Shown here piece by piece: positions 1-47,691 of a stretch of 47,691 nt of DNA. Origin of the DNA: Bacilli bacterium (lineage in GTDB: Bacteria > Bacillota_I > Bacilli_A > RF39 > UBA660); the NCBI GenBank assembly GCA_017511945.1, contig JAFWHR010000009.1, positions 1-47,691 on the forward strand, written 5' to 3'. Made by a program: the position numbers and the translations under genes. The notes beneath the pieces were generated by a model. The model was not told the DNA's origin and did no database searches. It saw nothing but the letters and a program-made list of their open reading frames with translations. Position 1 is the first letter of the stretch. The number at the start of each line of letters is the position of its first letter.

Positions 1-154
1 ACATCAAAAATGGATTTTCCTTTCTCTTATCTCCATGATACCATAACTTCTTATAATAATCCATATTGATGTGGACTATCTCAAATATGTCATCATTTAC
101 TTTATTATGTGATTTATCATCAGATATATATAACATTCGATATAAAAATGTCAT
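1..154 (-). CDS. Partial hypothetical ORF running off the left edge
   Basis: An open frame of 51 codons reads leftward from an ATG at 154 to the window edge, beginning MTFLYRMLYISDD. An AGGAAA stretch lies just before the ATG and an in-frame TAA lies eight codons upstream, so this ATG is the only candidate start here. The later part (IFEIVHINMDYYKKLWY) vaguely recalls the middle of PD-(D/E)XK nuclease-family transposases (Rpn-like), which normally have a catalytic N-terminus that would have to lie upstream. If that resemblance is real, this is a 5'-truncated remnant. The similarity is from memory and weak. Confidence 0.3.
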   Translation of the reverse strand, partial: MTFLYRMLYISDDKSHNKVNDDIFEIVHINMDYYKKLWYHGDKRKENPFLM

Positions 155-233
155 TTTCCTTTTTTTAGAATAATTTTAAGTGTAAAAAAAGTGTAAAAAA
201 ATAATGATAAAAATGATTTATCAAAAATATTAC

Positions 234-262
234 TTGTCTTTTTTTTGTTAAACTTGTATTAT
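234..262 (+). promoter_or_regulatory. Promoter of the variable surface protein gene
   Basis: The -35 TTGTCT (234-239) and -10 TATTAT (257-262) are separated by 17 bases. Transcription would start near 269, giving a 5' leader of about 70 bases that begins with the nested inverted repeat at 271-309. Confidence 0.55.
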
Positions 263-270
263 AAGGTAGG

Positions 271-309
271 AGATAACGAAAAAAACTACTTAAAGTAGAC
301 ATGTTATCT
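271..309 (+). promoter_or_regulatory. Nested inverted repeat in the 5' leader
   Basis: The outer arms AGATAAC (271-277) and GTTATCT (303-309) are perfect complements. Inside them CTACT (286-290) and AGTAG (294-298) form a second short stem. The structure lies between the promoter and the GGAGG ribosome binding site (328-332), so it could fold as a leader hairpin or be bound as DNA. Confidence 0.4.
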
Positions 310-339
310 AAAACTTTTAGAAAGAATGGAGGAAATAAC

Positions 340-1680
340 ATGAGAAAAAGTGAAAGGGATAAGAGGACTTATCTAATAATAGGACTATGTGCGGTTTTAG
401 TAGTAATGGTAGTAGGATTTGCCGCATTTAGTAGTCAGCTACAAATCAATGGTACATCAGAGATAACAAGTAATTGGGATGTTAGAATAACTAAAATTGA
501 AAAAATAATACCATCAGGTAGTTCAGCAACTGATGTAAGTTCAGAGTGTTCAGAAAGTGGCACACCTAAACAATGTAATGATGGACTTACGGCAACAGTA
601 TCTGCTAATTTAGTATCACCAGGAGATTCTATAACTTATAGAATAGAGGTAACTAATAAAGGAAGTTTAAATGCAGTACTTAATCGTATTAATCTAAATG
701 ATCCATCAAACAACAATGTAGGATACTATATCAACAAAGATAAAAACAATCAAACTATAGAAGATACTGGATATAGATTACTTGAGACAAATGGAGTTTT
801 AAATGCAACAGGAGATAGTTTAGATAAAGGATATGTATATCTAACTATTTATTATAAAGAATATGAAGGACAAACATCGCCAACTGGAGGAAATAAAACA
901 GTTACAGCAACTGCGACATTTGATTTTGTTCAAACAAATAGTGATGCTGTTCCAGCAGCCGAATATAAAAATATAGGTGGCATTGATGTAGAAGTTGTAG
1001 ATACAGGAGATGGACTTTATAACAACGGAGATGGAACTTATACATATAAAGGAAGTGATCCTGCCAATTATTTAAATTTTGCTGGAAGCATATGGAGAAT
1101 ACTTGGAATAGATTCAACAGGTATTAAAATTATAAGAGATGAGAAATTAAATACAACTATGGCATTTGATACAGCAAATGCGAGAAAAACTGCTAATAAT
1201 CCTTATTGTACTGCTCCATCATATGGATGTAACGTGTGGTCAAAAGATTATACACCAGCAGGTTCATTTAATAATAAAGGATTAGTAAATGAAGATTCAA
1301 GTTTAAAAAAATATTTAAATGGTGATTATTTAACTACTACTTTAGGAAATAATCCAAATATAATAGAGGCAGCATATAATGTAGGACCACGTAATAAAGA
1401 ATCATCATATACATGGACAGGAAAAGTTGCTTTACTTACTGCTCCTGAATATAATGCTGCAGGAGGTTCTTCATCATATCTTAAAAAGTCTTCTGATTGG
1501 TGGCTCTTGTCTCCGGATGCGAGCAGCACGCACAGCGTGTTCTACGTCAGTGCTGGCGGCAGCTTCAGCAGCAACTTCGCGAGCAACGGCAGCGGCGTCC
1601 GTCCTGTTCTCTATCTATCATCTAATATCACAGTTACAGGAACAGGAACAGATTCATCTAATGCATTTACTATTTCATAA
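340..1680 (+). CDS. Membrane-anchored surface protein with DUF6273-type C-terminal domain and GC-rich variable segment
   Basis: The start at 340 is chosen because GGAGG (328-332) sits 7 bases upstream; an ATG at 301 has no site. The 446-residue product has a charged N-terminus, one hydrophobic segment (about residues 9-31) and an extracellular part. The middle resembles repeat or DUF11-like cell-surface domains (SPGDSITYRIEVTNKG). The C-terminal 200 residues (WRILGID, WWLLSPDA, GVRPVLYL) match the DUF6273/C-type-lectin-like pattern of gut Bacillota. Codons 394-421 (1519-1602) are almost all G/C-ending, 21 of 28 being NNC, whereas the rest of the gene is A/T-ending. This matches a diversity-generating retroelement variable region derived from AAC codons. 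No reverse transcriptase or template repeat is in the window. The surface location follows from the anchor; a ligand-binding role is inference. Confidence 0.75.
   Translation: MRKSERDKRTYLIIGLCAVLVVMVVGFAAFSSQLQINGTSEITSNWDVRITKIEKIIPSGSSATDVSSECSESGTPKQCNDGLTATVSANLVSPGDSITYRIEVTNKGSLNAVLNRINLNDPSNNNVGYYINKDKNNQTIEDTGYRLLETNGVLNATGDSLDKGYVYLTIYYKEYEGQTSPTGGNKTVTATATFDFVQTNSDAVPAAEYKNIGGIDVEVVDTGDGLYNNGDGTYTYKGSDPANYLNFAGSIWRILGIDSTGIKIIRDEKLNTTMAFDTANARKTANNPYCTAPSYGCNVWSKDYTPAGSFNNKGLVNEDSSLKKYLNGDYLTTTLGNNPNIIEAAYNVGPRNKESSYTWTGKVALLTAPEYNAAGGSSSYLKKSSDWWLLSPDASSTHSVFYVSAGGSFSSNFASNGSGVRPVLYLSSNITVTGTGTDSSNAFTIS
1504..1610 (+). other. GC-rich hypervariable-looking segment (candidate DGR variable region)
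   Basis: By my count 64 of the 100 bases 1511-1610 are G or C, in a gene that is otherwise roughly 30-35% GC. In frame, the segment is dominated by AGC (8), GGC (4), TTC (3), GTC, AAC, CAC and TAC codons, which are the products expected when adenines of AAC codons in a template are randomised. It ends at the conserved GVRPVL motif close to the C-terminus, where variable regions sit in C-type-lectin DGR targets. Confidence 0.55.
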
Positions 1681-1801
1681 TAATGAATTATGCACTTTTG
1701 CGACCGTGTATAATCTAGTGTGTACTTTTTTTAAAAACATCAATAAAAAAAGGAAAATGGTATATTCACCCAATATATTAATATATAGAGGGTGATTTTT
1801 A

Positions 1802-2497
1802 ATGGAAATATTACAAGCAGTTAACTTATCAAAGAAGTATGGTAATAAAAATAATGAATTTTATGCTTTGAAGGATATTAATTTATCTGTTAATAAAGGT
1901 GAATTTGTCATGATAACTGGTAAAAGTGGATCTGGTAAATCTACTTTGATGCACATTTTATCTGGACTTGATAATCCAACTGATGGTAGCGTTATTATAT
2001 ATGGTCAAAATATAGGTAAGCTTAGTGAAAATGATTTGACTATCTTTAGAAGAAAAAACATAGGATTTATATATCAATTTTACAATTTGATAGAGCAGTT
2101 AAATGTATATGAAAATATAGTACTTCCTTTAAAATTAGATGGTAAAAAAATATATGAAAATAAAATAGATGATCTTTTAAAAATGTTAGATTTACATAAT
2201 CAAAAGGATAAATATCCTTCAGAACTTTCTGGAGGTCAGATGCAGAGGGTAGCTATTGGAAGGGCTTTAGTAATTAGACCAAAGATTTTATTTGCTGATG
2301 AACCTACAGGTAATTTAGATAGCGTAAATGCTTATAAAATTATGAAGTTATTGAAGTATTATAACAGAAGATATAAGCAGACAATTATAATGGTTACTCA
2401 TGATAATTCTCTTTCTAAAATGGGAACTAGAAAAGTTGTTATTAAAGATGGAAAGGTTTTTACAAATGGACGTAAAAAAGTACATTATAAGAAATAG
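1802..2497 (+). CDS. ABC transporter ATP-binding protein, MacB/BceA type
   Basis: This 231-residue ATPase has Walker A GKSGSGKST (about 40-48), the signature LSGGQMQRVAIGRAL (about 142-156) and Walker B ILFADEPTGNLD, the exact flavour of the LolD/MacB/BceA subfamily. GAGGGTGAT lies just before the ATG. The next gene, a permease, overlaps its 3' end by 32 bases, so the two form a transporter. Family members drive lipoprotein release, peptide export or antimicrobial peptide resistance rather than classical uptake. No sensor kinase or response regulator is adjacent, so a bacitracin-type detoxification role cannot be claimed. Confidence 0.85.
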   Translation: MEILQAVNLSKKYGNKNNEFYALKDINLSVNKGEFVMITGKSGSGKSTLMHILSGLDNPTDGSVIIYGQNIGKLSENDLTIFRRKNIGFIYQFYNLIEQLNVYENIVLPLKLDGKKIYENKIDDLLKMLDLHNQKDKYPSELSGGQMQRVAIGRALVIRPKILFADEPTGNLDSVNAYKIMKLLKYYNRRYKQTIIMVTHDNSLSKMGTRKVVIKDGKVFTNGRKKVHYKK

Positions 2498-4340
2498 AAA
2501 GAGGAGTTTATTTACTGTTTTATCTCTCACTTTTTCAAGTATACTTCTTTTCACCACTTCTATCTTAATTTCTTCTTTTAGAGATAATTTAATTAAAAAT
2601 GTTGAAAGAGAGATTGGAAGATATCACGTAATTATAAAGGGTGATATTAAAAAGGATAAGTATATATTAAATATGAAGTATAAAGATGATAGATACTTTG
2701 TCACATATAAAGATATATATAAGACTTATGAGAATACCGAAAGGATATGCAAAGGTGGATGTGATGGTATAACATATAATGATGAACTTTTGTCACTTTA
2801 TGGAATAAGTAAAAATAAGAATGTTATGAAAATGTTTAAAAATATAATAATCTTTTTTACTTCAGTATTTGGAGTTATTATTTTTTTTATAATATACAGT
2901 TTATTTAAGATATCAGTTAGAAGTAGAAAAGAGGATTTATGCAGGTTAAAACTTTTAGGTTATACTAACTTTGATCTTTTTAAACTTTTTATTAAAGAAT
3001 CTTTAATACTTGGAACAGTTGGAATTTTTATAGGTTTTATCATTTCTCTATGTTTAAATGGAGTTTTAATAAGTATAATTAATAATCTACTTAGTGAAAT
3101 ATTTATAAGTAAATTAAATATTTCTATTTATATTCCTTTTTTGTTAATACCACTTATATACATGATTATCATAGTTTTACTCTCTACTTTTTTAACTTTT
3201 AAAAATGTAAAAACATATAGTCCTATTGAACTATTTAAAAGTATTAATGATGTAGATAAAGTAGATGTAAAGTTAAAAGATAATATAATACTTTGGCTAT
3301 CTTTAGTAAATTATAAAAGGTCAAAAGAAAAATACAAAAGTTTAATCATATGCATTTTTATTGCTACAGTTTCTGTAAATGTATTTTTTCTAGTTTTAAA
3401 TTATGGTTTAAAAGCGGTTGATAAATATGTTATAATTCCTAAATACGATTTATATGTAAGAGTAGAAGATTATGATTTAAATAAAATTAGTAGTGATTTA
3501 AATAGTAAAAAGAGTTTAATTTTTAAATCGTGTACTGGTAAGGCTAAAATACCAAAGGAAAAATTTATAAAGGGATACAAAAATAATATAGATGTATTAA
3601 TTACCAATTTAAAGGGGAATGAGATTGTAAATAGAGTAGATATAGTAGAAAGTAAGAAAAGATTTAAAAGAGAAAAATATAGTAGATTTAAAGATTTAAA
3701 TGAAGTATTATTTATCTCTGATGATGAGTATAAAATAGATGGTCTTTCTTTAACTAAAAAAGTTCCCTTTGGTTTAGAAAATGAGGAAAGTGTTATTATA
3801 AATCTAGATGAAGATTTTTTTAACAGTGTGTGTAGTAGTTATACAAATAATCTTATTATAACAACTGATTATAAAAATATAGATGGCTATTTAAATAACA
3901 TTATTAAAAAAGATGGGGTACCTTTATCTTATTTAAATGTAAAAAAAATGAAACAAATTACTGAAAATGTAATATTAGTTATAAAGTTATTTTTATATTT
4001 TATTGTAGTTTTAATAGTTTTAGTGATGGTTTGTCTTACTTTAAACATAACTAGTATAAGTATGCACTATAGAAAAAGGGAGTTTAAACTTTTAAACAGT
4101 CTGGGTTTTGAGAAAAGAAAGATCAATTTAAGTTTGATTATAGAAAGTTTGATCATATGTTTTAAGGGATGGATTTACGCTTTACCGTTTATATTAATAA
4201 TAGATAAATTTATATATAAAACTTTAATAAAAGTGTTTTATTTAAAAAATATGATAATAGACTATAAAATATTAATATTAAGTTTGTTTATATCTTTAAT
4301 GGTTATTTATATATCTATATATAAAAATAATGACTGTTAA
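2466..4340 (+). CDS. FtsX-like ABC transporter permease
   Basis: The start at 2466 (MDVKKYIIRN) is preferred because GGAAAGG lies upstream and residue 1 leads straight into the membrane helix; an ATG at 2400 lies deep inside the ATPase gene. The product has about 624 residues and, by hydropathy, eight membrane segments: one N-terminal, a cluster of three (FtsX domain 1), one central, then three at the C-terminus (FtsX domain 2), with a large hydrophilic loop before the last group. This two-FtsX-domain layout fits permeases partnered with MacB/BceA-type ATPases. The substrate is unknown. The stop overlaps the convergent cotD-like gene by a few bases. Confidence 0.8.
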   Translation: MDVKKYIIRNRKRSLFTVLSLTFSSILLFTTSILISSFRDNLIKNVEREIGRYHVIIKGDIKKDKYILNMKYKDDRYFVTYKDIYKTYENTERICKGGCDGITYNDELLSLYGISKNKNVMKMFKNIIIFFTSVFGVIIFFIIYSLFKISVRSRKEDLCRLKLLGYTNFDLFKLFIKESLILGTVGIFIGFIISLCLNGVLISIINNLLSEIFISKLNISIYIPFLLIPLIYMIIIVLLSTFLTFKNVKTYSPIELFKSINDVDKVDVKLKDNIILWLSLVNYKRSKEKYKSLIICIFIATVSVNVFFLVLNYGLKAVDKYVIIPKYDLYVRVEDYDLNKISSDLNSKKSLIFKSCTGKAKIPKEKFIKGYKNNIDVLITNLKGNEIVNRVDIVESKKRFKREKYSRFKDLNEVLFISDDEYKIDGLSLTKKVPFGLENEESVIINLDEDFFNSVCSSYTNNLIITTDYKNIDGYLNNIIKKDGVPLSYLNVKKMKQITENVILVIKLFLYFIVVLIVLVMVCLTLNITSISMHYRKREFKLLNSLGFEKRKINLSLIIESLIICFKGWIYALPFILIIDKFIYKTLIKVFYLKNMIIDYKILILSLFISLMVIYISIYKNNDC

Positions 4341-4352
4341 AAGCCATTATTT
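4325..4352. terminator. Hairpin between convergent permease and cotD-like genes
   Basis: AAATAATG (4325-4332) and CATTATTT (4345-4352) are perfect complements around a 12-base loop that contains both stop codons. The flanks are A/T-rich on both strands, so it could serve both transcripts. It has no long U tract. Confidence 0.35.
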
Positions 4353-4588
4353 ATAAATTTACTACAACACCCAGGATCGTTATTTATAATTTGATTTTCC
4401 TCAGAACAAGTATACTGAGGGGTGTAAGTATGATTATAGACATGTTTATTTACAATATGTGTATGAATAGGACACACATGTTTTACTTCGTGACAAAACT
4501 GTCTTTCTACACAATTGTTAATTGCAGGCTCTACTACAGGGTCCATACAATTTGCTGGCATATTCATGCAGCAATTTTTTCTAAACAT
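4337..4588 (-). CDS. cotD: CotD-like spore coat protein
   Basis: This 83-residue protein is rich in Cys, His, Asn and Tyr. It carries the CotD-type core of histidines and prolines (HEVKHVCPIHTHIVNKHVYNH followed by HTYTPQY, read as two adjacent pieces). In Bacillus, CotD is a small inner spore coat protein made in the mother cell; the same arrangement VPH-HP-HTT-N-H recurs here. A GGGGGAT site lies before the ATG at 4588. It is a single gene, minus strand, tail-to-tail with the permease. A SigE or SigK promoter was not identified. The call rests on motif memory. Confidence 0.65.
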   Translation of the reverse strand: MFRKNCCMNMPANCMDPVVEPAINNCVERQFCHEVKHVCPIHTHIVNKHVYNHTYTPQYTCSEENQIINNDPGCCSKFINNGF

Positions 4589-4625
4589 TTCTCATCCCCC
4601 TTATCTAGTTTATGATATGTGGGGG

Positions 4626-4654
4626 TTAAACATTTGATTAAGTCAAATGTTTAA
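4626..4654. terminator. Long perfect hairpin at the 3' end of the HIT gene
   Basis: TTAAACATTTG (4626-4636) and CAAATGTTTAA (4644-4654) form a perfect 11-base-pair stem with a 7-base loop. It contains the HIT stop codon and lies between the HIT and cotD-like genes, which run in the same direction. There is no T-run after it on the minus strand, so it may be an RNA-stabilising 3' hairpin or a protein-binding palindrome rather than a simple terminator. Confidence 0.4.
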
Positions 4655-5013
4655 TTATTAATGATTTTATATACTTCATTTAAATCTAACAATTCTCTTT
4701 TCTCTTTATACTGAGGAACTATATGGAGATGAAAGTGTTTAACTTCCTCATATAATCCGTTATTTTGAGTTAGGGTTATGCCGTCAGCATCTAACTTTTC
4801 TTCAATTTTTAGTCCTAGTTTTTTTGCTATATTAAATATGTATATAAGAGTTTCATCATCTATGTCATATATATCTTTAAAGTGTTTTTTAGGTACTACT
4901 AATGCATGTCCATTTACTTTAGGGTTTACATCTAAAAATACTTTAACTGTGTCATCTTCATAGATTGTATAAGATTTTACTTCATTATTAATTATTTTAC
5001 AAAATATATCCAT
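4651..5013 (-). CDS. HIT family protein (histidine triad nucleotide hydrolase)
   Basis: The histidine triad HFHLHIVP is present near the C-terminus, with the usual FLDVNPKVNGHALVVPKKH segment in the middle (split as FLDVNPKV and NGHALVVPKKH). HIT enzymes hydrolyse AMP-linked substrates such as AMP-NH2 or Ap4A. Two start codons lie 6 bases apart. GGAG is only 2 bases from the outer ATG (5019) but 8 bases from the inner one (5013), so the inner start is chosen, giving 120 residues, the normal length for bacterial Hit proteins. It is an isolated gene, divergent from the suf operon. Confidence 0.9.
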   Translation of the reverse strand: MDIFCKIINNEVKSYTIYEDDTVKVFLDVNPKVNGHALVVPKKHFKDIYDIDDETLIYIFNIAKKLGLKIEEKLDADGITLTQNNGLYEEVKHFHLHIVPQYKEKRELLDLNEVYKIINN

Positions 5014-5082
5014 TTTCATATCTCCTTTCTAAAAAATTATAGCAAATTTAAAAAAAAGAGTAAACCATGTGATTTACTATTG

Positions 5083-5112
5083 TGTGAATATCTGCGAATA
5101 TTCTACTATAAT
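5083..5112 (+). promoter_or_regulatory. suf operon promoter with embedded inverted repeat
   Basis: A consensus -10 TATAAT lies at 5107-5112 with a weak -35 (TGTGAA, 5083-5088, spacer 18). A perfect inverted repeat GAATAT (5086-5091), six bases, ATATTC (5098-5103) fills the region between them, the place where a repressor would act. Iron-sulfur operons are commonly controlled by Rrf2-type or metal regulators, but no regulator gene is nearby. Confidence 0.45.
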
Positions 5113-5175
5113 TATTGGTAAAAAATATATATTTTATTCAAAAAAAGTGTTAAAATAATTTTGGTGATGGGAAAA

Positions 5176-5913
5176 ATGAAAAATTTAAAAATAGATAATT
5201 TAACAGTTAAAGCTAAAGATGATGGTAAGATAATTTTAAAAGATTTTAATTTAGAGATAAAAAGTGGAGAGATTCATGCGATTATGGGACCTAATGGAAC
5301 TGGTAAATCAACTTTAACTAAAGTTATAATGGGTGATACTAATTATGAGATTGTAAAGGGTAAAACAATCTATGATGGTAAAAACATAAATAAAATGAAA
5401 GTAAGTGAGAGAGCGCAGCTTGGAATATTTTTGGGAATGCAGATGCCTATGGCGATTGAAGGAGTGAGTAATGCTGACTTTTTGAGAAGTTCTCTTAGAG
5501 CAAAAGAAAAGGATAATTTTAAACTATTACCTTTTGTTAAAGAAGTAGACCGTTATATTAAAAAGTTAAAGATGGATCCTGATATGTTAAATAGATCTGT
5601 CAATGACGGTTTTTCTGGTGGTGAGAGAAAGAAAAATGAGATATTACAGATGTACGTTTTAAAACCTGATTTGATATTACTAGATGAGATTGATTCTGGA
5701 CTTGATGTTGACAGTTTGAAATTAGTCGGTGAAAGCGTGATGGACTATTATGAAGATAAAAAGCCGGCGATACTTTTAGTAACTCACTATCAGAGATTAC
5801 TCGACTATATAAAACCTGATTACATCCATATAATGAATGAAGGTAAAATTGTAAAAAGTGGTGATGGTTCCCTCGCATCATACATAGAAAAGCACGGTTA
5901 CGAAAATGAATAG
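5176..5913 (+). CDS. sufC: SufC, Fe-S cluster assembly ATPase
   Basis: ABC-type ATPase of the SUF system that works with SufB/SufD to assemble iron-sulfur clusters. It has Walker A GPNGTGKST, the SufC-specific signature FSGGERKKNEI and Walker B LILLDEIDSGLD. The start at 5176 follows GGTGATGGG (5163-5171) at a good distance; upstream TTG, GTG and ATG codons in frame are within or before that site. Length is 245 residues, normal for SufC. Its end overlaps the next gene by 8 bases, so the two are translationally coupled. Confidence 0.95.
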   Translation: MKNLKIDNLTVKAKDDGKIILKDFNLEIKSGEIHAIMGPNGTGKSTLTKVIMGDTNYEIVKGKTIYDGKNINKMKVSERAQLGIFLGMQMPMAIEGVSNADFLRSSLRAKEKDNFKLLPFVKEVDRYIKKLKMDPDMLNRSVNDGFSGGERKKNEILQMYVLKPDLILLDEIDSGLDVDSLKLVGESVMDYYEDKKPAILLVTHYQRLLDYIKPDYIHIMNEGKIVKSGDGSLASYIEKHGYENE

Positions 5914-6688
5914 ACTTATAATAGATGATGAAAAAGTATATCTAGAGGGAGATAAGAGTGTATCTTTAAAAGAGGAAACTAAATTTTTAGATGTTAAATC
6001 TTTAAGTTTGAAAGTTATAAAAGATACCGATTTAATTATAGAGTGTGACTGCAAAGATGCTAAAATAAGTATTACTGTTAATGTATTTAAAGATGTTCAC
6101 CTAAATATATTTGAGATTAAAAAAGGTGGAAGATATAAAATTAGATATATATATTATTTAGATAATGATAGTAAAGTAAACTATGAAAAAATTAACGATG
6201 TACATGAAGCGGTAGAAGAGAGTATATTTAATTTAAATGGTGAGAGATCAGAGGTTATATATAATTTTAAAACTATAAGTAAATCTAAAGAAAAATACAA
6301 CTTTTTAGTTTATCATAATGCAAGTAAATCTGTAAGTGACATAAAAAATAATGGAGTAAATATTGATGAAGGTAATTTAGAATTCAATGTATCTTCATTT
6401 GTTCCAAATAAAATTGTCAAGTGTAAAGTTAATCAGAGTTCGAGAATTATAAATGAGACATCTAATGAATGCGTGATTAAACCTAACCTCTTTATAGATG
6501 AAGAAGATGTAATAGCTTCCCACAGCGCGCTCATAGGAACTTTTTCATCTGATGAGATATTTTATCTAATGAGTAGGGGAATTGAAAAAAAAGAAGCTAA
6601 GAGGATGCTTTCTAAAGGATTTTTATTAAAAGGAATAACTAAATATAAAGATGAGTTTAATGAGATTATAGATAGTTATTGGGGGTGA
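5906..6688 (+). CDS. sufD: SufD-type scaffold protein, short
   Basis: The C-terminal core (IKPNLFIDEEDVIASHSALIG, then FSSDEIFYLMSRGI) is the diagnostic SufB/SufD signature, and the His of ASHSA matches the conserved SufD histidine. At 260 residues it is much shorter than typical SufD (about 430), mainly through a reduced N-terminal part. It overlaps sufC and is followed directly by sufS. In most Bacillota the operon is sufCDSUB; here no SufB or SufU follows, so this may be the only SufBD protein encoded at this locus. Confidence 0.85.
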   Translation: MNRLIIDDEKVYLEGDKSVSLKEETKFLDVKSLSLKVIKDTDLIIECDCKDAKISITVNVFKDVHLNIFEIKKGGRYKIRYIYYLDNDSKVNYEKINDVHEAVEESIFNLNGERSEVIYNFKTISKSKEKYNFLVYHNASKSVSDIKNNGVNIDEGNLEFNVSSFVPNKIVKCKVNQSSRIINETSNECVIKPNLFIDEEDVIASHSALIGTFSSDEIFYLMSRGIEKKEAKRMLSKGFLLKGITKYKDEFNEIIDSYWG

Positions 6689-6693
6689 TAAAT

Positions 6694-7887
6694 GTGAATA
6701 GAGATGATTTTAATTTATTAAGTAGTGGCATAATATATTTTGATAATGGAGCAACTACATTAAAACCTAAAGTTTTATCTGAGAGTGTATCAGATTATTA
6801 CAACAACTACAGTTCAAATGCTCATAGGGGAGATTATCAGATGAGTATTAAAACTAGCACTATGTATGAAAATGTAAGAAAGTTAGTGAGTAAACTTATA
6901 AATGCTAAAAGTGAAAAACAGATAGTATTTACATCTGGAACTACTGATTCTATAAATAAGATTATATTTGGATATTTTAGATATTATTTAAAAGAAGGTG
7001 ATGAGGTATTACTCACTAAAAGTGAACATGCATCAACTCTTCTTCCTTGGTTTGAACTATCTGATGAAATAGGTTTAAATATAAAATACATAGAATTAGA
7101 TGAAAATCATGAAGTTACTATGGAAAGTGTTAAAAAGGCTATAAGTGATAAAACTAAGGTAATCTCACTTGCCCATATATCGAATGTTGTCGGTGATGAG
7201 AGACCGATAAAAGATATATGTAAGTATGCTCATAAAAGAGGTATTAAACTGCTTGTAGATGGAGCTCAAAGTGTTCCTCATTTAAAAGTTGATGTCCAAG
7301 ATTTAGATGTAGATTTTTTAACCTTTTCTGCTCATAAGATGTGTGGACCAACTGGCGTTGGGGTATTGTATGTTAAAGAAGATATTATGGAAGACGTAAG
7401 ACCGATAATATTTGGTGGGGGAATGAATGCTGATTTTAGTACTGATAAGACTAGAATATATAAATCAATGCCAGATAAGTTAGAGGCAGGAACTCCTAAC
7501 ATAGCTGGGGTTATAGGTTTTGGTGAGGTTATTAAGTATTTAAATAAAATTGGATTTGATGAGATACATGATTATGAGATTAAACTTAAAAAGTATTTAA
7601 TTAAAAGATTAAGGGAAATAGATCAAATTAAAGTGTACAATGAAAATAGTAATTCGGGTATAGTAACTATCAATTATGATGGCATATTTCCTCAAGATCT
7701 ATCTATATATTTGGATAAATATGGTATATGTACAAGGGCTGGAAGTCACTGCGCGAAAATATTAAAAGATGAGATTAATATCAAAAACACTTGTAGGATT
7801 AGTCTATATTTTTATAATACTAAAGAAGAGATTGATAGACTTATATTTTTACTTAAAAATCCAAAAATTAAAGAAGAGATAATTTAA
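6694..7887 (+). CDS. sufS: SufS, group II cysteine desulfurase
   Basis: PLP-dependent enzyme that removes sulfur from cysteine and passes it to the Fe-S scaffold. Seen: N-terminal YFDNGATTLKP, PLP lysine in SAHK (K215) and catalytic cysteine in RAGSHCAK (C353), typical of SufS rather than IscS. A GTG start at 6694 is chosen because GGTGAT (6684-6689) precedes it; the TTG at 6679 lies inside the upstream gene and before that site. Length is 397 residues, normal. SufS usually hands sulfur to SufU, which is not present next to it. Confidence 0.93.
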   Translation: MNRDDFNLLSSGIIYFDNGATTLKPKVLSESVSDYYNNYSSNAHRGDYQMSIKTSTMYENVRKLVSKLINAKSEKQIVFTSGTTDSINKIIFGYFRYYLKEGDEVLLTKSEHASTLLPWFELSDEIGLNIKYIELDENHEVTMESVKKAISDKTKVISLAHISNVVGDERPIKDICKYAHKRGIKLLVDGAQSVPHLKVDVQDLDVDFLTFSAHKMCGPTGVGVLYVKEDIMEDVRPIIFGGGMNADFSTDKTRIYKSMPDKLEAGTPNIAGVIGFGEVIKYLNKIGFDEIHDYEIKLKKYLIKRLREIDQIKVYNENSNSGIVTINYDGIFPQDLSIYLDKYGICTRAGSHCAKILKDEINIKNTCRISLYFYNTKEEIDRLIFLLKNPKIKEEII

Positions 7888-7961
7888 CTTTATATTTAAT
7901 TATAATGAGGAGTTTATTTTTTACATTTATTAGTATATAATCTATTTAAGAGGTGTTTTTT

Positions 7962-8885
7962 ATGCAAAGATGCGTTCTTATTTGTAATCCGAATAGTGGA
8001 AAGAATGACAAAAAGTATTTAACCCGAGAGTTTAAAAAGATTTTAAGTGAAAGAGGATACAGTACTACTGTAATTTTTACTAAATATTCAGGTCATGCGA
8101 GAGGTATAATAAAATCACTTGAGAATATAGATTTAGTAATTTCACTTGGTGGAGATGGAACTTTTAATGAGATTGTAAGTGGTAATTTAAAAAGAAAAGA
8201 AAAACTTCTACTTTCTCATATACCTCTTGGAACTACAAATGATATAGGTGCGATGTTTGGAATGGGCAAAGATCCTATAGAAAATTTGAAGATGGTTTTA
8301 GATGGGGTAGTTAAACAGGTCGATATATGTAAGTTTAATGATTCATATTTTGTATATGTAGCAGGACTTGGTAAGTTTGTAAATATCGCATATGATACAC
8401 CTAGAGAGATGAAAGAAAAATACGGTTATTTTGCCTATCTTATGAATGCGATTAAATCTTTTAACAGTAAGACTAAACTATTTGAAGTTGAGTTTGATAG
8501 TAATGGAGAAGTATACCGAGGTTTATACTCATTTATGCTTATATGTAATGCATCTAGAATGGGTGGGATTGACGTTTTTGACGATGTAAAATTAGATGAT
8601 GGGAAGTTTGAGGTTCTTTTATCTAATATAACTAGAAAAAAAGATATCGTTAAAAGTTTACTTATGATTAAAACGTCAGATATCACTAAAGTACCTGGAT
8701 TTTACTATTTTAAAACTGACAGTTTAAAGGTAAAATTATATAAAAAACCAGATAAACATTGGTGCCTAGATGGTGAGGAATTAATCGATAATTCTTTAGA
8801 ATACAATATTAAAATTGTTAAGGATTTAAAGATGTTAATTCCAAATAAAAATATCGATAAAGTATTCGTAAATAATGACTTATAA
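7962..8885 (+). CDS. Diacylglycerol kinase family lipid kinase (DagK/YegS)
   Basis: The catalytic domain shows ICNPNSGKN at the N-terminus, the ATP-binding GGDGTFNEIVSG and the PLGTTNDI motif. These enzymes phosphorylate diacylglycerol or related lipids; in Bacillota DagK recycles diacylglycerol released during lipoteichoic acid synthesis. AGAGGTG precedes the ATG at 7962, which is preferred over the GTG at 7953 that overlaps the site. Length is 307 residues, typical. It has its own terminator hairpin at 8871-8898. Confidence 0.9.
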   Translation: MQRCVLICNPNSGKNDKKYLTREFKKILSERGYSTTVIFTKYSGHARGIIKSLENIDLVISLGGDGTFNEIVSGNLKRKEKLLLSHIPLGTTNDIGAMFGMGKDPIENLKMVLDGVVKQVDICKFNDSYFVYVAGLGKFVNIAYDTPREMKEKYGYFAYLMNAIKSFNSKTKLFEVEFDSNGEVYRGLYSFMLICNASRMGGIDVFDDVKLDDGKFEVLLSNITRKKDIVKSLLMIKTSDITKVPGFYYFKTDSLKVKLYKKPDKHWCLDGEELIDNSLEYNIKIVKDLKMLIPNKNIDKVFVNNDL

Positions 8886-8898
8886 TCATTATTTTTTT
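8871..8898 (+). terminator. Rho-independent terminator after the lipid kinase
   Basis: AATAATGA (8871-8878) pairs with TCATTATT (8886-8893) around a 7-base loop containing the stop codon, followed by a T run. Confidence 0.75.
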
Positions 8899-8973
8899 GA
8901 TATTTAAAGTTTGATTTTTACATAGATTTTTGATATAATCTTTTTGGCTTTTAAAACGAAGAAAGGAGTAAAA

Positions 8974-10620
8974 ATGAGTAAAATTAAAATATTTAGTCTA
9001 GGTGGACTTAATGAAAACGGAAAAAATATGTATGTTATAGAAGTAGATAAAGACATATTTGTATTTGATGCAGGACTTAAGTACGCTGATGATAAAATGC
9101 TTGGAGTGGACTATATAATTCCAAGCTATGATTATATTAAAGATAATATTAAAAGAGTAAAGGGAATATTTATTACACACGGTCACGATAATCAGATGGG
9201 AGCACTTACAGAAATTGTCAAGGAACTACCCGAGATAAAGATATATGCATCTGCCTTTACAATAGAGGTTATTAAAGATGAGTTTTTATCTGAAAATTTG
9301 AGTATTAAAAATTTAAATGTTATTAAACCTCATAAAAAAGTAAGTTTTGGAAATAATAGTATTTTTCCTATTTCACTTACACACACTGTTCCAGATGCGG
9401 TGGGTTATGTATTATATACTCCAGATGGGGCGATATTTTATACGGGAAACTTTATATTTGATTCAAGTATGCTTGGTGCATATAAAACGGATATTGGAAA
9501 ACTTGCATATGTTGGTAAACAAGGAGTACTTTGCCTTTTAAGTGAGTCGGTTTATGCATATAGAAAAGGTTATACATCACCATATCACCGAACAGGTGAT
9601 ATAACTAGTGAGATAATTAATAAAAATGAGGGTAGAATTCTTTATAATGTTTATCAAACTCAGCTTTATAGAATACAGGAATTGTTTAACGTTCTTAAAG
9701 ATACTAAGAGAAATGTTGTCATTTTAGGAAAGAGACTTGAGACGGTCATTTTAAAAGCTATCGATATGAAATATGTCGATTTTGATAAGAAAAAAATCAA
9801 AACTATTTCACATGTAAATGACAAAAACATCGTCGTAATAATATCTGATGAGAGAGAAAAACCTTTTTCTAATTTAAAGAGAATTGTCAGAGGATATGAC
9901 AAATTTATCAAGATAGATGAAAATGATACTGTCGTATTCGCATCTCCAATAGATGATGGAATGGAAAGAACGGCGACTAAAATATTTGATATACTCTCTA
10001 AAGTAGGAGCAAATATAATTGAACTATCTAAGAAAAAGTATCTATCATATCATGCATCATCTGAAGATTTGATGCTTATGATTAATCTTATGAATCCAAA
10101 GTATTATATGCCGGTAATAGGTGAGTATAGACACATGGTAGAGAATAAAAATGTAGCTAAACTTGCCGGTATGAATGATGAGAATATAATTTTGAAATTG
10201 AATGGACAGATCGCTTATTTTGAAAATGGTAAGTTAATCGACAATGGTAAAAAGATTCCAGTAGACGACATCTTAATAGATGGTCTTTCTGCTGGTGACG
10301 TCGGAGAACTCGTAATTAAAGATAGGGAGATTTTGAGTGATAATGGTATAGTTGTAATTACGGCAACTATAGATAAAGGAACTAAAGAAGTTTTATCAGG
10401 TCCTGAAGTTCTCACTAGAGGTTTTATATATGTAAAAGATAATATTGATATCATTAAAGAGGTTAAGAAAATATCTATGAATGTCATTAAAGAACATACT
10501 AAAGGAAGTTATGTGGACTTTTCTAAAGTTAAATATGGCATTAGGGATAAGGTAGGTAAATACTTATACGATGAGACTGAGTGTAAACCTATGATTTTAA
10601 TTGTAATCGGAGAGGCTTAA
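8974..10620 (+). CDS. rnjB: RNase J family protein with degenerate metal-binding motifs (RNase J2-like)
   Basis: The fold is RNase J: N-terminal metallo-beta-lactamase, beta-CASP and the conserved C-terminal segment LTRGFIYVKDN. The start at 8974 follows AAAGGAG; 549 residues is the family length. However, the canonical HxHxDH metal motif reads HGHDNQ (H69-Q74), the TGDF aspartate is TGNF (N159), and the VHGEYR histidine is isoleucine (VIGEYR, I382). H137 (THTVPD) and H360 (YHAS) remain. Losing several metal ligands suggests little or no nuclease activity. Paralogue RNase J2 subunits of J1/J2 complexes are known to be weakly active, so a structural partner role is the natural inference. A canonical rnjA should exist elsewhere. 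Confidence 0.85.
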   Translation: MSKIKIFSLGGLNENGKNMYVIEVDKDIFVFDAGLKYADDKMLGVDYIIPSYDYIKDNIKRVKGIFITHGHDNQMGALTEIVKELPEIKIYASAFTIEVIKDEFLSENLSIKNLNVIKPHKKVSFGNNSIFPISLTHTVPDAVGYVLYTPDGAIFYTGNFIFDSSMLGAYKTDIGKLAYVGKQGVLCLLSESVYAYRKGYTSPYHRTGDITSEIINKNEGRILYNVYQTQLYRIQELFNVLKDTKRNVVILGKRLETVILKAIDMKYVDFDKKKIKTISHVNDKNIVVIISDEREKPFSNLKRIVRGYDKFIKIDENDTVVFASPIDDGMERTATKIFDILSKVGANIIELSKKKYLSYHASSEDLMLMINLMNPKYYMPVIGEYRHMVENKNVAKLAGMNDENIILKLNGQIAYFENGKLIDNGKKIPVDDILIDGLSAGDVGELVIKDREILSDNGIVVITATIDKGTKEVLSGPEVLTRGFIYVKDNIDIIKEVKKISMNVIKEHTKGSYVDFSKVKYGIRDKVGKYLYDETECKPMILIVIGEA

Positions 10621-10635
10621 GATAAGTCTCTTTTT
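10612..10635 (+). terminator. Terminator after the RNase J gene
   Basis: GAGGCTT (10612-10618) pairs with AAGTCTC (10624-10630), one G-U pair, followed by TTTTT. The stop codon is in the loop. Confidence 0.7.
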
Positions 10636-10691
10636 ATTGAAAGAAGTTTTAAAATGTGTTATTATCTTTATTGTGAAAAGGAGTAGTTGTT

Positions 10692-12101
10692 ATGTTAATT
10701 CCAGAAAAAGAAAAGGCGAAGGTTAGAACTAAAAATAAAGTAAAGACTGTTACGTATAAAATAGATGATAAATATAAGAGTATTGGTAAAAATAAGAGTT
10801 ATTTCATTAAAACTTATGGTTGTCAGATGAATGTTCACGATACAGAAAATATTAAGGCGATTCTAGAACAGATGAATTTTAGAGAGTCTGATGATATGGA
10901 AAAGGCTGATTTAATTTTATTAAACACTTGTGCGATTAGGGAAAACGCCCATAATAAAGTGTTTGGTATGCTAGGTAGAATTAAACATATGAAAGAAAAA
11001 AGGCCTAATATCATTGCTGGAATATGTGGATGTATGGCTCAAGAAGAGGGAGTAGTAGATGAGATATTAAATAAATATAAATGGCTCGATATAGTATTCG
11101 GTACTCACAACATTCATGAACTTCCAATGATTTTAGATGAGAATATTAAAAATAAATCTTTAGAAGTTAGAGTTTACAGCTGTGAGGGTGATATAGTAGA
11201 AGATATTCCTGTTAAAAGAGATAGTAAGTATAAGGCGTGGGTAAATATAATGTATGGCTGTGATAAGTTTTGTACATACTGCATCGTTCCATATACTAGA
11301 GGTAAACAGAGAAGTAGAAATCCTAAGGATATTATTAGAGAGGTAGAGAAGTTAAAGGAAGCTGGTTATAGAGAAGTAACTTTACTCGGTCAAAATGTAA
11401 ATGCTTATGGTAAAGATTTAGAAATTGATTACGATATGAGCGATTTACTTAGGGATGTTGCAAACACTAAAATTGATAGAATTAGATTTGTAACATCTCA
11501 TCCATGGGATTTTACTGATTCAATGATCGACGTAATTTCAAAATATAATAATATTATGCCTTATATTCATCTTCCACTTCAGTCTGGTTCTAATAAGATA
11601 CTTAAACTTATGGGAAGAAGATATACTAAAGAGTCTTATTTAGAGTTATTTGATAAGATAAAGAACAAGATTAAAAATGTATCAATTACAACGGATATAA
11701 TTGTAGGTTTTCCTTGTGAGAGTGAAGAAGACTTTAATGAGACACTTGATGTAGTTAAAAAGTGTAAATACGACTCTGCATTTACCTTTATATTTTCTCC
11801 AAGAGAAGGAACTCCAGCAGCTAAGATGAAAGATGACATTTCATCTAAAGAGAAAGAGGATAGACTTCAAAGATTAAATGAACTTGTAAATGATTATGCT
11901 TTAGAAGCTAATAAAAAGTATTTGGGTAAAAGAGTTAAGGTACTTCTTGAAGGTGAAAGCACTAAGGATAAGAATTATCTAATGGGTTATACTGATACTA
12001 TGAAACTTGTAAATGTAAAGGCTTCTAAAGATATGATTGGAAATATAGTAGACGTAAAGATAACTGAAGTTCACACATGGAGTTTAGACGGTGAAATGTA
12101 A
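10692..12101 (+). CDS. miaB: MiaB, tRNA-2-methylthio-N6-dimethylallyladenosine synthase
   Basis: Radical SAM methylthiotransferase that adds the methylthio group to i6A37 of tRNAs. The UPF0004 domain with TYGCQMN (C44) and CAIRENAHNKVFG is followed by the radical SAM motif CDKFCTYC (C190, C194, C197), and the C-terminus has a TRAM domain. An AAAAGGAG site lies 9 bases before the ATG. Length is 469 residues with a Lys-rich N-terminal extension, as in Bacillus MiaB. Proximity to cotE recalls the Bacillus miaB-ymcA-cotE order, although here the two face each other. Confidence 0.95.
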   Translation: MLIPEKEKAKVRTKNKVKTVTYKIDDKYKSIGKNKSYFIKTYGCQMNVHDTENIKAILEQMNFRESDDMEKADLILLNTCAIRENAHNKVFGMLGRIKHMKEKRPNIIAGICGCMAQEEGVVDEILNKYKWLDIVFGTHNIHELPMILDENIKNKSLEVRVYSCEGDIVEDIPVKRDSKYKAWVNIMYGCDKFCTYCIVPYTRGKQRSRNPKDIIREVEKLKEAGYREVTLLGQNVNAYGKDLEIDYDMSDLLRDVANTKIDRIRFVTSHPWDFTDSMIDVISKYNNIMPYIHLPLQSGSNKILKLMGRRYTKESYLELFDKIKNKIKNVSITTDIIVGFPCESEEDFNETLDVVKKCKYDSAFTFIFSPREGTPAAKMKDDISSKEKEDRLQRLNELVNDYALEANKKYLGKRVKVLLEGESTKDKNYLMGYTDTMKLVNVKASKDMIGNIVDVKITEVHTWSLDGEM

Positions 12102-12105
12102 AAAA

Positions 12106-12120
12106 CGTTCCTTATGAACG
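12106..12120 (-). terminator. Short hairpin between miaB and cotE
   Basis: CGTTC (12106-12110) pairs with GAACG (12116-12120). On the minus strand it is followed by six T, so it could terminate cotE, whose stop lies in the loop. The stem is only 5 base pairs. Confidence 0.4.
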
Positions 12121-12657
12121 CTTATCTAAATAATTGTCATCGACATTTTCATCTATCTCTTTTAATGTTTCATCAATTTTATCATCGTCGATGATTTCAT
12201 CCCAAGGTTCTTCATCATCTTCGACGGCAATTTTCATCTTTGTCTCTCCGACTATTTCAACACCTAGTTCTTTTTCTATATTGAAAGTAATTTTGTTTTT
12301 GTCAATTTTAACTTCTGAGCAAGATGGTTGTTTTAAACTTCTCACGATTATATCAGTATCACCAGTTAAATCGGCATTATCTCTAATTTTAACATTAAAT
12401 AGATTGTTGTATTCTATTTTTTTGTTTATTACGGTAGTTTTACTATCGTTTTCATATGAATACCAAATGTTAATATCAAAAGAACCATCAACTCCGATTT
12501 TATCTCCAGTTTTATATCCTTTAAATTTATGATTAATCACCCAGCACCCTAAAACAGTATCAGGATTGTTTTCAGCTTCTACGTAATATGAATCTTTAAA
12601 GTATTTCTTTCCTTTTCCGATTACTGCTTTAGTAACTATTTCTTTAAATGATGCCAT
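12112..12657 (-). CDS. cotE: CotE, outer spore coat morphogenetic protein
   Basis: The N-terminus MASFKEIVTKAVIGKGKK, the INHKFKGYKTGDKIGVDGSF region (cited as two parts INHKFKG and GDKIGVDG), DINIWYSYENDSKT, QPSCSEV and the very acidic C-terminal tail follow Bacillus CotE almost block by block. CotE assembles the outer spore coat in the mother cell. Several start codons run together (GTG at 12666, ATGs at 12663, 12660 and 12657). GAGGGG is 8 bases from the ATG at 12657, which also gives the expected MASFKEI beginning. Length is 181 residues, the same as in Bacillus. The tail (about residues 145-181) is the normal acidic region. Confidence 0.88.
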   Translation of the reverse strand: MASFKEIVTKAVIGKGKKYFKDSYYVEAENNPDTVLGCWVINHKFKGYKTGDKIGVDGSFDINIWYSYENDSKTTVINKKIEYNNLFNVKIRDNADLTGDTDIIVRSLKQPSCSEVKIDKNKITFNIEKELGVEIVGETKMKIAVEDDEEPWDEIIDDDKIDETLKEIDENVDDNYLDKRS

Positions 12658-12707
12658 CATCATCACCCCTCTACATTAAGATATGCGCCTTTGTAAAAAA
12701 AGTATAC

Positions 12708-12728
12708 AAAAAAAGTGGCTTAAGCCAC
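12708..12728 (-). terminator. Terminator of the membrane-anchored unknown gene
   Basis: The perfect palindrome GTGGCTTAAGCCAC (12715-12728) is followed on the minus strand by seven T. The stop codon of the gene lies inside it. Confidence 0.8.
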
Positions 12729-13976
12729 ATATTTTAAGAATTTATTTAAATTTGGATTTGTGTACATTTTGGTGTAGATTGTGAACTTTTCAATATCACT
12801 CATCTCGTTTATGTCTTTTGCTTCATCTACATTTACTTTTCCAAAACTTGCTGCTTTTTTATTGGTTATCGTCATGTTTATGTGATTTGGTTTTTTTACT
12901 CCATCAGTGTCAATTTCATAATTTAAATTAAATGTGTATTTGTCTTTTTCGTTTTTAATATCTACATTTCCTTCTATCTTTTTTTCATTATAATCTACTG
13001 TGAATTTTGATGTATCTTGGACATAGGACATGTAAATCTTACTTCCTTTGATTTCTCCTTTGATGAATTTATTAGTCTTTCTATCTGTGTAAAGGATTAT
13101 TTCTAATGTTTCATTTTCCTTGAGAAATTCTTTTAGTTTAGTTAATAATTTATCTAATTTTTCTTTTACTTCTTCACTTTTCATATTTGATATATTTGAA
13201 ACTGAAGATATAAATTCATCATCTGCTTTTAAAGTATTTATAAATGTTTTAGAAACTCTCTCATAGTTTTTTGAATCTATTATAAGTTTACTTTCATATA
13301 CGTCAATTGAACTAGTACCGGTATCGTAATTTGTCTTTCTTCCACTTATCTTTTCACTAGTTGTCACTTTATCGACTGCCTGATTTAAATCATTTAGAAT
13401 TATCTTTAGGTCTTTTAGGCTAAACATTTTGTAGCTATCATTTAGTTTAATGTAGTTTTCATATATGTCTTTAGAGTATATGTACGTACTTTTTCCATCG
13501 TTGTATATATCCATGTCTATGAAGTTATCTTTATTACTTTTAACTTTTACTTTAGATAGGCTATTAGCCTTATCGATGGAGTAGGTGGCATCTATATCTA
13601 TAGTTCCCATATCTTCGAACATTTCACTTCCACTTAAGGAAATGTCAGCTTTAACACGTCCTTTAGAAATGTCATAACTGTCATCGCTGATGTTTTTAGA
13701 TATACCATTAAAAAAGTTATCTACAGTCATGGTAAATATTGTCTGTGGGTTACTATTTAAAAACATGTATCCAAATGTAATAGATATTACTACTATTAAA
13801 AAAATAGCGGCAATCCAAGGCAGTTTAGATATTTTTTCCTTTGTCGTATTTTGAATTATGTCTTCGTATTTTATTGCTCTCGTATCTTGAAATGGTGCAT
13901 CTTCATCTAAAAGAGTATCTTCTAGTATTTCATTTGTATTATCTTCTATTTTCTTTTCAAATTTTTTTTTGTCCAT
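12720..13976 (-). CDS. Membrane-anchored protein of unknown function
   Basis: This 418-residue protein has an acidic cytoplasmic N-terminus of about 55 residues, one membrane helix (LPWIAAIFLIVVISITFGYMF) and a large outside domain of alternating short strands (VKADISLSG, STYIYSKDIYENYIKL, NLNYEIDTDGVKK). The domain is reminiscent of LolA/LppX-like lipid-binding folds, but no family was recognised. AGGAAG lies 8 bases before the ATG at 13976; the GTG at 13985 overlaps that site. It is divergent from rpsP, and the two share an inverted repeat covering their -35 elements. Confidence 0.7.
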   Translation of the reverse strand: MDKKKFEKKIEDNTNEILEDTLLDEDAPFQDTRAIKYEDIIQNTTKEKISKLPWIAAIFLIVVISITFGYMFLNSNPQTIFTMTVDNFFNGISKNISDDSYDISKGRVKADISLSGSEMFEDMGTIDIDATYSIDKANSLSKVKVKSNKDNFIDMDIYNDGKSTYIYSKDIYENYIKLNDSYKMFSLKDLKIILNDLNQAVDKVTTSEKISGRKTNYDTGTSSIDVYESKLIIDSKNYERVSKTFINTLKADDEFISSVSNISNMKSEEVKEKLDKLLTKLKEFLKENETLEIILYTDRKTNKFIKGEIKGSKIYMSYVQDTSKFTVDYNEKKIEGNVDIKNEKDKYTFNLNYEIDTDGVKKPNHINMTITNKKAASFGKVNVDEAKDINEMSDIEKFTIYTKMYTNPNLNKFLKYVA

Positions 13977-14034
13977 AATATACACTTCCTAAAGATAACT
14001 ATAACAGATTATTTAAAAATATTCAACATGTATT

Positions 14035-14079
14035 TGTCAACCTAAAATGGTTGACAGGCATATAATTATATGATATATT
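14035..14079. promoter_or_regulatory. rpsP promoter with inverted repeat over the -35 (possible divergent promoter)
   Basis: On the plus strand TTGACA (14051-14056) and TATATT (14074-14079) are 17 bases apart. TGTCAACC (14035-14042) and GGTTGACA (14049-14056) form a perfect 8-base inverted repeat. Its left arm is itself a TTGACA -35 on the minus strand (14040-14035), so the site may hold back-to-back promoters for rpsP and the divergent membrane protein, though a matching minus-strand -10 is weak. Confidence 0.6.
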
Positions 14080-14103
14080 AATATGCGAAACGGAGGGATT
14101 AAA

Positions 14104-14379
14104 TTGGCAGTAAAATTGAGACTTATGAGAATGGGTGCGAAGAAAAAGCCATTCTACAGAATAGTTGCAGCTGATTCTAGAACTAAAAGAGATGGTAAAT
14201 ATATCGAACTAATCGGTACATATAATCCAGTTAAAGAACCTGCTGAAATTATAATTAAAGAAGACGTAGCCTTAAAATGGTTAAGCGAAGGTGCTGTGCC
14301 AACTGATACAGTTAAAAGTTTATTTAAAACTCAAGGTATTAATGAAAAATTTCACTTATCTAAAAAAGAGAGTAAATAA
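14104..14379 (+). CDS. rpsP: Ribosomal protein bS16
   Basis: Small-subunit ribosomal protein with the family sequence [20 protein letters not shown] and [20 protein letters not shown]. The start is TTG at 14104, 7 bases after CGGAGGG (14091-14097), giving the conserved (M)AVKLR beginning; the ATG at 14083 would add residues not found in the family. Length is 91 residues. The stop overlaps the start of khpA (TAATG). In Bacillus, rimM, trmD and rplS follow; here they do not. Confidence 0.97.
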
Positions 14380-14621
14380 TGGATTTAAGCAGTTTAGTAG
14401 AGTTTTTAGTTAAAAGTGTAGTAAGTAATCCAGATGATGTTTCTGTTAAACAATTAGATGATGAAAAACTTATTACAATAGAGGTATTAGTTAATTCTGA
14501 TGACATGGGAAAAGTTATCGGAAAACATGGCGTAATAGTTAAATCTATTAGAACTATTGTCCAGGCAAGTAGTCTTTTAAATGGTGAGAGAAAAGTTAGA
14601 GTTAACATAGATTCTTATTAA
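14379..14621 (+). CDS. khpA: KhpA, KH-domain RNA-binding protein
   Basis: This 80-residue single KH domain protein carries GKVIGKHGVIVKSIRT, the RNA-binding GxxG loop (GKHG). KhpA (YlqC) binds RNA together with KhpB/Jag and affects cell elongation and translation in Gram-positive bacteria. Its ATG overlaps the rpsP stop by one base, the usual rpsP-khpA arrangement, and indicates coupling. Confidence 0.93.
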   Translation: MDLSSLVEFLVKSVVSNPDDVSVKQLDDEKLITIEVLVNSDDMGKVIGKHGVIVKSIRTIVQASSLLNGERKVRVNIDSY

Positions 14622-14684
14622 GAGTTTATGTTTTTTTCTTTACTATTTTTTTAAGCTATGGTATTCTAATTATGGTGATAGATA

Positions 14685-15044
14685 ATGAAAAAAGGATTTA
14701 CTTTAATTGAACTTTTGGCTGTAATTGTAATTTTAGGTTTGATCGCACTTATTACTGTCCCGATAGTTTTAGATAGTTTAAACTCTACTAAAAGTGAACT
14801 TTCTAAAGAGCAGGTAAGACAAATTGAAGCGGCGGCTAGAATTTGGGGAACTAAAAATTTAAATGATGATAGTATAGAGAAATCTATAACTATTAGATTT
14901 TTGATAGATAATAATCTACTTGAAGATAAGGACTACAAGAATATCGATTTAAATTCATCTTCTTTTGAAAATGCGGGCGTATGTATATATTATAACAATA
15001 ATCAGTTTGTCTATACATATAAGAAAAATGTGGGAGAGTGTTAA
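14685..15044 (+). CDS. Type IV prepilin-like protein
   Basis: The N-terminus MKKGFTLIELLAVIVILGLI is a textbook class III prepilin signal: cleavage after G4 by a prepilin peptidase and methylation of F5, with the conserved E at +5. The remaining 90 residues form a small pseudopilin head with two Cys (VCIYY and the last residue) that could form a disulfide. GGTGAT precedes the ATG. No pilus assembly ATPase, PilC or peptidase gene is near, so it is an orphan pilin. Single pilins of this kind are frequent in gut Bacillota. Confidence 0.85.
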   Translation: MKKGFTLIELLAVIVILGLIALITVPIVLDSLNSTKSELSKEQVRQIEAAARIWGTKNLNDDSIEKSITIRFLIDNNLLEDKDYKNIDLNSSSFENAGVCIYYNNNQFVYTYKKNVGEC

Positions 15045-15056
15045 ACTCTTTTTTTG
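15035..15056 (+). terminator. Terminator after the prepilin gene
   Basis: AGAGT (15035-15039) pairs with ACTCT (15045-15049), followed by a run of T. The stop codon is in the loop. Confidence 0.65.
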
Positions 15057-15099
15057 TTATATATTTCTTTTTTTGACATATTTTTTATTAGGTGATAGT

Positions 15100-16251
15100 T
15101 TGAAGAAAGTAGTGTTTATTATACTTATAAGTTTTTTATTTATTTTTAATGCTAAAGCTGAAGAGGTGCATCTTGCTGAAAATGCTAAATCGGCAATTGT
15201 AATAGAGGCGTCAACTGGCGAAGTTTTATATGAGAAAAATGCGGATGAAAAATTAGTTCCTGCCAGCATGACAAAGATGATGAGCATGCTTTTAATAATT
15301 GAAGCAATTGAAAATAATGTACTTAAATGGGATCAGATTATAACTGTATCAGAGCACGCTTCATCGATGGGTGGTAGTCAAATATTACTTGAAACTGGTG
15401 AGAAGATGAGTGTTAAAGATCTATTTAAAGGTGTTGCTATTGCATCTGGTAATGATGCAGTTGTAGCTTTAGCTGAAGCTTGCTATGGTTCTGAAGGTAA
15501 TTTTGTAAATCAGATGAATAAGAAAGCTAGAGAGTTAAATCTTAAAAACACTAATTTTAAAAATCCTCATGGGCTTGATACAGCTGATCATTATTCTTCT
15601 GCTAGGGATATGAGTTTAATAGCTAAAGAACTATCTAAACATGAAAAGATATTTGAATTTACATCAATTTATGAGGATTATTTAAGAAAGGATACCGATA
15701 GAAAGATATGGCTTGTAAATACTAATAAACTGGTGAGATTTTACGATGGAGTTGACGGACTTAAAACGGGATTTACAAATGGTGCAGGTTACTGTATAAC
15801 AGCTACAGCTAAAAAAGGTGGAATGAGAATAATATCTGTCGTAATGGGGGAACCTACAAGTAAGATGAGAAATAAAGAAATATCTGAGATGTTTGACTAT
15901 TCTTTTGCTCAGTATGAGGTTAAGAATTTACTTCAAAATAAATATTTGGGTAAATATAGGGTAGATAGTGGTAAAGATGAATATGCTAGGGTAGTTCCAA
16001 AAGAAGAAGTTACTGTTTTAAAGAAAAAAGGTGAGAAGGATTCTAAACTAAAATATGATATGGATATTCAAAACTTAAAAGCACCTTTAAAAAAAGGTGA
16101 TAAGGTTGGAATATTAAATTTAAAAGAGGATGATAAGATTGTGAGAAAAATTGATCTTACAGTTGATAAAGATGTATCTCAAATTAATTTTTTTGAACTT
16201 TATCTTAGAAACATGAAAGATATGATTATAGGTAATTTAAATGTTAATTAG
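15100..16251 (+). CDS. dacA: D-alanyl-D-alanine carboxypeptidase, PBP5 type (peptidase S11)
   Basis: Low-molecular-mass penicillin-binding protein that trims the terminal D-Ala of peptidoglycan stem peptides outside the membrane. The three active-site motifs are intact: SMTK (S56, K59), SGN (S116-N118) and KTG (K222-G224). A signal peptide (KKVVFIILISFLFIFNAKA, cleavage before EE) begins at a TTG start at 15100 shortly after GGTGAT. Upstream in-frame ATGs lie inside the prepilin gene. The C-terminal beta domain and the terminal helix FFELYLRNMKDMI, a likely amphipathic membrane anchor, complete the 383 residues. Confidence 0.93.
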   Translation: MKKVVFIILISFLFIFNAKAEEVHLAENAKSAIVIEASTGEVLYEKNADEKLVPASMTKMMSMLLIIEAIENNVLKWDQIITVSEHASSMGGSQILLETGEKMSVKDLFKGVAIASGNDAVVALAEACYGSEGNFVNQMNKKARELNLKNTNFKNPHGLDTADHYSSARDMSLIAKELSKHEKIFEFTSIYEDYLRKDTDRKIWLVNTNKLVRFYDGVDGLKTGFTNGAGYCITATAKKGGMRIISVVMGEPTSKMRNKEISEMFDYSFAQYEVKNLLQNKYLGKYRVDSGKDEYARVVPKEEVTVLKKKGEKDSKLKYDMDIQNLKAPLKKGDKVGILNLKEDDKIVRKIDLTVDKDVSQINFFELYLRNMKDMIIGNLNVN

Positions 16252-16370
16252 AAATAGTTGTTATAAAAAATATTTATGTAGGCAAATATAAAATTTTTTA
16301 ACTTTATATATTGTTGTAAACTATATACATAGATATTTAATATATGAATAAACTATCTTCCTTTTTTTTC

Positions 16371-16400
16371 TTGATTATTTATCAGTTTAAATGTTACAAT
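16371..16400 (+). promoter_or_regulatory. Promoter of the transglutaminase-like gene
   Basis: TTGATT (16371-16376) and TACAAT (16395-16400) with an 18-base spacer and a TGn extension just before the -10. Confidence 0.5.
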
Positions 16401-16425
16401 AATTGTAAATATTGGAGGAATGTCT

Positions 16426-18129
16426 ATGGAAGATTTGACAGTTAAAGAGGCATTGGAAAAATATCCATATTTGAAAGAATTTCAAGAAAATACTATTTTT
16501 ACTACTAAAAGTGATATTGAATATATTAAAAGCGGTGAAAAAATTCTTATTGATGGTACTTTTATTTATAAAGAATTTTTAAGAAGGATATTTACAGATG
16601 ATAAGTATTATGATTATGCCTATAGATATTTAAAAGGGAATATAGATAGTTTTTCTTTGGGATATATTGCTTACGGTGATATTGTTGATCAAATAAGATA
16701 CAGTAAAAGGCAAATTATACAAGGACTTTCTATAGTTTTATTAAGGGATGAAGAACAGTTAAATAGCGAATGTTTTGATAAATATGAGAATTTAAAGAAA
16801 GAGGCTTCATATAAAAGTCTTTTGGAAAAATATAAAAATTTTAAATACGATATTAATATTGATAGTGAAGAATATTCTTTTAATGCATGTGATTTGATAA
16901 GGTTTATTTCTCTTAAAGATGATGATTTTGAAAGAGCTTGCAAATCGAGTAAGATTAATGGAGTTAAAAAAGAACATTTTATATATGGCGCATTAAGTTT
17001 TTTTAAAGAAAATAATATAATTGATGAATATTTACTATCAAGATCTACTCTTAGACATTATGATGATATTATTTCAAATAAAAAAGTAGATATAGAAACT
17101 ATTAATCAGTATTTGAAAACTGAAGATGCTTATGTTGATAAAGTTATTTTAAATAAAGATTTAAGAGATTCAATTTTAAATGGAATGCCTGATGATTTAA
17201 GTGATTTAGAAAAAGCGATTTACATCTATATTAAGATGTGCAAGTTACTTAGATATGATGAAGAGTATTACGCAGTTAATCAAAAAGGAGTGGCTACTTT
17301 TAAACATAAAGATATAAATTATGTATCTAATGTTACTCCTTTAAATAATGAAGTAGTATGTTTTGAATTTAATTTGATTTATTCAAAAATGTTAGATGAG
17401 ATTGGAATAAAGTTTAAAACTGATTATAAAAATATGACTGGAGATGCTTATGGACTTAGTCATGCTAATTTGACATTTAGGTGTGATAAGTTTTTAATTA
17501 AGGCTGACTCAGTAACTTCAATTTTAAATAGTGATATGACGCTTGCTAAGTTAAATAAACCTTTAAGAGGTTTAGAGTGTATTAATAAAAATAATTTAAC
17601 TCAAAATGAATTTGAAAATAGTTTAAATAAAGTATATGAAATGATTAGTGAAAAAGAAAAGCAGATAGATGATGTAGATGCGGATTACGAGAAGACAGTT
17701 TTTATGTTAATTGACGAATATTCTAAACTCACTGATAATGTTAAGGAAGTTCCACTTGAGGAGAAAATGACAATTTTAATCGAAAAAGTTAATTCTACAA
17801 ATCTTTCTGGAATGGATTTGATATCATATCTTTTAAGGTTAAAAAAAATACTATTTAATAGATTCCAAAGACAGAATAATGTAAATATTACTATTGTAAG
17901 GAATAATGAAACTCAAGATGATGGTACTATTTCTACGGCGACTATAATAGTTTTGAACCCAACTGGTTTTGAAGATAAGAGTAACACATATTACTTTTTC
18001 GTGCCAGGTGAGGGGCTTATATCTACTACAAAAGGTGAGATACAGTCTCGATTTGATGATGGAATGCTTCAGTATATAAGTGAAGATGGGCCTTTAATTC
18101 CTGGTATTACAGTAGGGAGGGTAAAATGA
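16426..18129 (+). CDS. Predicted transglutaminase-like (papain-fold) protein of unknown function
   Basis: A 567-residue cytoplasmic protein without signal or membrane helix. The central part has the transglutaminase-core order of Cys in VVCFEFNLIYSKMLDEIGI (C312), His in LSHANLTF (H346) and Asp in IKADSV (D361). The spacings, 34 and 15 residues, match the usual core. The Cys sits at the start of a helix, as in that fold. The rest (first 280 residues, mostly helical, and a C-terminal part with VNITIVRNNETQDDG) was not recognised. GGAGG is 7 bases from the ATG at 16426; the ATG at 16420 is too close. The stop overlaps the next gene (ATGA). Protease, amidase or inactive scaffold are all possible. 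Confidence 0.6.
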   Translation: MEDLTVKEALEKYPYLKEFQENTIFTTKSDIEYIKSGEKILIDGTFIYKEFLRRIFTDDKYYDYAYRYLKGNIDSFSLGYIAYGDIVDQIRYSKRQIIQGLSIVLLRDEEQLNSECFDKYENLKKEASYKSLLEKYKNFKYDINIDSEEYSFNACDLIRFISLKDDDFERACKSSKINGVKKEHFIYGALSFFKENNIIDEYLLSRSTLRHYDDIISNKKVDIETINQYLKTEDAYVDKVILNKDLRDSILNGMPDDLSDLEKAIYIYIKMCKLLRYDEEYYAVNQKGVATFKHKDINYVSNVTPLNNEVVCFEFNLIYSKMLDEIGIKFKTDYKNMTGDAYGLSHANLTFRCDKFLIKADSVTSILNSDMTLAKLNKPLRGLECINKNNLTQNEFENSLNKVYEMISEKEKQIDDVDADYEKTVFMLIDEYSKLTDNVKEVPLEEKMTILIEKVNSTNLSGMDLISYLLRLKKILFNRFQRQNNVNITIVRNNETQDDGTISTATIIVLNPTGFEDKSNTYYFFVPGEGLISTTKGEIQSRFDDGMLQYISEDGPLIPGITVGRVK

Positions 18130-18341
18130 TAGATAAGTTAAAGGAAATGAATAATAAGTTAATTTTAATAAATAAAGATGATGAGATAGAGTTAAGAAAG
18201 CAACATTTAATAAGAGAAATTTTAAATAAAAAAGATGTTTTTTTGAATATTAAAATTGAATATGCATATTCTATTTTGAGAGATTTAAAAATTGAAGAGG
18301 AGAATATAGAAAAAGTATATTTAAAACTTATAGATGGGTGA
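18126..18341 (+). CDS. Small hypothetical protein coupled to the transglutaminase-like gene
   Basis: A 71-residue, highly charged, predicted all-helical protein (MIDKLKEMNNKLILINKDDE). It starts in a 4-base ATGA overlap with the upstream gene and has GGAGG-like AGGGAGGG before it, so it is co-translated and may bind the larger protein. No family recognised. Confidence 0.7.
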   Translation: MIDKLKEMNNKLILINKDDEIELRKQHLIREILNKKDVFLNIKIEYAYSILRDLKIEEENIEKVYLKLIDG

Positions 18342-18343
18342 AT

Positions 18344-18372
18344 TTGCAAGTTATCATGTAGTGTGTTATTAT
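18344..18372 (+). promoter_or_regulatory. Promoter of the CFI-box-like gene
   Basis: TTGCAA (18344-18349), 17 bases, TATTAT (18367-18372) with a TGn extension at 18364-18366. Confidence 0.6.
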
Positions 18373-18399
18373 ATACCTACTTTTTGAAAGGAGATATGT

Positions 18400-18774
18400 A
18401 TGAAAGATAAAATAATTTACAAAGATGGTTATTTAAATGAAGCTTGCAAAAGACATTATAGAGATGAATTTGATGAGTCATGTAGTGAACTTAGATTTTT
18501 AAGAGGGCTAAGAGATGAGTATTTATCACATGAAGAGGTTGAGCATTACTACGAAATATCACCTTTGATGATAGAGACAATAAATAATAGTTCTAATCCT
18601 GATGAATTATATGAAACTATCTACAATTCTATAGTTATGGAATGCGCTATAGCACTAGCTTATGGTGCTAGAGAGTATGGAACCAAAAAGTTTAGAGAAG
18701 TTACGGCAGTTTTAGAAGAAGAATATTTAAAACCTGCTGAAGACAAACATGTAAAAGTATTAAGTAGATTATAA
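18400..18774 (+). CDS. Hypothetical protein with CFI-box-like helical segment
   Basis: A 124-residue soluble protein. The segment SELRFLRGLRDEYLSHEEVE followed by HYYEISPLM resembles the LRRFRDxYL...YYRISPP part of CFI-box proteins, which follow a CFIATA motif in many bacterial multidomain proteins. Here a lone Cys (ESCSELR) replaces CFIATA. The second half is a charged helical bundle. AAAGGAG is well placed before the ATG. Function unknown. Confidence 0.65.
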   Translation: MKDKIIYKDGYLNEACKRHYRDEFDESCSELRFLRGLRDEYLSHEEVEHYYEISPLMIETINNSSNPDELYETIYNSIVMECAIALAYGAREYGTKKFREVTAVLEEEYLKPAEDKHVKVLSRL

Positions 18775-18787
18775 TTTTTTAAAATTA

Positions 18788-18796
18788 TGATATAAT
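18788..18796 (+). promoter_or_regulatory. Extended -10 promoter of the PepSY lipoprotein gene
   Basis: TGATATAAT (18788-18796), an extended -10 without an obvious -35. It directly follows an A/T hairpin (ATAATTTT 18771-18778 with AAAATTAT 18781-18788). Confidence 0.4.
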
Positions 18797-18815
18797 TAAT
18801 TTAAGAGGTAAGAAA

Positions 18816-19163
18816 ATGAAGAAAGTTTTGTATTTGCTTTTTGTCGGAGTTGTCATTGTTAGTTTAACAGGATGCGGTGAGAAAAATAGCAAATCTAATG
18901 TTCAGAAAGATACAGGTAGTAGTTCACAAAGTAGTTCTCAGGTAGATACTAATACTTCAGGTAATATCGATTTACAAAAGGCTAAAGAGATTGCTCTTTC
19001 GGATGCAGGCTTTAGTGAAAATGATGTAACAGATTTATCTTATGAAAAAGATGATGACGAAGATAAATATGATGTCAGTTTTAAAAATGGTGGCAAAGAA
19101 TACGACTATGATATCAGTTTATCTGGAGATATTTTAAATAAGAGTGTAGAAAATGACGATTAA
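18816..19163 (+). CDS. PepSY-domain lipoprotein
   Basis: A lipoprotein signal peptide ends in LTGC (lipobox, Cys near residue 20), followed by a Ser/Gln/Asn-rich linker. A C-terminal domain (LQKAKEIALSDAGFSENDV, YDVSFKNGGKEYDYDISLSG) has the PepSY pattern. PepSY domains are proposed to inhibit or chaperone secreted peptidases. The 115-residue product would be anchored on the outer face of the membrane. It is flanked by its own promoter and terminator. Confidence 0.82.
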   Translation: MKKVLYLLFVGVVIVSLTGCGEKNSKSNVQKDTGSSSQSSSQVDTNTSGNIDLQKAKEIALSDAGFSENDVTDLSYEKDDDEDKYDVSFKNGGKEYDYDISLSGDILNKSVENDD

Positions 19164-19180
19164 TTAGCGTCATTTTTTTT
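19152..19180 (+). terminator. Terminator after the PepSY lipoprotein gene
   Basis: AATGACG (19152-19158) pairs with CGTCATT (19168-19174), followed by a T run. The stop codon lies in the loop. Confidence 0.8.
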
Positions 19181-19205
19181 GGCAATTTTTTCTATTAAAA
19201 TTTTA

Positions 19206-19234
19206 TTTACAAATACATTTGTTCGTGATAAAAT
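19206..19234 (+). promoter_or_regulatory. Promoter of the Y-family polymerase gene with LexA-like box in the spacer
   Basis: TTTACA (19206-19211), 17 bases, TAAAAT (19229-19234). Inside the spacer ATACATTTGTTC (19213-19224) matches the Gram-positive LexA consensus GAAC-N4-GTTC at 6 of 8 positions (right half perfect, and followed by G as in CGAAC on the other strand). SOS control of translesion polymerases is well established, and the position is ideal for repression. Confidence 0.5.
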
Positions 19235-19251
19235 TTAAATGGTGATTTGAT

Positions 19252-20697
19252 TTGAAAAAGATTTATATGTGCATTGATTTAAAGAGTTTTTATGCATCGG
19301 TTGAGTGTGCAGAGAGAAACTTAGATCCACTAAATACTAATCTAGTTGTCGCAGATTCTTCTAGAACCGATAAGACGATATGTCTTGCGGTAAGTCCTTC
19401 TTTAAAATCGTTTGGTCTATCTGGAAGATCTAGACTTTATGAGGTAAAAAGTAAAATTAGTAAACTTAATAGGAAAAGAAGATCATCTATAAAATCTTAC
19501 AATTATTTAGATTTAAAAAATAGTAATATAAAAATAGATTTTTTAATTGCCAAACCTAGAATGAAATTATACATGAAATACAGTACTGACATTTATAAAA
19601 TATATTTGAAATATTTATCATCTGACGATATATTTGTCTATTCTATAGATGAGGTGTTTTGTGATATTACTAATTATTTAAAGTACTATAATATGACTAT
19701 TAGAGAACTTGTCACTATGATAATTACTGACGTTTATAAAACTACTGGTATAACGGCTACAGCTGGCATTGGAACTAATCTATATTTAGCTAAGGTTTCC
19801 ATGGATATAGTTGCTAAAAAGGTAGATGCCGATGAAAATGGAGTTAGAATTGCTTTTTTAGATGAGCATAAATATAGAAAGTATTTGTGGGATTATAAAC
19901 CTATTACAGATTTTTGGAGGGTAGGGAAAGGCTATAGTAAGAGACTTGCTAAGTTAGGTATTTATACTATGGGTGATATTGCTTTAAAGTCAGTTTTAGA
20001 TGAAGATGTTTTATATAAATCATTTGGTATTAATGCAGAACTTTTAATTGATCACGCTTGGGGTTATGAACCTTGCACTATTAGAGATATTAAACTATAC
20101 TCTCCTAAGTCAAATAGTATATCTTCATCACAAGTATTAACTTCTCCATATGAAGTATCTAAGGCTAGAATAGTTTTAAAGGAGATGGTAGAATCTCTAT
20201 CTTTAGATTTGGTATATAAAAATTTAGTATCTGATACTTTTACTATTACTGTTGGATATGACATTTCATCTTTAAATAAATCTTCTGATAAGGTTAAAGA
20301 TCACTATGGAAGATATGTTCCAAAACCTACTCATGGAACAGTTAGAACTTTTAAAAAAACTTCATCTAACAAACTTATTTTAGAAAAATTTATAGAGTTT
20401 TATGACAGTAATGTTAAAAGTAATTTACTTGTTAGAAGGATAAATATATCTGCTCATAAACTGTGTTTAGATTCTAATGAAAAAGTATATAAACAGTTAG
20501 ACATATTTAACTTTGAGTATTTAGATAAAAGTATTAATAGAAAATTAGAAGAAGAAAAGTTAGATAAAAAGATAGGAAAAACTATAATAAATATTAAAAA
20601 TAAATATGGTAAAAATTCTATAGTTAAGGCTATGGATTTAGAAGAGGGAGCAACTACTATTAGTAGAAATAAAATGGTAGGGGGTCATATGGGATGA
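19252..20697 (+). CDS. Y-family DNA polymerase, UvrX/UmuC-like
   Basis: Error-prone translesion polymerase. Seen: N-terminal MCIDLKSFYASVEC, the catalytic SIDEVFCDIT (equivalent of the SxDE motif), the helix-hairpin-helix part WRVGKGYSKRLAKLGIYTMGD and a little-finger domain at the C-terminus. At 481 residues it is longer than DinB and belongs to the UvrX/YqjW-type group, which sits next to YolD-like genes. A TTG start at 19252 is chosen from GGTGAT (19241-19246) 5 bases before it. The next gene overlaps by 4 bases (ATGA). Confidence 0.92.
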   Translation: MKKIYMCIDLKSFYASVECAERNLDPLNTNLVVADSSRTDKTICLAVSPSLKSFGLSGRSRLYEVKSKISKLNRKRRSSIKSYNYLDLKNSNIKIDFLIAKPRMKLYMKYSTDIYKIYLKYLSSDDIFVYSIDEVFCDITNYLKYYNMTIRELVTMIITDVYKTTGITATAGIGTNLYLAKVSMDIVAKKVDADENGVRIAFLDEHKYRKYLWDYKPITDFWRVGKGYSKRLAKLGIYTMGDIALKSVLDEDVLYKSFGINAELLIDHAWGYEPCTIRDIKLYSPKSNSISSSQVLTSPYEVSKARIVLKEMVESLSLDLVYKNLVSDTFTITVGYDISSLNKSSDKVKDHYGRYVPKPTHGTVRTFKKTSSNKLILEKFIEFYDSNVKSNLLVRRINISAHKLCLDSNEKVYKQLDIFNFEYLDKSINRKLEEEKLDKKIGKTIINIKNKYGKNSIVKAMDLEEGATTISRNKMVGGHMG

Positions 20698-21077
20698 AAT
20701 ATGAAAGTATTATTAATATGCCTCATCATGTATCTTATAAGCGTTCTAGGATGAGCATATATGAGAGATCTGCTCAGTTCGCACCTTTTGCGGCTTTAAC
20801 GGGATACTCAGATTTAGTATGTGAAGTTTCAAGAAAAGTAGAGTCTAAAAAAATTATTTCTGAAGATAAAAAAGAAGAGATAAATAGTAAACTAAAAAAT
20901 ATTATAGATAGGGATATAGAGGTTATTTACTTTGTCAAAGATAAATATAAAAATGGGGGCATGTATATAGATAAAAAAGGTACTGTTAAAAAAATAGATT
21001 TGTATTTAAGAAAAATTATACTATATGATAAAACTGAGGTGCCGATTGATGACATTTTTGAGTTAAATTACCATTAA
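20694..21077 (+). CDS. YolD-like protein
   Basis: The 127-residue product has the YolD hallmark MSIYERSAQFAPFAALTGYS after PHHVSYKRSR. YolD-like proteins are regularly encoded next to UvrX-type Y-family polymerases and are thought to be UmuD-like functional partners, though their mechanism is unsettled. It overlaps the polymerase gene by 4 bases and is preceded by GGGGGTCAT within it. A strong terminator follows. Confidence 0.88.
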   Translation: MKYESIINMPHHVSYKRSRMSIYERSAQFAPFAALTGYSDLVCEVSRKVESKKIISEDKKEEINSKLKNIIDRDIEVIYFVKDKYKNGGMYIDKKGTVKKIDLYLRKIILYDKTEVPIDDIFELNYH

Positions 21078-21128
21078 AAAAGGACTATAATGAAATTGTT
21101 CTATTTCACTACAGTCCCTTTCTTTTTT
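21077..21128 (+). terminator. Large terminator after the polymerase operon
   Basis: GGACT (21082-21086) with AGTCC (21113-21117) and TGAAAT (21091-21096) with ATTTCA (21103-21108) form a long interrupted stem, A-rich before and T-rich after. Confidence 0.75.
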
Positions 21129-21594
21129 AAGTTCCTCTTATGGTGGGAATCACCAGCTTTTTTTATCGCACATTTGTAATGCAATAATAATATATTAAAA
21201 AACCATTAAAAAGTCAAATAGTATATCACTAATATTATATGTAATTAATTACAAAGTACTCATAATTAATAAAATCTTTAACTTAAATAAAATATATTTT
21301 TGAATTTTCCGTCATCTTTATCAAATTCTTTTATAATATTTATAAAAAAATGTCATTATTAATATAGTACATTTTTGTAATAATTGAAGGAAAAAAGTTT
21401 AAATTATTTATAATGTTAAGCAAATTTTTATCAACACCTTTTACTTAATTCTTATCTAATTAAAAAAACTATTTGATGTTTAAATGATTATATATAATGC
21501 TTAAAAAAACAATTAGACATAAATTGTGCTCATTTAGACAACATTTAAGCAATAGCAAGCATAATAATTTACTATATATGTATAGGAGTAGTAT
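21129..21594 (+). other. Intergenic region: second terminator-like hairpin and direct repeats upstream of the G5 surface protein
   Basis: No gene is visible in these 466 bases. TGGTG (21141-21145) and CACCA (21151-21155) form a hairpin followed by GC and seven T, a second terminator-like structure just after the first. The rest is AT-rich spacer. Just before the next gene, TTAGACA occurs at 21513-21519 and 21534-21540, direct repeats 21 bases apart and flanked by GCTTAAA and TTTAAGC, a plausible activator site. Confidence 0.5.
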
Positions 21595-22272
21595 ATGAAA
21601 AGAAGTGTGTTTATTATTTTGTTTATTGTATTTTTTCCTTTAAATGTAAGAGCAAATATAATGTGTAATGATGGTACTATTAGCCCAAGTTGTACGAGTT
21701 GTCACCAAGGATGCTGCTCTCATCATAGAGGATGTGCATCAGGAGGTAGTTCATCTAGGTCAAATAGATCTTATGTTACACCATCTTATATATATGGTTG
21801 TATGGATTCTAATTCTATAAATTATAATGCATCTGCCAATAGAGATGATGGAAGCTGTATAGCTAAAAAATATGGCTGTATGGATTTAAACGCAGTAAAT
21901 TATGATTCTCTAGCAAATGTAGAAGACAATTCTTGTAAATATAAAAAGGAAATAAAAGAAACAGAAGTTATTAAATTTAAAACTGAATATAAAAAAACAG
22001 ATAAGTTATATGAGGGTGAAGAGAAGACAGAAATAGAAGGAAAGAATGGTACTAAAGAATTAACTTATGAAATTATAGTTGATAAAAATGATGTTGAAAT
22101 TGAAAGAACTAAACTAAGTGAACAAATTATGGAAAATCCCACCAATAAAGTAGTTATGAAAGGTACTAAACCATCTTCAGACATGACAATTCCAGTTTTA
22201 GGTGTATATTCCGTGGCTGCTGGTGGAGCAGCGGTATATGCTGTTAACAAAAATAAGCGTAAAGGATTATAA
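21595..22272 (+). CDS. Secreted mosaic surface protein with CCSHH motif, two Cys-rich repeats and a G5 domain
   Basis: A signal peptide (about residues 1-20, ending NVRA) is followed by CNDGTISPSC and GCCSHHRGC, which resembles the DUF3761-type motif. Then come two tandem repeats, each YGCMD...NY...A...D.SC (about residues 67-88 and 93-114). Such repeats occur in secreted adhesins of other phyla. A G5 domain (about 120-195, with GEEKTEIEGKNGTKELTYE) follows. Near the C-terminus a hydrophobic stretch (IPVLGVYSVAAGGAAVYAV) and a basic tail NKNKRKGL form a membrane or wall anchor, but there is no LPxTG. G5 domains bind GlcNAc-containing polymers, so cell-envelope binding is likely. Confidence 0.7.
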   Translation: MKRSVFIILFIVFFPLNVRANIMCNDGTISPSCTSCHQGCCSHHRGCASGGSSSRSNRSYVTPSYIYGCMDSNSINYNASANRDDGSCIAKKYGCMDLNAVNYDSLANVEDNSCKYKKEIKETEVIKFKTEYKKTDKLYEGEEKTEIEGKNGTKELTYEIIVDKNDVEIERTKLSEQIMENPTNKVVMKGTKPSSDMTIPVLGVYSVAAGGAAVYAVNKNKRKGL

Positions 22273-22292
22273 AAATTTGTATATTAAGTTTT

Positions 22293-22331
22293 TTGCAAAC
22301 ATTTCATATTAATGATAAAATTAATATGAAA
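22293..22331 (+). promoter_or_regulatory. K+ channel promoter overlapped by a 12-bp perfect inverted repeat
   Basis: TTGCAA (22293-22298), 17 bases, TAAAAT (22316-22321). The arms TTTCATATTAAT (22302-22313) and ATTAATATGAAA (22320-22331) are perfect complements with a 6-base centre, enclosing most of the -10. A dimeric repressor site is the simplest reading. Confidence 0.6.
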
Positions 22332-22342
22332 AGAGGTATTTT

Positions 22343-22768
22343 ATGTTTATACTAAAGTTTAAGAGAATTTATATGATTTTTAAAAGAACGGGTGCGATTA
22401 AGATATTTTTTGGTTTTGTTTTATTTATATTGCTATCTTCTTTTTTACTACTTTTGTTTGAGGATAATGTTAAAACTTATGGTGATGCTTTGTGGTACTG
22501 TTTTATATCTTCAACAACTATTGGTTTTGGTGATATCTATGCGGTGACTACTATAGGAAGGATAATAACTGTTGTACTTTCTATTTATGGAATAATAGTT
22601 ACAGCTATGATGACAGGGGTTATAGTTAGTTATTATAATGAATATTTAGAAATTAAGAAAAGTGAAACTATATCTAAGTTTTTAGATAAGTTGGAAGCCT
22701 TACCTAATCTTTCTAAAAAAGAGTTAGAAGATTTATCTGGTAAAATAAAAGAGTTTAATAGAAATTGA
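22343..22768 (+). CDS. Two-helix potassium channel family protein
   Basis: The 141-residue protein has two membrane helices (about 20-40 and 70-92) around a pore loop with TIGFGD (selectivity filter, canonical TVGYGD; G-F-G replaces G-Y-G). A short cytoplasmic coiled tail ends in LPNLSKKELEDLSGKIKE. This is the minimal KcsA-like K+ channel architecture. AGAGGT precedes the ATG. The gene has its own promoter with a striking inverted repeat and no adjacent RCK domain gene. Confidence 0.88.
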   Translation: MFILKFKRIYMIFKRTGAIKIFFGFVLFILLSSFLLLLFEDNVKTYGDALWYCFISSTTIGFGDIYAVTTIGRIITVVLSIYGIIVTAMMTGVIVSYYNEYLEIKKSETISKFLDKLEALPNLSKKELEDLSGKIKEFNRN

Positions 22769-22802
22769 ACTTTTTTTATTGTGTAACTTTGAAAATTTTT
22801 AA

Positions 22803-22831
22803 TTGATTTATACTTAATAGTATGTTAAAAT
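22803..22831 (+). promoter_or_regulatory. Promoter of the polysaccharide cluster
   Basis: TTGATT (22803-22808), 17 bases, TAAAAT (22826-22831). The 48-base leader that follows is purine-rich with repeated TAGGAGG/TAGGTAGG elements before the AAGGAG ribosome site. Confidence 0.55.
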
Positions 22832-22879
22832 TAGTAGGAGGATTTAGGTAGGTAGGAAGCCTTTTTAAGGAGTAGTAGT

Positions 22880-23557
22880 ATGAATGATGAATTAGTAATT
22901 ATATCAAAAAGTAATAGTAAATTTTTAACTATAAAAATGCATGTATATTTGTTTGTTAAAAGGGTATTTGATATGTTGATGGCATTACTAGGATGTGTAT
23001 GTTTAATTCCCTTAACGATTATTATTAAGATATGTAGTTTAGTTACTAAAGATTTTGCATCAATCTTTTATAAACAGAAGAGAATCGGTAAAAATGGGAA
23101 ATACATATATATTTACAAATTTAGAACAATGGTTCCAAATGCTGAGGAGGAACTAAAAAAATTACTTAAAAAGCCTAAGTATAAAAAACAGTGGAAGAAA
23201 AATCAAAAGTTAGATAGTGATCCACGAATAACTAAGATAGGTAGTTTTTTAAGAAAGACATCTTTGGATGAAGTCCCACAATTTATAAATGTATTAAAAG
23301 GTGATATGTCTATGATTGGACCTAGACCTCTTGTTGAAGGTGAGTTAGATGCTCATAATGGGAATCATGAATTATATGAATCTGTGAGACCTGGTATTAC
23401 AGGATGGTGGGCTGCGTGTTCTAGATCAAACTGTGAATCATATGATGAAAGACTCGAACTTGAATATTACTATATAAGAAATAAGGGTTTTAAAATAGAT
23501 ATTAAATGCATATTTAAAACTATTAAGGTAGTTTTAAAAAGAGATGGTGCGAAGTAG
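22880..23557 (+). CDS. Initiating sugar transferase (polyprenyl-phosphate hexose-1-phosphate transferase)
   Basis: Membrane enzyme that starts each repeat unit by transferring a sugar phosphate from a UDP-sugar to undecaprenyl phosphate. The N-terminal membrane hairpin (about 27-56) is followed by FYKQKRIGKNGK, KFRTM, SLDEVPQFINVLKGDMSMIG and GPRPL, all hallmarks of the bacterial sugar transferase family. Length 225 residues is the short, monotopic form. It is the first gene of the cluster, directly under a promoter. Confidence 0.93.
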   Translation: MNDELVIISKSNSKFLTIKMHVYLFVKRVFDMLMALLGCVCLIPLTIIIKICSLVTKDFASIFYKQKRIGKNGKYIYIYKFRTMVPNAEEELKKLLKKPKYKKQWKKNQKLDSDPRITKIGSFLRKTSLDEVPQFINVLKGDMSMIGPRPLVEGELDAHNGNHELYESVRPGITGWWAACSRSNCESYDERLELEYYYIRNKGFKIDIKCIFKTIKVVLKRDGAK

Positions 23558-24343
23558 GTGTCTGATTACATGAATTACAAAAAAAATAAAATTTCAATAA
23601 TAACACCAGTTTATAATTGTGAAAATTTTATAGAACAAACTATTAAAACAGTTTTAAATCAAACTTATACAAATTGGGAAATGTTACTTGTTGATGATTG
23701 TTCTCCTGATAGTTCAGCAGAAATAATAAAAAAATATTCAAAAAAAGATAAAAGAATTAAATATTTTAAATTAGAAGAAAATAGTGGAGCAGCATCTGCG
23801 AGAAATAGGGCTTTAAAAGAATCAAAAGGAAGATTTATTGCTTATTTGGATGCAGATGATTTATGGAGTAATGATAAATTAGAAAAACAAATTAAATTTA
23901 TGATAGAAAATAATTATGCATTTACCTGTACTGATTATGAAAAAATAGATGAAAAAGGAAACAGTTTAAAAATTGTTAAAATACCGAAAAAAGTAAATTA
24001 TAATTTATTTTTAAGAAATACTATTATACAAACCGTAGGAGTTATGATAGATACTAAAATAACTGGTAAAGATGTATTAATAATGCCAGATATAAGAAGA
24101 AGACAAGATGCAGCAACATGGTGTCAATTACTTAAAAGTGGATATGATTGTTATGAAGTGCCTGAAGTGTTATCTTATTATAGGGTCGTTTCCAATTCAC
24201 TTTCAAGTAACAAATTTAAAGCTGTTAAAATGAATTGGTATTGGTATAGAAAAATAGAGAAGTTATCATTATTTAAAACATGTTATTGTTTTATAGGATA
24301 TGCATTTAATGCGGTAAAGAAAAGAATATATGTTAAGAAGTAG
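23558..24343 (+). CDS. Glycosyltransferase family 2
   Basis: GT-A fold inverting glycosyltransferase: ISIITPVYNCENFIEQTIKT, VDDCSPDSS and the metal-binding DADD motif (AYLDADDLW). It would add a sugar to the lipid-linked repeat unit on the cytoplasmic side. 261 residues from the GTG at 23558; an ATG at 23570 with AGGTG 11 bases before it is an equally good start. Immediately follows the sugar transferase stop. Confidence 0.9.
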   Translation: MSDYMNYKKNKISIITPVYNCENFIEQTIKTVLNQTYTNWEMLLVDDCSPDSSAEIIKKYSKKDKRIKYFKLEENSGAASARNRALKESKGRFIAYLDADDLWSNDKLEKQIKFMIENNYAFTCTDYEKIDEKGNSLKIVKIPKKVNYNLFLRNTIIQTVGVMIDTKITGKDVLIMPDIRRRQDAATWCQLLKSGYDCYEVPEVLSYYRVVSNSLSSNKFKAVKMNWYWYRKIEKLSLFKTCYCFIGYAFNAVKKRIYVKK

Positions 24344-24357
24344 GTGATTTAAGTATT

Positions 24358-25230
24358 ATGAAAAATTGTGAATTAAAAAAAATGTTAAGAAATATATATA
24401 GAAATGTTTTAAAATTATTACCTGCTAAAATTGTTATGAATATTCAAAATGTTAGAGGCTATCATAAATTAATAAATTTTAATAATCCGCGTTATTTTGG
24501 CGAAAAAATTCAATGGTTAAAAATGTATGGTAACTTGGAAAAATATGAATCATATGTTGATAAGTATAAAGTTAGAGAATATATAAAAGATAAAATTGGA
24601 GAAGAATATTTAATTCCTCTTATCGGGGTTTATGATAGTCAAGATTTAATACAATATGATGAGTTGCCAAATCAATTTGTTTTGAAACTTAATAATGGTT
24701 CTGGATATAATTTAATTGTAAAAGATAAGAATAAAATTAATTATAAAAAAACTAATAAAGTGCTGAAAAAATGGTTAAAAGATAATTACTATAAAATAAA
24801 CAAAGAACCGCAGTATAGAAACATTAAAAATAAAATTATGTGCGAAAAGTATATTACTAATTGCAAAGGATTATTAAATGATTATAAATTTTTTTGTTTT
24901 GATGGGGAAGTTAAATATATAGAGGTGGATTTCGATAGATTTGAAGAACATAAAATGAATTTTTATGATGTAAATTGGAATTTGCAAACTTTTAAAAAGG
25001 GAAAATATGGCATTTATAAAGGAGAAAATAATAAACCTAAAAATTTTAATGAAATGATTGATATTTGTAGAATTCTAAGTAAAAACTTCCAATTCGTAAG
25101 GGTAGATTTGTATAATGTTGATGGAAAAATATATTTTGGAGAATTAACGTTTACACCAGCAAGTGGATTAACACCATTTTATCCATTAACTAAAGATTTA
25201 GAAATTGCAGAACTAATTAAATTACAATGA
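24358..25230 (+). CDS. TupA-like ATP-grasp protein
   Basis: The 290-residue protein has the TupA-like pattern: NPRYFGEKIQWLKMYG, DKYKVREYIKDKIGEEYLIP, FVLKLNNGSGYN, NDYKFFCFDGEVKYIEVD and FGELTFTPASGLTPFYP. These ATP-grasp proteins occur in polysaccharide clusters; TupA itself is needed for teichuronopeptide made of glucuronic acid and glutamate. A peptide- or amide-forming ligation onto a uronic acid is therefore plausible here, with UDP-glucose dehydrogenase downstream, but not shown. Confidence 0.82.
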   Translation: MKNCELKKMLRNIYRNVLKLLPAKIVMNIQNVRGYHKLINFNNPRYFGEKIQWLKMYGNLEKYESYVDKYKVREYIKDKIGEEYLIPLIGVYDSQDLIQYDELPNQFVLKLNNGSGYNLIVKDKNKINYKKTNKVLKKWLKDNYYKINKEPQYRNIKNKIMCEKYITNCKGLLNDYKFFCFDGEVKYIEVDFDRFEEHKMNFYDVNWNLQTFKKGKYGIYKGENNKPKNFNEMIDICRILSKNFQFVRVDLYNVDGKIYFGELTFTPASGLTPFYPLTKDLEIAELIKLQ

Positions 25231-25242
25231 AAGGATTTTTAT

Positions 25243-26301
25243 GTGAAAAAGATAATTAAAAAAATTATAGATAAAATATATATAATAAAATGCAAAACCG
25301 CCGAAAGGAAAATGTTAAAATGTAGTAAAGGAAGATTAACTATTGATGAAAGAAAAAGAATAAATAAGTATAATAAAAAAATATGCATGATAATTAAGCC
25401 CCTATATAAAAAATGGGATAAATGTAAAATTGAATATTTTGTTTCAGATTATTATTATCAATCAAAAATTCTACCTAGGTTAAATAGTATTAACTATAAT
25501 AGTTTCGGTATGAGACATAAAAAGAGTTATTTTATGGATAAGAATTTTCAGGAAGTAATTGCAAAATCATTTATGTTTCCCAAAGCAATAATACGAAGAA
25601 TTAATGGAGATTATTATGATGAAAAATATAATGTAATAAGTGTTGCAGAGGCATTATCTAAACTTGAAAAATATGAAGAGGTTGTTTTTAAAAAATCTTT
25701 AGGTGAAAGCCATGGGAGAGGGGTTCATCTTGCTACAAAAATAGAATATAAAAATTTAATTGATAATTTTGACCGTAATTTTATTGTACAGGATAAAATA
25801 GAACAACATGTAATGTTGTCATCTTTTAACTCTTCTTCTGTTAATGTTATAAGAATAACATCTTTACATTTAGGTGACGAAATATATATATTAGGTTCAA
25901 CTTTAAGGGTTGGTGCACCTGGTTCATTTTGTGATCATGTAGGTTTTGATAATGAAAACCCAAGAATAATTGCAATAGATGACACTGGAAGACTATACGG
26001 GAATGTTATATCACCTGATGATTGTAAAATTCATAATGATATATTTGGAAAAAAGGCTGAAGGAATTATCCCAAAATATAACGAAATAATAGAAAAAATA
26101 AAAAGTAATCATTTAAAATTTCTACATCATAAAATAATTGGTTGGGACATTACAATTGATAAAGACGAAAACATTATATGTATAGAGTACAATACACTTG
26201 TTCCTGGAATTGTTCAAACGCAGATAGTTTGTGGTCCTGTTTTTTCAAAAATGTCAAGTAACGATACCACGTTACTTGAAGAAATATTAAAAAGTAAATA
26301 A
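25243..26301 (+). CDS. Sugar-transfer associated ATP-grasp protein
   Basis: A second ATP-grasp enzyme of a different family (ATPgrasp_ST-like): VVFKKSLGESHGRGVHLATK as nucleotide-binding segment, FIVQDKIEQHVMLSSFN, STLRVGAPGSFCDHVGFDNE, and IIGWDITIDKDENIICIEYN with the metal-binding acidic residues. 352 residues from a GTG at 25243 after AAAGGA. Members are found in capsule and exopolysaccharide clusters and presumably attach a carboxylate-linked substituent. Two distinct ATP-grasp genes in tandem suggest two ligation steps. Confidence 0.82.
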   Translation: MKKIIKKIIDKIYIIKCKTAERKMLKCSKGRLTIDERKRINKYNKKICMIIKPLYKKWDKCKIEYFVSDYYYQSKILPRLNSINYNSFGMRHKKSYFMDKNFQEVIAKSFMFPKAIIRRINGDYYDEKYNVISVAEALSKLEKYEEVVFKKSLGESHGRGVHLATKIEYKNLIDNFDRNFIVQDKIEQHVMLSSFNSSSVNVIRITSLHLGDEIYILGSTLRVGAPGSFCDHVGFDNENPRIIAIDDTGRLYGNVISPDDCKIHNDIFGKKAEGIIPKYNEIIEKIKSNHLKFLHHKIIGWDITIDKDENIICIEYNTLVPGIVQTQIVCGPVFSKMSSNDTTLLEEILKSK

Positions 26302-26335
26302 TACTTATATTAAGTTTCCTAAGGAGTTGAAAATA

Positions 26336-27121
26336 ATGAAGTTATGTGTTTTGGTATCAACTATGTTTTGCAATGATATAAAAAAACTAATTGACGATAT
26401 GAATATAAAAACTGATTGTATTGTTATAAATCAATGCAACATTAAAGAAGAAAAAAAAGAACAGTTAAATTATAAAAAACATTCAATTACATTAATTTCT
26501 ACTAATGATAGGGGCTTAAGTATGAGTAGAAATAAGGCATTAGCAAATGTTTCAAATAATATTGATATTATCATTTTTACTGATGATGACATTAGATTTA
26601 GTGATGATTATGAAAAAAAAGTGTTGGAAGTATATAATGATAAAAAGATTGATGGGTGTTCATTTAGTGTTATAAGATTAAATGGAAAAGTAAATAAAAA
26701 ATTATCTAAAGTTATTAATAAAATAACAATGTTTAGAGTATGTTCTGTTTCCATGAGTTTTAGATATGATTCTATTAAAAATATGCGTTTTGATACTGAT
26801 TTTGGGACAGGATCCGGGAAATATGTTTCGGGAGAAGAAAATATTTTTATTTGTGATTGTTTAAGCAGAAAATTAAAAATAGTTAGTAATAGTTATGTTT
26901 TGTGTAGAGAATGCAATGTTAGGAAGTCTACATGGTTTAATGGTGTTGATAAAAAGTATTTAAAATCAAGAGGTGCTTGTTTTGCTAGAATGTTTCCTTG
27001 TTTATATTGGCTTTTTATATTAGATTTTGCAGTTAGAAAAAGAAAAAAAAATATAGGAATTATTCAATCAATTAAATATATGTATGAGGGTAGTAGAGAA
27101 TACAAAAGGAGTAAAAAATGA
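26336..27121 (+). CDS. Glycosyltransferase family 2, divergent
   Basis: A GT2-like protein whose first strand (KLCVLVSTM) and the motifs RGLSMSRNKAL and IIFTDDDIRF (metal-binding DDD) are clear, although the usual NQTY segment is missing. A later GEENIFICDCLSRKLK corresponds to the acceptor-side acidic motif. 261 residues from the ATG at 26336, 9 bases after AAGGAG; the TTG at 26327 abuts that site. Its stop overlaps the next gene by 4 bases (ATGA). Confidence 0.8.
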   Translation: MKLCVLVSTMFCNDIKKLIDDMNIKTDCIVINQCNIKEEKKEQLNYKKHSITLISTNDRGLSMSRNKALANVSNNIDIIIFTDDDIRFSDDYEKKVLEVYNDKKIDGCSFSVIRLNGKVNKKLSKVINKITMFRVCSVSMSFRYDSIKNMRFDTDFGTGSGKYVSGEENIFICDCLSRKLKIVSNSYVLCRECNVRKSTWFNGVDKKYLKSRGACFARMFPCLYWLFILDFAVRKRKKNIGIIQSIKYMYEGSREYKRSKK

Positions 27122-27993
27122 ATTTGGAATTGGTTAGTGTAATAATCCCAACATATAAGACAAATCATAGTCTAAATCGTGCAATTGATTCAGTGTTAAA
27201 TCAAACATATAAAAATGTTGAAATAATTGTTGTAGATGATAATGGGCAGAATAGTAAATATAGAAAAATAACTGAGGATATAATGGAAAAATATAAAGAG
27301 AAAAAAAATATATCATTTATTTTTCATGAAAAAAATAAAAATGGTAGTGCAGCAAGAAATACAGGAGTAAAAGAATCTAATGGGAAATATATTAGTTTTT
27401 TAGATGATGATGATTATTATTTAAAAGATAAAATCAAGAAAGAAATTGATTTTATTTGTAATAACAAATTGAAATTTTGTACTTGTTATTATTATAGAAA
27501 TAAACGTATTTATAAGTTCGATGAAAAAGACGATTATACTGAAGATGTATTTTATAATAAAGTAACTCCACAAACTTCATCTTTCTTGATTACAAAAAAG
27601 TTATTTAATGAATTAAAAGGCTTTGATGAATCATATTTTAGACATCAGGATTATGAATTTTTATTACGAGTTATGGAAAAAACAAAGGTTGGTGTTATAC
27701 CAGAACCGTTATATGTTATGAGTAATAATGGAGTTATAAATACTCCTAGTGGAAAAAAGTTAGAAGAAATCAAAAACAAATTTTTGAAAGACTTTAACTA
27801 TATTATAGTTAGTCGTAAATTAAATATGAAAAAGATTTATTCAAAAAATTATTCTACAGTTTTCTATTCATATTTAAAGAATAAGGATTTGAAAAATGCA
27901 AAAAGAATAGCAATAAAATATAACAGTTATTATTTTTGGGGGTATTTGATTAGAAGATTTTTAAAATCTATAGAATATAAAATGAGAGGTTGA
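27118..27993 (+). CDS. Glycosyltransferase family 2
   Basis: 291 residues with VSVIIPTYKTNHSLNRAIDS, VLNQTYKNVEIIVVDD, SAARNTGVKESNGKYISFLD and the DDDDYY metal-binding motif, then FRHQDYEFLLRVM as the acceptor-side motif. Coupled through ATGA overlaps with both neighbours, so it is part of the repeat-unit assembly operon. The donor sugar cannot be read from the sequence. Confidence 0.92.
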   Translation: MNLELVSVIIPTYKTNHSLNRAIDSVLNQTYKNVEIIVVDDNGQNSKYRKITEDIMEKYKEKKNISFIFHEKNKNGSAARNTGVKESNGKYISFLDDDDYYLKDKIKKEIDFICNNKLKFCTCYYYRNKRIYKFDEKDDYTEDVFYNKVTPQTSSFLITKKLFNELKGFDESYFRHQDYEFLLRVMEKTKVGVIPEPLYVMSNNGVINTPSGKKLEEIKNKFLKDFNYIIVSRKLNMKKIYSKNYSTVFYSYLKNKDLKNAKRIAIKYNSYYFWGYLIRRFLKSIEYKMRG

Positions 27994-27995
27994 AT

Positions 27996-29141
27996 ATGAA
28001 AAAAATAAGTGTCAATGAATTATTACTATCTTTGTACTTGATATTGTTTCCTAGTTTTAGTTATTTTTTTAAAAGTCAAGTATTAAATTATGTTTTCATA
28101 TGTGCAATAATTATTGCTTTTATTTTTAATAGTTTGTTAACTAATAAAAGAAATACAGAAAAAACTAAAATATCATTTACATTTATAAAAATAAATATAA
28201 TTACGCTATCTTTGTTTGCATTTACATTTGTTTTTTATAATAATGATATGTTAATTGATTATTTGGGAAAATATATAATATATGGTTTTTTAACAATGTT
28301 ATTATTTTCGAAAGTTGAAAATTATGATAAGGTTATACATTATTCTGCATTTTTACATTTAATATTATTTATTATCTCAATAATGGATCCATTTAATAAT
28401 TATAAAATTTATCAAGGATATATGTCTTTTGGCTTATTTTGCGCATTACCATGTTTCTTGTTATTTCATATTGAAGAAAATTATTATAAAAATAAAAAGT
28501 ACATAATTCCAGAGATTATTTCAATATTATTGTTGTTTTATTCTAATAGAAATACAATTTTAATTGCTATAGTTTTTGTTTTAATATTTGATTTAGTTAC
28601 AAAAAAGAGAAGTTTAAAAAAAATGGTGAAGTATTCATTATTATTAATTTTTACTTCCATAATAATTATGAACGCTGAAAGTATTTTGAACTATATTAGT
28701 AAAAAATTCCAATTAAATACTTATGCAATTACAGCAATTTTACAGTGGTTTCATGGAGAAACTACTGGACTTGCAGGAAGAGATATAATATGGGATAGAG
28801 CAATTAATGTGTTTACTTCTCATCCAATATTTGGAATTGGGATTGGAGGATATCATGCAAGGTATGGAGTTTACTGTCATAATTTATTTCTAGATATATT
28901 AGTTTCGACTGGAGTTTTGGGATTTATCTTGTTATTAATTTATTTATTTAAAAGTATAAAAATATATAAGTGTCTAAATAATAAAGTTTTTTTTGTTTTT
29001 ATATTTGTTATTGGTTTTTTGCCTCTTATGTTTAATAATTATTTTATGGCTTGGAAGTATTTTTGGATAGCAATTTATATGGTATTAAGTTATGAAAAAA
29101 AGGTGAAAGGAGAAATGAAAAAATGCGAGATGACGATTTGA
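27996..29141 (+). CDS. Wzy-type polysaccharide polymerase (O-antigen ligase family)
   Basis: The polytopic protein has about ten membrane helices and the Wzy_C-like external loop containing GLAGRDIIWDRAINVFTSHP, IFGIGIGGYHARYG and HNLFLDILVSTGVLGF. This is where Wzy and WaaL enzymes bind the glycan. It would join lipid-linked repeats on the outer membrane face. GAGAGGTTG precedes the ATG at 27996. 381 residues. The 3' end overlaps the next glycosyltransferase by 19 bases. Confidence 0.85.
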   Translation: MKKISVNELLLSLYLILFPSFSYFFKSQVLNYVFICAIIIAFIFNSLLTNKRNTEKTKISFTFIKINIITLSLFAFTFVFYNNDMLIDYLGKYIIYGFLTMLLFSKVENYDKVIHYSAFLHLILFIISIMDPFNNYKIYQGYMSFGLFCALPCFLLFHIEENYYKNKKYIIPEIISILLLFYSNRNTILIAIVFVLIFDLVTKKRSLKKMVKYSLLLIFTSIIIMNAESILNYISKKFQLNTYAITAILQWFHGETTGLAGRDIIWDRAINVFTSHPIFGIGIGGYHARYGVYCHNLFLDILVSTGVLGFILLLIYLFKSIKIYKCLNNKVFFVFIFVIGFLPLMFNNYFMAWKYFWIAIYMVLSYEKKVKGEMKKCEMTI

Positions 29142-30136
29142 TTTCTATTATTGTTCCTATGTATAATGTAGAAAAATATGTAGAGAAATGTTTGATGAGT
29201 CTCATCAAACAGACATATAAAAATATAAAAATATTAGCTATTAGTGATGGTTCATTAGATAAGTCCTATGAAATTGCTTTGGAAATTTCAAAAAAGGATA
29301 AAAGGATTGAGTGTATAAAAAAAGAAAATGGTGGGTATGGTTCTGTATTGGAATTTGCTATTAATAGAATAAATTCAAAATACTTTTTAATTTGTGATCC
29401 GGATGATTGGTTAGATGAAAAATGTATTGAAACATTATATATGGCAGCAAAAAAATATGATGCAGATATTGTCTGTGGGGATAAGTATTTTGTGTATAGT
29501 GATAATAGTGAAATATATCCTGTTTCTAATATGGATATAAATCATCCAATCGATATTAATAAGTTAATGAGTGGTGATGAAGCGAAAAAAATTGTATTAT
29601 TAAATACAACTCCTCATTCTAAAATGTTTAAAACGGAAATTGCTAAAAACATCATTTTTCCAAAAAAAGTAAATTATACAGATTTTTTACTCTTTACTGT
29701 TTGTTCTAATAGAGTTAATAAGTCATTTTATATAAATAAACCTTTAGCATATTATCTAGTGGATCGTGTAGGAAATTCTGTAGGAGATTATTCAAAAAAA
29801 GCATTTGATTCAAAAATAATTGTTTTCAATTCAACCGTGACCATATTAAAAAAAGAAAAATTCAATAATAACTATATATCTTTTAAGTTATATAATCAAA
29901 TTAGAAGTGTTATTATTCCCTTTGCTTCTAAAATGCCAAAAAGCGAAAAAGAAGATTGTATGAAAAAAATAATTAAATGTATAAATTTATTAAGTCCATA
30001 TAAGGATAAAGTATATAATTATCTTAAATTAGGAAGAGGCATTAAAAACATAATAAATATATTTATATTTATGTTATTATTTAATAGTTATCTTAACAAA
30101 GTAATAATTAAATTTCTATTTTTTATAAAAAAATAG
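29123..30136 (+). CDS. Glycosyltransferase family 2
   Basis: 337 residues. GT-A fold with ISIIVPMYNVEKYVEKCLMS, LIKQTYKNIKILAISDGS, CDPDDWLDE as the DxD region, and DIVCGDKYF. The C-terminal 30 residues (IINIFIFMLLFNSYLNKVII) are hydrophobic, suggesting membrane association. AAGGAG precedes the ATG, inside the end of the Wzy gene. Confidence 0.92.
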   Translation: MRDDDLISIIVPMYNVEKYVEKCLMSLIKQTYKNIKILAISDGSLDKSYEIALEISKKDKRIECIKKENGGYGSVLEFAINRINSKYFLICDPDDWLDEKCIETLYMAAKKYDADIVCGDKYFVYSDNSEIYPVSNMDINHPIDINKLMSGDEAKKIVLLNTTPHSKMFKTEIAKNIIFPKKVNYTDFLLFTVCSNRVNKSFYINKPLAYYLVDRVGNSVGDYSKKAFDSKIIVFNSTVTILKKEKFNNNYISFKLYNQIRSVIIPFASKMPKSEKEDCMKKIIKCINLLSPYKDKVYNYLKLGRGIKNIINIFIFMLLFNSYLNKVIIKFLFFIKK

Positions 30137-30155
30137 GTTAATAGGAGATGTAATA

Positions 30156-30860
30156 GTGAAAAATGTAATAAAAAAGATAATAAAAAGGTTATTATATCGT
30201 AATAAGTGTGATTCAAAACATTATATTAAATATTTACGTAGCAAAGGTGTTAAAGTTGGAGATGATACATATTTTTTTTCACCGCGAAGTACTTATGTTG
30301 ATACTGCAAATGGAATATTTATTGAGATTGGTGAAAAATGCAAAATAACGAAGGGTGTAAATATATTAGCACATGATTATAGTTATTCTGTATTAAGACC
30401 AGTTTATCATGATATACCAAAGAAAGCAGGCAAAACAGTTATAGGTAATAATGTCTTTATTGGTATAAATAGTATAATACTATTAAACGCTAAAATAGGT
30501 AACAATGTAATTATAGGGGCAGGGTCTGTAGTTAGCGGTGAAATCCCTGATAATGAGGTTTGGGGAGGTAATCCTGCAAGATTTATTTGCACATTGAAAG
30601 AGTATTATGAAAAATGTAAAAAAAGGTTTGAAGAAAATGCAGTAATTGTATTGAAAGAATTTAATAATAAAAAACATAGAGATCCATCCATTCAAGAAAT
30701 GCAATATTTTAGTCTATTGTTTTTAAATGATGAAGAAAAAGAGATGTCCATAAGCAGGATGTTATTTAATGGTGATGATAAGAAAGAAGTACTTGATGAC
30801 TGTATGAATATTAAAAACAAGTATAAAAGTTATGAAGAATTTAAAAGTAAGAATATTTAA
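30156..30860 (+). CDS. Left-handed beta-helix (hexapeptide) acetyltransferase
   Basis: 234 residues with hexapeptide repeats: KTVIGNNVFIGINSIILLNA, KIGNNVIIGAGSVVSGEIPD and the end motif VWGGNPARFI, as in maltose/galactoside O-acetyltransferases (LbH-MAT). It would add acetyl groups from acetyl-CoA to a sugar of the repeat unit. GTG start at 30156 after AGGAGATG. A helical C-terminal extension of about 75 residues (from about 150 on) is unusual for the family. Confidence 0.88.
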   Translation: MKNVIKKIIKRLLYRNKCDSKHYIKYLRSKGVKVGDDTYFFSPRSTYVDTANGIFIEIGEKCKITKGVNILAHDYSYSVLRPVYHDIPKKAGKTVIGNNVFIGINSIILLNAKIGNNVIIGAGSVVSGEIPDNEVWGGNPARFICTLKEYYEKCKKRFEENAVIVLKEFNNKKHRDPSIQEMQYFSLLFLNDEEKEMSISRMLFNGDDKKEVLDDCMNIKNKYKSYEEFKSKNI

Positions 30861-30889
30861 AAAGATTATAAAAGTAGGAGTTAGTTTAA

Positions 30890-31993
30890 GTGAAGTATGA
30901 TTATTTAATAGTAGGTGCAGGATTGTTTGGGGCAACATTTGCATACCAAGCAATGAAAAAAGGTAAAAAAGTTTTAGTTATTGATAAAAGAAATCATATA
31001 GGTGGTAATGTTTATACTGAAAATATTGAAGGAATTAATGTTCATAAATACGGCGCACATATATTTCACACTGATTATAAGGATGTGTGGGATTATGTTA
31101 ATTCTTTTGTAGAGTTTAATAGATATACAAATTGTCCAATTGCAAGATATAAAAATGAAATATATAATATGCCATTTAATATGAATACATTTTCAAAAAT
31201 ATGGAATGATGTTATAATACCTGATGATGCTTTAAGGCATATAAATGAAGAAAGAAATGAGATGGAAGGTATAGAACCATCTAATTTAGAAGAGCAGACT
31301 ATAAGTTTAGTTGGAAGAACAATATATGAAAAACTAATTAAAGGATATACTGAAAAGCAGTGGAATAGAGATTGTAAAGATTTACCAGCATTTATTATCA
31401 AAAGGTTACCTTTGAGATTTACATACGATAATAATTATTTTAATGATAGATATCAAGGTATTCCAATAGGGGGATATACAAAACTTGTTGAAAAAATGCT
31501 TGAAGGTATTGAAGTAAGACTTAATACTAATTATTTTGATAATAGAGAAGAGTTTAATAAATTAGCGAAAAAAATAGTTTATACAGGAATGATTGATGAA
31601 TACTTTGATTATAAATTTGGAAAACTTGAATATAGATCTTTAAGGTTTGATACAAAAGTATTAGATCAGGATAATTTTCAAGGAAATGCGGTTGTAAATT
31701 ATACGGGCAAAGAAGTAGATTATACAAGAGTAATCGAGCATAAGCATTTTGAAAATAATGAAAGCGGAAAAACTGTAATAACATATGAATATCCTGACGA
31801 TTGGACTAGTGACAAAGAGCCTTATTATGTTATTAATGATGAAAAAAACAATGAACTTGCTGACAAGTACAGAAAACTTGCTCAAAAAGAAAAAAATGTA
31901 ATATTTGGAGGTAGACTTGCTGAATATAAATACTATGATATGGATGATGTTATTAAGTCTGCATTAGAAATTTCTGAATTGGAAATCCATTAG
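30890..31993 (+). CDS. glf: UDP-galactopyranose mutase
   Basis: FAD enzyme that converts UDP-galactopyranose to UDP-galactofuranose. Seen: the Rossmann motif YLIVGAGLFGATFAYQAMKK, DKRNHIGGNVYT, the conserved HKYGAHIFHTD, GYTEKQWNRD and the C-terminal FGGRLAEYKYYDMDDVI. 367 residues is the normal length. The polysaccharide therefore probably contains galactofuranose. GTG start at 30890 after GTAGGAG. Confidence 0.95.
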   Translation: MKYDYLIVGAGLFGATFAYQAMKKGKKVLVIDKRNHIGGNVYTENIEGINVHKYGAHIFHTDYKDVWDYVNSFVEFNRYTNCPIARYKNEIYNMPFNMNTFSKIWNDVIIPDDALRHINEERNEMEGIEPSNLEEQTISLVGRTIYEKLIKGYTEKQWNRDCKDLPAFIIKRLPLRFTYDNNYFNDRYQGIPIGGYTKLVEKMLEGIEVRLNTNYFDNREEFNKLAKKIVYTGMIDEYFDYKFGKLEYRSLRFDTKVLDQDNFQGNAVVNYTGKEVDYTRVIEHKHFENNESGKTVITYEYPDDWTSDKEPYYVINDEKNNELADKYRKLAQKEKNVIFGGRLAEYKYYDMDDVIKSALEISELEIH

Positions 31994-32023
31994 TATAAAT
32001 TATACTGAAAGAAGTGATATATT

Positions 32024-33478
32024 ATGGCAAAAAAGAGTGTTGCAAAAAATTATATATTTAATTTATCATATCAGATATTGATAATGGTATTACCATTAAT
32101 AACCACACCATACTTATCAAGGGTACTTGGTGCAAAGAATATTGGAATATATAGTTATACTTTGTCTATAACTACATATTTTATATTGTTTGGATCTTTA
32201 GGTGTTGCTATGTATGGACAAAGAGAGATAGCATACCTTCAAGATAATAAAAGGGAAAGAACAAAAACTTTTTATGAAATATTATTAATGAGATTTATTA
32301 CTTTAGGAATATCCATGATAATTTTCTATTTTAGTTTTTGTATGCGTGGTGAATATAAGATTTATTATTTGATTTTGTTAGTTGAAATTGTAGCAAACAG
32401 TTTAGATATCAGTTGGTTTTTTCAGGGGATGGAAGAGTTTAAAAAAACTGTACTTAGAAATACAATTATTAGATTAGTGACTGTTTTTTCAATTTTTATT
32501 TTTGTAAAGAAACCAGATGATTTACCTTTTTATTTTGTTATTTATGTTGCATCAGATATATTAGGTAATTTATCTTTGTGGTTATACTTACCTAAATATA
32601 CTGAAAAAATTAAATTTAAAGAACTTAAAATTTTCAGACATTTAAAACCTACATTTTGGCTTTTTATACCGCAGGTTGCTACCCAAATATATACTGTTTT
32701 AGATAAAACGATGATTGGAAGTATGGTTGCTGACAAATCTGAAGTAGGATATTATGAACAGGCTCAAAAAATAGTTAAACTATTGATGACAATGGCTACT
32801 TCACTTGGAACAGTTATGATGCCTAGAATTGCCCATACTTATGCTAAAGGGGATAAAAAGAAATTAAAACAGTATATGAATAAATCTTTTGCTTTTATTA
32901 CTATTTTGGCTTTTCCTTTGATGTTTGGAATAAGTAGTGTTGTCAGTAGTTTTGTTCCAATGTTTTATGGAAGTGGCTATGATAAAGTAAAAATACTTAT
33001 TGCAATAATTAGTCCAATTATAGTTGCTATAGGACTTAGCAATGTGGTTGGAACTCAGTATTTACTTCCAACTAAACAGCAAGCAAAATATACTATATCT
33101 GTAACTATAGGAGCAATAGTAAACTTAATATTTAATCTTTTACTTATAAAAAGTTTAAAATCTATTGGAGCATCAATCTCTACAGTAATTGCTGAGTGTA
33201 CAGTTACAGGTTTACAATTTTATTTAGTAAGGGACCAAATAAAAGTAAAGGATGTTTTTAAGATTTCTTATAAATACATTATCGCATCAGTTGTTATGTT
33301 TATAATCAGTGTTTGTGTTGGCAGTTTAATTACTAATAATTTATTATCTATTTTAATTCAATTAGTTGTTTCAATAGTAGTTTATTTTGGAATACTTATA
33401 ATTATGAAAGATAAGTTTTTAAATGAAATAATAGAGGTATTTAAAAGTAAATTATTTTCTAAGAGAAGTAAAGTATAA
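32024..33478 (+). CDS. Wzx-type polysaccharide flippase
   Basis: Polytopic membrane protein of 484 residues, about 12-14 helices, MATE/PST superfamily. The N-terminal NYIFNLSYQILIMVLPLITT and PYLSRVLGAKNIGIYSYTLS are diagnostic of RfbX/Wzx flippases. It moves undecaprenyl-linked repeat units across the membrane for Wzy. GAAAGAAGTGAT precedes the ATG. It is the last gene of the contiguous cluster before a new promoter. Confidence 0.93.
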   Translation: MAKKSVAKNYIFNLSYQILIMVLPLITTPYLSRVLGAKNIGIYSYTLSITTYFILFGSLGVAMYGQREIAYLQDNKRERTKTFYEILLMRFITLGISMIIFYFSFCMRGEYKIYYLILLVEIVANSLDISWFFQGMEEFKKTVLRNTIIRLVTVFSIFIFVKKPDDLPFYFVIYVASDILGNLSLWLYLPKYTEKIKFKELKIFRHLKPTFWLFIPQVATQIYTVLDKTMIGSMVADKSEVGYYEQAQKIVKLLMTMATSLGTVMMPRIAHTYAKGDKKKLKQYMNKSFAFITILAFPLMFGISSVVSSFVPMFYGSGYDKVKILIAIISPIIVAIGLSNVVGTQYLLPTKQQAKYTISVTIGAIVNLIFNLLLIKSLKSIGASISTVIAECTVTGLQFYLVRDQIKVKDVFKISYKYIIASVVMFIISVCVGSLITNNLLSILIQLVVSIVVYFGILIIMKDKFLNEIIEVFKSKLFSKRSKV

Positions 33479-33500
33479 CAATATTTTAATTATAAAAGTG

Positions 33501-33529
33501 ATTACAAAAATGTCTAAAACTGATATAAT
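33501..33529 (+). promoter_or_regulatory. Promoter of the UDP-glucose dehydrogenase gene
   Basis: ATTACA (33501-33506), 17 bases, TATAAT (33524-33529) with a TGn extension at 33521-33523. Confidence 0.6.
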
Positions 33530-33580
33530 TGTGTAGTAAATTAGTTATAAAATGTTGTTTATAAATAGGAGGTTTGTTTT

Positions 33581-34747
33581 ATGAAAATTGCAGTTGCAGG
33601 AACAGGTTATGTAGGTTTATCACTTGCTACATTACTTTCTGTTAAAAATGAAGTGATGGCTTTAGATATAATTGAAGATAAAGTTAAGATGATTAATAAT
33701 AGGGTTAGTCCTATTAAAGATGAATATATTGAGAAGTATTTTAAAGAAAAGAAATTAAATTTAAAGGCTACTTTAGATTATAAAGAGGCTTTTAAAGATG
33801 CTGAATTTATAATTATCAGTACTCCGACAAATTATGATGAAAAAGAAGGTTTTTTTGATACAAGTAGTGTTGAGGATGTTATTAAAAAAGTAATTGATAT
33901 GAAAATAGATACTACTATGGTTGTTAAATCAACTATTCCTGTTGGGTTTATTAAAAACATGAAAGAAAAATATAACATTGATAACATTATGTTTTCACCA
34001 GAGTTTTTAAGAGAGGGAAGAGCTTTATATGACAATCTATATCCATCTAGAATAATAGTTGGAGAAAAGAGTGATAGAGCACAAGAGTTTGCTAATTTAC
34101 TTACTGAAAGTGCATTAAAGAAAGATATTAAAGTTAAATATATGGATTCTACTGAGGCTGAGGCAGTTAAATTATTTGCTAATACTTATCTTGCTTTAAG
34201 GGTTGCATATTTTAATGAACTTGATACTTATGCTGAAGTTAAGGGTCTTAATACCAATGATATAATTGATGGGGTTTGTCTAGACCCTAGAATAGGGGAT
34301 CACTATAACAATCCTTCATTTGGTTATGGTGGGTACTGTTTACCTAAAGATACAAAACAACTACTTGCTAACTATAAAAATGTTCCTCAAAATTTAATTG
34401 AGGCGATAGTTAAGTCAAATGATACGAGAAAAGATCACATAGCTGATATGATAATTAAGAGAAATCCAAGTGTAGTAGGTATATACAGATTAACTATGAA
34501 AAGTGGTTCTGACAATTTTAGAGCTAGTGCGATTCAAGGAGTTATCGATAGGATTAAATCTAGTGGTATTAAAGTTATTATTTATGAACCTACTTTAGAT
34601 AAAAAAGTATTTAACGGATGTGACGTTATTAAAAGTTTTGCTGAATTTGAGGATATGACTGATTTAGTTTTAGTTAATAGAATGGATGAGAATGTAGAGT
34701 TAATTAAAGAGAGGGTTTATACGAGAGACTTATTTGCAAGAGATTAA
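33581..34747 (+). CDS. ugd: UDP-glucose 6-dehydrogenase
   Basis: Makes UDP-glucuronic acid from UDP-glucose with NAD+. The N-terminal [44 protein letters not shown] and the catalytic [10 protein letters not shown] (C253) identify the enzyme. The short 388-residue form and spacing resemble streptococcal HasB rather than UDP-ManNAc dehydrogenases. AGGAGG precedes the ATG. It is monocistronic, with its own promoter and terminator. Confidence 0.92.
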
Positions 34748-34756
34748 GTCTTTTTT
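34726..34756 (+). terminator. Terminator after ugd
   Basis: AGACTTA (34726-34732) pairs with TAAGTCT (34745-34751), followed by T. The stop codon is in the loop. Confidence 0.7.
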
Positions 34757-34758
34757 AA

Positions 34759-34787
34759 TTGAAATGAATTTATATATGTGATAGTAT
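34759..34787 (+). promoter_or_regulatory. Promoter of the VanZ-like gene
   Basis: TTGAAA (34759-34764), 17 bases, TAGTAT (34782-34787). Confidence 0.5.
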
Positions 34788-34818
34788 TATCTATGAAGTA
34801 GAAGGAGAGTGATCATAT

Positions 34819-35295
34819 TTGAAAAGTAAATATTTATTTATTCTTACAATCTTATTTACAATTTTGTGGATGGGTGTAATTTTCTCTTTTTCTAATGCTT
34901 CTTCTGATGAGTCTAATGATAGTAGTATGGGTGTTATTAGATATGTTGTTAAAAAGATTTATAGAGATAAAGATGATAGTGAGATAGAGAAGATCGTAAT
35001 TAAAGTTAATAAGCCTTTTAGAAAACTTGCTCATGCTTCTGTATATTTTGTACTTGCAAATTTTATTTGCAGTATTGTAATTGTTATTAAAGATAAAATT
35101 AAAATGTGCATTATTATAAGTTTAATCGTATGTTTCTTATTTGCATGTACTGATGAGTGGCATCAGACTTTTATAAATCAAAGGACTGGACAGTTTAGCG
35201 ATGTTTTAATTGATACATTAGGGGCACTCGTTGGTTGTTTTGTCTTTAACATGATAATTAAAAAAATACGTAAGTCTAAAAATAGAGTTATATAA
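34819..35295 (+). CDS. VanZ family membrane protein
   Basis: 158 residues with three or four membrane helices and the VanZ pattern: VIFSFSNASSDES, RKLAHASVYFVLANF, TDEWHQTFINQRTGQFSDVL and IDTLGALVG. VanZ proteins confer low-level teicoplanin resistance in some hosts; the general role is unknown but they often sit in envelope loci. TTG start at 34819 after GAAGGAGAGTGAT. Confidence 0.9.
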   Translation: MKSKYLFILTILFTILWMGVIFSFSNASSDESNDSSMGVIRYVVKKIYRDKDDSEIEKIVIKVNKPFRKLAHASVYFVLANFICSIVIVIKDKIKMCIIISLIVCFLFACTDEWHQTFINQRTGQFSDVLIDTLGALVGCFVFNMIIKKIRKSKNRVI

Positions 35296-35370
35296 AATAT
35301 TTTTCTAATTGTTATAAGTGATTTGAATATTATTTAAATAGGTAGTAAATGATAAATGTGAGGGATGAAT

Positions 35371-35499
35371 ATGATTTTATTACTTATTTTTATATCACTT
35401 ATTTTTTTATACAGTGCGTGCAGAGTATCTAGTGAGTGCTCAAAAGAAGAGGAATACAGAAATGTAAATGAACGAAATGTCAAAAAAATGTTGAAATAA
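35371..35499 (+). CDS. Small single-helix membrane protein
   Basis: A 42-codon ORF with GAGGG 5 bases before the ATG. The product starts MILLLIFISLIFLYSACRVS, a hydrophobic helix, then a charged tail SSECSKEEEYRNVNERN. The ATG and site are good and the coding is clean, but there is no family. The following promoter -35 lies inside its last codons. Confidence 0.6.
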   Translation: MILLLIFISLIFLYSACRVSSECSKEEEYRNVNERNVKKMLK

Positions 35500-35519
35500 T
35501 ACTAATAAAGTTGTATAAT
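35491..35519 (+). promoter_or_regulatory. Promoter of the sortase/Wzc operon
   Basis: TTGAAA (35491-35496), 17 bases, TATAAT (35514-35519), close to consensus. It would drive the surface protein, sortase, membrane protein, Wzz-kinase and phosphatase genes, which are spaced by 22 bases or less. Confidence 0.7.
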
Positions 35520-35540
35520 TAACTCAAGGGAGGAAGTAAC

Positions 35541-36071
35541 ATGAAGAAAATTATGATGACACTTTTTACAATAGTACTATTATTTGTATGTTCAGCAAAT
35601 GTAAGTGCGATGAGTGAAAGTGATCTATATGCAAAGCTTACGGCAACTTATAATATCAATGGATATAATTTTACTATAAGTGCGGGAGATAAGGTTTTAG
35701 CAAAAAAATACTTAGATGCGTATGAGGTATCAAGTAAGGATGCGGATTATATTGCTGGAAAGATCGATGAGGCAGTAAGTGCGATGAGAAATTCAGGAGT
35801 TAATGATTTTTCTGATTTTAGCAAACTTCCAAAATCTTTAAAGGATACTTTAAGAAAGTTAGTTGAAGATATTGCTGCTAATACATCAGTTAAAGCTACA
35901 GTTAAAAAGGGAAAAGTAGTAATATTTAATCCAGATGGAACAGTATTTGCTGAAATTACAAAAACTGTTAAAAATACAGGTATGAATATGAGCATCATTG
36001 CTTCTCTAGCTTTAGTAGTTGTAATAGCTGGTGCTATCATACTTATTAAAAATGCGAAAGTCAATGCATAA
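35541..36071 (+). CDS. Secreted protein with sorting-type C-terminus, likely sortase substrate
   Basis: 176 residues: signal peptide (about 1-23, ending VSA), a helical middle part (LAKKYLDAYEVSSKDADYIA, KLPKSLKDTLRKLVEDIA), a short strand-rich part (KGKVVIFNPDGTVFAEITKT), then VKNTG, a membrane helix (NMSIIASLALVVVIAGAIIL) and a basic tail IKNAKVNA. This is the layout of a wall-sorting signal with VKNTG in the place of LPxTG. The class D sortase gene begins inside its last codons. GGGAGGAAG precedes the ATG. No protein family recognised for the middle part. Confidence 0.75.
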   Translation: MKKIMMTLFTIVLLFVCSANVSAMSESDLYAKLTATYNINGYNFTISAGDKVLAKKYLDAYEVSSKDADYIAGKIDEAVSAMRNSGVNDFSDFSKLPKSLKDTLRKLVEDIAANTSVKATVKKGKVVIFNPDGTVFAEITKTVKNTGMNMSIIASLALVVVIAGAIILIKNAKVNA

Positions 36072-36681
36072 AAAACATAAGTTTAGTAAAAAGGTATTTG
36101 CTACTTACGTGGCAATTTCCTTTTTATTTGTGTCTGTTTTCATTGTATGTGTGTATTTTGGATTTAATAAGACCATAAAAAGGTATACAAATCTTATAAA
36201 TACAGTTGCAATTAAAAGAAGTGAAGAGGCTAGAGAGATATCGTTTGATAAAGTAAATAAAAAATTAGAAGTTATGCCAGCATACGGTGATAAATACGGA
36301 AATGTAATAATAGATTCAATACAATTAAATTTACCTCTATATTACGGAGATAATGAGGAGATATTAAGTTATGGTATAGGTCATTATGCAGGGTCGTACT
36401 TTCCTGGTGAGGGAGGAAGTATAATACTTGCTGGTCATAATGATCCTGGTTATTTCGAAAGATTATCTGAAGTTAAAGAGGGGGATAAAATTACTTTAGA
36501 TGTTAGTTATGGAAAATTTAGTTATAAAGTTCAAAGTACTAAAATAGTAAATGAGAATGATTTAGACAGTTTTCCAATTAGTGAAGATAGAGAACTTTTA
36601 ATTCTTTATACTTGTTATCCTAAGGGAATAGGACATAAAACTGAGAGGTTTGTCGTATATGCGGAAGGTGATGAGTCATGA
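36064..36681 (+). CDS. Class D sortase
   Basis: Membrane-bound transpeptidase of 205 residues. One N-terminal helix (about 8-33) is followed by the sortase barrel with the catalytic triad His in LAGHND (H125), Cys in LYTCYP (C184) and Arg in KTERFVV (R195). The order LYTCYP and GxGSIILAGHND-type motif fit class D. The start is uncertain: ATG at 36064 (MHKKHKF) or at 36052, both within the end of the upstream gene and with no clear ribosome site, so translation is probably coupled. The downstream gene overlaps by 4 bases (ATGA). Confidence 0.9.
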   Translation: MHKKHKFSKKVFATYVAISFLFVSVFIVCVYFGFNKTIKRYTNLINTVAIKRSEEAREISFDKVNKKLEVMPAYGDKYGNVIIDSIQLNLPLYYGDNEEILSYGIGHYAGSYFPGEGGSIILAGHNDPGYFERLSEVKEGDKITLDVSYGKFSYKVQSTKIVNENDLDSFPISEDRELLILYTCYPKGIGHKTERFVVYAEGDES

Positions 36682-37493
36682 AGAATGTTAAAATGTTTAC
36701 GAGAATTATACTCGGTTTAATAGCATCGTTTTTTCTAATTATTCTTTCAGTTTTATTGATTATGAAGTCTACTATATTAAATAAAGATTATGTCATTAAA
36801 AAGATATCTGATGATAACTATTATGATAAGTTATATGAAGAGATTAAGAAAGATATGGAAAATAACACTCTATCATCTGGAATTGATAAGGAAGTTATAA
36901 ATGACATTTATACTGAGGACATGGTTCGTGACGATGTAGGTGGTTTAATAGGATCTATTTATAGTGGTAATAAATTTGATATAAATTTAGAAAAGATAGA
37001 GGGCAATTTAAATGAAAGTATTGATGAATTTTTAAACAAGAATAATCTAAAAGCAGATGATGAAAACGCTTTAAATAATTTTAAAGATAGAATAGTAAAT
37101 GTATATAAAGATGAAGTCAGTCTATATGGATATTTTAACAATATAGGAGATAAATATAAAAAGGTTGATAATGTTTGTAATATTTTAATTGTTTTGTCAA
37201 TTGTTATTATAAGTTTAAATCTATTTATAATTAGAAAGTTACATAAAAAGTATTATGGAGTTACCTTTTTATCAGCTGGTTTAGGTCTTGTTTATTTAAA
37301 AATATTTATTTGGGAAGGAATTGATATTAAAAATATCATCATAATATCTGACAGTTTTTCAAATGTTTTAAAGAATATTTTAAATGACATGGGAACTAAA
37401 CTACTAACACTTTCTATAATATTTATAATATTAGGTATTATTTTAAATATAACTAGTTCATTTAAAAAGATTAAAAGAATAAGAAGAACTTAA
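36678..37493 (+). CDS. Four-helix membrane protein of the sortase operon
   Basis: 271 residues. The N-terminal helix (about 9-31) is followed by an extracellular helical domain of about 125 residues (DYVIKKISDDNYYDKLYEEI, KIEGNLNESIDEFLNKNNLK). Three further helices (about 165-185, 195-213 and 240-262) and a basic tail KKIKRIRRT end it. It starts in an ATGA overlap with the sortase, so a joint role in surface assembly is likely. No family recognised. Confidence 0.75.
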   Translation: MKNVKMFTRIILGLIASFFLIILSVLLIMKSTILNKDYVIKKISDDNYYDKLYEEIKKDMENNTLSSGIDKEVINDIYTEDMVRDDVGGLIGSIYSGNKFDINLEKIEGNLNESIDEFLNKNNLKADDENALNNFKDRIVNVYKDEVSLYGYFNNIGDKYKKVDNVCNILIVLSIVIISLNLFIIRKLHKKYYGVTFLSAGLGLVYLKIFIWEGIDIKNIIIISDSFSNVLKNILNDMGTKLLTLSIIFIILGIILNITSSFKKIKRIRRT

Positions 37494-37515
37494 ATAAGGT
37501 TTAAGGAGTTGGGTT

Positions 37516-38874
37516 ATGGAAGAGATTAATATAAAGGATTTTTTAGATTATTTAAAAAAGTATATTATCCTTATAATTTTTATTACAGTATTACTTGTAA
37601 GTGGAATGTTCGCATATGATAAGATGGTTAAAAAACCTATGTATACCACTTATACGACGATAGTTTTAGTTAAGGGTGAAAATAATGGTTTAACTGGAAC
37701 TAATGAGGCTATATCGCAAAATGATGTACTTTTAAATCAGAACTTGGTTTCTACATATAGTCAAATTATTAAAAGTAAATTAGTTTTAAAGCAGGTAATA
37801 TCTGATTTAAAATTAGATTACAGTATTAAACAGTTATCTTCAAATATTAAAGTTGAAGCTTTAGAGGATACTGAAATACTTAAAATATCAGTTAGTGATT
37901 TAAAACCTGAAAGAGCGGCTGACATTGCAAATAAAATTGCCGATGTATTCAGTTTAGAGATTAAGAAGATTTATAAGATTAACAATGTAAGTGTGATAGA
38001 TGATGCGCAGGTATCTTATGAAGTATCTAATAATACTTTAAAAAGAGATATTGCTTTAGCTATTTTAGCGGGAATATTTGGAACAAGTGCGCTTGTGTTT
38101 ATCAAATTCTATTTCGATGATACTGTAAAATACAGTGAAAGTTTAGAACAAGAGATTAAGATGCCTATAATTGCTAAAGTTCTTAGAGAGAAAAATTCTA
38201 CAGATTTAATTACAGTTAAAAGGCCTAACGCTTTAACTTCTGAGAGCATTAGAACTCTTAGAACTAATCTCCAGTTTGCATCTGTCGATAAAGAGATTAA
38301 GACAATTTTACTTACGAGTACTTTACCTGGTGAAGGTAAGAGTTTTATAGCTGCCAACCTTGCTGTATCGTTCGCACAGGCTGGTAAACTTGTTTTACTT
38401 GTCGACTGTGATTTGAGAAAAGGTCGCCAGCACAAAATATTTGGAATTCCAAATCAGAAAGGTCTATCTAATTTATTGATCGGTGACTTTGGTAAGGTAA
38501 AAGATTATATCCATAAAACTAAGATAAAAGGATTATCAGTAATTACCAGAGGAGCTTGTCCACCTAATCCTAGTGAACTTTTAAACTCTAAGAAAAACAG
38601 TGTATTCATAGGTAAAGTTAGAGATTGGTATGATGTAGTAATATTTGATGGTGCTCCATGTAGTGGACTATCTGATTCACTTATATTATCATCATTTGTC
38701 GATGGAGTAGTTATGGTTACAAGTGAGAATACTACACCTAAGAGTGAACTTAATAATTCTAGAAAATCAATTACTGCAGTTGGTGGTAATATAGTTGGTG
38801 GAGTTATCAACAATATGAATAATAAAGGTTCTTCTTATGGTAAATACTATTACTATTATGAGGATGACGAATGA
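37516..38874 (+). CDS. Polysaccharide co-polymerase and tyrosine autokinase (Wzz-BY-kinase fusion)
   Basis: The N-terminal Wzz domain has TM1 (about 17-37) and TM2 (about 178-196). It is joined to a cytoplasmic BY-kinase: Walker A STLPGEGKS (about 266-274), Walker A' LLVDCDLRKG (about 293-302), Walker B VIFDGAPCSG, and a tyrosine cluster in the tail (YGKYYYYYEDDE). BY-kinases autophosphorylate that cluster to control chain length and export. In most Bacillota the two halves are separate proteins (CapA/CapB type); here they are one 452-residue chain. The phosphatase gene overlaps its end. Confidence 0.93.
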   Translation: MEEINIKDFLDYLKKYIILIIFITVLLVSGMFAYDKMVKKPMYTTYTTIVLVKGENNGLTGTNEAISQNDVLLNQNLVSTYSQIIKSKLVLKQVISDLKLDYSIKQLSSNIKVEALEDTEILKISVSDLKPERAADIANKIADVFSLEIKKIYKINNVSVIDDAQVSYEVSNNTLKRDIALAILAGIFGTSALVFIKFYFDDTVKYSESLEQEIKMPIIAKVLREKNSTDLITVKRPNALTSESIRTLRTNLQFASVDKEIKTILLTSTLPGEGKSFIAANLAVSFAQAGKLVLLVDCDLRKGRQHKIFGIPNQKGLSNLLIGDFGKVKDYIHKTKIKGLSVITRGACPPNPSELLNSKKNSVFIGKVRDWYDVVIFDGAPCSGLSDSLILSSFVDGVVMVTSENTTPKSELNNSRKSITAVGGNIVGGVINNMNNKGSSYGKYYYYYEDDE

Positions 38875-39578
38875 TAGATATTCATTCACATCTTCTATAT
38901 GGTGTTGATGATGGATCTAAATCTTTAGAAGAGAGTGTTGATATAATAAGAAATATGGAAAAAGAAGGGTTTACTGACATTATATTAACCCCTCACTACA
39001 TAAGTGGAAGTAATTATGCAAGTTCTAAGAGGAATAATATTAAACTTTTAAATGAGTTAAAAAGATGCCTTAGAGATAATAATGTAGATGTAAACTTGTT
39101 TTTGGGAAATGAGATATATATAGATGATAATATATATGACCTTTTAAAGGAAAGAGAAATAAGTTCTTTAAATGATTCAGTATTTCTTTTGATTGAACTA
39201 CCTATGAGTGGGGAGTATGAGGGATATATTGATTTATTTGATTATTTAATGAGTAAGGGATATAAAGTTATACTTGCTCATCCTGAGAGATATCACTCAT
39301 TTCAAAATGATTTTAACAGAATATATGAACTTGAAAGAATTGGCGTATATTTTCAGTGCAATTTTGAAAGTATTCTTGGCAGTTATGGTAAGGGAGCAAT
39401 TAAAACTGTTAAAAGGCTTTTAAAGGAAAAGAAGATATCTTTTATAGCTTCAGATATTCATCATAGAAAACACGATTATACTAAATTTTCTAAAGCAAAA
39501 AAGAAAATGAGGAGATATTTATCAAAAGGAGAGTTAAATGTCTTGTTAAATGAAAATCCTAGTAAAATTATCAACTAG
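38871..39578 (+). CDS. PHP-type tyrosine phosphatase (CpsB/YwqE family)
   Basis: 235 residues: metal-binding IDIHSHLLYGVDDGS, TPHYISGS, LGNEIYID, ILAHPERY and ASDIHHRKHD. This is the manganese-dependent phosphatase that dephosphorylates the tyrosine tail of the adjacent BY-kinase. Overlap of 4 bases (ATGA) with the kinase gene matches the usual cps pair. It ends the operon. Confidence 0.93.
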   Translation: MIDIHSHLLYGVDDGSKSLEESVDIIRNMEKEGFTDIILTPHYISGSNYASSKRNNIKLLNELKRCLRDNNVDVNLFLGNEIYIDDNIYDLLKEREISSLNDSVFLLIELPMSGEYEGYIDLFDYLMSKGYKVILAHPERYHSFQNDFNRIYELERIGVYFQCNFESILGSYGKGAIKTVKRLLKEKKISFIASDIHHRKHDYTKFSKAKKKMRRYLSKGELNVLLNENPSKIIN

Positions 39579-39626
39579 GTTTTTTTTTACTTAAAAATAA
39601 TATATAATATATTTGGAGGAGATAAT

Positions 39627-42227
<2,601 letters not shown>

Positions 42228-42233
42228 TTTAAA

Positions 42234-42263
42234 AACCCTTGAGTATTTCAAGGGTTAATTTTA
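42234..42263. terminator. Terminator hairpin after the MacB-like gene
   Basis: AACCCTTGA (42234-42242) pairs perfectly with TCAAGGGTT (42248-42256), 5-base loop, followed by AATTTTA. It directly precedes the first ATGGAGC repeat copy. Confidence 0.75.
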
Positions 42264-42264
42264 T

Positions 42265-42308
42265 ATGGAGCGAGTAACATACAGCTTACGAACTAATTTC
42301 TCTTTCAT
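42265..42308. repeat. Repeat A, copy 1
   Basis: ATGGAGCGAGTAACATACAG continues as CTTACGAACTAATTTCTC and TTTCA. It is found again at 43501-43543 with one base changed. The core has imperfect dyad symmetry (AGCGAGTAA and TTACGAACT around CATACAGC). Confidence 0.75.
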
Positions 42309-42349
42309 GATAATTATATATGAATTATATCTAAAATTCAATGCTTTTA

Positions 42350-42550
42350 TTATCCAAGACCATATAAATGAAAGAAACTAGCAAAATACATAGCGGGAAT
42401 GCTCATTGGCAAAGTTAAAACAATAGTATACATAGGTAAATAATTTAGTATTTTTTTATATGTACTATCAATATTTTTGAAATGTGCTATAAATGCAATA
42501 ATTATAATAAATATAATATGTTTATAAAATTTAAAAAAGTTAATTTTGAT
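42350..42550 (-). pseudogene. Truncated membrane-protein remnant
   Basis: On the minus strand 66 sense codons run from just after a TAA at 42553 to a stop at 42350. The stretch HIIFIIIIAFIAHF and a later LPMYTIVLTLPMSIPAMYF read as two membrane helices ending in HLYGLG. There is no start codon before residue 40, and the open frame begins where repeat B ends, so it looks like the C-terminal end of a gene cut by the repeat. Low confidence that it was ever this gene in this place. Confidence 0.3.
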
Positions 42551-42552
42551 TT

Positions 42553-42606
42553 ATAAAGAAAAAATCGAACTCAAAAGTTCGACTAATTTACATATGGAGC
42601 TAGTGA
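42553..42606. repeat. Repeat B, copy 1 (minus-strand terminator) with partial repeat A
   Basis: The element TTATAAAGAAAAAATCGAAC continues with TCAAAAGTTCGACTAA. TCGAACT pairs with AGTTCGA around CAAA, and on the minus strand the hairpin is followed by six T, a good terminator for the gene at 42685-43350. It is followed after a few bases by ATGGAGCTAGTGA, a partial copy of repeat A. Confidence 0.75.
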
Positions 42607-42684
42607 AGAAAAAGTATGATAACTTTTTAACAAATCTAAATATTTGTTATTAAATTTATTAACTATATTGAGTATACCATATTT

Positions 42685-43350
42685 TTATTTTTTTATAATT
42701 TTTTTTATATATGAAACATTCTTAAATTCATATTGACTAGTATAATTATCCAATATTTCATTTATTTCAGCTTCGGTAATTTTTGGTTCATTTTTTTCAA
42801 AACGATAATTTCGTATTGCATTAACAAATTCCTCAATAATATTAAGATAATCATTTGGAATATTATTAAAAGTTATCTCATTTAAAACAAAAACAATCCC
42901 ATTATATAATTTTATTGATTTTTCTAAATCATTTTCCCTTAAATACCCTCTGGTGTTAGCATCTAGAACTATAAATAAAGGAACTTTTAAAAATTCATCA
43001 TTATAAAACACTTCTTCTTTGTACTTTTTAGGAAGAATTAATTTTATTGGAATATTAAATTCTCTGTCACCATCATATTTACCAAACATATCATATTCCG
43101 GTACAGATATGTGTCTATAAGCTGTATAATAAGCATAAGGCTGTTTATCAACAACTGTAAGTAAATTAGCAATAGCTCTACCAATGGCATCAACATTAAA
43201 GGTATTAAATTGGTATAAAGTTGATAAAACTTCTTGTTTTTGAGCTAATAATTTTTGTTTTTTTACTTCTATGTCCTGTTTTTGTTGTTCTTTTTGGTCA
43301 ATGGCTGCGTTTAGTTTTTCAATATTCTGTATTATCTCTTGAATTTTCAT
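42685..43350 (-). CDS. Coiled-coil protein of unknown function
   Basis: 221 residues. The first 45 form a strong coiled coil (IEKLNAAIDQKEQQKQDIEV, KKQKLLAQKQE). The rest is a mixed alpha-beta domain (VPEYDMFGKYDGDREFNIP, FLKVPLFIVLDANTRGYLRE) with a Lys-rich end. GAGGAGG is well placed before the ATG at 43350. No family recognised. The gene stands between repeat copies B (42553) and B/A (43457) and has the same orientation as the next minus-strand gene. Confidence 0.65.
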   Translation of the reverse strand: MKIQEIIQNIEKLNAAIDQKEQQKQDIEVKKQKLLAQKQEVLSTLYQFNTFNVDAIGRAIANLLTVVDKQPYAYYTAYRHISVPEYDMFGKYDGDREFNIPIKLILPKKYKEEVFYNDEFLKVPLFIVLDANTRGYLRENDLEKSIKLYNGIVFVLNEITFNNIPNDYLNIIEEFVNAIRNYRFEKNEPKITEAEINEILDNYTSQYEFKNVSYIKKIIKK

Positions 43351-43456
43351 TTCAAATCCTCCTCATAATCTTGGATATATTATATCATCATTGATATTAT
43401 TTGTAAATTAAAGCTCATACACTTTCATTCACCTCAATTCAAATAAAATGGTTATT

Positions 43457-43543
43457 TTATAAAGAAAAAATCGAACTCAAAAGTTCGACTAAAATTACAA
43501 ATGGAGCGAGTAACATACAGCTTACGAACTAAGTTCTCTTTCA
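43457..43543. repeat. Repeat B copy 2 plus repeat A copy 2
   Basis: The B element at 43457-43492 (TTATAAAGAAAAAATCGAAC, then TCAAAAGTTCGACTAA) is identical to copy 1. ATGGAGCGAGTAACATACAG at 43501 continues repeat A with one difference from 42265. As a pair they sit downstream of the minus-strand gene at 43657-44493, where the B hairpin plus T run would act as its terminator. The 306 bases between 43351 and 43656 hold nothing else except AT-rich spacer. Confidence 0.8.
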
Positions 43544-43656
43544 AACTAATTATATAGCATAAAGGAATTCTTTACGACAATAAATATGGAAAAATAGAAT
43601 TTTCCATATACTAGTTTGTCAAAATTTTGAGAAACTATGCTATAATTTCTAATTAA

Positions 43657-44493
43657 TTAAAATGGATAGCGTTTTCTTCTGTATTGATAAACTACAGGTT
43701 TCCTTTCCGAACAAAAATGATCCCATACATAATCTTCAAGTGGATATTCGTCACTGATAATTCCTTCTTGATATAAATTCTTATGGTTATCATACATTTC
43801 TCTATAATAATTACTTACTTCGTCAAATGGAATAGTTTCTTTTAATATATAAAATACGTCATGTACATTTGCACTATAACTTGCCACATGATAGTCCACA
43901 TCAGCAATTAATCTTTTTGATTTAATTAATTCATCTAAATAATTAAAGTCATCATGATGAAATTTAAGTTTTTTATGGCAAAGAACACAGTAAGCTTCAT
44001 CATTCAGTGCTGCATATAAAGGGTGAGGACAAAGAAGGTTTTTTTTACATTTTGTAAGTTCCTCGATAACTTTTTTTCTTGTACTAGAAAGTTCCTTTTC
44101 TATACATTCTAATTTACTCTTTAAGTAAACATATTCGGAAATAATGTCTTTATTTAGCAATGAGTTTAATTCATGTAATAAGCCATCTATATCTGATTCT
44201 TTTAAATCATTTTTTTTAGTGATTATATTAGTCAAAAAAAATGACAATTCATCAAACCTTTGGACATCACTTTCACTTTCTAAATAACTTAATTTTATAT
44301 TAATTTGTTCATAGTTTTTTTCTAAATCATCTAACATTTGAAAGAGAACTTTTCTTCTGTCAAATGCACGTTTTGTATACAAATATTCATTTTGACGAGC
44401 CTGAATCGCATTTTTTCTTTTTTCCATTAATTCTTCTAATACTTTCGCACCCTCTGGAGTAAGTTTAACAGGTTTCCAAAAATCATAATTCAT
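43657..44493 (-). CDS. Coiled-coil protein with a CxH/CxxC zinc-knuckle-like motif
   Basis: 278 residues. The first 150 are mainly coiled coil (VLEELMEKRKNAIQARQNEY, KLECIEKELSSTRKKVIEEL). Then C155-x-H157 and C169-x2-C172 (LCPHPLYAALNDEAYCVLCH) look like a small zinc site, followed by HHDDFNYLDEL. GGTGGTGAT precedes the ATG at 44493. No family recognised. Same strand as the other coiled-coil gene, with the B/A repeat between them. Confidence 0.65.
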   Translation of the reverse strand: MNYDFWKPVKLTPEGAKVLEELMEKRKNAIQARQNEYLYTKRAFDRRKVLFQMLDDLEKNYEQINIKLSYLESESDVQRFDELSFFLTNIITKKNDLKESDIDGLLHELNSLLNKDIISEYVYLKSKLECIEKELSSTRKKVIEELTKCKKNLLCPHPLYAALNDEAYCVLCHKKLKFHHDDFNYLDELIKSKRLIADVDYHVASYSANVHDVFYILKETIPFDEVSNYYREMYDNHKNLYQEGIISDEYPLEDYVWDHFCSERKPVVYQYRRKRYPF

Positions 44494-44814
44494 TTAAATC
44501 ACCACCTTGCAAAATATTATATCAAAGAAATATATATTTCGTCTATTTTTTTTATTAGCAAAAATTGGGGTGATTTTTATGTTGTAAAAAGATAAGAAGT
44601 CATTTGTAAAATAGTTTCGGTATTTATTGAATGCTTAGTTAAATTATGCTCAAATGAAAGGATAAATGCAACGTTCTACTTATATTGGAGTTGCATTTAC
44701 TTTTTTAGTTAAGTCTTAGTTAAATTATATAACAACTTTTAGTAAAAAATATTTATTTATTTATTAATTTATGTTATAATGAAAATGTAATAATTAGAGT
44801 CAGGAGGTGAGATT
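44494..44814. other. Intergenic region with orphan hairpin, direct repeats and a three-codon ORF
   Basis: GGGGTGAT (44567-44574) is followed by ATG TTG TAA (44579-44587), a ribosome site with almost no gene. AAATGCAAC (44664-44672) pairs with GTTGCATTT (44690-44698), then AC and six T, a terminator with no evident gene before it. CTTAGTTAAATTAT occurs at 44634-44647 and 44715-44728, 81 bases apart, flanking that hairpin. An extended -10 TGTTATAAT (44772-44780) serves the next gene. Confidence 0.5.
44772..44780 (+). promoter_or_regulatory. Extended -10 promoter of the membrane protein/Nif11 pair
   Basis: TGTTATAAT (44772-44780): TGn followed by a perfect TATAAT, with only a weak -35 (TTTATT, 44752-44757). 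Confidence 0.55.
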
Positions 44815-45207
44815 GTGAAAGAGAGAGCACCCCATGAAACTTTAAAATCTTTTAGTTGGATTTACATTATTGTTTCTATATTTTATGTTGTTGCAATTGT
44901 AATTTGTAATGTTATGCCAGAACTTAAAAATGGTCTTACTGAAGGATTAGGTAAAGACGGAATGCTATCATTAAATATTTCAGCAGGTGTTATTGTGGTT
45001 TTTAATTTATGGTATTTCTGGCTTTGCAGAAGAGTTGCTGATCGTAAAAGCGAAGGAACTTTATATATGATTCTTTTAATTCTAGGTATCATTAGTAGTT
45101 TAGTTACATTCTTTACTACTAAGGGAGCTGGAAGAGCTTTAAGTTTTGATGCAATCATAGATTTATTTGGTTTATATTTCTTAATGCAAGTAAAAAACGA
45201 GAAATAA
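44815..45207 (+). CDS. Small four-helix membrane protein
   Basis: 130 residues from a GTG at 44815 with AGGAGGTGAG just upstream. Four hydrophobic helices are visible (about 13-32, 50-70, 80-98 and 108-125) with short loops (CRRVADRKSEG, FTTKGAGRALS). No family recognised. It precedes the Nif11-like gene in the same transcript direction with only a hairpin between; an immunity or transport role is conceivable but unproven. Confidence 0.7.
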   Translation: MKERAPHETLKSFSWIYIIVSIFYVVAIVICNVMPELKNGLTEGLGKDGMLSLNISAGVIVVFNLWYFWLCRRVADRKSEGTLYMILLILGIISSLVTFFTTKGAGRALSFDAIIDLFGLYFLMQVKNEK

Positions 45208-45235
45208 TAAACATTAACTTATAAATTCTAATAAG

Positions 45236-45267
45236 AAATACTACTAATAAAAACAGTAGTATTTTTT
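45236..45267 (+). terminator. Terminator or attenuator hairpin before the Nif11-like gene
   Basis: AAATACTACT (45236-45245) pairs perfectly with AGTAGTATTT (45255-45264) followed by T. It ends only a few bases before the AAGGAGG of the next gene, so partial read-through, or RNA processing leaving a hairpin at the 5' end, would set the level of the peptide. Confidence 0.65.
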
Positions 45268-45288
45268 ATAAAAAGGAGGTATTATATT

Positions 45289-45591
45289 ATGGCAATGGAA
45301 AGTGCAAAAAAATTTGTAAAGAATTTTTATGAAGATGATGATTTAATAAAAAAATTATACGAAATGGAAGTATTAAAACCTGCTGGAAGTTATGATAAAA
45401 ATGCTCCTGAAGGTGAACAACAAAGAAAAACTGTAGAAGCAGCACAAAAACTAGGATATGACTTTACTAAAGAAGAATATGTAAAAGCAAATAAGGAATA
45501 TGGTCAGAGTGTTGGAATATTTAAGATGATATCGAAAATTCGTCATGTTGGTAAGGTTGTTAAAGAGGCTGCTAAATCAAATAAAAAATAA
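45289..45591 (+). CDS. Nif11-domain leader-like peptide with cationic tail
   Basis: 100 residues. The N-terminal part (MESAKKFVKNFYEDDDLIKK and later AAQKLGYDFTKEEYVKA) matches the Nif11 domain, which serves as the leader of many ribosomally made, modified peptides. About 15 extra residues (KPAGSYDKNAPEGEQ) are inserted between the halves. No GG or GA cleavage site is obvious. The C-terminal 27 residues (from S74, with GIFKMISKIRHVGKVVKEA) carry seven Lys, one Arg and one Glu and would form a cationic amphipathic helix. AAAGGAGGT is well placed. No modification enzyme is in the window, so precursor versus regulator is open. Confidence 0.6.
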   Translation: MAMESAKKFVKNFYEDDDLIKKLYEMEVLKPAGSYDKNAPEGEQQRKTVEAAQKLGYDFTKEEYVKANKEYGQSVGIFKMISKIRHVGKVVKEAAKSNKK

Positions 45592-45644
45592 ATTTAATAG
45601 TCATATTAAAATCTCAAATATTAACAAGTGTCAGGTATAAAGGT

Positions 45645-45677
45645 TGATTACATATCAATTTAGTAATCATCTTTTTA
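45645..45677 (+). terminator. Terminator after the Nif11-like gene
   Basis: TGATTAC (45645-45651) pairs with GTAATCA (45663-45669), followed by TCTTTTT. Confidence 0.7.
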
Positions 45678-45865
45678 TTTGTTTTATTATTTTCTTTATT
45701 CCTAATATAATTATTTTGAATTAATTTAATAGTTTTATCACTAAATGTATTGTGGGTACATTAATCTTTTAAAACTCCAATAATCTTCACGTTCTTTCTT
45801 TAAAAAAATGATAATGGATATATACTACCATTAGTATATTTAGTTATATATCTTTAAATGTTCGC

Positions 45866-45894
45866 TTGTATTATTTCTTTTGCTGTGAGATAAT
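45866..45894 (+). promoter_or_regulatory. Promoter of the small hydrophobic peptide gene
   Basis: TTGTAT (45866-45871), 17 bases, GATAAT (45889-45894). Predicted start near 45901. Confidence 0.6.
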
Positions 45895-45916
45895 TTTATT
45901 AGGAACATTTAACAAG

Positions 45917-46056
45917 TTGGGTGGAGCCATACTTCTAAATAGAAGGGTGGTGAGAAAATGAAAAAGAAAGATATGCTTATATCTTCCCTAATCATTATTA
46001 TCTTGCTTTTACTATTACTACTATTTATAGTGCTAATATAAAAGAAATCCACCTAA
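45917..46056 (+). promoter_or_regulatory. Complementary 5' and 3' segments of the toxin mRNA
   Basis: TTGGGTGGA (45917-45925), before the coding region, and TCCACCTAA (46048-46056), just after it, pair along all nine bases with one G-U pair. Long-range 5'-3' pairing that hides the ribosome site is characteristic of type I toxin mRNAs. Confidence 0.55.
45958..46041 (+). CDS. 27-residue hydrophobic peptide, candidate type I toxin
   Basis: MKKKDMLISSLIIIILLLLL continues with LLFIVLI. A lysine-rich start is followed by an unbroken membrane helix, the shape of TxpA/Fst/BsrG-type toxins, which insert in the membrane. GAAGGGTGGTGAG gives an unusually strong ribosome site. It has its own promoter, complementary 5'/3' mRNA segments and a convergent antisense promoter, which together make a toxin reading more likely than a chance ORF. 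No sequence homologue was recognised. Confidence 0.65.
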   Translation: MKKKDMLISSLIIIILLLLLLLFIVLI

Positions 46057-46151
46057 CTCAGCAATGATTTAGGTGAAACTGAATTAATCGGCAACACTCA
46101 ACATAGCGCTGTTAAGTGTTCCTCTTTTATTTATATGCAAGTTTCCTTGAC
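46040..46151 (-). ncRNA. Candidate antisense antitoxin RNA
   Basis: A minus-strand promoter at 46186-46158 would start an RNA near 46151 running left over the 3' part of the toxin mRNA. It would contain the long hairpin 46093-46120 first, then CACCTAA/TTAGGTG (46075-46050). On the minus strand that second hairpin is followed by GATTTCTTTT, a plausible terminator near 46040. The predicted RNA is about 110 bases and overlaps the toxin transcript 3' region, as in TxpA/RatA and Fst systems. Prediction only. Confidence 0.5.
46093..46128 (+). terminator. Terminator of the toxin transcript
   Basis: AACACT and AACA (46093-46103) pair with TGTT and AGTGTT (46110-46120), one mismatch, loop TAGCGC, followed by CCTCTTTTA. 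The same inverted repeat would be the 5' hairpin of the antisense RNA. Confidence 0.6.
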
Positions 46152-46157
46152 ATATTC

Positions 46158-46186
46158 ATAATATCATAAAAATAAGATTTTTTCAA
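46158..46186 (-). promoter_or_regulatory. Antisense promoter facing the toxin gene
   Basis: On the minus strand TTGAAA (46186-46181), 17 bases, TATTAT (46163-46158). Directed at the 3' end of the toxin mRNA. Confidence 0.55.
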
Positions 46187-46218
46187 TTTTATATTTAAAT
46201 TAACAATTGTAATTCCTG

Positions 46219-46246
46219 TTGACATGTATATAAAAAGTGTTATAAT
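46219..46246 (+). promoter_or_regulatory. Near-consensus promoter of the last gene
   Basis: Perfect TTGACA (46219-46224) and TATAAT (46241-46246) with a 16-base spacer. Transcription would start near 46253, so any start codon before that can be excluded. Confidence 0.75.
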
Positions 46247-46292
46247 AATCTCAATCAAACTAGTAATAAATTCAAAGAGGGAGATGAAAAAA

Positions 46293-47402
46293 GTGTTAGA
46301 AAAGTCATTTATGAGCGAAGAAATAGAATCAGAAAAAGAAGATAAACAAATAGATTTTAAAGAAAAACAGAAATTACTTCATCTTGAGGAGATAGCTACT
46401 TTAGTTAATTTATTGGTAAATCAAGATAATGAGATTAACTTGGAAAACATTTCATTTAATGGTAAATTATATAGCATAAAGATGAACAGTCAATTAAGTG
46501 ATGATAGTAAGAAGAATTACAATCACGATGGAGAAATTGTTGTATCTTGCTCCGATGGACGTTCATTGTCTATTAGTGAAGAAATCAAAGCAAAAGTGGA
46601 AAAAGAATATTCAGATTCTGGTTGGTTTAGTTGGGAAAAATTGTTGTATCATGCTGGTATTGTATGTTCTTATGAATATGATAATCTATCTATATCATTA
46701 TATTTTAATAATTGGGATGAAAAATTAAAAAAAGTTAAAAAGTTTATTAATAATATTGGTATTGATGATTGTGGTAATTTAGTGTATGATTGTGATGGAA
46801 GGATATTAAATATTTCGCCTAATTTTAATGTATTAACAGAATATGGAAAGGGTTGGAAATATATTTATCGTTTTGATTTTAATCAAGAAAATATATGTAA
46901 ACTATCATTTCGTAATAAGAGAAGTATTGGCGATAGACAAGCCGAATTATTAATTGATGAAAATGAAGTGGTATTGATAGAAGAAAATGATAGATATAAT
47001 AATGAAATAATTGAGGATAATATTTCGTTATTGGAGAAGGATAAAAAGTTGATTGAACATACAATGGAGGAAAGTAAAACTGATTATCCGATTAAAAAGT
47101 TACAAGAAATAATACATGATTTAGATGTAAAAATAAATGGTGAGAGAACACTAAAAAAAGTGTATGATATAGCATTAGATATTTTTTCTAAAACCAATGA
47201 TATGTTGAATATAAGAAATCTGTTTGTGGAACAAAAGATAGCAGATTATATATTTTCAGAAACTGAATTATTATTAATAATAAATCTTTTAAAAGATATT
47301 GTTGAAAAACTAAATGAGGAGAAGGAAAGAAAGATTAATGAAGTGATGGAAGGGTTATCTGAAGAAGAATTAAAAGTGTTGAGAAAGAAAATTGGTAAAT
47401 AA
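46293..47402 (+). CDS. Hypothetical protein with C-terminal coiled coil
   Basis: About 369 residues. GTG at 46293 is chosen: GGGAG (46279-46283) is 9 bases away and abuts the alternative ATG at 46284, while the ATG at 46224 lies inside the promoter. The N-terminus is acidic (EIESEKEDKQIDFKEKQKLL). The middle has aromatic-rich strands in two similar halves (SDSGWFSWEKLLYHAGIVC; YGKGWKYIYRFDFNQENICK), possibly a repeated beta domain. The last 130 residues are coiled coil (KKLQEIIHDLDVKINGER, LKDIVEKLNEEKERKINEVM). No family recognised, no membrane helix. Confidence 0.65.
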   Translation: MLEKSFMSEEIESEKEDKQIDFKEKQKLLHLEEIATLVNLLVNQDNEINLENISFNGKLYSIKMNSQLSDDSKKNYNHDGEIVVSCSDGRSLSISEEIKAKVEKEYSDSGWFSWEKLLYHAGIVCSYEYDNLSISLYFNNWDEKLKKVKKFINNIGIDDCGNLVYDCDGRILNISPNFNVLTEYGKGWKYIYRFDFNQENICKLSFRNKRSIGDRQAELLIDENEVVLIEENDRYNNEIIEDNISLLEKDKKLIEHTMEESKTDYPIKKLQEIIHDLDVKINGERTLKKVYDIALDIFSKTNDMLNIRNLFVEQKIADYIFSETELLLIINLLKDIVEKLNEEKERKINEVMEGLSEEELKVLRKKIGK

Positions 47403-47691
47403 TGAAATAATCTTTGCCACATTTTAATTTTTTTCTGATATATTTATTCCATGGTTAAGGAAAAAAAACAAGTAATTATTGTTTATGTTTTTACAAAAAG
47501 TGCTCAATTTTTATGAGCTCTTTTTAGTAAGTAGGAAAGGGGATTGGGAAGTCTCCCCATAAAATTATAATTTGTATATACAAATTCAGTGCTGGCTATA
47601 CCATAAATTGATACATTTTCATGCATTGTTTTTATGCTTTTTTTAGACCTTTTGTACTTCAGTTTTAGGAATTAATACTAAAACATCAACT
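47403..47691. other. Right-end intergenic region: terminator, palindrome, second hairpin and possible gene end
   Basis: GCTCA (47501-47505) and TGAGC (47513-47517) form a hairpin followed by TCTTTTT, a terminator for the preceding gene. AATTTGTATATACAAATT (47569-47586) is a perfect 18-base palindrome. GCAT (47623-47626) and ATGC (47634-47637) before seven T form another small terminator-like hairpin. At the very edge, 47643-47691 on the minus strand reads DVLVLIPKTEVQKV then stop, possibly the end of a gene outside the window; too short to call. Confidence 0.45.

Follow-up and report, generated by a model that had tools for sequence, protein, structure and literature searches.

The 3′ end of a gene for a predicted membrane-anchored protein, close to one end of a contig from an AT-rich Bacilli genome, is abruptly GC-rich. 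Is this patch the variable region (VR) of a DGR target, as a sequence-only reading had proposed, and if so, where is the machinery that wrote it? The window, 47,691 nucleotides long, is the whole of contig C25 of the source assembly G000, which comprises 28 contigs and 909,893 bp at a completeness of 84.9%. The target gene begins about 300 bp inside one end of C25, and its vicinity on that side cannot be judged. Window positions 1-165 (- strand), at this contig end, encode part of a transposase-like PDDEXK_2 protein that exists in multiple copies and also adjoins the paralog on C7 (L129:1-612, - strand); the copy at the end of C25 may have caused the contig break.

The target gene and its GC-rich patch

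The target gene (340..1680, + strand), as judged from the ORF list, a Pfam match and its paralogs, encodes a protein composed of an N-terminal membrane anchor, a stalk and a C-terminal DUF6273 domain. The ORF spans 301-1680 and includes an in-frame ATG further upstream, at 301; position 340 (MRKSERDK) is the likelier start. The predicted membrane-spanning anchor YLIIGLCAVLVVMVVGFAAF (370..432, + strand) is a hydrophobic segment read from the translation, and the N-terminus is about 50% identical in amino acids among paralogs. The DUF6273 domain lies at 1291..1620 (+ strand) and was recognised by a Pfam profile search of the target protein (PF19789, amino acids 331-440, E 4e-10). The earlier description of the product as a membrane-anchored, DUF6273/lectin-like protein agrees with this predicted anchor and profile match.

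DUF6273 has been reported as C-type-lectin-like, with VRs at the surface, in phage tentaclins (PMC10743442), and the C-lectin fold of the target domain is taken solely from that paper. An AlphaFold model of the window protein (10 sequences) had a mean pLDDT of 43.6 and was unusable as fold support. As in a C-lectin-like target with a 3′-end VR, the gene carries a DUF6273 match and the patch stops about 70 bp before the stop codon. No relatives of the window protein were obtained in scans of genome contigs and viral contigs, with zero matches in 50,697 phage records and none in IMG/VR.

The putative VR (1507..1605, + strand), delimited by template alignment and codon permutation, is GC-rich, consists largely of NNC codons and runs from WWLLSP to GVRPVL. 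Over the 47.7 kb scanned, G/C content peaked at 65 per 100 bp at 1502-1601 (the earlier count was 64), the runner-up window reached 46, and the mean outside the patch was 26.7 (SD 5.7). The sharply bordered dominance of NNC codons, also described earlier, was recovered at codons 408-433, where 21 of 26 are NNC. With wider limits (codons 403-437) the proportion was 22/35, compared to 19/424 in the remainder of the gene (Fisher p = 1e-17). The patch shows the NNC/NNT codons expected from AAY templates, and it is open, with no stop codon.

At the conserved 3′ boundary, the segment beginning GGCGTCCGTCCTGTTCTCTATC (1592..1629, + strand) lies where other DGRs have their IMH and, judging by that position, is a candidate IMH. 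Its 38 nt recur with 95% identity at C6:10220-10257.

Comparison of the patch with congeneric template repeats

Template-like repeats were found in congeners with a consensus template search, and many of them adjoin their reverse transcriptase (RT). In a MAFFT alignment the window patch was in register with 15 congeneric template repeats. Among conserved columns, defined as those agreeing in at least 80% of the 15 templates, the window kept 28/30 non-adenine columns and 16/32 adenine columns (Fisher p = 1.9e-4). We preferred this neutral MAFFT test, as Fisher values from the adenine-tolerant aligner are biased by its scoring. When templates were left out one at a time and treated in the same way, each kept nearly all columns of both kinds, including at least 25 of about 30 adenine columns; the window patch therefore behaves like a VR rather than a template. 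Permutation of the window codons never equalled the observed non-adenine agreement (0 of 20,000 trials), and the adenine change rate of about 50% is that of the proven VRs of another genome of the genus, G002 (73/144, see below). Compared over the full length with single congeneric templates, the window also showed about 12-19 non-adenine differences, and we infer the true template for this reason rather than see it.

Adenine-specific randomisation, the origin first suggested for the patch, is in agreement with these results, since congeneric templates differ from it preferentially at template adenines. At the level of sequence comparison, it is strongly supported that the window patch is a VR of the congeneric DGR family, written by mutagenic retrohoming. 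Horizontal acquisition of a GC-rich segment would account for the sharp composition boundary, as would ordinary codon bias or selection acting on a binding loop, but none of these would explain why the patch is in register within a conserved domain, with a skeleton that corresponds to congeneric templates codon by codon, nor why like patches recur at the equivalent position in paralogs dispersed over the genomes of AT-rich congeners. We consider such an origin extremely improbable.

We propose that an adenine-rich template RNA of about LSPNANNTNNVFNVNANGNFNNNNANNNNGVRPV, mostly made of AAC codons, would be copied by a DGR reverse transcriptase and Avd, with random bases placed opposite template adenines, and that the mutagenised cDNA would replace the 3′ part of the DUF6273 gene. 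The template of the window species would be close to TTGTCTCCGAATGCGAACAACACGAACAACGTGTTCAACGTCAATGCTAACGGCAACTTCAACAACAACAACGCGAACAACAACAACGGCGTCCGTCCT. Because randomised adenines turn AAC into NNC codons, this process would leave a patch rich in GC within an AT-rich genome. The resulting protein would be membrane-anchored and have a randomised tip, which presumably serves as its binding site.

The missing core and related tips in the source assembly

A DGR-type RT ([IL]GxxxSQ) was not found in the 84.9%-complete G000 with PF00078 and a congeneric RT alignment, nor was Avd (PF22296) in the same assembly, and the window gene is therefore classed as a VR rather than a complete DGR. A search of the genome for a template by the C/A, G/A, T/A pattern returned the window itself and nothing else. 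BLAST of the predicted template against 386 family genomes gave template-like matches in congeners and in other genera, while G000 yielded just the window VR. The only other template-pattern match was a poly-A tract of about 90 nt (G021:C42:21403-21506). That no RT or template lies nearby, as stated before, holds for the window and extends to the remaining assembly. A whole-genome check for an RT and a template of about 100 bp, on which the sequence-only reading had hung its proposal, was thus negative in G000 at its 84.9% completeness and positive for both in congeners.

Relatives of the window protein sharing the same N-terminus are encoded on C7, C24 and C20, and a two-domain protein on C18. 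The tips on C24, C20 and C18 form a second candidate target class, with GC-rich ends and a common post-stop sequence, TAGTAG.... The three differ from one another at 15, 14 and 7 of 51 at codon positions 1, 2 and 3, respectively. Their post-stop sequence is near-identical, unlike the varying tips. These tips resemble templates in G042 (L080) and in L298, in a test biased by the aligner, and the pattern search described above detected no template for this class in G000. Judged from sequence, G000 would hold at least three more candidate targets, of this second class. The idea that the patch is possibly one of several is supported by these GC-rich-tipped relatives on C24, C20 and C18.

A truncated DUF6273 3′ fragment is present at C6:10140-10308 (L004), with a constant end nearly identical to that of the window gene, a different tip and a coding-like 3′ end at C6:10220-10308; it is either a relic or a silent copy. 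At a distance of 1.3 kb upstream of it (8489-8809) there is a truncated N-terminus of an IS605 TnpB. As a template for the window patch the fragment was rejected, as its differences do not fall at its adenines and it is one codon longer.

Recombination with silent cassettes, in which gene conversion swaps ready-made 3′ ends into the expressed gene, would find a possible donor in this truncated copy, whose 3′ end is nearly identical and whose tip is different. Nevertheless, it was the one fragment found in a DNA search of the own genome; it shares the constant 3′ end and leaves the patch unmatched. Silent cassettes moreover predict neither an excess of differences at template adenines nor a restriction of variation to codon positions 1-2, and full DGR cores exist in congeners. 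The silent cassette family put forward earlier as an alternative is thus disfavoured by the single, non-matching fragment on C6 and the adenine-biased differences, and we regard it as very unlikely.

The main rival to a target still being rewritten is a fossil, that is, a VR made by a DGR of which the RT, Avd and template have since been lost, leaving the gene frozen. RT, Avd and template are all undetected in G000, the template is missing for both target classes, few targets remain compared to up to about 30 in congeners, and the fragment on C6 could be a truncated VR relic; Treponema denticola isolates with targets and without RT or TR provide a published precedent (PMC4891356). Against this, G000 is 84.9% complete, in 28 contigs, with the gene at a contig end, and TR/VR repeats are the type of sequence that breaks assemblies. 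Another genome of the genus, G030 (88% complete), likewise contains a template-like repeat and no detected RT. The VRs are open, with no stops, and about 50% of adenines are changed, as in proven VRs. Since about 15% of the genome is missing, the target lies at a contig end and the repeats break assemblies, absence does not settle between presence and loss of the core. We hold loss of the core to be possible, on the unlikely side.

Returning to the DGR reading as a whole, we consider it very probable that the patch is the VR of a DGR target and that the core acts, or acted, in trans on dispersed targets. In the assembly, the core (RT, Avd, MutS-I protein and template) would be unlinked to the target gene. 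G000 presumably still holds such a core, and continued diversification of the window gene in trans appears rather probable.

DGRs and remote targets in the genus, and known systems

In most congeners there is an RT, about 370 aa in length, that carries the DGR-type motif [IL]GxxTSQ as well as YMDD; part of the RVT_1 matches in the genus are group II intron RTs (QGxxLSP). The cassette order is target, template repeat, MutS-I protein (PF01624), Avd (bAvd; PF22296, NF033474) and RT. The MutS-I protein corresponds to the MSL accessory named in PMC10053308, and PF22296 was matched in 28/44 genus genomes at E <= 0.1. The RTs of this clade share no more than 36% identity with viral RTs.

Of 80 RT loci from publicly available MAGs of uncultured gut Bacilli, 37 contained an adenine-specific repeat pair; when the wildcard base was C, G or T instead, the numbers were 0, 4 and 2 of 80, respectively. 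A scan of RT loci gave TR/VR pairs in G013, G028, G042 and G044 that differ at 9-13 adenines and at 0-1 other bases, and a pair with 0 non-adenine versus 17 adenine differences in G019. Evidence for remote targets comes from G002, where a template of 102 nt with 36 A lies upstream of the RT. Four VRs, each on a contig of its own, deviate from this template at 17, 18, 18+1 and 20+1 positions (adenine + other), that is, at 73/144 adenine sites and 2/264 others (p = 3e-37). Five VRs of G003, located on as many contigs, have a common, unseen template, with 13, 12 and 1 variable columns at codon positions 1, 2 and 3. We consider remote targets in congeners proven by these sequence comparisons. In addition, a GC-rich NNC tip is common to many dispersed DUF6273 genes in G011 and G019.

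Two further template copies in G002, identical and on other contigs (L227 on C4, L228 on C1), are located beside targets, downstream of DUF6273 genes at a distance of about 300 bp, and are followed by target-like coding sequence; templates thus sit at several places in one genome. At L226:2639-3301, also in G002, the RT-adjacent template shares its reading frame with a truncated IS605 TnpB-like ORF (HTH_OrfB and a DUF6273 tail), which suggests earlier mobility of the cassette. The template repeats at L070 (G003, about 2089-2190) and L192 (G026) both break off on the 5′ side at TTGTCGTATAATATTTTTTGTCATATAACGTG, which may be an insertion junction common to the two.

DUF6273 is much expanded in the genus, with up to at least 31 matches per genome at E <= 1e-3; true targets among these roughly 30 genes were sampled and not counted. 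RT presence was associated with DUF6273 count (p = 0.016), a relation confounded by completeness and group II intron RTs. In G012 (92% complete), at least 38 relatives of the window protein were found at E <= 1e-20 and no RT at E <= 1e-3, so that this genome is possibly another orphan repertoire. For the genus, we lean slightly towards a model in which a single RT core, or a few of them, would use several templates to rewrite in trans tens of membrane-anchored, lectin-like proteins that are encoded at dispersed sites and belong to two or more domain classes, the window gene being one member. If this is true, each cell would have a large hypervariable repertoire of surface receptors, and surface diversification in this clade of host-associated uncultured Bacilli may reach an unusually large scale.

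Large DGR surveys cannot see VRs away from an RT (Roux et al. 2021, PMC8144416). Orphan VRs are recognisable by composition and codon pattern alone and can be confirmed with templates of sister species. In a limited search of the open-access literature, no publication dealing with DGRs of this clade turned up. There are precedents for remote VRs, for DUF6273 targets, for the accessories Avd and MSL and for targets that lack an RT; what is unusual here is the number of dispersed chromosomal genes of the target family, the several template copies per genome and the many VR-like tips.

In Faecalibacterium prophages the C-terminus of DUF6273 serves as a DGR VR (PMC11792537), as at the window locus, and DUF6273 proteins are DGR targets among the tentaclins of phages nd4 and nd12 (PMC10743442). 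The DGR RT of nd12 is homologous to the RTs of the genus, with 34% amino acid identity. In contrast to these phage systems, the window target is chromosomal, non-phage and predicted to be membrane-anchored. The system also resembles the TvpA family of Treponema denticola (PMC4891356) and the remote CLec variable proteins of cyanobacteria (PMC7517822), with which it has in common a C-lectin-like 3′-end VR, adenine-specific rewriting and several dispersed targets per genome. It differs from both in that its targets are DUF6273 proteins of gut Bacilli, with several template copies per genome and MutS-I in the cassette, and from T. denticola, with its 2-7 targets, in the up to about 30 DUF6273 matches per genome.
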